Source: a virus
Direction: 5' to 3' (one strand)
IMG/VR virus record: IMGVR_UViG_3300018914_000077
Span: 1-37,323 of that record
DNA length: 37,323 nucleotides
In this document: one piece after another, positions 1-37,323 of the stretch
Position numbering within the stretch: position 1 is the first letter of the stretch
Layout of the letters: each line of letters begins with the position of its first letter
Made by a program: the position numbers and the translations under genes
Notes under the pieces: generated by a model
What the model was told of the DNA's origin: nothing
Databases searched by the model: none
What the model saw: the letters and a program-made list of their open reading frames with translations, nothing else

Positions 1-192
1 TTAGCGGGCTTCCTCTACGATGAAAAACTGGCACTGCCGCTTGACGTAATGCATGTCGTTCACTTTAATCGCACGGAGCCCGAGCTGCTGGATCGGGCCG
101 GTATCGGAAAGTTCACCATCGTACCAAATCTGTATCGATATTTGCTCTTGGAAGACGCGGATCAAATCGCTATTCGTTCGAATCTCTTTCAT
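1..192 (-). CDS. Small hypothetical protein (63 aa), lysogeny arm
   Basis: I do not recognise this protein. It is a complete 63-residue soluble-looking protein with no membrane segment and no obvious motif; the stop codon occupies the first three bases of the window. A GGAG ribosome binding site lies about 6 bases upstream of the ATG on the minus strand. It follows the ImmA-like peptidase by 38 bases in the same direction, so it is probably the third gene of the leftward lysogeny operon. Accessory or superinfection roles are common for genes in this position, but nothing in the sequence shows one. Confidence 0.55.
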   Translation of the reverse strand: MKEIRTNSDLIRVFQEQISIQIWYDGELSDTGPIQQLGLRAIKVNDMHYVKRQCQFFIVEEAR

Positions 193-230
193 ACTTTCTC
201 CGATATGCTCCCCATCGGTTGAGGGATTTG

Positions 231-995
231 CTATTTCGCCCGAACCAGCTCACCATGACATTCTTCGCAGCACTCCATAAACAGCATGCTCTCGTTGTGC
301 ATGAGGCCGCAGTCTCCGCAGATGTATAGAATCGGGCTTATTTTGCCTTCCTTCATGTAAAACTGCCAACTGGGGTATTTGAGCTCGCGCTCAAACGGTT
401 CTGATTCGATGACCGTATCGGCAATCTTGTCTAGGCGTGTCACTTTGAAGAGGCTGTGAACGATCCCCTTGTCGAGTTTGCGGAGCCGAAGGATCGCCGG
501 CGAGACGTTCACGCCGCATTTGGCCGCCAGGTTGACGGGTACCAAGTCGCTGAGCCGCTGGAAGACGTAATTCGGCATCAGCAGGCGACTCGCAAAGAAA
601 TTCGCTTCGGCCTCCATGATCCGGGCGATGTCTTCCGGAATTTCGTTCATGCTGTCCTTGCTGTTCAGCAAAAACTGCCCATGCAGTAGAATGTGACCGA
701 GTTCGTGGGCTAACGTGAAAAATTGGCGTCGGCGTACGGTATGGGCATCGGTGGGCTGCTCCGGATCCGGATCAGTGGCCACGTAAACTAGGAAGCGGTT
801 CTTCCCCTTTTTGCTCACCTTGATCATGTATCCGTCTGGCCCGAACAATTCTTCGTACCGGATTTTCCATTTTTTAATTTTGAAGTATTCTTCCACCGGA
901 ATCGGAGGTGCGGGGTTTCTCAGCTCTGTCAGTACGGCTTTTGCGGCATTCAGGGCGTATTGAAACCGAGGCTTGTCTAGGAGTGGGTACAGCAA
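231..995 (-). CDS. immA: ImmA/IrrE family metallo-endopeptidase with C-terminal Cys cluster
   Basis: This is a zinc metallopeptidase of the ImmA/IrrE (COG2856) family. In ICEBs1 and related phages these enzymes cleave the neighbouring repressor to induce excision and lytic growth. The HELGH zinc motif is at residues 97-101, followed by an acidic EAEANFFASRLLMP segment around residues 128-141 that supplies the third ligand. An extra C-terminal Cys cluster (C226, C229, C242, C243, C246) looks like a zinc ribbon, which is not part of the minimal peptidase fold. The start is TTG with a GGGGCGA-type binding site upstream. It lies 11 bases after the repressor gene, so both are made from the same leftward promoter. 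The likely substrate is that repressor (inference). Confidence 0.9.
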   Translation of the reverse strand: MLYPLLDKPRFQYALNAAKAVLTELRNPAPPIPVEEYFKIKKWKIRYEELFGPDGYMIKVSKKGKNRFLVYVATDPDPEQPTDAHTVRRRQFFTLAHELGHILLHGQFLLNSKDSMNEIPEDIARIMEAEANFFASRLLMPNYVFQRLSDLVPVNLAAKCGVNVSPAILRLRKLDKGIVHSLFKVTRLDKIADTVIESEPFERELKYPSWQFYMKEGKISPILYICGDCGLMHNESMLFMECCEECHGELVRAK

Positions 996-1006
996 AAATG
1001 TCGCCC

Positions 1007-1411
1007 CTATTCGTCGTCGTCTTCGAACGCCTTTTCTGCTTCTGCCATAAGCTTCAAGAATTTCTCGTATGCCTTGGGGTTCATCTTTTCCTTGGCACGC
1101 ATGATGAACTGGACGCCGGGTTCATTAGGGTCCGGTATAGGGTGACTTTGGTTTTTTGCTACATACTCGGCACCACTCTCACGAGACACCCACGAATCTT
1201 CTGAACGACCGAGCAGATAATCGACAGGCTTCTCGAAGAACTCAGCCAGCTTATTGAGCATCTCCGAATTGGGTTCATAAATGTCGGCTTCCCACTTAGA
1301 AATCGTGGTGTTGTCAACGCCAAGCTTTTCAGCTAATTGTGCCTGGGTCAATTTATGTGTACGGCGAAGATCTCGTATTCGATTTGCAAAAGCCCTCTTC
1401 TTCGAAACCAA
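1007..1411 (-). CDS. CI-like XRE-family phage repressor
   Basis: The N-terminal 65 residues form a clear HTH_3 (lambda-repressor-like) domain: an RDLRRTHKLTQAQLAEKLG helix pair, then the TTISKWE recognition helix and the usual PVDYLLGR end. The remaining 65 residues are charged and helical and have no LexA-type serine peptidase, which fits a repressor inactivated by a separate ImmA peptidase encoded next to it. The start is TTG with a GGAGG binding site 7-8 bases upstream. It is transcribed leftward from a promoter that overlaps a TTGA-N7-TCAA operator, so it probably regulates itself as well as the rightward early promoter. Confidence 0.9.
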   Translation of the reverse strand: MVSKKRAFANRIRDLRRTHKLTQAQLAEKLGVDNTTISKWEADIYEPNSEMLNKLAEFFEKPVDYLLGRSEDSWVSRESGAEYVAKNQSHPIPDPNEPGVQFIMRAKEKMNPKAYEKFLKLMAEAEKAFEDDDE

Positions 1412-1434
1412 GGGACGATCCTCCGTCCAAAAAT

Positions 1435-1449
1435 TTGACGTATCATCAA
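1435..1449. promoter_or_regulatory. Operator A (TTGA-N7-TCAA), repressor-proximal
   Basis: A 15-bp dyad TTGA-cgtatca-TCAA lies where transcription from the leftward promoter should begin. It matches the spacing of operators C, D and E, so it is probably the site through which the repressor controls its own gene. The assignment is inferred from dyad symmetry and position. Confidence 0.6.
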
Positions 1450-1482
1450 ATAAAATATAGCATTCTTTGCTGTCAAGTGAAA
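1449..1482 (-). promoter_or_regulatory. Leftward lysogeny promoter (repressor-immA)
   Basis: On the minus strand there is a TTGACA box (1476-1471) with a TTTATT -10 (1454-1449) after a 16-bp spacer. Alternatively, an extended -10 TGCTATATT (1462-1454) pairs with a weaker TTTCAC -35. Either reading places the start just upstream of the repressor TTG and on operator A. I cannot choose between the two -10 boxes from sequence alone. Confidence 0.55.
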
Positions 1483-1487
1483 TGAAT

Positions 1488-1502
1488 TTGAGTAAACAGC
1501 AA
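1488..1502. promoter_or_regulatory. Operator B (imperfect TTGA-N7-GCAA)
   Basis: TTGAgtaaacaGCAA has one perfect half-site and one mismatch in the other arm. It sits 30 bp from operator C, about three helical turns, on the same face. It lies between the two divergent promoters and is probably a weaker repressor or Cro site. Confidence 0.45.
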
Positions 1503-1510
1503 AATTTCTA

Positions 1511-1539
1511 TTGACAGTTGAGCAAAACTCAAATATTCT
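1511..1539 (+). promoter_or_regulatory. Rightward early promoter with operator C inside
   Basis: A perfect -35 TTGACA (1511-1516) is separated by 17 bp from a -10 TATTCT (1534-1539). The 15-bp perfect dyad TTGAGcaaaaCTCAA (1518-1532, operator C) fills the spacer, so a bound repressor would exclude RNA polymerase. It drives the Cro-like gene and probably the whole early operon. Confidence 0.75.
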
Positions 1540-1549
1540 GATATCAAAG

Positions 1550-1564
1550 TTGAGCCAACATCAA
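1550..1564. promoter_or_regulatory. Operator D (TTGA-N7-TCAA)
   Basis: TTGAgccaacaTCAA lies 32 bp downstream of operator C and just upstream of the Cro-like gene's ribosome binding site. It is the fourth member of the operator family in the divergent region. Confidence 0.6.
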
Positions 1565-1587
1565 ACTGCAAACTGGTGGTGATCAAG

Positions 1588-1839
1588 ATGATCGTAAACT
1601 ACGAGGCGCTTCGTCAGATGAGGATTGAAAAGCGCATCCCCCTGCAAGAAATGGCAGAAGCCCTCGGACTGCAAACGCCTGGCGGATACTCCAGAATCGA
1701 GATGGGAGAAAACGAATTGAAGGCGAAGCATCTTCCGCCAATTGCCGAGAAATTCGGAATGGACCTCAATCAATTGACGGAAAAAATTTTTGAGGAAAAA
1801 GTTGAGCAAACCTCAACTTCTGAAAGGGGAGTGATCTAA
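1588..1839 (+). CDS. Cro-like XRE-family regulator (83 aa)
   Basis: This small helix-turn-helix protein has the QEMAEALGLQTPGGYSRIE recognition region at about residues 17-36, then a short helical tail. It is the first rightward gene opposite the repressor, the usual place of Cro. The two in-frame GTG codons at 1576 and 1579 lie inside a near-perfect Shine-Dalgarno sequence (GGTGGTGATC) placed just before ATG 1588, so I take the ATG as the start. Its 3' end overlaps operator E. It probably competes with the repressor for the TTGA-N7-TCAA sites to commit to lytic growth. Confidence 0.82.
   Translation: MIVNYEALRQMRIEKRIPLQEMAEALGLQTPGGYSRIEMGENELKAKHLPPIAEKFGMDLNQLTEKIFEEKVEQTSTSERGVI
1801..1817. 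promoter_or_regulatory. Operator E, perfect 17-bp dyad inside the cro-like gene
   Basis: GTTGAG-caaac-CTCAAC is the most symmetric member of the operator family. It lies within the last codons of the Cro-like gene, 23 bp before the next start. It could block elongation or assist looping with operators C and D some 270 bp away. Confidence 0.6.
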
Positions 1840-2172
1840 ATGTTCAAAGTCGAAATCGACTTGGACGAGTTATCGTCCGTGATCCGCGCGGCTGTAGCTG
1901 AGGCGGTGAGCAATCAGCCGAAGGTTGCATCCTTGCCACCGGTCCTCAGCAAGAAACAATTCATGGAGCTGCTTGACATTGGGAGCACGAAGGCAACGGA
2001 GCTGCTGAATCGAGAGGATTTCCCGGTGATCCGGGAAATGGGGGTACCGCGGGTTCTGACTCACCTATTGCTCACGTGGATGGAGGAGCACACGGAATGG
2101 GTTCGGAAGAACGCCGGTCCGGCATCCATCGGAAAGCGGAAGGGCCCGCCAGAGCTCCGGCGGGCGAAGTAG
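1840..2172 (+). CDS. Excisionase-like / small DNA-binding protein (110 aa)
   Basis: Residues about 35-85 read as a short helix-turn-helix or winged-helix domain of the excisionase type: a PVLSKKQFMELLDIGSTKATELLN helix pair, then PVIRE and RVLTHLLLTWMEE. The N-terminus is acidic and helical and the C-terminus is basic. The ATG has a GGGGAGTGATC binding site and the spacing to the Cro-like gene is zero, so the two are translationally close. Excisionase or early DNA-binding regulator is an inference from fold and position; no integrase is visible in the window to confirm it. Confidence 0.6.
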   Translation: MFKVEIDLDELSSVIRAAVAEAVSNQPKVASLPPVLSKKQFMELLDIGSTKATELLNREDFPVIREMGVPRVLTHLLLTWMEEHTEWVRKNAGPASIGKRKGPPELRRAK

Positions 2173-2277
2173 GGGCGATGTTGCGGAGATCCTTGTCGCT
2201 TCAGCGTTGTGTCATCTTGCGCGTCTTCTTAATAAATCCGGCTCACCAGATTGTGGCGGCCGGCAAGTAGGGGAACG

Positions 2278-2325
2278 GTCACTTAAATAATACCTAGCAA
2301 GCGAGGAAAGAGTCACCTAATTATT
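2278..2325. repeat. Imperfect direct repeat upstream of second XRE gene
   Basis: GTCACTTAAATAAT (2278-2291) and GTCACCTAATTATT (2312-2325) are 11/14 identical direct repeats spaced 34 bp apart. They lie in the 176-bp gap before the next gene, close to its ribosome binding site. They may be operator sites; no clear promoter is seen between them. Confidence 0.4.
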
Positions 2326-2348
2326 TGGACAAGACGGAGGCTTTATGT

Positions 2349-2855
2349 ATGAAGTTTGGACAAGTACTGGAGCGAGTCATGAAGGACCATGAGATTACGC
2401 AATGTGAGGCAGCTAGCGTTATGCACTTGAGCAATTCGATGGTTAGTAAGATTTCTAACGGCACTCGCCGGCCGGCGAAGGATACGATGCAGCTCGCGGT
2501 TCGTCACTTCGATTCGGCTCCACTGGCACTGGCCGCGGCGGACGAGGTTACAGGTGGGGCTTACATACCCTGGCTGAATAAGGCTGACCTGCATCCGGCG
2601 TCCGTAACACTCAAGAGTCGGGAAGAAATCATCGAAGCATACGAGGCGATTGGCGCGGCCCCCGTTACCAAACGGCCCGATCAGCTGAAGCCGCACGAGC
2701 TGGGGCAAATCGAGAAAGCGATCATGGAGTCGATTGAAGCAGCTACCGCACTCTATCATGAGGCCGCTGTGCTGTGCGAGGCATTTGGATTCAGCTTCAC
2801 AGGTATGTGGTCCAGGCATCGGGCCGAGTTGAAAGCCAACAAATATATTGAGTGA
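2349..2855 (+). CDS. XRE-family early regulator with helical C-terminal domain (168 aa)
   Basis: The N-terminal 55 residues carry a helix-turn-helix (ITQCEAASVMHLSNSMVSKI then NGTRRP). The following 110 residues are mostly helical and unrelated to a peptidase, and may be an oligomerisation or anti-repressor-type domain. ATG 2349 is chosen because GGAGG at 2336-2340 is 8 bases away; an in-frame TTG further upstream has no binding site. It is followed after a few bases by the next gene. It is probably a second control gene of the early region. Confidence 0.7.
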   Translation: MKFGQVLERVMKDHEITQCEAASVMHLSNSMVSKISNGTRRPAKDTMQLAVRHFDSAPLALAAADEVTGGAYIPWLNKADLHPASVTLKSREEIIEAYEAIGAAPVTKRPDQLKPHELGQIEKAIMESIEAATALYHEAAVLCEAFGFSFTGMWSRHRAELKANKYIE

Positions 2856-2864
2856 GGGATGGAA

Positions 2865-3140
2865 ATGAGCAGACAGCAGCTGATCCAGGAGGCGCTCCGG
2901 GTAGCCGTTAACGCAAGGCACAACTTGTTATGGATGGAACGTCATCCGGATCGATACGACCAGTCCAAGAAAGCGGATATGCAAGCATACCTGAGGAAAA
3001 TGAGGAGATTTGCAAAAGAGGAAATAAAAAATGCCCGGCGGGCAGGCCGGACATCGTTGAGGAACCGTCTAAAGAACCTCATTGCGTCCATTTTAGCACA
3101 TGGGCGACATGTTGTGAAGTTCAGGACAATTAGGCGCTGA
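2865..3140 (+). CDS. Small basic protein overlapping two stem-loops (91 aa)
   Basis: I do not recognise this protein. The first 45 residues are an amphipathic helix-rich stretch (RQQLIQEALRVAVNARHNLL), and the rest is strongly basic. The binding site GAGGG at 2854-2858 favours ATG 2865 over ATG 2859. The last third of the frame runs through two inverted repeats (3032-3053 and 3057-3081) and a TTTTAGCACA segment that look like RNA structure rather than protein-constrained sequence. The true gene may therefore be shorter or its end poorly conserved. Confidence 0.45.
   Translation: MSRQQLIQEALRVAVNARHNLLWMERHPDRYDQSKKADMQAYLRKMRRFAKEEIKNARRAGRTSLRNRLKNLIASILAHGRHVVKFRTIRR
3032..3100 (+). other. 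Tandem stem-loops followed by TTTTAGCACA
   Basis: TGCCCGG/CCGGACA (3032-3038 with 3047-3053, one mismatch) is followed by TTGAGG/CCTCA (3057-3062 with 3077-3081), then TTTTAGCACA (3091-3100). The elements follow a purine-rich AAATAAAAAA stretch. They could be an RNA control or processing element inside the early transcript; function is unknown. Confidence 0.4.
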
Positions 3141-3153
3141 GGGGGAGTCACCC

Positions 3154-3384
3154 GTGCAAATTAAAAACCCACCGATTCCACTGGAACCAATTATTTTCAT
3201 CGCCCGGTTTCTGGACGAGAGCAATCGGGACATTCACGGAAAATTTACGTCGGAGTGGGAACGGGCTGAGTATGCCGCAAGAGAAAAGTTCGGCGGACGA
3301 GTAATCACAGTCTATCCGGAAGAGATGTCGTGGCGATTGGAATGGTCATTTTACAAGAGCCAACTGCGCGTAGACGTAGGGTGA
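3154..3384 (+). CDS. Hypothetical early protein (76 aa)
   Basis: A soluble 76-residue protein with no motif I recognise. It starts at GTG with a GAGGGGGAG binding site upstream, follows the previous gene by 13 bases and precedes the next by 4. The compact spacing and normal codon use support a real early phage gene; function unknown. Confidence 0.55.
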   Translation: MQIKNPPIPLEPIIFIARFLDESNRDIHGKFTSEWERAEYAAREKFGGRVITVYPEEMSWRLEWSFYKSQLRVDVG

Positions 3385-3388
3385 TGCC

Positions 3389-3607
3389 ATGAGCTTTCGA
3401 TGGTTGAGCAAGGATGCGGCCGCCGCGGCTGCCACGCTAGCCTTCCTGCGGGTAAAATGCCGCGGCATGCCTGTAGATCAGGCCGTTCGTTCAGCGCTGG
3501 AGCACGGTCGTTGTCGGAATCCTAGCGCAATATCGGACGCGACCTTCCAGCGGATCTGCCGCGCAGTCGAGCAGAAGATTAAAGACGAGCGGAACCGGAC
3601 CGGCTGA
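3389..3607 (+). CDS. Hypothetical early protein (72 aa)
   Basis: A 72-residue helical, basic protein with an alanine run (DAAAAAATLAFLRVK) near the N-terminus and a charged C-terminal helix. It sits 4 bases after the preceding gene and 26 before the initiator gene. I recognise no family. It could be a small accessory factor of the replication module, but nothing shows this directly. Confidence 0.5.
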   Translation: MSFRWLSKDAAAAAATLAFLRVKCRGMPVDQAVRSALEHGRCRNPSAISDATFQRICRAVEQKIKDERNRTG

Positions 3608-3633
3608 CGTTATGGGAAAGGATGAAATGGCTT

Positions 3634-4626
3634 ATGGCGCGACCAACCAAGGAAGGACTGGACTATTTTCCGCTAGACGTCAACTTCGACCAGGACGACA
3701 AGCTGGTCGTGCCGATGGCTAAGTTCGGGATCTCTGGATACGGCATTATTGTTCGTCTCATGTCGGAAATTTACAAGAACAGCTACTTCTATCGGTGGGG
3801 AACTAAGGAACAATATGTATTCGCTAACCGGGTTAATGTAGACATTAACCTAATAAATGAAATCATCAAGGAATGCGCGGAGTGGGGTTTCTTCCACAAG
3901 GAGCTCTTCGAAACTTATCAGATTTTGACCTCTCGGGGTTTCCAGACAAGGTACATCGGAGCATCCAAACGGCGGAAGGAAATCACCTTCATCGAAGAGT
4001 ACACGCTGGTCAATTTGGAGGAGGAGGTCAAGAAGGTCCATTTCCCCATAACGTTAGTTAATGTGAACGGCAACACAATTAATGTATACATTAACCGGGA
4101 TAAAGCCAGCAAAGTGTCTACAGAAAGTACACAAAAGGAGAAGGAGATAGAGAAGGAGAGGGAGAGGGAGAAGGAGAGAAAGAAACTACCTCGCCAACGC
4201 ATCGCGTATGCCGAGGATAGTACCCCCTACAGAATGGCGATCTATTTTCACAACAAGATCATGGCTTTTGCGGAATCGATCGGAAAAGCGCACCTTGTCC
4301 GCGATGCTGATATGCAGAAGTGGGCGGACTCATGCCGGAAGATCCTCGAGCTGGACAAGCGCGACCCGAACGAGGTCAGAGAGCTAATTGACTGGGTCAC
4401 AGCTGACCCCTTCTGGCAACAGAATGTCTTGAGCCCGGACAAGCTCCGGGAGAAATATACCGACTTGGCCATGAGGATGGCCGGCGGCGGTAGGTCAAGG
4501 CCGCGGAGGGAGCCGGCCGAGCTTGCCAGCAAGAACCAGCAGGAGGTCAACAAGATCAAGGAGCTGATGCAGCGTGAGGGAAGTGGAGATTCGCCAGCTG
4601 TTTCTCATCATCCTCAACACGTATAG
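3634..4626 (+). CDS. Phage replication initiator, DUF4373 (Lin1244/Lin1753-like) family
   Basis: The N-terminus MARPTKEGLDYFPLDVNF and the following 90 residues are typical of the DUF4373 winged-helix domain found in phage initiators of Bacillota. A middle segment with VNV and INVYIN motifs (about residues 140-160) leads into a highly charged EKEREREKERKK linker (about 170-185), then a helical C-terminal half that may contact the helicase loader. ATG 3634 is preferred to ATG 3622: it gives the family's conserved N-terminus and suits the AAAGGA binding site. Palindromes TTAATGT-N-ACATTAA inside the gene (3831-3850, 4079-4094) suggest the origin lies here. It is followed by loader and DnaB helicase genes. 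Confidence 0.85.
   Translation: MARPTKEGLDYFPLDVNFDQDDKLVVPMAKFGISGYGIIVRLMSEIYKNSYFYRWGTKEQYVFANRVNVDINLINEIIKECAEWGFFHKELFETYQILTSRGFQTRYIGASKRRKEITFIEEYTLVNLEEEVKKVHFPITLVNVNGNTINVYINRDKASKVSTESTQKEKEIEKEREREKERKKLPRQRIAYAEDSTPYRMAIYFHNKIMAFAESIGKAHLVRDADMQKWADSCRKILELDKRDPNEVRELIDWVTADPFWQQNVLSPDKLREKYTDLAMRMAGGGRSRPRREPAELASKNQQEVNKIKELMQREGSGDSPAVSHHPQHV
3831..3850. repeat. Origin-like palindrome 1 in initiator gene
   Basis: GGTTAATG-TAGA-CATTAACC is a perfect 8+8 bp dyad. The core TTAATGT/ACATTAA recurs at 4058 and 4079 in the same gene, as expected of initiator binding sites within the initiator's own coding region. Confidence 0.55.
4058..4096. repeat. Origin-like half-site and palindrome 2 in initiator gene
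   Basis: A single TTAATGT half-site at 4058-4064 is followed by a perfect 16-bp palindrome TTAATGTATACATTAA at 4079-4094 that continues with CC as in palindrome 1. They lie about 225 bp from the first palindrome and just upstream of a long purine tract. Confidence 0.55.
4133..4185 (+). other. Homopurine tract in initiator linker
   Basis: Fifty-three bases are purine on the plus strand with a single T at 4148. They encode the Lys/Glu/Arg linker of the initiator. Such a tract next to palindromic sites could ease strand opening, or may merely reflect the charged linker. Confidence 0.5.
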
Positions 4627-4945
4627 CGGTTTTCAATATGACGATTTCAAGGTCGCGGTTTGGGAAGAACTCTTGCGTGATACCCCGTTCGGGCTGGCTC
4701 AAGCCAATCTGAGACGGTACATACGCAATCCGGAGAATAAGTATCCGCCTCATCCCGGCGTGCTGGCCGAGACTGCTTCAGGCGGAGCGTCTGGACCGGA
4801 CATTCCGAATGCCATTGAGACGCGACGGATGCTGGATGAAATGGACAAGACTAGACTGGCTCTTATGGGGCCGCCCAAACAACTGCGAGAGGCGGTGAAG
4901 CAGCTTGAACGACTGGAGCATCCTTCAGGACCTGCCGAATCCTGA
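4574..4945 (+). CDS. Replicative helicase loader/inhibitor (G39P-like)
   Basis: This 123-residue protein resembles the SPP1 G39P/helicase loader-inhibitor family, which delivers the replicative helicase to the initiator-bound origin. The family pattern is visible: an N-terminal helix (QLFLIILNTYSGFQYDD), then the KVAVWEELLRDTP helix, a YIRNPENKYPPHPG segment near residues 50-62, and a flexible C-terminal half with a helical end that would bind the helicase. It starts at GTG 4574 (or GTG 4583) inside the end of the initiator gene, with a 53-base overlap. Its own end overlaps the helicase start by 41 bases, so the three genes are tightly coupled. Confidence 0.75.
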   Translation: MREVEIRQLFLIILNTYSGFQYDDFKVAVWEELLRDTPFGLAQANLRRYIRNPENKYPPHPGVLAETASGGASGPDIPNAIETRRMLDEMDKTRLALMGPPKQLREAVKQLERLEHPSGPAES

Positions 4946-6356
4946 TTCGGTACCAGAGAGCATCGAATCCGAGCAGGCAGTACTTGGGGCAATCCTTTTC
5001 GACCCGAAGAGCGGACTTGACGAGGCGCTCGAGAGGTTGAACGGGTACGAGTTTCATTCCGGCAGCCATCGCAAGATCTTCCAGTCTATGCGGGAGCTGC
5101 ATGACCAAGGGATACCGGTTGACCTGACTACGTTGGTCGGCCGGCTTCAGGAGAAGGGGTGGTTGGAGGAAGTCGGCAGCATCGCCTACTTGACCATGCT
5201 GAACCGGTTGATGCCGACAGCGGCCAACATCGGATTCTATATCGCGAAAGTGATCGAGAAGCATGTGCACCGAGAACTGATTAACAGCCTGGAAGAACAG
5301 AAAAACATTGCAATCGAGGCGAGCAGCCCGACCGAGGTTCTGTCTCAGCTCCGCGAGAAGATGGAACAGCTACTCGAAATGGGGAAGCCCAAGCGGTGGG
5401 GGAAGACGCTCCGCGAGATTCTTCCTGACGTATTCGAGGAGGCGGAGTCGCGCTATACCCTTCAGCGAGACGGCACCATATCCGGCATCCCATCTGGATT
5501 CACGGATCTGGACCGATTGACAGCGGGATTCCAGCAGAGCGACTTAATTATCGTCGGAGCCAGACCATCGGTCGGCAAGACGGCCTTCGCGCTGAATATC
5601 GGCCGTAACGCCGCAGCTGCCAAACAGTCGCGTACCGTGGCTATATTCAGCCTTGAAATGTCCGAGAAACAGCTGGTTGGCCGAATGGTCTGCGCTGAGG
5701 GCAATATCGATGCCGGAAGGTTCCGCACCGGATACTTCGAGGGCGATGATTGGGAACGGATGACCATGGCGATCGGCGCGTTATCTGACCTTCCGATCGT
5801 CATCGATGACACTCCAGCGATTACGGTTTCCGAGATCCGGTCCAAGTGCAGGAGGATCAAGCAAGATCGCGGGCTGAGCATGATCGTGATCGATTACTTG
5901 CAGCTGGTAGTCGGTCGGGGGAAACCGGGTGAGAGCAGACAGGACGAGGTTTCGCATATCTCGCGGACGCTTAAGCAACTGGCGCGGGAGCTTGAGGTCC
6001 CGGTCATCGCCTTGTCGCAGCTCAGCCGTGGAGTCGAGCAGCGGCAGGACAAGCGGCCGATGCTTTCGGACCTTCGGGAGTCCGGATCGCTGGAACAGGA
6101 TGCCGATATCGTCGCGTTCCTGTACAGGGACGACTACTACGACAAGGAAACCGAGAAGAAGAACATCATCGAGATCATCATTGCGAAGCAGCGGAACGGT
6201 CCGGTCGGCACGGTGGAACTGGTATTCCTGAAGCAGTTTAACAAGTTCGTCAATCTGGATCGAGCTCACAGCGCCTCTCAGTCACCACAAGCACAGCAAG
6301 CCAGAGCAGATAGCCGCAGATCGTATCGGGTACCTGACATGAATAGGGGTCGGTGA
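4905..6356 (+). CDS. dnaB: Replicative DNA helicase, DnaB family
   Basis: The 483-residue hexameric 5'-3' helicase has the DnaB N-terminal domain (about 17-120; SIESEQAVLGAIL) and a RecA-like ATPase domain. Walker A is GARPSVGKT at 218-226, Walker B MIVIDYLQLV at 326-335, and the ALSQLSRGVEQR and SDLRESGSLEQDADI segments follow. The start is TTG 4905, supported by an AGGCGGTGA binding site 6 bases upstream and by closeness to the conserved N-terminus. It overlaps the loader gene. With the initiator and loader it forms a complete helicase-loading module; the phage has no polymerase of its own here and must use the host's. Confidence 0.95.
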   Translation: MNDWSILQDLPNPDSVPESIESEQAVLGAILFDPKSGLDEALERLNGYEFHSGSHRKIFQSMRELHDQGIPVDLTTLVGRLQEKGWLEEVGSIAYLTMLNRLMPTAANIGFYIAKVIEKHVHRELINSLEEQKNIAIEASSPTEVLSQLREKMEQLLEMGKPKRWGKTLREILPDVFEEAESRYTLQRDGTISGIPSGFTDLDRLTAGFQQSDLIIVGARPSVGKTAFALNIGRNAAAAKQSRTVAIFSLEMSEKQLVGRMVCAEGNIDAGRFRTGYFEGDDWERMTMAIGALSDLPIVIDDTPAITVSEIRSKCRRIKQDRGLSMIVIDYLQLVVGRGKPGESRQDEVSHISRTLKQLARELEVPVIALSQLSRGVEQRQDKRPMLSDLRESGSLEQDADIVAFLYRDDYYDKETEKKNIIEIIIAKQRNGPVGTVELVFLKQFNKFVNLDRAHSASQSPQAQQARADSRRSYRVPDMNRGR

Positions 6357-6358
6357 GT

Positions 6359-6550
6359 ATGAGCCAGCATGTAAGCAAATCGCTGCAGGATGAAATTGAC
6401 GCTGGCAGGTGGAGGGCTCTTGTAAAGGAAGTGCAGGCATTGAGCGTAAAGAAAGAGCTTTTCGTCATCATCGACGATGTGCCCGTAATCATGTCCGAAG
6501 CGACCGTCCAGGAAATAAAACGGATTGCAAGCGGAGCTTGTCTGGACTGA
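6359..6550 (+). CDS. Hypothetical small protein (63 aa)
   Basis: Unrecognised protein with a mixed alpha/beta pattern (KELFVIIDDVPVIMSEA, then a helix). ATG 6359 or GTG 6353 could be the start; the AGGGG and GGTGA sequences just upstream fit either. It begins at the helicase stop codon and so belongs to the same operon. Confidence 0.5.
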   Translation: MSQHVSKSLQDEIDAGRWRALVKEVQALSVKKELFVIIDDVPVIMSEATVQEIKRIASGACLD

Positions 6551-6564
6551 ACGGGGGTGGTCCT

Positions 6565-6870
6565 ATGCCAAAGGGATGGGCAACTGAGAGGAAACGGCAG
6601 CTGGAAGCGAAGAGAAAGCCGGCGGTGGCCGAGTATGACGAACGGCCGGGTTACTGCCGGATATGCTCCGGATGTTCCTTCAGACTGAAGTTCATAGACC
6701 GCGCAATGGCGCGAACGTGTAACGGCTGCGGTGACGTGTTGAACCTTGAAACCATGCAACCCATAGGAGGAACGAGCGATGAAAGCACAGGCAATCGAGA
6801 AGATCAAAGCGGAAATGGCTGCGAATCAGAACAACGGTTACTTCAAGGCCGTCGGGGATTACCTGCTTAA
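6565..6870 (+). CDS. Zinc-ribbon protein with a long overlapping tail (101 aa)
   Basis: A basic N-terminus (residues 1-20) is followed by a zinc-ribbon-like CRICSGC (31-37) and CNGC (52-55). The first 72 residues look like a real gene starting at ATG 6565 with a GGGGGTGG binding site. The last 30 residues overlap the start of the PcfK-like gene by 92 bases in another frame, an unusually long overlap, and this tail has shadow-frame composition. Either the protein truly reads through or a stop has been lost by mutation. Function unknown; possibly nucleic-acid binding. Confidence 0.5.
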   Translation: MPKGWATERKRQLEAKRKPAVAEYDERPGYCRICSGCSFRLKFIDRAMARTCNGCGDVLNLETMQPIGGTSDESTGNREDQSGNGCESEQRLLQGRRGLPA

Positions 6871-7111
6871 CCATCTGGAGAAGCATCCTGGGGATGCCGG
6901 CAAGATCATGGCAGAAGATAAGACGATCGCGAAGAGCTTCAAGGCGATGGAGGATATCGCTAGGCAGCGGAAGACCGGTAATTCAGCGTGCATCCCACCG
7001 GATGAAGGGTTCAAGATCGTGCTGGACTATTACGGCATCAAGGCTGAAGAACAGAAGCCGGCATCGACGGGATCGTTCGACGTATCGCTTGATTCTTTGT
7101 TGGGAGGATGA
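6779..7111 (+). CDS. PcfK-like protein
   Basis: This 110-residue protein matches the PcfK family, named after the pheromone plasmid pCF10 of Enterococcus and also common in phages of Bacillota. Family features are the N-terminal AIEKIKAEM helix, then YLLNHLEKHPGDAGKIMAED, a KTIAKSFKAMEDIARQ helix and the EGFKIVLDYYGI end near residue 90. A strong AGGAGG lies 8 bases before the ATG. Its stop overlaps the PcfJ-like start region, and PcfK and PcfJ usually occur together. Molecular role is unknown; a function in mobile DNA processing is only inferred from distribution. Confidence 0.8.
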   Translation: MKAQAIEKIKAEMAANQNNGYFKAVGDYLLNHLEKHPGDAGKIMAEDKTIAKSFKAMEDIARQRKTGNSACIPPDEGFKIVLDYYGIKAEEQKPASTGSFDVSLDSLLGG

Positions 7112-7113
7112 CC

Positions 7114-8649
7114 ATGTCCAATAAATCCATGTCAGAGATCATGAAGCATTTCCCACGGGACTATAGCAAGAAGTTGCAAGATTTTGTTACCAATGTTGTT
7201 CTTCTGTCTAGCCGATATCTTTTCACTTACCGGAAAGGGAAGCGTCAATACGCATATTGCACTCATTGCAGATCCGACTTTTTATCGCAAGGGATGAAGC
7301 ACAATGCGTCCGCTGTATGTCCTAAATGCAAGTCGAACTGTCGTGTTCAAGCAAGTGGACTCAGCCGGAAGTACATGTATGATACCGCCTACGTAGTTTG
7401 GTATGAGAAATCGTTGATCAATCCCGAAGTTATAACCGCACAAGGTATTCGCGTCTCGCGAAAATATTCGGGCGATTATCGAGATGTCATAACCATGTAC
7501 CGTCCCGAATGCAGGTATGTGTTCGAAATGGGCAACAGTCGAATGTACAGGTCATGGTGGAATGATGATAGGTGGGTCGAGGAAAACTCGATTCAGTCCA
7601 ATTTTAACAAAGGGAGCGGATATTCTATATGCTCAACGACTTCGATTGAGGAAGCGATCGTCGGAACTCCGTTCCAGTACAGCATGTGGGAGCGTTTCGG
7701 CAGTTGTGACTTCGTGAAAATATTTGATCTTTACAGCCGCCACCCTTGTATAGAGTACCTTGCAAAATTAGGGATGGATAAATTCGTCCGGGCAAAGCTT
7801 CACGACGGTTATACGTATGGGGCTGTCAACTGGAATGGTAAGAGGATCGATCAAGTTCTTCGTTTGAGCAAACAACGTGCAAAGGAGTTTATTACATTCG
7901 CTCCTAATGCATCGAACATGTTGACACTAAGGCTCTTTCAGATTGCCATCAAGGAAAGGGCCGAAATGAACCTTCAGCAGATCAATACCCTTGCGGAAAG
8001 GTACAGTCATCTATACACAGAGATGAGGAAGATTCTGAAGTATTGCACACTCCAGAGAGCTGTCGGGTATATCGACAAACAGCGGAAAGTCGAAAGGAGT
8101 GTGAATCGTCCAGACCAATTGCATGAAATCGTGGGTACCATGCGTGACTATTACGCTGATTGCGAGCGCCTTGGCTTGAATCTATCCGATGATGCGGTAA
8201 GATTTCCTTCCAACCTTCACCGTGCTCATCAAAACACGATAAAGCAGGTCAAGCTGAAAGAAAATCAAGAATTGAATCGGAAGATAGCGGAGAGAAGAAA
8301 GGCTCTGGAGAAGTACAGCTTTCAGCGTAATGGACTGATCATCCGCGCTGCGCGCGACTCCAAAGAACTTATCGATGAAGGAAAAGCCCTGAGTCATTGC
8401 GTCGGCACATACGCAGACAGGTATGCGAAAGGCGAATGCGACATTCTTGTTATCCGTCGAGCAGAAGCTCCTGAAATACCATTCTACACAATGGAGATAA
8501 GAAAAAATGTCGTCTATCAATGCCGCGGGATGAAAAATTGCTCAATGACAGATGAAGTGAGCGCCTTCGTTGAGTCGTTCAAGAAGCAACGGCTTGAAAA
8601 GAAGCCGATTAGGGAAAAATTAAAAGTTCGCCAGGAGGTAGCGGTATGA
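7114..8649 (+). CDS. PcfJ domain protein with N-terminal zinc ribbon (511 aa)
   Basis: The C-terminal third carries the PcfJ domain (RAARDSKELIDEGKALSHCV around residues 410-430, then IPFYTMEI and the CRGMKN region). Near the N-terminus is a CTHC (49-52) and CPKC (69-72) zinc ribbon, suggesting nucleic-acid contact. ATG 7114 is preferred to ATG 7108 because the GGGAGG binding site abuts 7108 but is 6 bases from 7114. It follows the PcfK-like gene directly and precedes DUF3102. GC content is a little lower than in the neighbours. No catalytic motif is recognised; function unknown. Confidence 0.8.
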   Translation: MSNKSMSEIMKHFPRDYSKKLQDFVTNVVLLSSRYLFTYRKGKRQYAYCTHCRSDFLSQGMKHNASAVCPKCKSNCRVQASGLSRKYMYDTAYVVWYEKSLINPEVITAQGIRVSRKYSGDYRDVITMYRPECRYVFEMGNSRMYRSWWNDDRWVEENSIQSNFNKGSGYSICSTTSIEEAIVGTPFQYSMWERFGSCDFVKIFDLYSRHPCIEYLAKLGMDKFVRAKLHDGYTYGAVNWNGKRIDQVLRLSKQRAKEFITFAPNASNMLTLRLFQIAIKERAEMNLQQINTLAERYSHLYTEMRKILKYCTLQRAVGYIDKQRKVERSVNRPDQLHEIVGTMRDYYADCERLGLNLSDDAVRFPSNLHRAHQNTIKQVKLKENQELNRKIAERRKALEKYSFQRNGLIIRAARDSKELIDEGKALSHCVGTYADRYAKGECDILVIRRAEAPEIPFYTMEIRKNVVYQCRGMKNCSMTDEVSAFVESFKKQRLEKKPIREKLKVRQEVAV

Positions 8650-9596
8650 GTCAGGTAGCCATTCAGCGGAACATCGAGGTCGTTACTACGGAGATTATCA
8701 CGATCAAGCAACAAACGATGCAAGGATTCCTTCAGGGTAGTATCGAGATCGGCCGCCGGCTGGTTGAAGCCAAGGAAATGGTTCCTCACGGTGAATGGGG
8801 AACCTGGCTGAAAGATTCGGTCGACTTCTCTCAGTCTACCGCGAACAACATGATGCGGCTTTACGAATCTTACGGTGATAAGCAGATGTCGCTTTTCGAA
8901 GGTGAATCCCAAGCGCTTGGAAATCTGAGTTACACGCAGGCCGTCGCGCTGTTGGCGATCCCGGATGAAGAACGAGAGCAGTTCATCGAAGAGAACAACC
9001 CCGCGGAGCTGTCTAGCCGAGAACTGCAGAAATTGATCAAAGAGCACAAGCAGCTGCAGAAGAAGCTCCAGGACAGCGAGAAGTTGATCGAGCAGGAGCG
9101 GCAGGAGAAGCAAAAGCAGAAGGAGCAATTCGACAAATATGCCGCTGAATTGGCCCAAGAGAAGAAAAACCTTACGGCCATGACAGAGAAACTGAAATCC
9201 GATCTTCAATTGGCCATTGAAGCCGGCAATGTCGAGGATGCGAATCGGCTTCAGAAGGAACTCGACAAATCGAAGGGCAAACTGCAATCTACCGAGAAGC
9301 GAGTCCAGGAGCTGGAACAGCAGCTGAAGGAGAAGCCGAAGGAAATAATCGTACCTCAAGAGGTAATTAAGGTTCCGGAGGAAGTGGAAGCGGAGCTCGC
9401 CCAATTAAGAGCGCAGCTGGCCAAGAACACTAACGTCGCAGTGACGAAATTCGAGGTGGTCTTCAAGGCGCTAGTCGATGACTTCAACGATCTCTTGTCC
9501 GCGCTGAACGAAATCAAGGAAAAGAGTCCTGACGAGTACCCGAAATACAAGACGGCGGTTTCCGGTTTGCTCAGCAAGATGGCAGAACCGCTATGA
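8646..9596 (+). CDS. DUF3102 domain protein with long coiled coil (316 aa)
   Basis: Residues about 10-85 match DUF3102 (IEIGRRLVEAKEMVPHGEWG, then DFSQSTANNMMRLYESYG), a domain found in phage and mobile-element proteins and thought to bind DNA. Residues about 120-240 are a continuous charged heptad-like coiled coil (KLQDSEKLIEQERQEKQKQK and following). The last 60 residues form a small helical domain. It starts within the PcfJ stop (ATGA overlap) with AGGAGGT 7 bases upstream. A nucleoid-like or partition-type role is possible but not shown. Confidence 0.75.
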   Translation: MSQVAIQRNIEVVTTEIITIKQQTMQGFLQGSIEIGRRLVEAKEMVPHGEWGTWLKDSVDFSQSTANNMMRLYESYGDKQMSLFEGESQALGNLSYTQAVALLAIPDEEREQFIEENNPAELSSRELQKLIKEHKQLQKKLQDSEKLIEQERQEKQKQKEQFDKYAAELAQEKKNLTAMTEKLKSDLQLAIEAGNVEDANRLQKELDKSKGKLQSTEKRVQELEQQLKEKPKEIIVPQEVIKVPEEVEAELAQLRAQLAKNTNVAVTKFEVVFKALVDDFNDLLSALNEIKEKSPDEYPKYKTAVSGLLSKMAEPL

Positions 9597-9859
9597 GTAA
9601 GGCGGCTCAGAAAGGCGGCAAGCCGAACGCGAACGAGACAAGGCTTGCCGCCAGGCTTCAGCGGCAATTAGCTGGCGCATATGAGACATCGAATATCCTT
9701 GACCTGTATTTGTTCGCAAATGAGCGTGACGAGGGGATTGTGAATCTGGCAATCAGAACGCGAATGGCCATAAATGCAGCACTTGCAGAAATCGAACGAT
9801 TTCACCAAGAGTCGCGAGGGGGCGAGTCCGGTGCTAGATCACCACGTTCTGAATCGTGA
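9593..9859 (+). CDS. Hypothetical protein (88 aa)
   Basis: Unrecognised basic, helical protein with a central NILDLYLFANERDEGIVNLA segment. It overlaps the DUF3102 stop by an ATGA junction, so it is translationally coupled. The final residues overlap the next gene by 29 bases. Confidence 0.5.
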   Translation: MSKAAQKGGKPNANETRLAARLQRQLAGAYETSNILDLYLFANERDEGIVNLAIRTRMAINAALAEIERFHQESRGGESGARSPRSES

Positions 9860-10064
9860 AGTGGAGTTGCCCCGGTACGCCAAGCTGGAGTTCCAGCGCA
9901 TCCGGACGGCTAAGTCGATCAAGCTGCCGCAAGTCTGCGGCGGCTGCGGCCGGCGGATCGTGCCCGGCGAGTCGGCCGACTACATTTCCGGGGTCACTCC
10001 GGAGATCGGTTTTTACTATTATTACGAATGCCGGTTATGCCGGCCATTACCGCACACGGGGTGA
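9831..10064 (+). CDS. Treble-clef/zinc-ribbon small protein (77 aa)
   Basis: Two CxxC knuckles, CGGC at 36-39 and CRLC at 67-70, separated by a beta-rich segment, point to a zinc-binding treble clef or ribbon. GTG 9831 is taken as the start because GAGGGGG at 9815-9821 is 9 bases away; longer in-frame starts inside the previous gene lack a binding site. Its stop overlaps the next ATG (TGATG). Function unknown. Confidence 0.6.
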   Translation: MLDHHVLNREVELPRYAKLEFQRIRTAKSIKLPQVCGGCGRRIVPGESADYISGVTPEIGFYYYYECRLCRPLPHTG

Positions 10065-10336
10065 TGAGATTGAATCCTCAAGCTATGAAAATGATCGAGG
10101 ATGCGCTGTATCCCTTGATACGCAAGGGTTGCCGGATCGGCAAGCTGAAAATGCATGTCAGCCAAGATTCTAAGCTGGCAACCGAAAGTACGATCAGCAC
10201 CCGATTCGGCCCCTTGCGAATCAAAGTCAACTGTTATGTACCCAAAGGCATGGCCTATATCATAGAGGACCGTTGCAAGGGCTTCTCTTGGGTAAGAAAA
10301 AATCCTAAAACGGAGAAGAAGGCTGCCCATGCTTGA
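10064..10336 (+). CDS. Hypothetical protein (90 aa)
   Basis: An alpha-then-beta protein without a known motif. ATG 10064 forms a TGATG junction with the preceding stop and has GGGG just upstream; an earlier ATG at 10028 would overlap the zinc protein by 37 bases. It ends 33 bases before the next gene. Function unknown. Confidence 0.55.
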   Translation: MRLNPQAMKMIEDALYPLIRKGCRIGKLKMHVSQDSKLATESTISTRFGPLRIKVNCYVPKGMAYIIEDRCKGFSWVRKNPKTEKKAAHA

Positions 10337-10369
10337 TATTGATGGGAGCCAAATAAGAGGAGGATTTAT

Positions 10370-10738
10370 ATGGGACCAGGAAGAGAGCCGAAACTTTGCG
10401 AAAACGACGAGCTGGTGAGTGAATTTGAATTCGCCTGCCGTTCCGGAGATTACGAATTCGCCGATGAGTACAAAGCAGAAATTATCAGGCGACTACAGCA
10501 GACGCAGGCGATCCCCTGGAGGCAGTACGACCCAGAGAATCCGCCGACTGAACGCGTCTCGCATCTGATAACGGATGGAAGGAACGTTGATACCGGCCAT
10601 ATCGTCAACTGGGCTGTGGATGACGAACCGGATATGTTTTTGTGGGAGGTTTCGGACGAGAGTCCAGTTCTGGAGGATCGAATCACCCATTATGCTGAGA
10701 TTGTGCTGCCGGATACACAAGACGGCAAGACGATTTAA
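10370..10738 (+). CDS. Hypothetical protein, weakly DUF551-like (122 aa)
   Basis: A strong AGAGGAGG binding site precedes the ATG. The C-terminal 70 residues (WRQYDPENPPTERVSHLITDG, then an ITHYAEI ending) resemble the loose pattern of DUF551 phage proteins: a PP-turn, a TDG turn and a late ITHW-like motif. The similarity is weak. The N-terminal 45 residues are acidic and helical. It belongs to the last part of the early operon. Confidence 0.5.
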   Translation: MGPGREPKLCENDELVSEFEFACRSGDYEFADEYKAEIIRRLQQTQAIPWRQYDPENPPTERVSHLITDGRNVDTGHIVNWAVDDEPDMFLWEVSDESPVLEDRITHYAEIVLPDTQDGKTI

Positions 10739-10741
10739 CGC

Positions 10742-11005
10742 ATGTTCTGGTTCTTTTTCGAAACGAATTATACCTTCAGACCTGGGCAGCGGTGCGAAAT
10801 CATCGCTGTCCATAACCGGATTTTCGAAAGGGACATAGGTAAAAGGATAATCATTACAAAAGTGTACCCGGATCATAGTATGTTATGGGCACATGACGAC
10901 AAGGAGATCAGATATCGAATCAATCGCAGCGGTTCGAAAGTGGTCGAATTTGATCCAAGATGCGTTGAGTCTTGTTACAGCTTCGATCAACTAAAAATAC
11001 TGTAA
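10742..11005 (+). CDS. Hypothetical protein (87 aa)
   Basis: A beta-rich small protein beginning FWFFFETNYTFRPGQRCEII. It starts 4 bases after the preceding stop. No family is recognised. It is the last gene before a GC-rich hairpin, so it may close one early transcript. Confidence 0.5.
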   Translation: MFWFFFETNYTFRPGQRCEIIAVHNRIFERDIGKRIIITKVYPDHSMLWAHDDKEIRYRINRSGSKVVEFDPRCVESCYSFDQLKIL

Positions 11006-11013
11006 AATAAATC

Positions 11014-11056
11014 ACCCCCGAACGCGTTGGGGAACGGGCTCCGGGGGTATGGCTCT
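11014..11056 (+). terminator. Possible terminator after early accessory genes
   Basis: ACCCCCG (11014-11020) pairs with CGGGGGT (11042-11048). The loop contains a self-complementary AACGCGTT, and the stem is followed by a pyrimidine-rich CTCTTTCTT. The long loop and impure T-run make it a weak or conditional terminator. Confidence 0.4.
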
Positions 11057-11116
11057 TTCTTAATTAACCTCATCTTCCTAGATTATAACATACAAAGGGA
11101 ACGGTGAGGTCGGAAA

Positions 11117-11518
11117 ATGACAAACAAAGAGATTGAGCAGATTCTTCGCGACTACAACTGGATGATGAAAGAGATTGCCCGCCTTCGCGGCTACCTCGAA
11201 GATGCAGGGGAAGGGAACAGCCGGACATACGAGGAGATGAGCATGCCGAGAGGCAAAGGTGGGACAAGCGATCCCGTCTTCCAGGAAGCAGCACGACGGG
11301 AGAAAAAGTGGAAACGGCTCGAGCGGCTTGAGAAGAAGGTCCGGTTCGTGCAAGATCGGATAGACAACATCGAAGATGAACGAGAACGGGCTACGTTGGA
11401 TTGTATGCTTGATGGCATGAACATCCCGGAGATCGCAAGGCACTTCGGCATATCGGAGCGATATGTTTACACAATGAGGGACAGGATTGTCTCGAAAATG
11501 GCCGTAAAAGTTTCATAG
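11117..11518 (+). CDS. ArpU/RinA-like late transcription regulator (sigma-like HTH)
   Basis: The 133-residue protein has a charged, coiled-coil-prone N-terminal two-thirds. It ends in a sigma-70 region-4-like helix-turn-helix: CMLDGMNIPEIARHFGISER, then YVYTMRDRIVSK. This architecture and the position just before the packaging genes are those of the ArpU/RinA/LtrC-type activators that switch on phage late genes. Nine 9-bp repeats begin at the base after its stop codon and end beside a promoter, so it probably binds them to activate late transcription (inference). A GGTGAGGT binding site precedes ATG. Confidence 0.75.
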   Translation: MTNKEIEQILRDYNWMMKEIARLRGYLEDAGEGNSRTYEEMSMPRGKGGTSDPVFQEAARREKKWKRLERLEKKVRFVQDRIDNIEDERERATLDCMLDGMNIPEIARHFGISERYVYTMRDRIVSKMAVKVS

Positions 11519-11599
11519 TGCGGAAAGTGCAGAAAGTTCAGGATTTGCAGGAAATGCAGAAACTGCAGAGATTGCGGAAAGTGCAGGAAATTCAAAGTA
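11519..11599 (+). repeat. Nine 9-bp iterons, consensus TGCAGAAAG
   Basis: Starting at the base after the regulator's stop codon are nine units in strict 9-bp register: TGCGGAAAG, TGCAGAAAG, TTCAGGATT, TGCAGGAAA, TGCAGAAAC, TGCAGAGAT, TGCGGAAAG, TGCAGGAAA, TTCAAAGTA. The array ends directly before a promoter-like sequence, which suggests cooperative binding sites for a transcription activator. Confidence 0.85.
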
Positions 11600-11600
11600 T

Positions 11601-11630
11601 TTGCTTATGAGATTTCCTCCCGTGTACAAT
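11601..11630 (+). promoter_or_regulatory. Putative activator-dependent late promoter
   Basis: A -10 TACAAT at 11625-11630 has a weak -35 TTGCTT at 11601-11606 with an 18-bp spacer. The iteron array directly abuts the -35 region. A good -10 with a poor -35 and upstream iterons is the usual form of an activated promoter. Confidence 0.6.
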
Positions 11631-11667
11631 GAGGGCGCAACCAGTTACGAATTATGATTCACTCAAG

Positions 11668-11693
11668 GAGCATCCCGTGCGGGGTGCTCTTTT
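11668..11693 (+). terminator. Strong intrinsic terminator in the late leader
   Basis: GAGCATCCC (11668-11676) pairs with GGGGTGCTC (11681-11689) through a GTGC loop, with one G-T wobble, and is followed by TTTT. It lies only about 35-60 bases past the expected late start point, before the recombinase and terminase genes, so it must be bypassed or regulated. Confidence 0.8.
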
Positions 11694-11725
11694 ACTTATG
11701 CCTTTTGTGAGGTGACGGTGATGCC

Positions 11726-12286
11726 GTGAACAAGGTGCAACCCATTCGGGACGAGCGTGTGATCGAAGGGCTTAAGCATTATTTCCGCGTCCGAAGCACG
11801 AGGAACTATTTGTTCTTCTGTATCGGGATCTATAGCGGACTCCGCGTATCGGACTTATGTCGGTTGCGCGTGGGAGAGGTCCGCGGTTCACACGTCAGCA
11901 TGGTCGAGCAAAAAAACAAGAATAAGAAACGGTTCATCATTCATCCCAGCATACGGGGTGACCTTGATCGCTACATCGTAGACATGCAGGACAGCGACTA
12001 TCTGTTCCCCAGTCGGCAGAAGAAGACGATCAGTCGGCTTAAGCATCAGCCGATCGATCGGACGACGGCTTATCGCTTCCTAAACGAAGCAGCTGCAGAA
12101 TTCGGACTCAGCGAGATCGGCTGTCATACGCTTCGGAAGACGTGGGCATACAGGCTTTACAAACAGGACACGAACAATCTCGTGTTACTAATGGAGGCCT
12201 TCGGACATACCGATCCGGCCGAAACTCTACGTTATATCGGCATCACGCAGGACATGATGGACCGGGCAATTGCCGCTTTGCGCTGA
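11726..12286 (+). CDS. Minimal tyrosine recombinase (catalytic domain only)
   Basis: The protein is a tyrosine recombinase reduced to its catalytic domain. Signature residues are Arg40 in GIYSGLRVSDLC, His134 and Arg137 in CHTLRKTW, His161 in GHTD and Tyr170 in LRYIGI; lysines near 62-68 fit the beta-hairpin lysine. At 186 residues it lacks the N-terminal arm-binding and core-binding domains of lysogenic integrases. It starts at GTG with GAGGTGA upstream. It sits between the late control region and the terminase genes, not beside the repressor, so it is probably not the main integrase. A role in dimer resolution or late DNA processing is an inference. Confidence 0.85.
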   Translation: MNKVQPIRDERVIEGLKHYFRVRSTRNYLFFCIGIYSGLRVSDLCRLRVGEVRGSHVSMVEQKNKNKKRFIIHPSIRGDLDRYIVDMQDSDYLFPSRQKKTISRLKHQPIDRTTAYRFLNEAAAEFGLSEIGCHTLRKTWAYRLYKQDTNNLVLLMEAFGHTDPAETLRYIGITQDMMDRAIAALR

Positions 12287-12360
12287 TCTGAGCGCAACTG
12301 ATTTCACCTAATGTTGAAGTCGGCGTTTTTCCCGGATCGCATTATTAGAAGGAACCGTTT

Positions 12361-12398
12361 TTGAGTCAATGAAACAGAATTACTATTGTGTTTCACTC
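12361..12398 (+). promoter_or_regulatory. Inverted repeat and promoter-like sequence upstream of terS
   Basis: TTGAGT (12361-12366) and TATTGT (12384-12389) are separated by 17 bp. An inverted repeat TGAAACA (12370-12376) with TGTTTCA (12389-12395) surrounds the -10. It could be a promoter with operator, or part of a packaging or recombination site in the 232-bp gap between recombinase and terS. Confidence 0.35.
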
Positions 12399-12518
12399 GG
12401 GAACCAGATTTTAGGCAAAAATCGGACGCTCGACGGCTGCTCAAAGGTATCGGATTGGAAATTTGGAGGAAAAAGTGTTCCATACAACTCGAATACGTTC
12501 GGAGGTGGGTGAAAATGC

Positions 12519-13262
12519 GTGAGTAGGAAGCGTAGTGAGAAACGGGAAGAAGCCTTTCGCATGTGGGATCGCAGCGGCCGCACATTGCAGCTTGCCGAGA
12601 TCGCCAAGCGCTTGGAAATCTCGCCTTCACTCGTCCGGAAGTGGAAGCATCTTGATGCTTGGGATGCTCGTCCTTCACGGAAACGCGGTGGTCAACCCGG
12701 TAACCAGAATGCGTCGGGAAACAAGGGCGGTGCTCCACCGGGAAACAAGAATGCCTGGAAGAATGGCATGTACGAATCCATGTGGATGTCCGAGGTTGCC
12801 GTCGAGCATAAGCTGAAGCTCATGAAAATGGAAACTGACCCGCGTGAGATCCTGCTTAACGAGATCCGGCTGCTCGAATTTCGCGAGTTCAAGATGATGG
12901 GCTACATCAACAAGATCGAGGCAGGGTGGGACGCTCATGCGACGGTTTCCAAGAAGGAGCCTATTAAGAAGGTTGTCGAGGACATGGGCGATGTTCCGGC
13001 GTTCGACGAAGAAGGCTATCTTCAGATCGAACGGAAGGCCGAGTATGAGATGTTTGAAATGGAGCTTGTCACGAAGACGCCTCAGGTGCTGGAACGACTG
13101 CTTGCGATAGAAAATGCACTATCGACCGTGCAAGGGCGGAAGCTCCGTTGCATTACTCTGCTCGACCAGTTTGACCGTAACGAGCTGACGGTCGAAGAGC
13201 TCAAGCTGCGCATCAGTCGCATGCAGCTGGAGGTCAACAAGCTCAGATCGGAGGCGTGGTAA
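12519..13262 (+). CDS. terS: Terminase small subunit
   Basis: The N-terminal 55 residues match the phage terminase small subunit HTH domain (KREEAFRMWDRS, then LAEIAKRLEISPSLVRKW). They are followed by the family's Gly/Asn-rich linker (GGQPGNQNASGNKGGAPPGN, residues about 66-88) and a helical oligomerisation region. The protein would recognise the packaging site and regulate TerL. GTG 12519 is the only reasonable start: GGAGGTG lies 11 bases upstream, and the closer ATG 12515 opens a frame of three codons before a stop. Its end overlaps the next ATG (TAATG). Confidence 0.85.
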   Translation: MSRKRSEKREEAFRMWDRSGRTLQLAEIAKRLEISPSLVRKWKHLDAWDARPSRKRGGQPGNQNASGNKGGAPPGNKNAWKNGMYESMWMSEVAVEHKLKLMKMETDPREILLNEIRLLEFREFKMMGYINKIEAGWDAHATVSKKEPIKKVVEDMGDVPAFDEEGYLQIERKAEYEMFEMELVTKTPQVLERLLAIENALSTVQGRKLRCITLLDQFDRNELTVEELKLRISRMQLEVNKLRSEAW

Positions 13263-13942
13263 TGGCGAGGGTTAGTGTTCTTCAGACGTTCTACGCTTCG
13301 CCTGAGTGGCGGACATTCCGATTGGCCCTGATCGCCGAACGCGGACCCTATTGTCAAATCTGCTCCGAACTGGTCGCGAACAGTCGGGAACTGATCGGCC
13401 ATCACGAGGTCGAGCTGACGCCGGACAATGTACACGACCATTCGATTTCGCTTAACCCATTGCTTGTAAAGCTGGTTTGCCATCGGTGCCACAACGCGAT
13501 TCACAACCGGTTCGGCACAAAGCGCAACCGGTGCGTGTATCTGGTATACGGTCCGCCGCTGGCTGGCAAACAGGCTTATGTGAGCGAGCAGTTGATGCGC
13601 GGTGATATCGTCGTCGATATGGATCGATTGTATGAGGCCGTATCCATGCAACCATCCTATGATAAGCCGGATAATCTGTTCAGCAACGTCATCGGCATTC
13701 ATGGCCTGCTGCTCGACAACATCAAGACGAGGAGGGGCAAGTGGGGCAACGCTTGGGTGATTGGCGGTTACCCTGATCGATTCAAGCGCGAGCGCACAGC
13801 CGAGGACTTGGGGGCTGAGCTCGTATTCATGAATGTTTCGAAGGAAGAGTGCCTTGTTCGTCTTAACGCAGATCCAGCTCGCAGCCATGCTAAGGCCGAA
13901 TGGCGAGGATATATAGATAAGTGGTTTGCGCTGTATTCATAG
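13262..13942 (+). CDS. HNH endonuclease fused to a P-loop kinase-like domain
   Basis: Residues 1-85 are an HNH nuclease: CQIC (31-34), HH (47-48), the CHRCHNAIH box (73-81). HNH proteins next to terminase are needed for cos cleavage in phages such as HK97. From residue 92 a second domain begins with a P-loop GPPLAGKQ (97-104) and DIVVDMDRL (115-123), ending in adenylate- or polynucleotide-kinase-like helices (KEECLVRLNADPAR). ATG 13262 is used because GGAGG at 13250-13254 is 7 bases away. Typical packaging HNH proteins are only about 100-130 residues, so the kinase-like half is additional. Confidence 0.85.
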   Translation: MARVSVLQTFYASPEWRTFRLALIAERGPYCQICSELVANSRELIGHHEVELTPDNVHDHSISLNPLLVKLVCHRCHNAIHNRFGTKRNRCVYLVYGPPLAGKQAYVSEQLMRGDIVVDMDRLYEAVSMQPSYDKPDNLFSNVIGIHGLLLDNIKTRRGKWGNAWVIGGYPDRFKRERTAEDLGAELVFMNVSKEECLVRLNADPARSHAKAEWRGYIDKWFALYS

Positions 13943-13956
13943 CGAATAAATGAATC

Positions 13957-13985
13957 TAGAACTAGTTCCCAAGACATGGTATTAT
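13957..13985 (+). promoter_or_regulatory. Possible moron promoter
   Basis: TATTAT at 13980-13985 fits a -10 box with a poor -35 TAGAAC (13957-13962) at 17-bp spacing. The AT-rich gap before the moron gene and its separate terminator make an own promoter likely, but these boxes are weak. Confidence 0.35.
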
Positions 13986-14017
13986 TGTTTAATACTTATG
14001 TCGGAGGGCTGATATCT

Positions 14018-14821
14018 GTGAAGATTCTATATGCTGTTCTTATTTTTTGTTTGTTGCTATTATTTACTGCTGCTGGTCACGCAGCGGTTGTTGATGATAC
14101 TCCAAAAGATCCGGTTATAAGCCAAAGCGAAGCATATAAGATGCTCTATGAAGAACAAAAAGAAGCAAATCAAAAGATATTAGACACTATTTATTGGACT
14201 CTCGGAATTGCCTTTAGTACTCTGATACTCTTCGTAAGTGCCAATACATTCTATAATGTTAGAGTGAACAAAAAAGAATCCGAGTTTCATCTATTGGAGA
14301 TAAGCAAGAAAGTCGGTGAGTCTCAAACAGTATTAGAACAAAGAATAAATGAGCAGCTTACTTTATTAGCACAAAACATAAATGATCAACTTACTAAGAG
14401 AGCTGATGAAGAGTTTAATAAAATCCAAAATGAAGTGAACAAGATCTTTCAAAAAGTTGAATATGAGATTCCTAAAATAAGAGGTGATATTGGCTTAATC
14501 CATGAACTAGTCGGAAAATACCAGATCGACTCTAAATTAGGATTCCAAATAATCAGAGCAGAATTATTTTATATAACGAATAGCTTCACAAATGCAGCTA
14601 GGCACTACGCCGAGGCAGGTACGAGAATGCAACAAGCAAATATATATCCTGTCTCGATGCAGTATGTATTTGATAAATTTTATTCATCATTGCAAAAAAT
14701 GAATAGTATCTCAATATACGATTTAGCAATAGCGAGGAAATTTGTCGATTCACTAGTTGACGAAAGAGATTTTATGAAAGAGAGAGCATTAGAGATACTA
14801 AAGGATCTGCAAACAACATGA
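14018..14821 (+). CDS. AT-rich membrane/coiled-coil moron protein (267 aa)
   Basis: A gene of markedly lower GC content than its neighbours, set between packaging genes. GTG 14018 has GGAGGG 9 bases upstream and gives a convincing signal peptide or first membrane helix (residues 1-22, ending TAAGHA). A second membrane helix lies at 59-79, followed by a long coiled coil (about 88-150) and a helical C-terminal domain. It has its own strong terminator and a TATTAT -10-like box upstream (13980-13985), so it is probably expressed on its own, perhaps in the lysogen. No family is recognised; exclusion or defence is a typical role for such morons but is only inferred. Confidence 0.75.
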   Translation: MKILYAVLIFCLLLLFTAAGHAAVVDDTPKDPVISQSEAYKMLYEEQKEANQKILDTIYWTLGIAFSTLILFVSANTFYNVRVNKKESEFHLLEISKKVGESQTVLEQRINEQLTLLAQNINDQLTKRADEEFNKIQNEVNKIFQKVEYEIPKIRGDIGLIHELVGKYQIDSKLGFQIIRAELFYITNSFTNAARHYAEAGTRMQQANIYPVSMQYVFDKFYSSLQKMNSISIYDLAIARKFVDSLVDERDFMKERALEILKDLQTT

Positions 14822-14833
14822 TTAACCTTTAAG

Positions 14834-14865
14834 AAGCGTGCGATTTAAATCGCAACGCTTTTTTT
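14834..14865 (+). terminator. Intrinsic terminator of the moron gene
   Basis: AAGCGTGCGATTT (14834-14846) pairs with AAATCGCAACGCTT (14847-14860) with a one-base bulge; the T-run continues to 14865. It lies 13 bases after the moron's stop. Confidence 0.85.
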
Positions 14866-14957
14866 AATCCCCCCCTGATCGAATTAGTCAGCTATCGGCA
14901 TTAACCGCACTGGGGACCCAGTTTTGGTGCATACCATAAAAATCGAAAATCGGGGTA

Positions 14958-15299
14958 GTGAATAAAAATCCGATGAAAAAAGCCGAGTACGACAAAGAGT
15001 TGGAGAGACTACGCGAGATATTCGCCCGCATCGATCCTGAAAAAGCTGATCTCGTCGAGGGCTTGATCCACGACGCGGCATTCCTCAAAGCCGAGAACGC
15101 GGTTCTGCGGCAGACGCTGGAAGTGACCGGTATGGTGAAGATCCATCCAAACAACCCGGATCTTCAAAAGCCGGTCGAAGCTTCTCGGCAGTATCTGAAG
15201 AATGTCAACACATACTCGGTCATCATCAAGACGCTGAACGGCATTCTGAACAAGAACATGTTGGAGGACGACGAGGACGACCTCGGTGATTTTGAATGA
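14958..15299 (+). CDS. P27-like terminase small-subunit-type protein (113 aa)
   Basis: An acidic helical protein directly upstream of TerL with an ATGA overlap. The second half (HPNNPDLQKPVEASRQYLKN, then NTYSVIIKTLNGIL) resembles the pattern of P27-family terminase small subunits, where a helix pair precedes TerL. The first half lacks a clear helix-turn-helix. GTG 14958 has GGGGTA just upstream. Because a full terminase small subunit is encoded at 12519, this may be a second subunit or a TerL accessory factor. Assignment is tentative. Confidence 0.55.
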   Translation: MNKNPMKKAEYDKELERLREIFARIDPEKADLVEGLIHDAAFLKAENAVLRQTLEVTGMVKIHPNNPDLQKPVEASRQYLKNVNTYSVIIKTLNGILNKNMLEDDEDDLGDFE

Positions 15300-17008
15300 A
15301 CGGACCATTTGCTTCCTGGCTGCATGAATACATGGCGCGCTGCCGCAGCGGAGAGATCTTGGTCGGACAAGAGCTCCTTCAGATGTTCGAAATTCTGGAG
15401 GAACATCTCTCGAATCCGGATATCCGTTTTGATCCGGAGGACGCAAACAAGCGAATCAAGTTCATCGAAGAGAAATGCCGGCACTTCGAAGCGCCGTATG
15501 CAGGCAAGCCGTTCAAGCTTGAGTTGTTTCAGAAGGCGTTTATCACCACGATTCACGCCTTCAAGATTTATGACGAAGAAATTGGCCGATGGGTGCGTCT
15601 GTTCCAGGACGTGCTTTTTGTCGTTGGACGGAAGAACGGGAAGACGCCGCTGATCGGCGCCTTGAACCTGAGTGAATTCTTCTGCGGGCCGGAAGGCATA
15701 AAGATCCTGTGTTCTAGCAACGACTACGAGCAGGCCGCCCTCATGTTCGACGCAATCAATGCGATGCGCGAGGAGAGCCCTTCTCTCGCTAAGGTGACAC
15801 GGAAGAACCTGACTGGTATCTTTTTCGGCAATCCAAAGCGACGCAAGAACACGGGTAAGTTCAGCTACCGAAACAAGGGGCACATCAAAAAGATCTCGGC
15901 GAAAACTGGCGCGAAGGAAGGTCGGAACATTGCTGTCGGCGCAGCGGACGAAGTCCACGAAATGAAGGACAACTCCGGCGTCATGCCGATCCGGCAGTCA
16001 CTCTCCACGCAGGACGAGCCGCTCTATTACGAGCTGACGACCGAGGGCTTCACGAATGACGGCTATCTCGACGGACGAATGGTCGAAGCGCGCCAAGTGC
16101 TGAACCGCGAGCTCGACCGACCGCGATGGCTGATCTGGCTGTACACGCAGGACAGTGAGCAGGAAGTGTGGCAGGACGAGCGGACGTGGGTGAAAAGCAA
16201 CCCGGGACTTGGCACGATCAAAAAGTGGAGCTTCCTGCGCGGCATGATTGAAGAGGCAAAAACGAATAAGGCGACGCGCGCGTTCGTGCTGGCGAAAGAT
16301 TTCAACATCAAACAAAACAATGCCTCTGCCTGGTTGACCGCTGAGGAAATCACGAACGACGAACTGTTCGACCTCGAAGAGTTCCGCGGGCGGTTCGCCA
16401 TCGGCGGCGTCGACCTTTCGAAGTCGGGCGACCTGACCTGCGCGCGGCTGTTGTTCTTGCGTAACGGGAAGAAATTCACCTACGCGCAATACTTCATCCC
16501 GGAGGCGAAGCTAGCCCAACTGTCGAGCGAGGATCTTCCGAGGTTCAAAGAATGGATTCGGCAAGGGCGGATCACGGTCAGCGACGGCAACGAAAACGAC
16601 TTCCGTCTTGTCACCGCTTGGTTCGTACGCATGGTAAAGGAATACGGTATCAGGGTATACAAGGTCGGCTATGACAAGTGGTCAGCGGTGTACTGGGTGA
16701 AAGAGATGGAGGAAACCGGATTCGATATGGTCCGCGTCGTTCAAGATTGGGGAGCGATGAGCGAACCGATGAAGCTGGTCGAGGCCGATCTTCGAAGTAA
16801 ACTGCTCAACTACAATGACGATTCCCTTGATCGCTGGTGTTTCAGCAATACGTCGATTGCGGTCAATAACAAGCTCGAGCAGATGCCGGTCAAGATTCAG
16901 GGCAAGGAAGACAAGAAAATCGATGGTGCGGTGACAACGATCTTCTGCTATCGGGTGTACATGGACAACCGCAGCGAATTCATTGAGCTCTCGAAGAGAG
17001 GAGCGTGA
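15296..17008 (+). CDS. terL: Terminase large subunit
   Basis: The 570-residue packaging motor has a Walker A GRKNGKT (111-117), a Walker B with the catalytic pair in GAADEVHEM (D218, E219), and a C-terminal RNase H-like nuclease opening with GGVDLSKSGDL (D373). This is the HK97-type Terminase_1 architecture, consistent with cos packaging and the nearby HNH protein. It starts on the stop of the previous gene (ATGA) and ends overlapping the portal binding site. It translocates DNA through the portal and cuts concatemers. Confidence 0.95.
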   Translation: MNGPFASWLHEYMARCRSGEILVGQELLQMFEILEEHLSNPDIRFDPEDANKRIKFIEEKCRHFEAPYAGKPFKLELFQKAFITTIHAFKIYDEEIGRWVRLFQDVLFVVGRKNGKTPLIGALNLSEFFCGPEGIKILCSSNDYEQAALMFDAINAMREESPSLAKVTRKNLTGIFFGNPKRRKNTGKFSYRNKGHIKKISAKTGAKEGRNIAVGAADEVHEMKDNSGVMPIRQSLSTQDEPLYYELTTEGFTNDGYLDGRMVEARQVLNRELDRPRWLIWLYTQDSEQEVWQDERTWVKSNPGLGTIKKWSFLRGMIEEAKTNKATRAFVLAKDFNIKQNNASAWLTAEEITNDELFDLEEFRGRFAIGGVDLSKSGDLTCARLLFLRNGKKFTYAQYFIPEAKLAQLSSEDLPRFKEWIRQGRITVSDGNENDFRLVTAWFVRMVKEYGIRVYKVGYDKWSAVYWVKEMEETGFDMVRVVQDWGAMSEPMKLVEADLRSKLLNYNDDSLDRWCFSNTSIAVNNKLEQMPVKIQGKEDKKIDGAVTTIFCYRVYMDNRSEFIELSKRGA

Positions 17009-17010
17009 CC

Positions 17011-18255
17011 ATGGCCTTACTGGACATCTTTCGCCGGCTGGCTGCCGGGAGGCGCGATGCTAAGTACATCCGAATGATGAACGGTGCACTGCCGGTATTC
17101 AGCCAGTTCGGCCAGAACATCTACGCCTCGGACATCGTGCAGGAATGCATCGACGTTATCGCGACGGAGATCAGCAAGCTTCTGCCGCGGCATATCCGGA
17201 CGACAACGAACGGCATGCAGGAGCAGCCGCGAGGAAATATCAACCGGCTGTTTCGGTTCGCGCCGAATCCGCTCATGACCGTCAGCGAGTTTCTCGAGAA
17301 GACGACGTGGCTGCTCATGATGAATTACAACGCCTTCGTGATCCCGATCTTTGATTCGGAGACCACGGGAGGCGTAGAGCGGCGAACCTATCGTGCGTTC
17401 TATCCGATCAACCCGAATCGGGTAGAGTTCCTTCAGGACCCGAACGGCGAGCTGCTCGTCCGTTTTCACTTCGGCTCCGGTGAAACTTTCACATTCCGGT
17501 ATGCCGACGTCGTACATCTCCGGAAGAAGTACTCGGTGAACGAGCTGATGGGTGGCGGCGCCGACGGGCAGCCGGATAATTCCGCACTGCTGAAGTCGCT
17601 TCAGATCAATCATTCGATCATGCAGGGGCTCGATCGGGCAGTCAAAATCAATGCGGCCGTTCAAGCGGTCGTCAAGATCAACACGGTGACGGATGATGAT
17701 GGCCAGCGGGCGGAGCGGGCACGATTTGAGAGGCTGATCGCCTCCGGCGAGAGCGGCATCCTTCCCGTCGATCTGAAGGGCGAATACATCCCGATCGATA
17801 AAACGGCCGTGAAGTTCATCGACAAAGATACGCTCGCCTTTCTGCAGGGAACAATCCTGCATTGGTTCGGCGTACCGCTGCCGATCTTAACCGGCGACTT
17901 CAACGACGACCAGTACCAGGCATTCTACGAGAAGACGCTGGAGCCGGTCGTGATCCGCTTCGGGCAAGTATTCTCCAAGACGCTGTTCACGGAGCGGGAA
18001 CTGGATGTAGGAAACGAGATTGTCTTCTACCAGCGCGATATGAATTACATGAGCACGAACGCGAAGCTGAACCTGCTGAAGACCGCCGGCGAACAAGGGC
18101 TGCTGTCGGACAACCAGAAGCTCGCACTGCTCGGTTATCCGCCGGTTGAAGGCGGAGACAGGCGAACGCAATCGCTGAATTACATCGACGTCAAGCTGGT
18201 CAACCAGTACCAGCTGCAGACGAAAACGAACAAGGCGGTGAACGAAGATGAGTAA
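17011..18255 (+). CDS. Portal protein, HK97 family
   Basis: The 414-residue protein matches HK97-family portals: an N-terminal VQECIDVIATEISKLLPRHI core helix, the NPNRVEF region, an HLRKKY motif, and the LHWFGVPLPILTGDFNDDQY motif near residue 290, followed by a helical C-terminus. ATG 17011 is preferred to GTG 17005 because GAGGAG at 16998-17003 is 7 bases from the ATG but only one from the GTG. It forms the dodecameric DNA channel at one capsid vertex and overlaps the protease gene. Confidence 0.93.
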   Translation: MALLDIFRRLAAGRRDAKYIRMMNGALPVFSQFGQNIYASDIVQECIDVIATEISKLLPRHIRTTTNGMQEQPRGNINRLFRFAPNPLMTVSEFLEKTTWLLMMNYNAFVIPIFDSETTGGVERRTYRAFYPINPNRVEFLQDPNGELLVRFHFGSGETFTFRYADVVHLRKKYSVNELMGGGADGQPDNSALLKSLQINHSIMQGLDRAVKINAAVQAVVKINTVTDDDGQRAERARFERLIASGESGILPVDLKGEYIPIDKTAVKFIDKDTLAFLQGTILHWFGVPLPILTGDFNDDQYQAFYEKTLEPVVIRFGQVFSKTLFTERELDVGNEIVFYQRDMNYMSTNAKLNLLKTAGEQGLLSDNQKLALLGYPPVEGGDRRTQSLNYIDVKLVNQYQLQTKTNKAVNEDE

Positions 18256-18886
18256 ACCATTGCCGGCGCTGATGAGCCGGGAATTCCGCGCATTCTCCGT
18301 CCCGGATCTTCGGGCGGAGGGCGAGAGCGGTGTGATTCAAGGCCACGCTGCCGTGTTCGGACAGGAAGCCAATATCGGCGGGTGGTTCATCGAAGTGATC
18401 GAGCGGACGGCATTCGATAAGACGGACTTCCGCGACGTGGTCATGACCGTTAACCACAACCTGCAAAGCATCCCGCTCGCCAGGAGCCGGAACAACAACG
18501 CAAATTCCACCTTGCAGCTGTCAGTAGACGATCGCGGACTGTTCACGAGATCCGTGCTCGACATCGAGAACAACAGTGAAGCAAAGGCACTTCATAGCTC
18601 GATCGCACGAGGGGACATCACTGGGATGTCCTTTATCTTTTTCATCCGGGATGCGAAGTGGGAGAACCTCGACTCCGATCTTCCGACCCGCCGAATCACC
18701 GACATTGCTCGTGTGATCGAAGTATCCGCGGTATCTTTCCCGGCTTATGACGGGACTGATATATCTGCTCGTGACCAGCAGGCACTGGAGAGTGCCCGCG
18801 CCGCACTGGAGAGTGCGCGGTCCGGACTGGTGAGTTCAAACGACGAGCAGCTCGAAATCCTGCGCTTGCGCAGCCAAATCCTGTAA
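18248..18886 (+). CDS. HK97-family prohead protease
   Basis: A herpesvirus-like serine protease fold of peptidase family U35/S78. The catalytic His70 is in TVNHNLQ, Ser128 in ITGMSFIF, and the third residue is probably Glu159 in RVIEVSAVSFPAYDGT. It cleaves the scaffold domain from the capsid protein during maturation. The C-terminal tail repeats ALESAR twice, a short tandem duplication. It overlaps the portal gene by 8 bases and lies 20 bases before the capsid gene. Confidence 0.92.
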   Translation: MSKPLPALMSREFRAFSVPDLRAEGESGVIQGHAAVFGQEANIGGWFIEVIERTAFDKTDFRDVVMTVNHNLQSIPLARSRNNNANSTLQLSVDDRGLFTRSVLDIENNSEAKALHSSIARGDITGMSFIFFIRDAKWENLDSDLPTRRITDIARVIEVSAVSFPAYDGTDISARDQQALESARAALESARSGLVSSNDEQLEILRLRSQIL

Positions 18887-18906
18887 CGAAAGGTCAGTGA
18901 TCATCC

Positions 18907-20211
18907 ATGAAAGATTTCCTGAAGAAGCTTCTCCAGCAGAAAGAAGAGCGCCGCAATCAATTGAAGACCAAGGCTGGCACGTCGACGTCGGTCGAAGAAC
19001 TGCGCAGCATCAACTCCGATCTGGAAATGCTGAACACCGAAATCGCGGAGCTGCGAGCCAAGATTGACGAGCTGCCGGACGATGTACCCGCGGGCGGCGC
19101 CACGCCGGCGGCGGAGGGCCGGGGGCAACAGCCGGCTGCAGGTGCTGCTGGGTTGCCGCCTGTAGCCGCAGCGGCCTTCGGCCTGGGTGGCGGCCAGCCG
19201 GCACAGCGCCAGGAAGAGCCGGCATCGAAGTTCGCATCGCTGGAATACCGCAAGGCGTTCATGCATTTCGCTAAGACGGGCGAAATGAAGGAAGAACTGC
19301 GCAGCGTGATGGCGGAGTACCGCGCGAACGCGATGACGGCAGTCTCGGACGTCTCGGCCGTCGTTCCGACGACGATCCTCAATGAAGTCATCCAGAAGAT
19401 GACGGTCTACGGACAGGTCTTCAGCCGCGTTCGCAAGCTGAATGTCCGCGGCGGCGTCGACATCCCGATCCTCTCACTCAAGCCGGTCGCAACGTGGATC
19501 GGCGAATCCGCGACGTCGGATCGGCAGAAGGTTCAAGCGAACACGAAAGTCTCGTTCTCGTATTACGGCCTCGAGTGCAAGGTCGCCATCTCGCTGCTGG
19601 CCGACACGGTCACGCTTGAAGGCTTCGAGTCCATCATTACGGAACTGATCGTCGAAGCCATGATCCGTGCGCTGGACACGGCAATCATCAAAGGCGACGG
19701 AACGGGCAAACCGCTCGGCATCACGGCCGACACGCGCGTGCCGGCCGCACAAATCGTCACGATGACGCCAGCCGAGTTCGCGGACTGGGAGCAGTGGGCG
19801 AAGAAGGTGCTCGCCAAGATGCCGCTGGCGTACAAGGCAGGCGCGACGTTCCTCATGGCGTCCGGTACGTTCGAAGGTTACATCAACGGCATGGTCGACG
19901 ATCAAGGCCAGCCGATCGGCCGGGTGAACTACGGCATCGCTGACGGACCGCAGGGCCGTTTCGCCGGCAAGACGGTCATCGAGGTCGAAGACGATGTTAT
20001 TGCCCCGTTCGCTGACGCCGCGACTGGAGACGTCGTTGCTGTCTACTGCAACCTGAACAACTACGGATTCAACAGCAACATGACGATGACGTCGTTCCGG
20101 TTCTTCGACCACGATACGAATGAGTGGGTCGATAAGATGATCCTGATCGCCGACGGCAAGCTGATCGATCCGAACGGCGTCGTCATTATCAAGAAGGGCG
20201 CAGCTGTTTAA
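18907..20211 (+). CDS. Major capsid protein, HK97 fold, with N-terminal delta domain
   Basis: Residues 1-57 are a coiled-coil delta (scaffold) domain. A low-complexity Ala/Gly/Pro/Gln linker (58-103) leads to the HK97 capsid domain from about residue 107 (SLEYRKAFMHFAKTGEM, SAVVPTTILNEVIQKM, ISLLADTVTLEGFESIITEL, GDGTGKPLGI). The linker is where the neighbouring protease is expected to cut. It is preceded by the protease and followed by a short hairpin, typical of high-level capsid mRNA. Confidence 0.95.
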   Translation: MKDFLKKLLQQKEERRNQLKTKAGTSTSVEELRSINSDLEMLNTEIAELRAKIDELPDDVPAGGATPAAEGRGQQPAAGAAGLPPVAAAAFGLGGGQPAQRQEEPASKFASLEYRKAFMHFAKTGEMKEELRSVMAEYRANAMTAVSDVSAVVPTTILNEVIQKMTVYGQVFSRVRKLNVRGGVDIPILSLKPVATWIGESATSDRQKVQANTKVSFSYYGLECKVAISLLADTVTLEGFESIITELIVEAMIRALDTAIIKGDGTGKPLGITADTRVPAAQIVTMTPAEFADWEQWAKKVLAKMPLAYKAGATFLMASGTFEGYINGMVDDQGQPIGRVNYGIADGPQGRFAGKTVIEVEDDVIAPFADAATGDVVAVYCNLNNYGFNSNMTMTSFRFFDHDTNEWVDKMILIADGKLIDPNGVVIIKKGAAV

Positions 20212-20217
20212 TTTGGC

Positions 20218-20232
20218 GGGGCTTGCGGCCCC
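20218..20232 (+). other. Short hairpin after capsid gene
   Basis: GGGGC (20218-20222) pairs with GCCCC (20228-20232) around a five-base loop, directly after the capsid stop. There is no T-run, so it is more likely an mRNA stabilising or processing hairpin than a terminator. Confidence 0.3.
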
Positions 20233-20251
20233 CCTGAGGAGGGAATAACCC

Positions 20252-20581
20252 ATGTCCAGGAAGCAAAAGGCTAAAACGACCGGCGAGAGTCTGATGAACG
20301 ATCAGGGCGAGACGGTGGTGCTCTGGAAAGCGACGAAACCGCTGTCCGCGGAAGAGCACGCAATCGTAGCATCTATGGTGCGATCGGAGCAGGAGCACAG
20401 CGGGGTTAAGATTATCCTAGTACCCTACTCGGTCGATGCAGAAGCAGTCCAACATGAAGGCGATCCTGTAGGAAGTGAAGTCGGGAGCGACCAACCGGGA
20501 CCCGGCGGCGTAGCGGGCGAGGCTGGAGCAGCTGGCGGAGGCGTGGAAGGCGGCAAATCTGCCGATGGCGACGGTGAGTAA
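20252..20581 (+). CDS. Hypothetical protein with Gly-rich tail (109 aa)
   Basis: A 60-residue alpha/beta N-terminal part (TVVLWKATKPLSAEEHAIVA, then GVKIILVPYS) is followed by a Gly/Ala/Asp-rich flexible tail. A GAGGAGGG binding site precedes the ATG. Position between capsid and connector genes suggests a capsid accessory or decoration role, but no family is recognised. Confidence 0.6.
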   Translation: MSRKQKAKTTGESLMNDQGETVVLWKATKPLSAEEHAIVASMVRSEQEHSGVKIILVPYSVDAEAVQHEGDPVGSEVGSDQPGPGGVAGEAGAAGGGVEGGKSADGDGE

Positions 20582-20861
20582 CCCGGCACTGCTGGCGGCG
20601 TGTAAGCAGGGCTTGCGCATATCTGATGGCACTACCGCATTCGATGGGTTGATCAGCCAGAAAATCGCCGTCGTTCAAGGTTATATGCGAAATGCCGGCG
20701 TCTCGACTGAAGTGCTGGCGAGTGAACAGGCGATCGGAACATTGGTTCTGGGCGTCGTCGATATTTTCGGCGTGTCGGCCGGGGAGATAAAGTTCTCCCC
20801 GGTTTTCCACACGCTGCTTACGCAGCTCGCCATCAAGTCGACCGCATCGGCCGAGGGGTGA
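20565..20861 (+). CDS. Head-tail connector (gp6-like) protein
   Basis: The 98-residue helical protein matches the phage DNA-packaging/gp6-like connector pattern: LLAACKQGLRI, an ISQKIAVVQGYM helix, GVSTEVLASEQAI and a final FSPVFHTLLTQLAIK helix. It would form the ring below the portal. It overlaps the preceding gene by 17 bases, and the start could be ATG 20565 or GTG 20574. Confidence 0.75.
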   Translation: MATVSNPALLAACKQGLRISDGTTAFDGLISQKIAVVQGYMRNAGVSTEVLASEQAIGTLVLGVVDIFGVSAGEIKFSPVFHTLLTQLAIKSTASAEG

Positions 20862-20868
20862 TTAGGCA

Positions 20869-21486
20869 ATGCTGTGGCGTGACACTGTCGATCTGATAGC
20901 TGTATCTCATTCCGCCGGGCCTAACGTGGTTGTCACGGAGACGAGTCGGACAGTCTTCGCTAACAAGATCGGCGTCGTTCGAAATGAATTCTACCAAGCG
21001 CTTGCGAATAACCTGCGGCCTACGGCGACATTCGTGATTAACGCGATCGAGTACGAAGACGAGCAGAAGCTGCGTCATGACAGCAAGGATTACCTCGTTA
21101 TTCGTTCCTATTCCAAAGACGGCGATACGCTTGAGCTTGTCTGTCAGGCATATACGGATGTTCAGCCGAACCTCGCCCGTCTTCGGGACATGGTTGAGAT
21201 CTGGCACTACGTGCTGTTTGAGAACAGCATGGGCAAGATGTCGCCGACGCCTGAGCTGCTGTGCACGGTACCGGCTCAAATCGACTCCAAAGGCGGCGGA
21301 ACATCTGACGTGGACGGCGTGGTGGAGACGAAGAACAATTACACGGTCACGATCGCATACCGGGCCGACATCCGCCAGGACATGTTTTTGATGATCGGCG
21401 GCGCCCGATACGACATCCGTTATATCGAAGACCCGTTCAATCGTCATGAGACGTTGATCCTTACCGTCGAGAAGGTGGTGCCCTAA
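20869..21486 (+). CDS. Head-tail joining protein, apparently two adaptor domains (205 aa)
   Basis: The C-terminal half (GGARYDIRYIEDPFNRHETL, then ILTVEKV) is a clear phage head-tail adaptor (SPP1 gp16-like) ending. The N-terminal 95 residues have the same order of elements: WRDTVDLIAVSH, the ATFVINAIEYEDEQKLRHDS strand-loop, then YLVIRSYSKDGDTLELVCQ. At 205 residues it is about twice the usual 100-110, so it looks like a duplication or fusion of two adaptor domains. Its stop overlaps the next start (TAATG). Confidence 0.7.
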   Translation: MLWRDTVDLIAVSHSAGPNVVVTETSRTVFANKIGVVRNEFYQALANNLRPTATFVINAIEYEDEQKLRHDSKDYLVIRSYSKDGDTLELVCQAYTDVQPNLARLRDMVEIWHYVLFENSMGKMSPTPELLCTVPAQIDSKGGGTSDVDGVVETKNNYTVTIAYRADIRQDMFLMIGGARYDIRYIEDPFNRHETLILTVEKVVP

Positions 21487-21914
21487 TGCTGACGCGTGCG
21501 CAAATCGACAAAGCCGTGACCGGAAGACTGAAAACAGAGTTCCCGACAACTCCCGTCCAGAGCAGCGACGTATCTGAAGGCTTCGCACGACCATCCTTTT
21601 TCGTCCGGATCGAAACGAATCGGACCGAACACTTCCGGAACAGTGTCCGCCGAGAGATGACCTGCCGCATCGTCTACTTTCCTTCGAAGCGAGACATCTT
21701 CGAGGAGGAAGCTTACGGAGTGCTTGACCGTCTGGAGAAGTTGTTCGGCTTAAATCTGGTGGTAGAAGATCGCACACTGACAATCGAAGGGGCATCAACA
21801 GAAATCGTCGATAAGGTCGTTCATTACGACTTTGATCTCGTATTCTACGATGACATGGGGAGCTCCGGTGGTGGTCCAGGCGAGCTGATGGAGGAGTTGT
21901 ATTACGATGGCTGA
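21486..21914 (+). CDS. Tail terminator protein (DUF6838-like)
   Basis: The 142-residue protein has the GFARPSFFVRIETNRTEH strand region and the Y-rich beta core typical of DUF6838 phage tail terminators. These cap the tail tube and join it to the head. It is coupled to both neighbours by overlaps (TAATG at the start, 8 bases at the end). A Gly/Ser turn near residue 125 precedes an acidic end. Confidence 0.7.
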   Translation: MLTRAQIDKAVTGRLKTEFPTTPVQSSDVSEGFARPSFFVRIETNRTEHFRNSVRREMTCRIVYFPSKRDIFEEEAYGVLDRLEKLFGLNLVVEDRTLTIEGASTEIVDKVVHYDFDLVFYDDMGSSGGGPGELMEELYYDG

Positions 21915-22329
21915 TTTCGATATCGACTATCGTGAGCTCGACATTTTTTCACGAGAGCTCGAGAGCTTGCAAGAGCACTTCCCGAGTGAAGCAAGACAAT
22001 TGATGTTGCGTTCAGGAACTCGAGCCCGGGCGATCGTGACAAAGAAGGCCAGGCAGCTGGTGCGTAAATTGACCGGGAACTACCTTAAATCGATCAAGCG
22101 CGGGAAAGTGTGGCTCGATGAAGGATATGGATGGTACAAAGTCCGCGTGTATACGAGGGCTCCTCACGGCCATCTTATTGAGCACGGTCACCGTATCGTC
22201 GATAAGGACGGTAATGAGCGAGGGTTCAAAGAAGGATATCATGTCTTTGACAAGTCGGAGTCGGAGATTGAGCGTGAGTGGAACGACATACTTGCCGAAG
22301 AGTTCGACCGGATCATGGACAAATTGTAA
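21907..22329 (+). CDS. HK97 gp10-like tail-completion/minor head protein
   Basis: The N-terminal helix (FSRELESLQEHFPSEARQLM), the KKARQLVRKLTGNYLKSIKRG segment and the HLIEHGHRIVDKDGNERG motif are those of the HK97 gp10 family. The protein is basic in the middle and ends in an acidic amphipathic helix. It is the last connector gene before the sheath. Confidence 0.8.
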   Translation: MADFDIDYRELDIFSRELESLQEHFPSEARQLMLRSGTRARAIVTKKARQLVRKLTGNYLKSIKRGKVWLDEGYGWYKVRVYTRAPHGHLIEHGHRIVDKDGNERGFKEGYHVFDKSESEIEREWNDILAEEFDRIMDKL

Positions 22330-22346
22330 CGAAAGGGTGAAGCAGC

Positions 22347-23393
22347 ATGCCGTTGCCGGAAATTAATATCAACTTCTCTACGCTGGCGTCTTCTGCGGTT
22401 CAGCGGAGTCAGCGCGGGATCGTCGCGCTGATCTTGAAGAACGCGGGTGCCTTTGACACGAAGGAATACCGAGCGGTATCCGAAGTGCAGTCGGGCGACT
22501 GGACGGCCGAGAATCTGGATTACATCAAAAAGGCGTTCCTCGGTGTACCTTCAAAGGTGATCGTCGAGCGGGTCGCCGCGGATGCGACAACGTACAACGA
22601 CGCACTAACACGGCTCGGCGGAAAGCGATGGAATTACCTCGCCATTCCCGGCATCCAGTCAGCCGATGTCGCTGCCGTCGCGACGCAAATTAAGACGTGG
22701 CGGGAAAACAAGAAGACATTCAAGGTCGTACTTCCGAATCACGCGGGCGATCATGAAGGTATCATAAATTTCGCGACGGAAGGCATTGTCGTCGGCAGCG
22801 AGACGTATTCCGCATCGGAGTATACTTCGCGGATCGCCGGCATCCTGGCCGGCCTGTCGCTGACGCGCAGTGCGACGTATTACGAGTTGCCTGAGGTCGA
22901 TAGCATTACGGAAAGTGAAGATCCGGATGTCGACATCGACGATGGAAAGCTGATCCTTATCAGCGACGACGGCAAAGTCAAGATCGCGCGCGGCGTCAAT
23001 TCGCTCACGACGTTGACTGGGAAGGGTGCGGACTGGCAGAAGATTAAGATCATTGAAGGCCACGACCTTGTCCAAGAAGACATCACTCGAACGTTCAACG
23101 ACGAATACGTCGGCAAGGTCAACAACAGCTATGATAACCAAGTATTGCTGATTTCCGCGATTAACGCATACCTGCGCGGCCTCGAGGGTGAAGTCCTCGA
23201 TCCGGCGGCAGACAACGCGGTCGGCGTGGATGTCGAGGCGCAACGCGCGGCGTGGGAGGGGATCGGCACGGACACGAGTAGTTGGGACGATCAGCGTGTC
23301 AAGCAGTCCAGTTTCCAGTCGAAAGTGTTTCTGGCCGGCAGCCTGAAGTTTCTCGATGCCGTCGAAGATCTCGATTTCAAAATATCGGTATAA
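22347..23393 (+). CDS. xkdK: Contractile tail sheath protein (XkdK-like)
   Basis: The 348-residue protein matches PBSX XkdK-type sheaths: an N-terminal FSTLASSAVQRSQRGIVALI strand, KVIVERVA and the KRWNYLAIPGIQ region, and a C-terminal VKQSSFQSKVFLAGSLKFLD-type helix and strand that interlock with the next subunit. Its presence shows that the phage has a contractile (myovirus) tail. A GAAAGGGTGA binding site precedes the ATG, and the tube gene follows by 16 bases. Confidence 0.93.
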   Translation: MPLPEININFSTLASSAVQRSQRGIVALILKNAGAFDTKEYRAVSEVQSGDWTAENLDYIKKAFLGVPSKVIVERVAADATTYNDALTRLGGKRWNYLAIPGIQSADVAAVATQIKTWRENKKTFKVVLPNHAGDHEGIINFATEGIVVGSETYSASEYTSRIAGILAGLSLTRSATYYELPEVDSITESEDPDVDIDDGKLILISDDGKVKIARGVNSLTTLTGKGADWQKIKIIEGHDLVQEDITRTFNDEYVGKVNNSYDNQVLLISAINAYLRGLEGEVLDPAADNAVGVDVEAQRAAWEGIGTDTSSWDDQRVKQSSFQSKVFLAGSLKFLDAVEDLDFKISV

Positions 23394-23409
23394 GGAGCGG
23401 GTGGCGTAG

Positions 23410-23841
23410 ATGAAGAACGATGCAAACCGCATCATTAACGGCACGTACGGCCGCGTTTGGGTCGATGGCGAGCTGTGGGCGGAAGTCGACGCCTTTGAAG
23501 CCAAGGTAACGGTGAACTACGAGGACGTCAACTTTGCGGGCAGCGGTTCAACGCACAGGAAACCGACTGGCTGGACCGGTGAAGGAAGCATGACGATCAA
23601 GAAAATCTACTCCCGTGTTCAACGCAAGATGGCTGCGAACGTCCGTAAAGGGGTTTATCCCCGATTCGAGATCGTCGGCAAAGTGGATGACCCTGATGCT
23701 CACGGACCCGAACGCGTTGCACTGCACGATGTCACGATCAATGAATTCAATTTGCTCAAGTTCGAGCAGAAGACGCTGGGCAGCGAAGAAATTCCATTTG
23801 CATTTTCCGATTACGAGATGGTTGATACCATCGCGCCTTAG
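23410..23841 (+). CDS. xkdM: Tail tube protein (XkdM-like)
   Basis: A 143-residue beta-barrel protein with the family motifs NGTYGRVWVDGE, VNYEDVNFAGSGSTHRKPTG and GEGSMTIKKIYSRV, ending in the LGSEEIPFAFSDYE strand. It polymerises into the inner tail tube under the sheath. Position directly between sheath and chaperone is the PBSX order. Confidence 0.93.
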   Translation: MKNDANRIINGTYGRVWVDGELWAEVDAFEAKVTVNYEDVNFAGSGSTHRKPTGWTGEGSMTIKKIYSRVQRKMAANVRKGVYPRFEIVGKVDDPDAHGPERVALHDVTINEFNLLKFEQKTLGSEEIPFAFSDYEMVDTIAP

Positions 23842-23855
23842 GAGGGCACACGATC

Positions 23856-24245
23856 ATGGGTAAACGATTAACGGTTGCCGAGCTCCTTGCCAAGAAGGAG
23901 CAGCTGAAGCAACGCAAGAAACGGACGCAGACGATTTACGTCGAATCGCTCGATGCTGAGATCGTCATCCAGGAGCCGAGCCACGCGATCGCACTGGAGT
24001 CGCTGGAAATGGCTCACGATCCCGGCAATAACGATCGCGCAGACATTCACGTCGTCTATCACTGTGTCGTCGAGCCGAATCTTAAGGATGCTGAATTGCA
24101 GATTGAATTCGGTTGCGCGGAACCGACGGATATTGTCGGTAAGGTTTTCCTCCCGGGCGAAATTGCCGCGATCAGCGGTCATGCGTTGCAGCTCGCCGGG
24201 TACGGCACCTCTGTTCGTAAGGTAGACGATGACTTAAAAAACTGA
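23856..24245 (+). CDS. xkdN: Tail assembly chaperone, unshifted form (XkdN-like)
   Basis: This is the shorter product of the chaperone locus (129 aa), equivalent to gpG of lambda. It has an N-terminal basic helix (LTVAELLAKKEQLKQRKKRT), a beta core with the EIVIQEPSHAIALESL segment and a C-terminal helical part. It ends at TTA AAA AAC TGA, which is a slippery site. An AGGAGGGCA binding site lies upstream. Confidence 0.9.
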   Translation: MGKRLTVAELLAKKEQLKQRKKRTQTIYVESLDAEIVIQEPSHAIALESLEMAHDPGNNDRADIHVVYHCVVEPNLKDAELQIEFGCAEPTDIVGKVFLPGEIAAISGHALQLAGYGTSVRKVDDDLKN

Positions 24246-24403
24246 TCAAGTCCGACAGCGATCTTTACATGCTGCATCATTACCTGCAGCGCGGCCGATC
24301 GCTGTCGGAATTGCTCAGCCTCGATCCTATCGAGCGTCGATTTCTAAAAGTGTCAATGCTGCTGTATTACGAAGAAGAAGCCAAACGATGGGGGGCCGGA
24401 TAA
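23856..24403 (+). CDS. xkdN: Tail assembly chaperone, -1 frameshift product
   Basis: A -1 shift on A AAA AAC (24236-24242) avoids the TGA at 24243 and adds 53 residues (LIKSDSDLYMLHHYLQRGRS to YYEEEAKRWGAG, ending at TAA 24401), giving about 182 residues. The extension matches the usual C-terminal part of XkdN-like chaperones. A strong stem-loop starts 8 bases after the slip. The longer form is expected to recruit the tape measure, which is encoded next, while the short form coats the tube end. The ratio cannot be read from sequence. Confidence 0.9.
24219..24309 (+). promoter_or_regulatory. Programmed -1 frameshift signal
   Basis: The slippery heptamer AAAAAAC is at 24236-24242. After an 8-base spacer, TCCGACAGCGATC (24251-24263) pairs perfectly with GATCGCTGTCGGA (24297-24309). 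Within its loop GCTGCA (24271-24276) pairs with TGCAGC (24285-24290), giving a two-tier stem. An AAGGT Shine-Dalgarno-like sequence (24219-24223) lies 12 bases upstream of the slip. All three stimulatory elements known from bacterial frameshifting are present. Confidence 0.9.
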
Positions 24404-24441
24404 TGTCCGGCCTCTTCGTTGTGTAAAGGGCGGTGATCGTC

Positions 24442-26349
24442 ATGGGTTCGAGAGACATATCAAAAACAATGGTCCTGAAGGACGGCGTATCCAAACCGCT
24501 GAAGAAGATCAACCAAGGAGTCGTCGAGTACCGTCGCAATCTCCAAGATTTACGGGATGTGGGTGCCCGTACATGGTCGGCTATTCGAAGCGGTTTAACA
24601 TCCATCGGGGTTGCCGCAGCCGGTGCGGCTACAGCGATCGCCGGCGTCGCTGGTGTATCGTCCGTGCTGCAGATCGGCACACAGGCGGCCAGTGACCTGG
24701 AGAATTATCGTTTAACACTTGAAACCGTCTTGAAGGACACGAAAAAAGCCGGCGATCTCATGAAGTGGGCCGGGCAATTCGCCAACATCACGCCTTTCGA
24801 TACGTCAGAGGTCATTGAAGGTACGGTGCGCCTGGAGGCTTATGGTATCAGTGCGCAAGGTACCATGAGACAGATCGGTGATATGGCAGCCGTCATGAAC
24901 AAGGATCTAATGCAGGCCATTGAGGCGGTGGCCGACGCTCAGACCGGTGAGCTGGAGCGGTTGAAGGAATTTGGTATCACGAAGGCGATGATCGAGAAGA
25001 AAGCCGGCGAAATGTTCCGGAACCAAGTTGTTGTTAACAACAAGGGGCAGATTGTCGATCAGCAGAAGTTCAACGAGGCGCTCTTTGCTTTGATGGACGA
25101 ACGATTCAAGGGCGGTATGGAGCGTCAGTCGAGTACCTTCAAGGGACTTATGTCTACGATCACAGGCACTTGGTCAACGGGTCTTGCCGAAATGATGGGT
25201 GTCTCAGCAGCCGGTGAGGTGAGAGCGGGTAGTTTGTTTGCCACGCTTAAGAGCAGCGCGGAGAGTGCAGCGAGTGTTCTGACGCAAATGGCAGAGGACG
25301 GTACTTTTCAGCGGTGGGGAGACAACCTTGCGAGTATTGTTTCGGGAACGGCAACGGCATTCGCGATGGTTAGAGATAACTGGCCAGTTATCAGTCCGAT
25401 CATCTACGGAATTGTGGGGACGTTATCGGCTTATAAAGCTGCTGTTCTCGCGGCTAAGGCAGCAAACGTCATAAAGACGGCATCTGTCAAAACCATGGCA
25501 TGGTGGACAACATTTTACGGAAATGCTGCGGCAACTACATCCGGAAAGATGCGCATTATGACGCTTGTCCAGCATGGATTGAACGCAGCAATGCGAGCGA
25601 ATCCGATCGGAATGGTAATAACGCTACTTGGTTTGCTTGTGGTGGCAGGGATTTATGTCGTGAAAAACTGGGAGCAAATAAAGTTGGCTGGAATGCGAAC
25701 GTGGAACATTGTCGTAGATGCAGCAGAATGGGGCGTAAACAAGTTCATTGATTTCGCCAATTTTGTCTTTCGGGCATATAAGTTCGCTTGGGATAGCATC
25801 GAATTCGCTGGCAAGAGTATATGGAATGGAATTTTGGCTGCCGGTGAGGCTGGAGTTAACGGATTCATTAGTCTCATCAATTGGATGATCGAAAAGTCAC
25901 TCGACGGAATCAATTCGATGATTCGCGGCGCCAATAAGGTGGCCAGCAATCTTGGAATTGGCTCGGTCATGGACGAGATAACTTTTAACGGGATCGATAA
26001 AGTCAGTTTCGATGGAGCGAAAGCAGTCGCTGAGAAACCCAAGTGGGACAGCGGCCTCAATGTGATCCCGCAGCTTAACTTCGATGGGGCCAAATTTAGC
26101 GAAGATAGCCTCATGGAGCAAACCACCAAAGCACAGCGGGAGAGGGACAAGAAGAAGGGCAAGAGTGAGGAGGCGTTGGCTACTGCGATTGCAGAGAACA
26201 CAGCGGCTCTTACGGACAATACGAGTGCGACGGGGGCCAACACAGCTGCGACGGGGGCCAACACAGCCGTGTTGCTCGGTAATAAGAGCGCAACCGATAT
26301 CGCCGACTCACTGCTGGCTCGAATCGAGCGGCACCTGTATGCGACATAG
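24442..26349 (+). CDS. Tape measure protein
   Basis: The N-terminal part has the tape-measure core (LENYRLTLETVLKDTKKAGD, FANITPFDTSEVIEGTVRL, MNKDLMQAIEAVADAQTGEL at about 95-170). A hydrophobic middle with predicted membrane segments (about 295-330, 395-415) is followed by Trp-rich helical repeats (WEQIKLAG, AWDSIEFAGKSIWNGILAAG). The end carries an ATGANTA repeat. ATG 24442 is chosen since GGCGGTGATC sits just upstream of it. The protein sets tail length; 635 residues would give roughly 90-95 nm at the usual 1.5 angstrom per residue (inference). Confidence 0.92.
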   Translation: MGSRDISKTMVLKDGVSKPLKKINQGVVEYRRNLQDLRDVGARTWSAIRSGLTSIGVAAAGAATAIAGVAGVSSVLQIGTQAASDLENYRLTLETVLKDTKKAGDLMKWAGQFANITPFDTSEVIEGTVRLEAYGISAQGTMRQIGDMAAVMNKDLMQAIEAVADAQTGELERLKEFGITKAMIEKKAGEMFRNQVVVNNKGQIVDQQKFNEALFALMDERFKGGMERQSSTFKGLMSTITGTWSTGLAEMMGVSAAGEVRAGSLFATLKSSAESAASVLTQMAEDGTFQRWGDNLASIVSGTATAFAMVRDNWPVISPIIYGIVGTLSAYKAAVLAAKAANVIKTASVKTMAWWTTFYGNAAATTSGKMRIMTLVQHGLNAAMRANPIGMVITLLGLLVVAGIYVVKNWEQIKLAGMRTWNIVVDAAEWGVNKFIDFANFVFRAYKFAWDSIEFAGKSIWNGILAAGEAGVNGFISLINWMIEKSLDGINSMIRGANKVASNLGIGSVMDEITFNGIDKVSFDGAKAVAEKPKWDSGLNVIPQLNFDGAKFSEDSLMEQTTKAQRERDKKKGKSEEALATAIAENTAALTDNTSATGANTAATGANTAVLLGNKSATDIADSLLARIERHLYAT

Positions 26350-26364
26350 GGAGGTGGACGGAGA

Positions 26365-26790
26365 ATGATTAAAGTGTTCCTCAGTATCAACAACAATGAG
26401 GAAGTGCTACAACTGCCGGTTCCCCCGGAGGAATACAGTATCCCGAGCCCTTTTAAGAACGAACAGGTAGAAGGGATGAGGCGGACGATCAACATAATCG
26501 GCCTCCCCGGCCTTCGTTCGATTGAGATCTCAAGCTTCTTTCCGACCGCGGGACACAATTATCCATTCCTCCAGAATCGGTCCATGTGGGGGATGGATTA
26601 CGTCAATACGATCGAGCGTTGGCGGAGCCGGCGTGCCCCAATCCGTTTCGTTATTATCGGACCTGGCGGGCAAAAGAACGTAAATATGGCTGTCACAATA
26701 GACGATTTCGATCATGGCATGATGAGGGATGGCGACATCCGCTTCACGCTTAAAATGACCGAATTCGCCTTTGTGAATGTGAAGAGGTGA
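26365..26790 (+). CDS. xkdP: Baseplate/tail protein, XkdP-like without LysM
   Basis: The 141-residue protein keeps the N-terminal XkdP pattern (LQLPVPPEEYSI, INIIGLPGLRSIEISSFFP, and the WRSRRAPIRFVIIG strand), but it lacks the C-terminal LysM domain of many XkdP homologues. It lies between tape measure and XkdQ as in PBSX. A GGGAGGTGGACGGAG binding region precedes ATG. Its TGA stop is in the same frame as the next gene. Confidence 0.8.
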   Translation: MIKVFLSINNNEEVLQLPVPPEEYSIPSPFKNEQVEGMRRTINIIGLPGLRSIEISSFFPTAGHNYPFLQNRSMWGMDYVNTIERWRSRRAPIRFVIIGPGGQKNVNMAVTIDDFDHGMMRDGDIRFTLKMTEFAFVNVKR

Positions 26791-26796
26791 TTTAGC

Positions 26797-27813
26797 ATTT
26801 TCAGGCTGCTTCTGGTAAAGAACGACGGATCGAAAACCTACGACATTACGCCGATCGAAGGCTCAGTTTCATGGGACTCCAATTTGTCCCTGATGTCCGT
26901 CTTGGAGTTCGAGATCATTTGGACCGACAATGAACTTTTCCCGAAGAATCCGTGCGACCTCGGCGATGTCGTTCTGCTTATGAAAGGCGACGAAGAAGTG
27001 TACCGCGGCGTGATAGTCTCGGAAGGGAGGAGCGGCCGCAGCGCCATCAAGTACACGGTCTACGACTACGCCTGGTATCTAGGGAAGTCAAAGAGCGTGT
27101 ATCAATTCAACAAGCTTCGGGCCGACGAGGCAATCAAGCAGATATTGAACGACTTCGGCATGCCGATCGGCAGCGTGCCGGCGATGTCGACCATCATCGA
27201 CGAGATTTACTTGGAGAAAAGCCCTGCCGAGATCATCGAGGACATCTACAGACGGGAGGAAGCACGGACCGGTCGGCGGTTCAACGTGGAACTGCGTAAA
27301 GGGAAGATCTACTTCGAAGAGATGAAGGACCTCGTCATAAAAGGGACTTTCAGACCGGCCGACAACCACCCGGCCGTCGATGTGATGGCGAACCCCCTCG
27401 ACGCTAGTCGGACACGTTCTATCGAGAGCATGCGAAACCGCGTCAAAATCTTGGTAGAGCGGGACACGGAAGGCAAGGGCAAGGCCGTGTATGAAATCGC
27501 GGCGCATACACAAGACGACCAATTAATCCGGAAGTACGGCCTTCTCGAAGAGGTCTACAAGATCGATGCGGAGGACGCGGCCAAGGCACGAGAGGTCTCG
27601 CGCATCCTGTTGAAGCGTCTCGCGCGCATCCAGGAGACGAATACACTCAAACTGATGGGTGACACTGCGTTCAAGGCCGGCCGTCTGCTGGACGTCTCTG
27701 AGCCGATCACGGGAATGTCCGGCCGATACCTCATACTGACAGTGAAGCACACGGTAGCGAATCAGATTCATACGATGGACCTTGAGCTCGTTCTGCCGGA
27801 AGATGTGAAGTGA
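26797..27813 (+). CDS. xkdQ: Baseplate hub protein XkdQ-like, apparent ATT start
   Basis: The 338-residue hub protein resembles XkdQ/gpD-type baseplate proteins (RLLLVKNDGSKTYDI, EGSVSWDSNLSLMSVLEFEI, YDYAWYLGKSKSVYQFN, KSPAEIIEDIYRREEARTG). The first ATG/GTG/TTG in frame is the TTG at 26884, which would delete the conserved N-terminal 29 residues. The natural start is ATT at 26797, which has an AAGAGGTGAT binding site 5 bases upstream. A CTG at 26806 is the other candidate. The frame continues without a shift from the TGA of the preceding gene. Confidence 0.85.
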   Translation: MFRLLLVKNDGSKTYDITPIEGSVSWDSNLSLMSVLEFEIIWTDNELFPKNPCDLGDVVLLMKGDEEVYRGVIVSEGRSGRSAIKYTVYDYAWYLGKSKSVYQFNKLRADEAIKQILNDFGMPIGSVPAMSTIIDEIYLEKSPAEIIEDIYRREEARTGRRFNVELRKGKIYFEEMKDLVIKGTFRPADNHPAVDVMANPLDASRTRSIESMRNRVKILVERDTEGKGKAVYEIAAHTQDDQLIRKYGLLEEVYKIDAEDAAKAREVSRILLKRLARIQETNTLKLMGDTAFKAGRLLDVSEPITGMSGRYLILTVKHTVANQIHTMDLELVLPEDVK

Positions 27814-27825
27814 GGAGGGTGCCGG

Positions 27826-28155
27826 ATGGATTCAATTGATCGGTTGGCTGAGAAGATTGCTGAAATGTACAAGATCAACCGCAATCCGCCGAGCACGACG
27901 CCGCGGATCGGAGTTGTGGCGACGGTCTCCCCGCTCAAAATCAAATGGGGCGACCACGTCATACTAACGGAGGACAAGCTGTACATCCCGAAGATATACC
28001 GTGAGGGCGTTATGATCCCGAATCGCTGGCAGGACACGAACGGGAATATGGTCGAGGACGAGATTCTGTGGAAGGTCGAACTCGAGGCTGGAGACAGGGT
28101 GATCATCGCGCCAGATGAGCATTACAAGATGTGGTATCTGATCGAAAGGATGTGA
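27826..28155 (+). CDS. xkdR: XkdR-like protein (DUF2577)
   Basis: The 109-residue beta-rich protein has the DUF2577 pattern (IGVVATVSPLKIKWGDHVIL, then LEAGDRVIIAPDEHYKMWYL). These proteins are part of the baseplate hub or spike assembly. It follows XkdQ with a GAGGAGGGTGCC binding region and is closely followed by XkdS. Confidence 0.82.
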   Translation: MDSIDRLAEKIAEMYKINRNPPSTTPRIGVVATVSPLKIKWGDHVILTEDKLYIPKIYREGVMIPNRWQDTNGNMVEDEILWKVELEAGDRVIIAPDEHYKMWYLIERM

Positions 28156-28159
28156 GGCG

Positions 28160-28588
28160 ATGCTTCCGAACATTGCTCTGCTTGAGTTCGAGAACGCGGC
28201 GGCCGTCACTGACCCGGCCGTTGTGCACAAGACTTATGCTTGGGACTTCGAATCCGGCGATTTCAAGCAGGTGGACGGGCGGTTGATTGAAGTGACCGGT
28301 CTCGAATATTTGCAGGTATGGATTCGCAAGGCGCTGATGACAAGCCGAGACAATTCGATCTACTACGGAACATCATACGGAAGTGAGCATTATTCGCTGA
28401 TCGGCAAGAACCTTCATCCGGACTACTCACGGTCGGAATATGAGCGAATGATCCGCGAGGTTCTGCTTGACAACGATGCAATCTCGCAGGTTGATAATTT
28501 TGCTTTTGCACAGGAAGGATCTAAGCTGATCGTTTCGTTTGATGTGGCGAGCATATATGGTCTGAGCACGGAGGCGGTAAATATATGA
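28160..28588 (+). CDS. xkdS: Baseplate wedge protein, XkdS-like (DUF2634/gp25)
   Basis: The 142-residue protein has the family segments TYAWDFESGDFKQVDGRLIE, YLQVWIRKALMTSRDN, the IYYGTSYGSEHYSLIGK turn and the LDNDAISQVDNF helix. It belongs to the gp25-like wedge group. It is separated from XkdR by 4 bases and overlaps XkdT by an ATGA junction. Confidence 0.85.
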   Translation: MLPNIALLEFENAAAVTDPAVVHKTYAWDFESGDFKQVDGRLIEVTGLEYLQVWIRKALMTSRDNSIYYGTSYGSEHYSLIGKNLHPDYSRSEYERMIREVLLDNDAISQVDNFAFAQEGSKLIVSFDVASIYGLSTEAVNI

Positions 28589-29640
28589 CAAGTCAGGAAG
28601 CATTGCAGGCTCTGCTCGCTTCGGTGCCAGACAGCTTGGATAAACGTCCGGGCAGTTTTATTTATGATGCGCTAGCGCCGGTGGCCGAGAAGATCGCTGA
28701 AGTCGATCTTTCGGTTGAAGCGGCGAAGGCGAAGCTCAGCATCGACAACCTTACCGGCCCCGAGCTGACGCAACGCGTGATGGAGCGAACCGGCATCAGC
28801 CGAAAGGCAGCTACTCGGGCAGTCGGTGCGGTGTCGCTGACGGGCACGGGCACAATTAACGTCGGCAATCTGTTCGAGACAGCTGGAGGCGTCCAGTTCC
28901 GAGCAACGGAGACGAAGACCATCACCACGAGCGGAACCGTTCAGATCGAGGCGGTTATCCCTGGCAGTGGTGGCGTCGTGCCGGCCGGCACAATCACGCT
29001 CTTTCCCGTAACGCTGGCCGGATTCACGGCGGTGACGAACGCTACTCCGACACAGGACGGTTTTGACGAGGAGTCGGATGCGGATCTGCTCCAGCGGTAT
29101 TACGAACGCTTACAGACGCCATCCACCAGCGGGAATAAGGCGCACTACTTGAATTGGGCGAAGGAAGTACCAGGCGTCGGTGACGCGCGCGTCGTGCCAC
29201 TATGGAACGGACCCAATACCGTGAAGGTCGTGATCATCGACAGCGACAAGCAGCCGGCCAGCACGCAGATCGTCGAGGCGGCACAGGATTACATTGACCC
29301 GGGAGCTACGGGTTTGGGTGAAGGGCAGGCCCCGATCGGAGCAGTAACGACCGTCATAAGCGCGGCGGCCGTGGCGGTGAATATCACAGTGACGATCCAG
29401 CTCTCCCCAGGATTTACACAGGAGCAGGCGGTGGCCAACATTGAGGCGAGACTTACGGAGTTCTTGAAGGGGATCGCCTTCGTCGAGAGCATCGTTAGCT
29501 ATGCGCGCATCGGCGCTTCCATACTGGCGAGCGACGGCGTCGCCGATTATTCGGGCCTTACCGTGAATGGCGGTACCGCGAACATCGCGGTCAGCAGTGA
29601 GCAGGTTGCGGTTCTCGGGACGGTGACGGTCAATGTCTGA
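28585..29640 (+). CDS. xkdT: Baseplate J-like protein (XkdT)
   Basis: The 351-residue baseplate J protein is recognised by PGSFIYDALAPVAEKIAEV at its N-terminus, the GVSL-like beta core with AVIPGSGGVVPAGTITLF, the motif DGFDEESDADLLQRYYERL (about 155-173), TPSTSGNKAHYLNWAKEVPG and the VGDARVVP strand. It starts at the XkdS stop and overlaps XkdU by 8 bases. Confidence 0.93.
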   Translation: MTSQEALQALLASVPDSLDKRPGSFIYDALAPVAEKIAEVDLSVEAAKAKLSIDNLTGPELTQRVMERTGISRKAATRAVGAVSLTGTGTINVGNLFETAGGVQFRATETKTITTSGTVQIEAVIPGSGGVVPAGTITLFPVTLAGFTAVTNATPTQDGFDEESDADLLQRYYERLQTPSTSGNKAHYLNWAKEVPGVGDARVVPLWNGPNTVKVVIIDSDKQPASTQIVEAAQDYIDPGATGLGEGQAPIGAVTTVISAAAVAVNITVTIQLSPGFTQEQAVANIEARLTEFLKGIAFVESIVSYARIGASILASDGVADYSGLTVNGGTANIAVSSEQVAVLGTVTVNV

Positions 29641-30181
29641 GGTGCTGGCGCAAGAACTTCTAACCCGGCTGCCTCCGTTCATGCGCGGATCGACTGTGTA
29701 TCAGGCATTATTCGAGGCTGATGCCCGGATGCTCGCCGACCGCGATGCTGAGGTCGCCGATCTGCAGTTGCAGTTCTCGGTCGATACGGCGACGTGGGCA
29801 CTATCGATCTATGAAGCGGAGCTGGGGATTGTCACGGACAGCATGAAGCCGATTTCGGAGCGACGTGCGCTGATCAAATCGAAGATGCGGGGCTCCGGTA
29901 AGGTCGACGCCGCAATGTTGAAGCTTGTCGTGAGTAGCTGGACAGGCGGCACGATCGACGTAAGCTTCGAGGACAGCACGATCACGATCACCTTTATCGA
30001 CGTCATCGGCATTCCGGAGAATGTCGGCGACGTGCAGTTCGCGATCGAAGAGATTAAGCCGGCGCATCTCGCCGTACTGTACGTCTTCCTGTACAACACA
30101 TGGCAACAAGCGGCATCGAAGACTTGGGGCGAGTTGGCGTCCTATACATGGGATCAGGTCATGGCCGGCGATATTTTTTAG
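29633..30181 (+). CDS. xkdU: Baseplate protein XkdU/YmfQ-like (DUF2313)
   Basis: The 182-residue protein has the DUF2313 pattern: LTRLPPFMRGSTVYQALFEA, the WALSIYEAELGIVTDSMKPI segment with RRALIKSKMRGSG, then GTIDVSFEDSTITITF. A C-terminal WQQAASKTWGELASYTWDQV segment has Trp repeats and links to the fibre. It closes the wedge set before the tail fibre. Confidence 0.88.
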   Translation: MSEVLAQELLTRLPPFMRGSTVYQALFEADARMLADRDAEVADLQLQFSVDTATWALSIYEAELGIVTDSMKPISERRALIKSKMRGSGKVDAAMLKLVVSSWTGGTIDVSFEDSTITITFIDVIGIPENVGDVQFAIEEIKPAHLAVLYVFLYNTWQQAASKTWGELASYTWDQVMAGDIF

Positions 30182-30193
30182 GGAGGGAAGCTC

Positions 30194-31816
30194 ATGCCGA
30201 CGAACACGCCGAATTACAACCTCGTCAAACCGACGAAAGCGACGGATACCGCCGATATCGATGTCATAAACGCGAACATGGACAAGATCGACACAGCGAT
30301 GAAAGCGACTGCCGATGCTGTATCCGTCCACGAGACCGACTCCGTCAAACACATCACCGCAGCCGAGCGTACAGCCTGGAACGCAAAGGAGACGCCATCC
30401 GGCGCGCAGGCGAAGGTCGACGCTGCGATAACGGCGCTCATCAACGGAGCTCCTGGCGCGCTGAACACGCTCGCCGAATTGGCTGCGGCCATAGGGAACG
30501 ACGCAAGCTTTGCGACGACGATGGCCAGTGCGCTTGCGACGAAGTTGAACGCAACGGCGTCTTTAATCGACTCTGCCGCAGGTAATATGCGACCGGCCTA
30601 CAACCTGACGAATGTGGATTTCAATACCGTCACCGTGTCAGGTTTCTACCACGTAAACACTGCGGCTTCGAATTTCCCTGTTGCGTATAACGGTGTGCTT
30701 GAAGTCTACGCAATATCTGATACAAATTACGTCATCCAAATATACACAACATGGAATCGCCAAAAGTTTTTCCGTACGAAGGAAGCCGGGACGTGGGGGT
30801 CATGGGTCAACCTCAGAGATGCCGATACGGTAGACGGATTGCAAGGAGCTGATATTTTTGCGCGGCGTAATGGCTTACCTGCCAATCAAAATTGGAATAA
30901 CCTAACTGACCCCGGCAGCTACAGCTTCGGCGGCGTGTCTGGTATGACGAACCACCCTGGATTCGAGTGGGGTACAGTCCATGTGTTTCGCGATTCGGGG
31001 AATTATGTCACTCAGGTTGCGATTCAACAGGTCGGAGTGAATTACGGTTTCAAGTACCGCACGCGCAACGAATCAGGTGGATGGTCGCAATGGACTACGA
31101 TATGGAACTCGGGAAATGACGGCGCAGGCAGTGGGCTTGATGCAGATACGCTGCATGGTTGGTATATCGACGTAAACCCCACCGCACTCAGGATTGTTGG
31201 TCGAGACGGCAATGGATGGGTACGTGCTTCCGCTTTTTACGTACACCACCCGAGCAACTCAAATAAGTGGACGGTACTTGAGTATGAGAATACATTGGAT
31301 GTTGGTAGGGTAACGGCTGTCCACGACGGGATATCATATAAACCTTTGGTTCTAAACGGCAGTGATCTTCAGTATCAGCATAATGGCGGTACAAGATATC
31401 AAGTATGGAATGCTTTAAACAACGGCCCCGGCAAATATATACCAATCTTTGAAGCCGAAACATATATTCAGGGGAATGGTGGGGTCCTTTCGGGCACCTT
31501 GCAAACCGGATATACAACGGCAAGCGGGCAGTCAGGTTTTGCTCAGGATCGCCCCACAAGAATAGACCCCGAGATGATTAGTGGTCGATCTGTGTATCTA
31601 GATGTAGTTATGCGATCTACGAACGGTATCGCCTGCAACGTCGCACTGGCCGTTAGTTCAAACTCCTCCGTCGCCGGCATGTCAACCACAAGCGGAAGTT
31701 TTGTACGGATTCGAAGCTCCGCAATCTCACACGCAAATATTTCTGGTATCGATGTGTATCTTGGTCCTATCTCGACGAATGCACAGATAAAATCTGCAAG
31801 ACTCATTATTCTGTAA
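30194..31816 (+). CDS. Tail fibre protein with two pyocin-knob-like repeats (540 aa)
   Basis: The N-terminal 130 residues have the phage fibre base pattern (NYNLVKPTKATDTADIDVIN, MDKIDTAM, HITAAERTAWNAKE). Two pyocin-knob-like repeats follow at about 139-210 and 235-306 (GFYHVN...GTWGSWVNLRD and GSYSFGG...GGWSQWTTIW). Each ends in a DTVDG or DADTLHG motif. The last 200 residues form an unrecognised beta-rich receptor-binding head. The second half is less GC-rich than the first, consistent with exchange of the tip domain. Confidence 0.82.
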   Translation: MPTNTPNYNLVKPTKATDTADIDVINANMDKIDTAMKATADAVSVHETDSVKHITAAERTAWNAKETPSGAQAKVDAAITALINGAPGALNTLAELAAAIGNDASFATTMASALATKLNATASLIDSAAGNMRPAYNLTNVDFNTVTVSGFYHVNTAASNFPVAYNGVLEVYAISDTNYVIQIYTTWNRQKFFRTKEAGTWGSWVNLRDADTVDGLQGADIFARRNGLPANQNWNNLTDPGSYSFGGVSGMTNHPGFEWGTVHVFRDSGNYVTQVAIQQVGVNYGFKYRTRNESGGWSQWTTIWNSGNDGAGSGLDADTLHGWYIDVNPTALRIVGRDGNGWVRASAFYVHHPSNSNKWTVLEYENTLDVGRVTAVHDGISYKPLVLNGSDLQYQHNGGTRYQVWNALNNGPGKYIPIFEAETYIQGNGGVLSGTLQTGYTTASGQSGFAQDRPTRIDPEMISGRSVYLDVVMRSTNGIACNVALAVSSNSSVAGMSTTSGSFVRIRSSAISHANISGIDVYLGPISTNAQIKSARLIIL

Positions 31817-31827
31817 GGAGGCAAACC

Positions 31828-32259
31828 ATGAAGAAATATCTTGTTGGCCGTCTCGATCCGGACGGTAAGCCTGTCGTCGGAACAGTCCTGGATTACCCGG
31901 ACGAATACACGCACGAGGTCACCGAAGAGCAGTACCAGAACATGCACCGGCTGCAGATCATAGACGGTGATCCTGTCCTGCATGCTGAAATGCACGTCGA
32001 CGGGCCGGAGACGATTGCGGCCGGCGTGGACTTCGATCTCATCGTTTCGCTGCCTGAAGGCGCGTCGGACACGGAGATCACCCTCACGATCAGCGCAGCC
32101 GGGGAATCCGGCGAACCCGAGACGCTGCAGACGGTCAACGGGCTGGCGTTCATTCCCCTGCGCTTCGACACAGCCGGGACGTATCAGGCACTCATCACAA
32201 GCCGGTTTAACGGCGTGAAAAACATCGAATTGGTGGTGACGGGCGATGCAGGACAATAA
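31828..32259 (+). CDS. Tail fibre accessory protein with Ig-like region (143 aa)
   Basis: Short N-terminal region (KKYLVGRLDPDGKPVVGTVL, then EVTEEQYQNM) and a C-terminal beta-sandwich-like stretch (FDLIVSLPEGASDTEITLTI ... GTYQALITSRFNGVK) similar to Ig-like or invasin-type modules. It follows the fibre gene and overlaps the next gene by 14 bases. It is likely a fibre accessory or chaperone, but not assigned to a family. Confidence 0.55.
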   Translation: MKKYLVGRLDPDGKPVVGTVLDYPDEYTHEVTEEQYQNMHRLQIIDGDPVLHAEMHVDGPETIAAGVDFDLIVSLPEGASDTEITLTISAAGESGEPETLQTVNGLAFIPLRFDTAGTYQALITSRFNGVKNIELVVTGDAGQ

Positions 32260-32443
32260 GATACTGACGCAGCAGAAGGAAGGCGGTCGGCTGGTCTTCG
32301 GGAAACGCCTGACGCCGGAGGAAAAGGCGGATAGAGCGCAAACAGAGAACCAACGCCTCAAGGCAGAGCTTGAGTTGCTTAAATCGGAGAGCGCCGACAC
32401 GACACTATTGATTCTGGAGATATGGGAAGCCCAAAACGCATAA
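32246..32443 (+). CDS. Small coiled-coil protein (65 aa)
   Basis: A charged heptad-rich helix (RLTPEEKADRAQTENQRLKA) forms most of the protein, with a short N-terminal tail. It occupies the place of small XkdW/XkdX-type proteins near fibre genes, but similarity is not evident. It overlaps the preceding gene by 14 bases. Confidence 0.5.
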   Translation: MQDNKILTQQKEGGRLVFGKRLTPEEKADRAQTENQRLKAELELLKSESADTTLLILEIWEAQNA

Positions 32444-32457
32444 GGGAGAGATGAACG

Positions 32458-32757
32458 ATGGCAACGATCACGGCAATCACCAGGCAGTATGCGAAAGCGG
32501 TATTCATTGACCATTCCCGGACGCTTAACAGTGTCCCGGCCAGTCAGAAAGAGGGCGTCGTGCAGTACGCCGGCACGTCGACGCAGACGCCGAACACTTC
32601 GCCGCAGATTTACATGGAAAACATCAACGCCGCGCTTGCTGCGGAGACGATCACCCAGGTGCAGTATGACGATCTGCTGGCGACGTATCCAGACATTCCG
32701 AACCGGCCAGTCTACGGGTTGTCCGCGGCAGCAGTTTCGACCGAAGGCTCCGCATAA
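32458..32757 (+). CDS. Hypothetical fibre-region protein (99 aa)
   Basis: The 99-residue protein has a Ser/Thr-rich N-terminal half and a short helical C-terminus (MENINAALAAETITQVQYDD). GGGAGAGATG precedes the ATG. XkdX-like position, but not clearly that family. A hairpin overlaps its stop codon. Confidence 0.5.
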   Translation: MATITAITRQYAKAVFIDHSRTLNSVPASQKEGVVQYAGTSTQTPNTSPQIYMENINAALAAETITQVQYDDLLATYPDIPNRPVYGLSAAAVSTEGSA

Positions 32758-32773
32758 CGCGGGGCCTTTAATA
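32746..32773 (+). terminator. Weak terminator before lysis genes
   Basis: GGCTCCGC (32746-32753) pairs with GCGGGGCC (32759-32766) around ATAAC, with one wobble, and is followed by TTTAATA. It overlaps the end of the preceding gene. The T-run is short, so termination may be partial. Confidence 0.4.
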
Positions 32774-32793
32774 CTGGGAGAGGGGGACAGGGT

Positions 32794-33117
32794 TTGCCGC
32801 CTGAGATCGATCAGATGCAGTTGCTCAATACGATCATGGAAATACGGGTAGAGCTTTCGAGGTTGTCCGCCCGGCTCGAAAAGCTCGACGACTTTACCCG
32901 GAGCCTTGAGGAGCAGAAGCGCCAGGTTGCGGACATAAGCCGACGGGCGGATGAGATCCAGGACAAGGTCATCAAAATCGAAGAAAGCTCCAAGTCTGCC
33001 CACAAGCGGATGGACACGGCTACGAAGCTCGGATACTGGTTGCTGACCGCGATCGGCGGCAGCGTGATCCTGGTCATTGTCAATTTCGCGATGAAAGGCG
33101 GATTCGCAAATCCATAG
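32794..33117 (+). CDS. xhlA: XhlA-like lysis accessory membrane protein
   Basis: A coiled-coil N-terminal region (10-75; heptads such as IRVELSRLSARLEKLDDF) and a single C-terminal membrane helix (81-100, YWLLTAIGGSVILVIVNFAM) are the XhlA (haemolysin) pattern. PBSX XhlA acts with the holin. The start is TTG 32794 with AGGGGG 7 bases upstream; no ATG gives the same product. It is followed by the holin. Confidence 0.8.
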   Translation: MPPEIDQMQLLNTIMEIRVELSRLSARLEKLDDFTRSLEEQKRQVADISRRADEIQDKVIKIEESSKSAHKRMDTATKLGYWLLTAIGGSVILVIVNFAMKGGFANP

Positions 33118-33128
33118 GAGGGATATCC

Positions 33129-33494
33129 ATGCAATACGTTCAGCCGTATATTGACGAAATCGTGCAGGCCCTTGTCGGCCTGCTTGTTGTGCTTGTAATG
33201 GGCGTGATCGCGGAGCTGCGGGCGCGCCTGAAGCGCTGGATTGACGCCCGCACGACCGCCGCCCAGCGGGAGACGCTGCACAAGCTGGCCGCGGAAGCGG
33301 CGGCGTTTGCTGAGTCTATGTACTCGACCGGCGGCGGCCGCGAGAAGCTGCAGCAGGCCAGCCAATACGTCTCCGAGCGCGCCGCGGCGCTGGGCATCCC
33401 GGTCAAGGGGGAGACGATTCTGGCCGCGATTGAGGCGGCCGTACTCGAGTACAATGCCAAGGTCAAAGCGGGTAAAACGAGGGATGCGACATGA
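33129..33494 (+). CDS. Holin, LLH family
   Basis: One membrane helix at about 9-27 (EIVQALVGLLVVLVMGVIAE) is followed by a long charged amphipathic domain. Its segments LHKLAAEAAAFAESMY, REKLQQASQYVSERAAALGI and ILAAIEAAVLEYN are the LL-H holin pattern. It would make the membrane lesion that releases the endolysin. A TAGGAGGG site precedes the ATG, and the stop overlaps the endolysin start (ATGA). Confidence 0.88.
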   Translation: MQYVQPYIDEIVQALVGLLVVLVMGVIAELRARLKRWIDARTTAAQRETLHKLAAEAAAFAESMYSTGGGREKLQQASQYVSERAAALGIPVKGETILAAIEAAVLEYNAKVKAGKTRDAT

Positions 33495-34249
33495 CCAAGA
33501 TGACGCCGGCCGCCTTTATCGCCGCTCTGGCGCCGCAGGCGATCCGCGCGCGACGGGACGGCTCTCCGATGTTCCCATCGGTCCGCCTCGCCCAGAACAT
33601 CCTGGAGACCGGTTGCAAGCTGCATCCCTGGAACAACCTGGGCGGCATCAAGGTGGGCAGCGGCAAGCCCAACGAATGGTGGAGAGGCAAGGTCGTCAAC
33701 AAGGGGACGTGGGAGGTATACGACGGACGCCGGGTGGATATCGTCGCGGCGTTCCGCGCCTATGACTCCGTCTACGACTTCTACCGCGATCAGGACCGCC
33801 TATTCTCCACGGCGCGGTACACACGCGTGCGGAAGGCCAAGACGCCGGAGGAGCAGGCGCAGGCGCTGCAGGCTTGCGGCTATGCGACGGATCCGGCGTA
33901 TGCCGAGAAGCTGATCGGGCTGATCCGGAAGCACGGGCTGAAAAAATATGATGGAGTGGAGGTCGATGAACAGATGACAGATTTGGAGAAGAAGCAATTC
34001 GCGCAGCTGCAGGGGCTGGTGAAAGATCTGGCTGAGACGTTAAGCATGCAGCGCGAAATGATCCAAAAACTCGCGGACAGGCTCGGAATGGTCGAAGAGA
34101 ATCGGATCATGGACAAACCGCCGGCATGGGCCGAGGATTCTGTCAGAGAGGCTGTCAAGGCCGGACTGATCGACACGCCTGCGGGGGGGAGCTATGACTT
34201 CTACCGTATGCTCGCCGTATTGCACCGGGCCGGGATCTTGAAGAAATAA
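33491..34249 (+). CDS. Endolysin, glucosaminidase domain with coiled-coil C-terminus
   Basis: Residues 1-150 are a GH73-type N-acetylglucosaminidase: AQNILETG with the probable acid Glu39, WNNLGGIKV, the FRAYDSVYDFYRDQDRLF segment and the characteristic YATDPAYAEKL at 131-141. A coiled coil (about 160-205) and a short C-terminal motif (PPAWAEDSVREAVKAGLIDT, 210-229) may bind the wall or form oligomers. There is no signal peptide, so it depends on the holin. A strong terminator follows. Confidence 0.88.
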   Translation: MTKMTPAAFIAALAPQAIRARRDGSPMFPSVRLAQNILETGCKLHPWNNLGGIKVGSGKPNEWWRGKVVNKGTWEVYDGRRVDIVAAFRAYDSVYDFYRDQDRLFSTARYTRVRKAKTPEEQAQALQACGYATDPAYAEKLIGLIRKHGLKKYDGVEVDEQMTDLEKKQFAQLQGLVKDLAETLSMQREMIQKLADRLGMVEENRIMDKPPAWAEDSVREAVKAGLIDTPAGGSYDFYRMLAVLHRAGILKK

Positions 34250-34271
34250 AATACCAATCGCTTGTTAATAT

Positions 34272-34305
34272 GCCCCGCGGCCATTGGCCAGCGGGGCTAT
34301 TTTCT
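34272..34305 (+). terminator. Terminator at end of the late operon
   Basis: GCCCCGC (34272-34278) with GCGGGGC (34291-34297), and an inner GGCC pair around ATT, are followed by TATTTTCTT. The hairpin lies between convergent genes and may serve both, although the T-run is better on the plus strand. Confidence 0.75.
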
Positions 34306-34652
34306 TAGAAGCAATTTTTCATGAATGTTTTATAGACCTTATCGTCCATCTCAATCAGGCTTTTCTTCCCGTCCTTAAACTGTACGGCGACAATATGTAC
34401 CCCTTTACTCTTCGCTGAGAGCCCAGCCAGAAGTCCAACCGGCCCCAGCAAGAATCCACCTACCAGTCCGCGACCAACAGCGCTGACCGCGCTTTTTTTG
34501 CTGGACTCATCCATGACCTCGTATTCCTCTACCGTTTCTTTATTCAATTGGATATTGCTGAAGAATCCGGTTGATATCGTGACGACCCCTAGAACCGCAC
34601 TGACCAGTTTTCCTTCATAATCGCCGGCTATTACTTTGTTCTTCGCACCCAT
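34305..34652 (-). CDS. Small glycine-zipper membrane-type protein (115 aa), opposite strand
   Basis: A 115-residue protein with a glycine-zipper-like stretch (AVGRGLVGGFLLGPVGLLAG, about 58-78) between two beta-rich parts. I do not recognise a named family. It is transcribed against the phage late genes and sits after lysis, a typical place for a lysogenic conversion or superinfection gene. A GAAGGGATC binding-site-like sequence lies upstream of the ATG on the minus strand. Confidence 0.65.
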   Translation of the reverse strand: MGAKNKVIAGDYEGKLVSAVLGVVTISTGFFSNIQLNKETVEEYEVMDESSKKSAVSAVGRGLVGGFLLGPVGLLAGLSAKSKGVHIVAVQFKDGKKSLIEMDDKVYKTFMKNCF

Positions 34653-34741
34653 TGACCGGATCAGATCCCTTCATCAAAGTTAGAGACTTATCACAATACT
34701 ACAACAGATTCATTTTTATGGCGATATGTGGAAATAAAATT

Positions 34742-34793
34742 TTGTCGATTATCGTCTCAAGTATTTTTTGTTCGCATTTTGTTCGTGTATAAT
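34742..34793 (+). promoter_or_regulatory. Promoter of the terminal winged-helix gene with 0A-box-like element
   Basis: A perfect -10 TATAAT at 34788-34793 lies 37 bp before the gene's ATG; the -35 region is T-rich without a good match. Upstream, TTGTCGATTATCGTC (34742-34756) includes TGTCGAt, one base from the Spo0A-box core TGTCGAA. The gap 34653-34829 holds nothing else that I see. Confidence 0.45.
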
Positions 34794-34829
34794 TTTTGAA
34801 ACGAATGTAATGGTAGAGAGGTGACACGC

Positions 34830-35090
34830 ATGCTTACGGATACGGAACGCAAGATCCTCCGGATCATATGGAACCGTAATCGCGCCGATGCATCTTTTAT
34901 CAGTATCCCCTTGTATGCTCGCATGTCCGGCCGGCGGGAGGGGCAGGTGCTGCGCGCGCTCACCAGCCTGGCCGAGAAGAGCGTCATCGAGTGGGATCCG
35001 ACGTTCAAGCGCGTCCAAGTGATCAACACGATGCTGCTCACCGGTCCGCCCCAGAAGGCGACCAGCTCGCCGGCCGTTAAGCCGTGGTGA
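34830..35090 (+). CDS. Winged-helix DNA-binding protein (86 aa)
   Basis: The protein reads as a winged helix: LTDTERKILRIIWNR, then SFISIPLYARMSGRREGQVLRAL and TSLAEKSVIEWDP. It starts at ATG 34830 with AGAGAGGTGA just upstream, giving 86 residues. It has its own promoter, so it is probably expressed in the lysogen. It may regulate phage or host genes; no target is visible, except that a second copy of the 15-bp element upstream of it occurs at 35435. Confidence 0.6.
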   Translation: MLTDTERKILRIIWNRNRADASFISIPLYARMSGRREGQVLRALTSLAEKSVIEWDPTFKRVQVINTMLLTGPPQKATSSPAVKPW

Positions 35091-35167
35091 ATGTTGGATT
35101 GATCGAAGGTCACATAAACGAGATAAGGTCACGAAAAAAGTCACGTTTTTTCCGTTAGACTATGAAA

Positions 35168-35376
35168 TGGACCGGTTGTGTTTTGACGTTACTGGTGAGT
35201 GGGACTAGTAAACGACCCGCGAACGTTCGTCTTCGAAATGGTTTGAAAGCGGTCCAAAGATGGGCGGCATGATGTAAGAAAGGCTGCTTCTCACCTTGAG
35301 AAGTTGCGCTTAACTGCATAAGCATAAGATGAGGCTTCTCATCCGTTCGAAGTGGACGGTTGGGAAGCCTCTTTTT
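35168..35376 (+). ncRNA. Candidate structured RNA/leader with competing stems
   Basis: TGGACCG (35168-35174) pairs with CGGTCCA (35250-35256), enclosing a hairpin CGTTACTGGT/ACTAGT-A-AACG (35187-35214). A second hairpin CTTCTCA/TGAGAAG (35287-35303) precedes the terminator. The same TGAGAAG can instead pair with CTTCTCA at 35335-35341 and so disrupt the terminator, as in an attenuator. A possible promoter is TTGATC (35099-35104) with GATAAG (35122-35127) at 17-bp spacing. It matches no riboswitch I recognise. Confidence 0.45.
35331..35376 (+). terminator. Intrinsic terminator of the structured RNA
   Basis: GAGGCTTC (35331-35338) pairs with GAAGCCTC (35364-35371), with inner CCGT/ACGG pairing, and is followed by TTTTT (35372-35376). 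Confidence 0.8.
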
Positions 35377-35616
35377 CGTCTGAAATGAAGCTGTAAAAAT
35401 TGGAAATATCATTCAATTAATATTCCGAAAAGTGTTGTCGATTTTCGTCGATTAACGCTTTATAAGTGGTTGGATTAAATTGTATGATTACAGAATAGCA
35501 CTATTTTTTTGTGAATCATACGGGGGTGTAAGGTTTGGGTTAGTAAGATTTTAGTTCGGTGCTATTGATATTATGACAGTAAGCCAGAAGACATGACATC
35601 CGAGGAGCTGAACTAC

Positions 35617-37323
35617 TTGCAAGCAAAACGCTTCATTTCCATGCTGTTGCTGCTGTCAATTGTGTTTCCCGCGTTTTCCATTCAGAGGCTGTCCGCAGCT
35701 GTTCCCGAATTCGGTTCCGTTCGGGTGGAGGTGGAGAATAACGGAACCCAGGATTCCTACGTGCCGATGGCGCCCACGCGGCTGGGTAACAAACTGCTGG
35801 TGTACTGGCAAGACATGGCCGCCAGTTACCAGGAGCATTATACCGTAATAAATCCGGACGGCTCGCTTGGCTCGATGCCGCCCGTTACGCTCAGTCCGAG
35901 GACCAACGACCTGAGCGATACGGTTCTCCACGGCGCACTCTCAAACGGCAATATGGTCGTCTATTGGTACAGCGGGGGCTCGGGCAAGGGCTTCACGGAC
36001 ACCTATTTCAAAATCATCGATCCTAACGGCAACGAGGTCGTCGGGGCAACCAAAATCAACTCAAGTCCGGGGGAACTGAACCGGTTCACGAAGTTTGCGG
36101 AGCTGTCGAACGGCAATTTGGCGTTCGTCTGGGCGACAAGCGGAGGAGAATATGCTTTAAGACGATTTCAGCCGGACGGAACCGCTGTGGATGGCGCTCA
36201 GCTATCGGTCACATCCTTGGCCGGAATTTCAAGCTCGCAATACAGCCATGACATTGCAGCCAACGGGAACGGCAAGTTTATGATCATGATCTCCTACTCC
36301 AATCCCAATTATGTCGGCATGATCTTCGATAACGATGCATCCGCGCCGAATCAAGTCAATGGACAGAACTCGTTCGTCATCTCATCCCGCGGCGAGAACG
36401 GAAACGAAATACAATGGTTGAAGGTATTGCCGGACGGAAGGTTTTTGACGGTATACCAAAAAATAACCGGTGTTGATTCCAGTTCTCGAAGTGTGGCGTT
36501 CAGGATATACAATCAAGACGGCACCCCTTATGCCGACGAGACGGTCATCCGGCCACTGAACTCTTGGGGTACCATATCCGAACCGATCATCTTGCCGGAT
36601 GGCGGATTCGCGCTGTCCTATTCGTACCTGGACTATAATACCGAGCCAGATACGTACCAGACCTATTTCGAGTCATATAGCAGCACAGGCACATTCCAAC
36701 ACGATTTGTCGGCTGGCTTGCCGGCTGTCAATGACCAGTATGGCGCGGTCTTCCCTTTTCAAGATGTCGATGGGAATATCTCGTTCCTGGTCAACGACAA
36801 GGAAAGCGGTGACCCCACCTACGACTCCTGGTTGCTGCGCCATGGTGAGTCGACACACACGGTGACGTTCCAGGATTGGGACGGAACCGGACTGAAGACG
36901 GAGACGGTCAACCACGGCGCCGCCGCGACGGCACCGGCGGATCCGTCGCGTACGGGCTACACGTTCACGGGCTGGAGCGCGGCGTTCGCGAATGTGACCG
37001 CGGACCTGACGGTAACGGCGCAGTACGACGCCAATGAATACACCGTCAGCTTCGAGAGCAATGGAGGCAGCGCGGTAGCAGCCGTGCAGGCGGACTACGG
37101 CACGAAGCTGACCGCGCCTGCGGCGCCGACGCGCGACGGCTACAGCTTCGACGGCTGGTACAAGGACGCGGGCTTGACGACCGCGTGGGACTTCAATACG
37201 GATACGGTGCCGGTGGACGGCATGACGCTGTACGCGAAGTGGACGATCAAGACATATACGGTGACGTTCCAGGATTGGGACGGAGCCGGACTGAAGACGG
37301 AGACGGTCAACCACGGCGCTGCG
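35617..37323 (+). CDS. Secreted protein with Listeria-Bacteroides repeats (3' end beyond window)
   Basis: The frame opens at TTG 35617 with GAGGAG 9 bases upstream and runs to the window end without a stop, so the protein is longer than the 569 residues seen. Residues 1-28 are a signal peptide (FISMLLLLSIVFPAFSIQRL, then SAA). The next 385 residues have beta-rich repeats with PNGN, PDGT and NQDGT turns, like a beta-propeller. From about residue 416 come Listeria-Bacteroides (InlB B) repeats: VTFQDWDG, GYTFTGW, YTVSFESNGGSAVA, DGYSFDGWY. It looks like a host surface protein of Paenibacillaceae rather than a phage gene. Confidence 0.8.
   Translation, partial: MQAKRFISMLLLLSIVFPAFSIQRLSAAVPEFGSVRVEVENNGTQDSYVPMAPTRLGNKLLVYWQDMAASYQEHYTVINPDGSLGSMPPVTLSPRTNDLSDTVLHGALSNGNMVVYWYSGGSGKGFTDTYFKIIDPNGNEVVGATKINSSPGELNRFTKFAELSNGNLAFVWATSGGEYALRRFQPDGTAVDGAQLSVTSLAGISSSQYSHDIAANGNGKFMIMISYSNPNYVGMIFDNDASAPNQVNGQNSFVISSRGENGNEIQWLKVLPDGRFLTVYQKITGVDSSSRSVAFRIYNQDGTPYADETVIRPLNSWGTISEPIILPDGGFALSYSYLDYNTEPDTYQTYFESYSSTGTFQHDLSAGLPAVNDQYGAVFPFQDVDGNISFLVNDKESGDPTYDSWLLRHGESTHTVTFQDWDGTGLKTETVNHGAAATAPADPSRTGYTFTGWSAAFANVTADLTVTAQYDANEYTVSFESNGGSAVAAVQADYGTKLTAPAAPTRDGYSFDGWYKDAGLTTAWDFNTDTVPVDGMTLYAKWTIKTYTVTFQDWDGAGLKTETVNHGAA
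36862..37323 (+). repeat. Coding tandem repeats with a 399-bp period
   Basis: The segment beginning GTGACGTTCCAGGATTGG at 36862 recurs at 37261 with one visible base change in 60, a period of 399 bp (133 codons). The near identity points to recent duplication and makes the region prone to assembly collapse. Confidence 0.8.

Follow-up and report, generated by a model that had tools for sequence, protein, structure and literature searches.

The chaperone gene in front of the tape measure gene of this phage stops at a TGA that directly follows a run of six A and one C. Does translation end there, or does a fraction of the ribosomes slip at the A run into the -1 frame and make a longer protein, and if so, what stimulates the slip? 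An original prediction, made from the letters alone, had proposed a -1 frameshift. We followed it up in IMG/VR virus record IMGVR_UViG_3300018914_000077, positions 1–37,323 (37,323 nt, one strand; this whole stretch is called the window below), and in relatives of the locus.

The chaperone gene and its slippery heptamer

The features of the region were as follows.

23,410–23,841, + strand: tail tube protein (XkdM-like; PF09393, E 2.5e-50)
23,856–24,245, + strand: zero-frame tail assembly chaperone, XkdN / Phage_TAC_5, 129 aa, ending in TGA at 24,243–24,245
24,219–24,223, + strand: AAGGT, SD-like, 12 nt upstream of the heptamer; role not supported
24,236–24,242, + strand: slippery heptamer A_AAA_AAC, in zero-frame phase, adjoining the stop
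24,242–24,403, + strand: -1 frame ORF, 53 codons plus TAA, predicted C-terminal domain of the frameshift product
24,433–26,349, + strand: tape measure protein (PHROG 973, E 9.4e-27; PF20155, E 4.9e-6, below the PF20155 cut-off)

By profile homology, the zero-frame product is a Phage_TAC_5/XkdN tail assembly chaperone. It matched PF08890 (Phage_TAC_5, XkdN) with an E-value of 1.7e-11 and 44.7 bits (curated cut-off 27), and PHROG 4976, "tail assembly chaperone," with an E-value of 2.5e-35. A PDB profile search with the zero-frame alignment returned matches to designed repeat proteins only, and these were discarded as spurious. The gene sits between the tube and tape measure genes, an order shared with most annotated relatives; lambda and further tailed phages have their chaperone gene there too (PMC5009743). 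It lies 3' of the sheath and tube genes and 5' of the tape measure gene, and the phage is therefore contractile-tailed. The tape measure protein is the expected client of the chaperone, and by analogy with lambda the tube protein is expected to be the binding partner of the -1 domain. Elsewhere in the window, two ORFs on the minus strand (231–1,411) resembled by eye an ImmA/IrrE-type protein and a Cro/CI-type repressor, which suggests a temperate phage, and a 21-bp perfect repeat in two copies (TGCGACGGGGGCCAACACAGC) was seen at 26,226–26,267, close to the end of the tape measure gene.

The chaperone gene ended in the reading phase TTA AAA AAC TGA, with the TGA immediately 3' of the heptamer, exactly as predicted. 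AAAAAAC occurred twice on the plus strand of the window, compared with 2.7 copies expected from composition, and only the copy in the chaperone gene was directly followed by a stop. The AAGGT that had been pointed out as SD-like is indeed present, but we rejected it as a stimulator of the SD (dnaX) type, which calls for a conserved element ~10–14 nt upstream: the best anti-SD duplex for the window was weak (-4.4 kcal/mol), and the element was not conserved in the family, in which the mean was -3.37, compared with -3.03 in synonymous shuffles.

Relatives were collected from IMG/VR, GTDB genomes and phage records, and comprised Bacillota phages and prophages; the 133 loci obtained were reduced to 79 representatives (<85% nucleotide identity). 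Because the script that built the 133-locus set accepted only loci with an A run and a -1 ORF of at least 40 codons, the loci that it had excluded were inspected singly. The original prediction had named homologs without heptamer and stem as a finding that would tell against it; the comparison instead showed an enriched stem (see below) and an in-phase heptamer with a homologous -1 ORF in 79 of 80 assessable representatives (77 with A_AAA_AAC and two with A_AAA_AAA). The stop followed the heptamer at a distance of 0 nt in 127 of the 133 loci and of 3 nt in the other six. The heptamer was seen in phages phiC2, KC5a, AQ113, Lj771, phiOH2, PVJ1, Davies, Osiris, PBP180, Lietuvens, MismyG and BalMu-1; in the last two, the stop came one or several codons past it. 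The single exception, a Paenibacillaceae prophage (L125, ~1861–1870), read CTA TAA AAC, with the middle lysine codon replaced by a stop and the -1 ORF still open, and is perhaps a recently inactivated copy. Two further loci are possibly decayed prophages: L117, in which the heptamer was followed by a -1 ORF of just 18 codons, and L123, which had a stop inside the chaperone and a decayed appearance. L031 (contig end) and L126 (which ends before the site) were left out as unassessable.

An A run can also act at the level of transcription, as such runs do in other genes: the polymerase would slip on it, and the mixed mRNAs would feed the -1 frame without any ribosomal frameshifting. Runs of 6 to 7 A are short for polymerase slippage. 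Because the run at this site was six A long in 77 of the 79 representatives (seven in the other two and never longer), we consider this explanation very unlikely, and the X_XXY_YYZ phase with a stem 3–9 nt downstream is what ribosomal slippage requires. Both processes are treated in one review (PMC5009743).

Frameshifts at A runs are, moreover, common sequencing errors. In phage EJ-1 (L151, NC_005294.1), ORF55 (695–1,291) is a single open frame, since it is one base longer than MismyG 5' of the A run; this state is either a natural fusion or a sequencing error, the two being indistinguishable. As an account of the locus, however, a sequencing error or a broken gene is already refuted by the comparison, since 79 diverged representatives, drawn from many sources of data, share this two-frame layout, and the -1 frame is under coding selection.

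The -1 reading frame and its domain

The -1 frame was open from 24,242 to 24,400 and closed by TAA at 24,401–24,403, giving a fused product of 182 aa; both the 53 open codons and the 182 residues had been counted correctly from the sequence. Its reading frame, homologs, substitution pattern and predicted fold indicate that this ORF is coding. In the window's clade, substitutions at -1 codon positions 1, 2 and 3 numbered 340, 186 and 731, respectively, with the third position dominating.

Several annotations treat the -1 ORF as a separate small gene, which would need its own or coupled initiation, and a small separate ORF was annotated there in eight of 19 annotated relatives. The window, however, contains no start codon between the upstream -1 stop (24,230) and an ATG at 24,269. 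In the family, the first possible start fell at a median of codon 14, within the conserved first helix, so the conserved beginning of the ORF (LI-x-S-D) is reached only via a change of frame. This lack of a start codon makes a separate gene highly unlikely, and separate initiation would leave the conserved heptamer and stem unexplained. The small hypothetical ORFs behind the XkdN genes in L009, L010, L011, L014, L153, L155, L156 and L160 resembled truncated readings of the -1 domain. A joined CDS or a frameshift annotation was present in none of the 19 annotated relatives, in agreement with the expectation that automatic gene calling would overlook the longer product, and our literature search found nothing relevant that named XkdN together with frameshifting.

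AlphaFold2, given 39 -1 domain sequences (rows from the phage collection were left out), predicted a compact three-helix domain with a mean pLDDT of 92.5. The domain had been described as an XkdN-like C-terminus, a description that did not hold: the PF08890 homology lies in the zero-frame part, and the -1 domain matched no Pfam family. Among the PHROGs, it matched PHROG 10264 alone (57 aa, function unknown; E 9.4e-6), which resembles it by profile but is filed as a separate small protein, and which is probably the detached -1 domain of the XkdN chaperone. Fold comparison returned nothing significant, with best E-values of 6.8 in the PDB and of 0.46 in BFVD, in which the top matches were small uncharacterised phage proteins, and therefore gave no functional clue for the domain.

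A stem with a fixed 5' arm and changing partners

Downstream of the heptamer, the following paired elements were found.

24,251–24,263, + strand: 5' arm of the outer stem, 8 nt past the heptamer, extended by 24,247–24,249 across one mismatch; position fixed across the family
24,297–24,309, + strand: 3' arm of the stem, extended by 24,311–24,313, encoding R-S-L-S-E of the -1 domain; register the same in 8/8 members of the window's clade
24,270–24,276, + strand: 5' arm of a second stem, nested inside the loop; in the clade, pairing in 87.5% of cells, without compensatory change
24,285–24,291, + strand: 3' arm of the nested stem

The outer arms pair in a perfect 13-bp stem, and the window held no other perfect 13-bp hairpin with a loop of up to ~60. 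A 6-bp stem nested in the loop pairs 24,271–24,276 with 24,285–24,290, or seven pairs counting a G-U. Both structures were thus present as predicted from the letters. The folding energy of the 90 nt downstream had a z score of -4.8 relative to shuffles that preserved the -1 peptide and codons.

When helices within the first ~165 nt were ranked by strength, the top one started 3–11 nt after the heptamer in 63% of the 79 representatives of the family, compared with 28% of synonymous shuffles. The near stem reached p <= 0.05 in 42 of the 79, and the combined Fisher p-value was 1.6e-32, which is too small because the representatives are related, although its direction is clear. Helix energies were simplified stacking energies, and a near stem was counted at -10 kcal/mol or better; in the 60 representatives that had one, the 5' arm began at +3 to +9 (one at +11), with a median of 7. 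Stimulatory structures for such signals are spaced 5–8 nt from the heptamer (PMC4066793), and both the 8 nt of the window and the family median fall within this range. What the window's clade had in common was a core of ~9–11 bp; the exact 13 bp of the predicted stem was not general.

A strong hairpin might also have another task, for example in transcript termination or mRNA stability, with the heptamer alone sufficing for frameshifting, and 19 of the 79 representatives had no convincing near stem. Against such a role, the stem lies within coding sequence with no T run after it, had no match in Rfam, and has a 5' arm that holds its distance from the heptamer even though the pairing partner differs. 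We regard another role as unlikely.

Across the family, the 5' arm was one constant stretch, coding for LI-x-S-D-x-D, and its 3' partner differed by clade. In alignable peptides, the partner sites were H-H-Y (codons 9–15), H-H-Y-L-Q, Y-A-L-H, R-G-F-A, H-S-L-S-E (the register of the window's clade) and N-F-H-I-A (codons 32–39, with a loop of ~74 nt, in Clostridioides phages and their kin). Over 8 nt, each clade paired at 88–100% in its own register and at 19–73% in those of other clades, the own-register values being inflated because the classes were chosen partly by pairing. The original prediction had suggested a search for covarying stems. Covariation was found in the HHY register (two-sided changes in seven of 13 pairs; score reached by 0/500 shuffles), the YALH register (three of eight pairs; 1/500) and the NFHIA register (3/500); the clade of the window, with eight sequences, is too small to reveal it, and 79/500 shuffles reached its score.

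When the register labels were placed on a quick tree, at least 16 changes were required, an approximate count because each label is a best helix found by computation and was binned coarsely. Within a 27-row clade dominated by HHY, the window's clade formed a group of 7 rows (SH-aLRT 99). In L049 and L052, the 5' arm paired with the HHY-class region one codon off (register 43, not 46), possibly an intermediate in a register change.

The stimulator is thus probably a partner-swapping RNA element, in which the heptamer and 5' arm stay constant and the 3' arm has moved repeatedly among at least six sites. Since the 3' arm moves while the other two parts stay in place, selection would act on the presence of a stem at a given spacing, not on particular base pairs. 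The fixed 5' arm with its swapping partner is new here and, together with the near-invariance of the heptamer, may be something that a specialist has not seen.

Probable programmed frameshifting and known systems

No other explanation accounts for this locus nearly as well as programmed -1 ribosomal frameshifting of the lambda G/GT kind, which on the sequence evidence very probably operates in the chaperone gene. The heptamer, its phase, the stop, the -1 coding and the stem can be read directly in the window and their conservation in its relatives, and as a conserved sequence feature the site is real beyond reasonable doubt. That slippage takes place, how often it does, and what each of the two products does we infer from these features.

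The majority of ribosomes would terminate at the TGA at 24,243 and release the 129-aa chaperone. A minority would be stalled by the stem with AAA in the P site and AAC in the A site, re-pair one base back, and continue in the -1 frame to yield the 182-aa form with its added three-helix domain. If the two products act as gpG and gpGT do in lambda, the tape measure protein would be coated by the short form, and the long form, made in a set ratio to it, would bring in tail tube subunits. Lambda requires gpG and gpGT at ~30:1 (PMC5009743), and A_AAA_AAC is a low-efficiency heptamer in Escherichia coli (PMC4066793), which would suit a minor long product. That same weakness in E. coli also counts against frameshifting, as do the representatives without a near stem, the loss of the heptamer in L125, and the covariation in the window's own clade, which stayed within the shuffles. 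Mass spectrometry of virions of the C. difficile phage phiCD508 showed neither gp57, its XkdN-like chaperone, nor gp58, a small protein (PMC11948020), as expected of chaperones; gp58 may correspond to the -1 ORF.

Phage_TAC_5/XkdN genes are common in Bacillota phages and prophages, and databases carry the short product only. That the heptamer hardly varies implies a constant place for the long form in the tail programme, and the small "hypothetical" ORFs downstream (PHROG 10264) would really be the C-terminal domain of the chaperone. The natural stems, with their fixed 5' arm and varied partners, make up a series in which to ask whether a bacterial frameshift stimulator depends on its distance and stability or on one particular structure.

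XkdN/YqbN of Bacillus subtilis (PDB 3klu) resembles the zero-frame product. The comparison was made at the protein level via a member of the family, L094, which matched the solved YqbN chain with an E-value of 2e-11; the match is limited to the zero-frame part, and the structure was deposited as an uncharacterised protein. As RNA signals, those of the IS3/IS1 family and dnaX (PMC4066793, PMC3711429) share with this site an A-rich heptamer, a stem a few nucleotides downstream, and stimulator structures that differ among members of one family. In those signals, however, the usual heptamer is A_AAA_AAG or A_AAA_AAA, in some cases joined by an SD-like element, whereas the XkdN family hardly departs from A_AAA_AAC and gives no support for such an element. 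A close parallel in gene organization is lambda G/GT and its relatives (Levin 1993; Xu 2004, cited in PMC5009743), which likewise lie between the tube and tape measure genes, shift by -1 near the end of the chaperone gene, yield a short form and a longer form with a -1-frame domain, and have a long product that gene callers miss. Unlike lambda, the locus described here belongs to the Phage_TAC_5/XkdN protein family, places its zero-frame stop right after the heptamer, and uses A_AAA_AAC, which in most members is followed by a stem at a constant distance.
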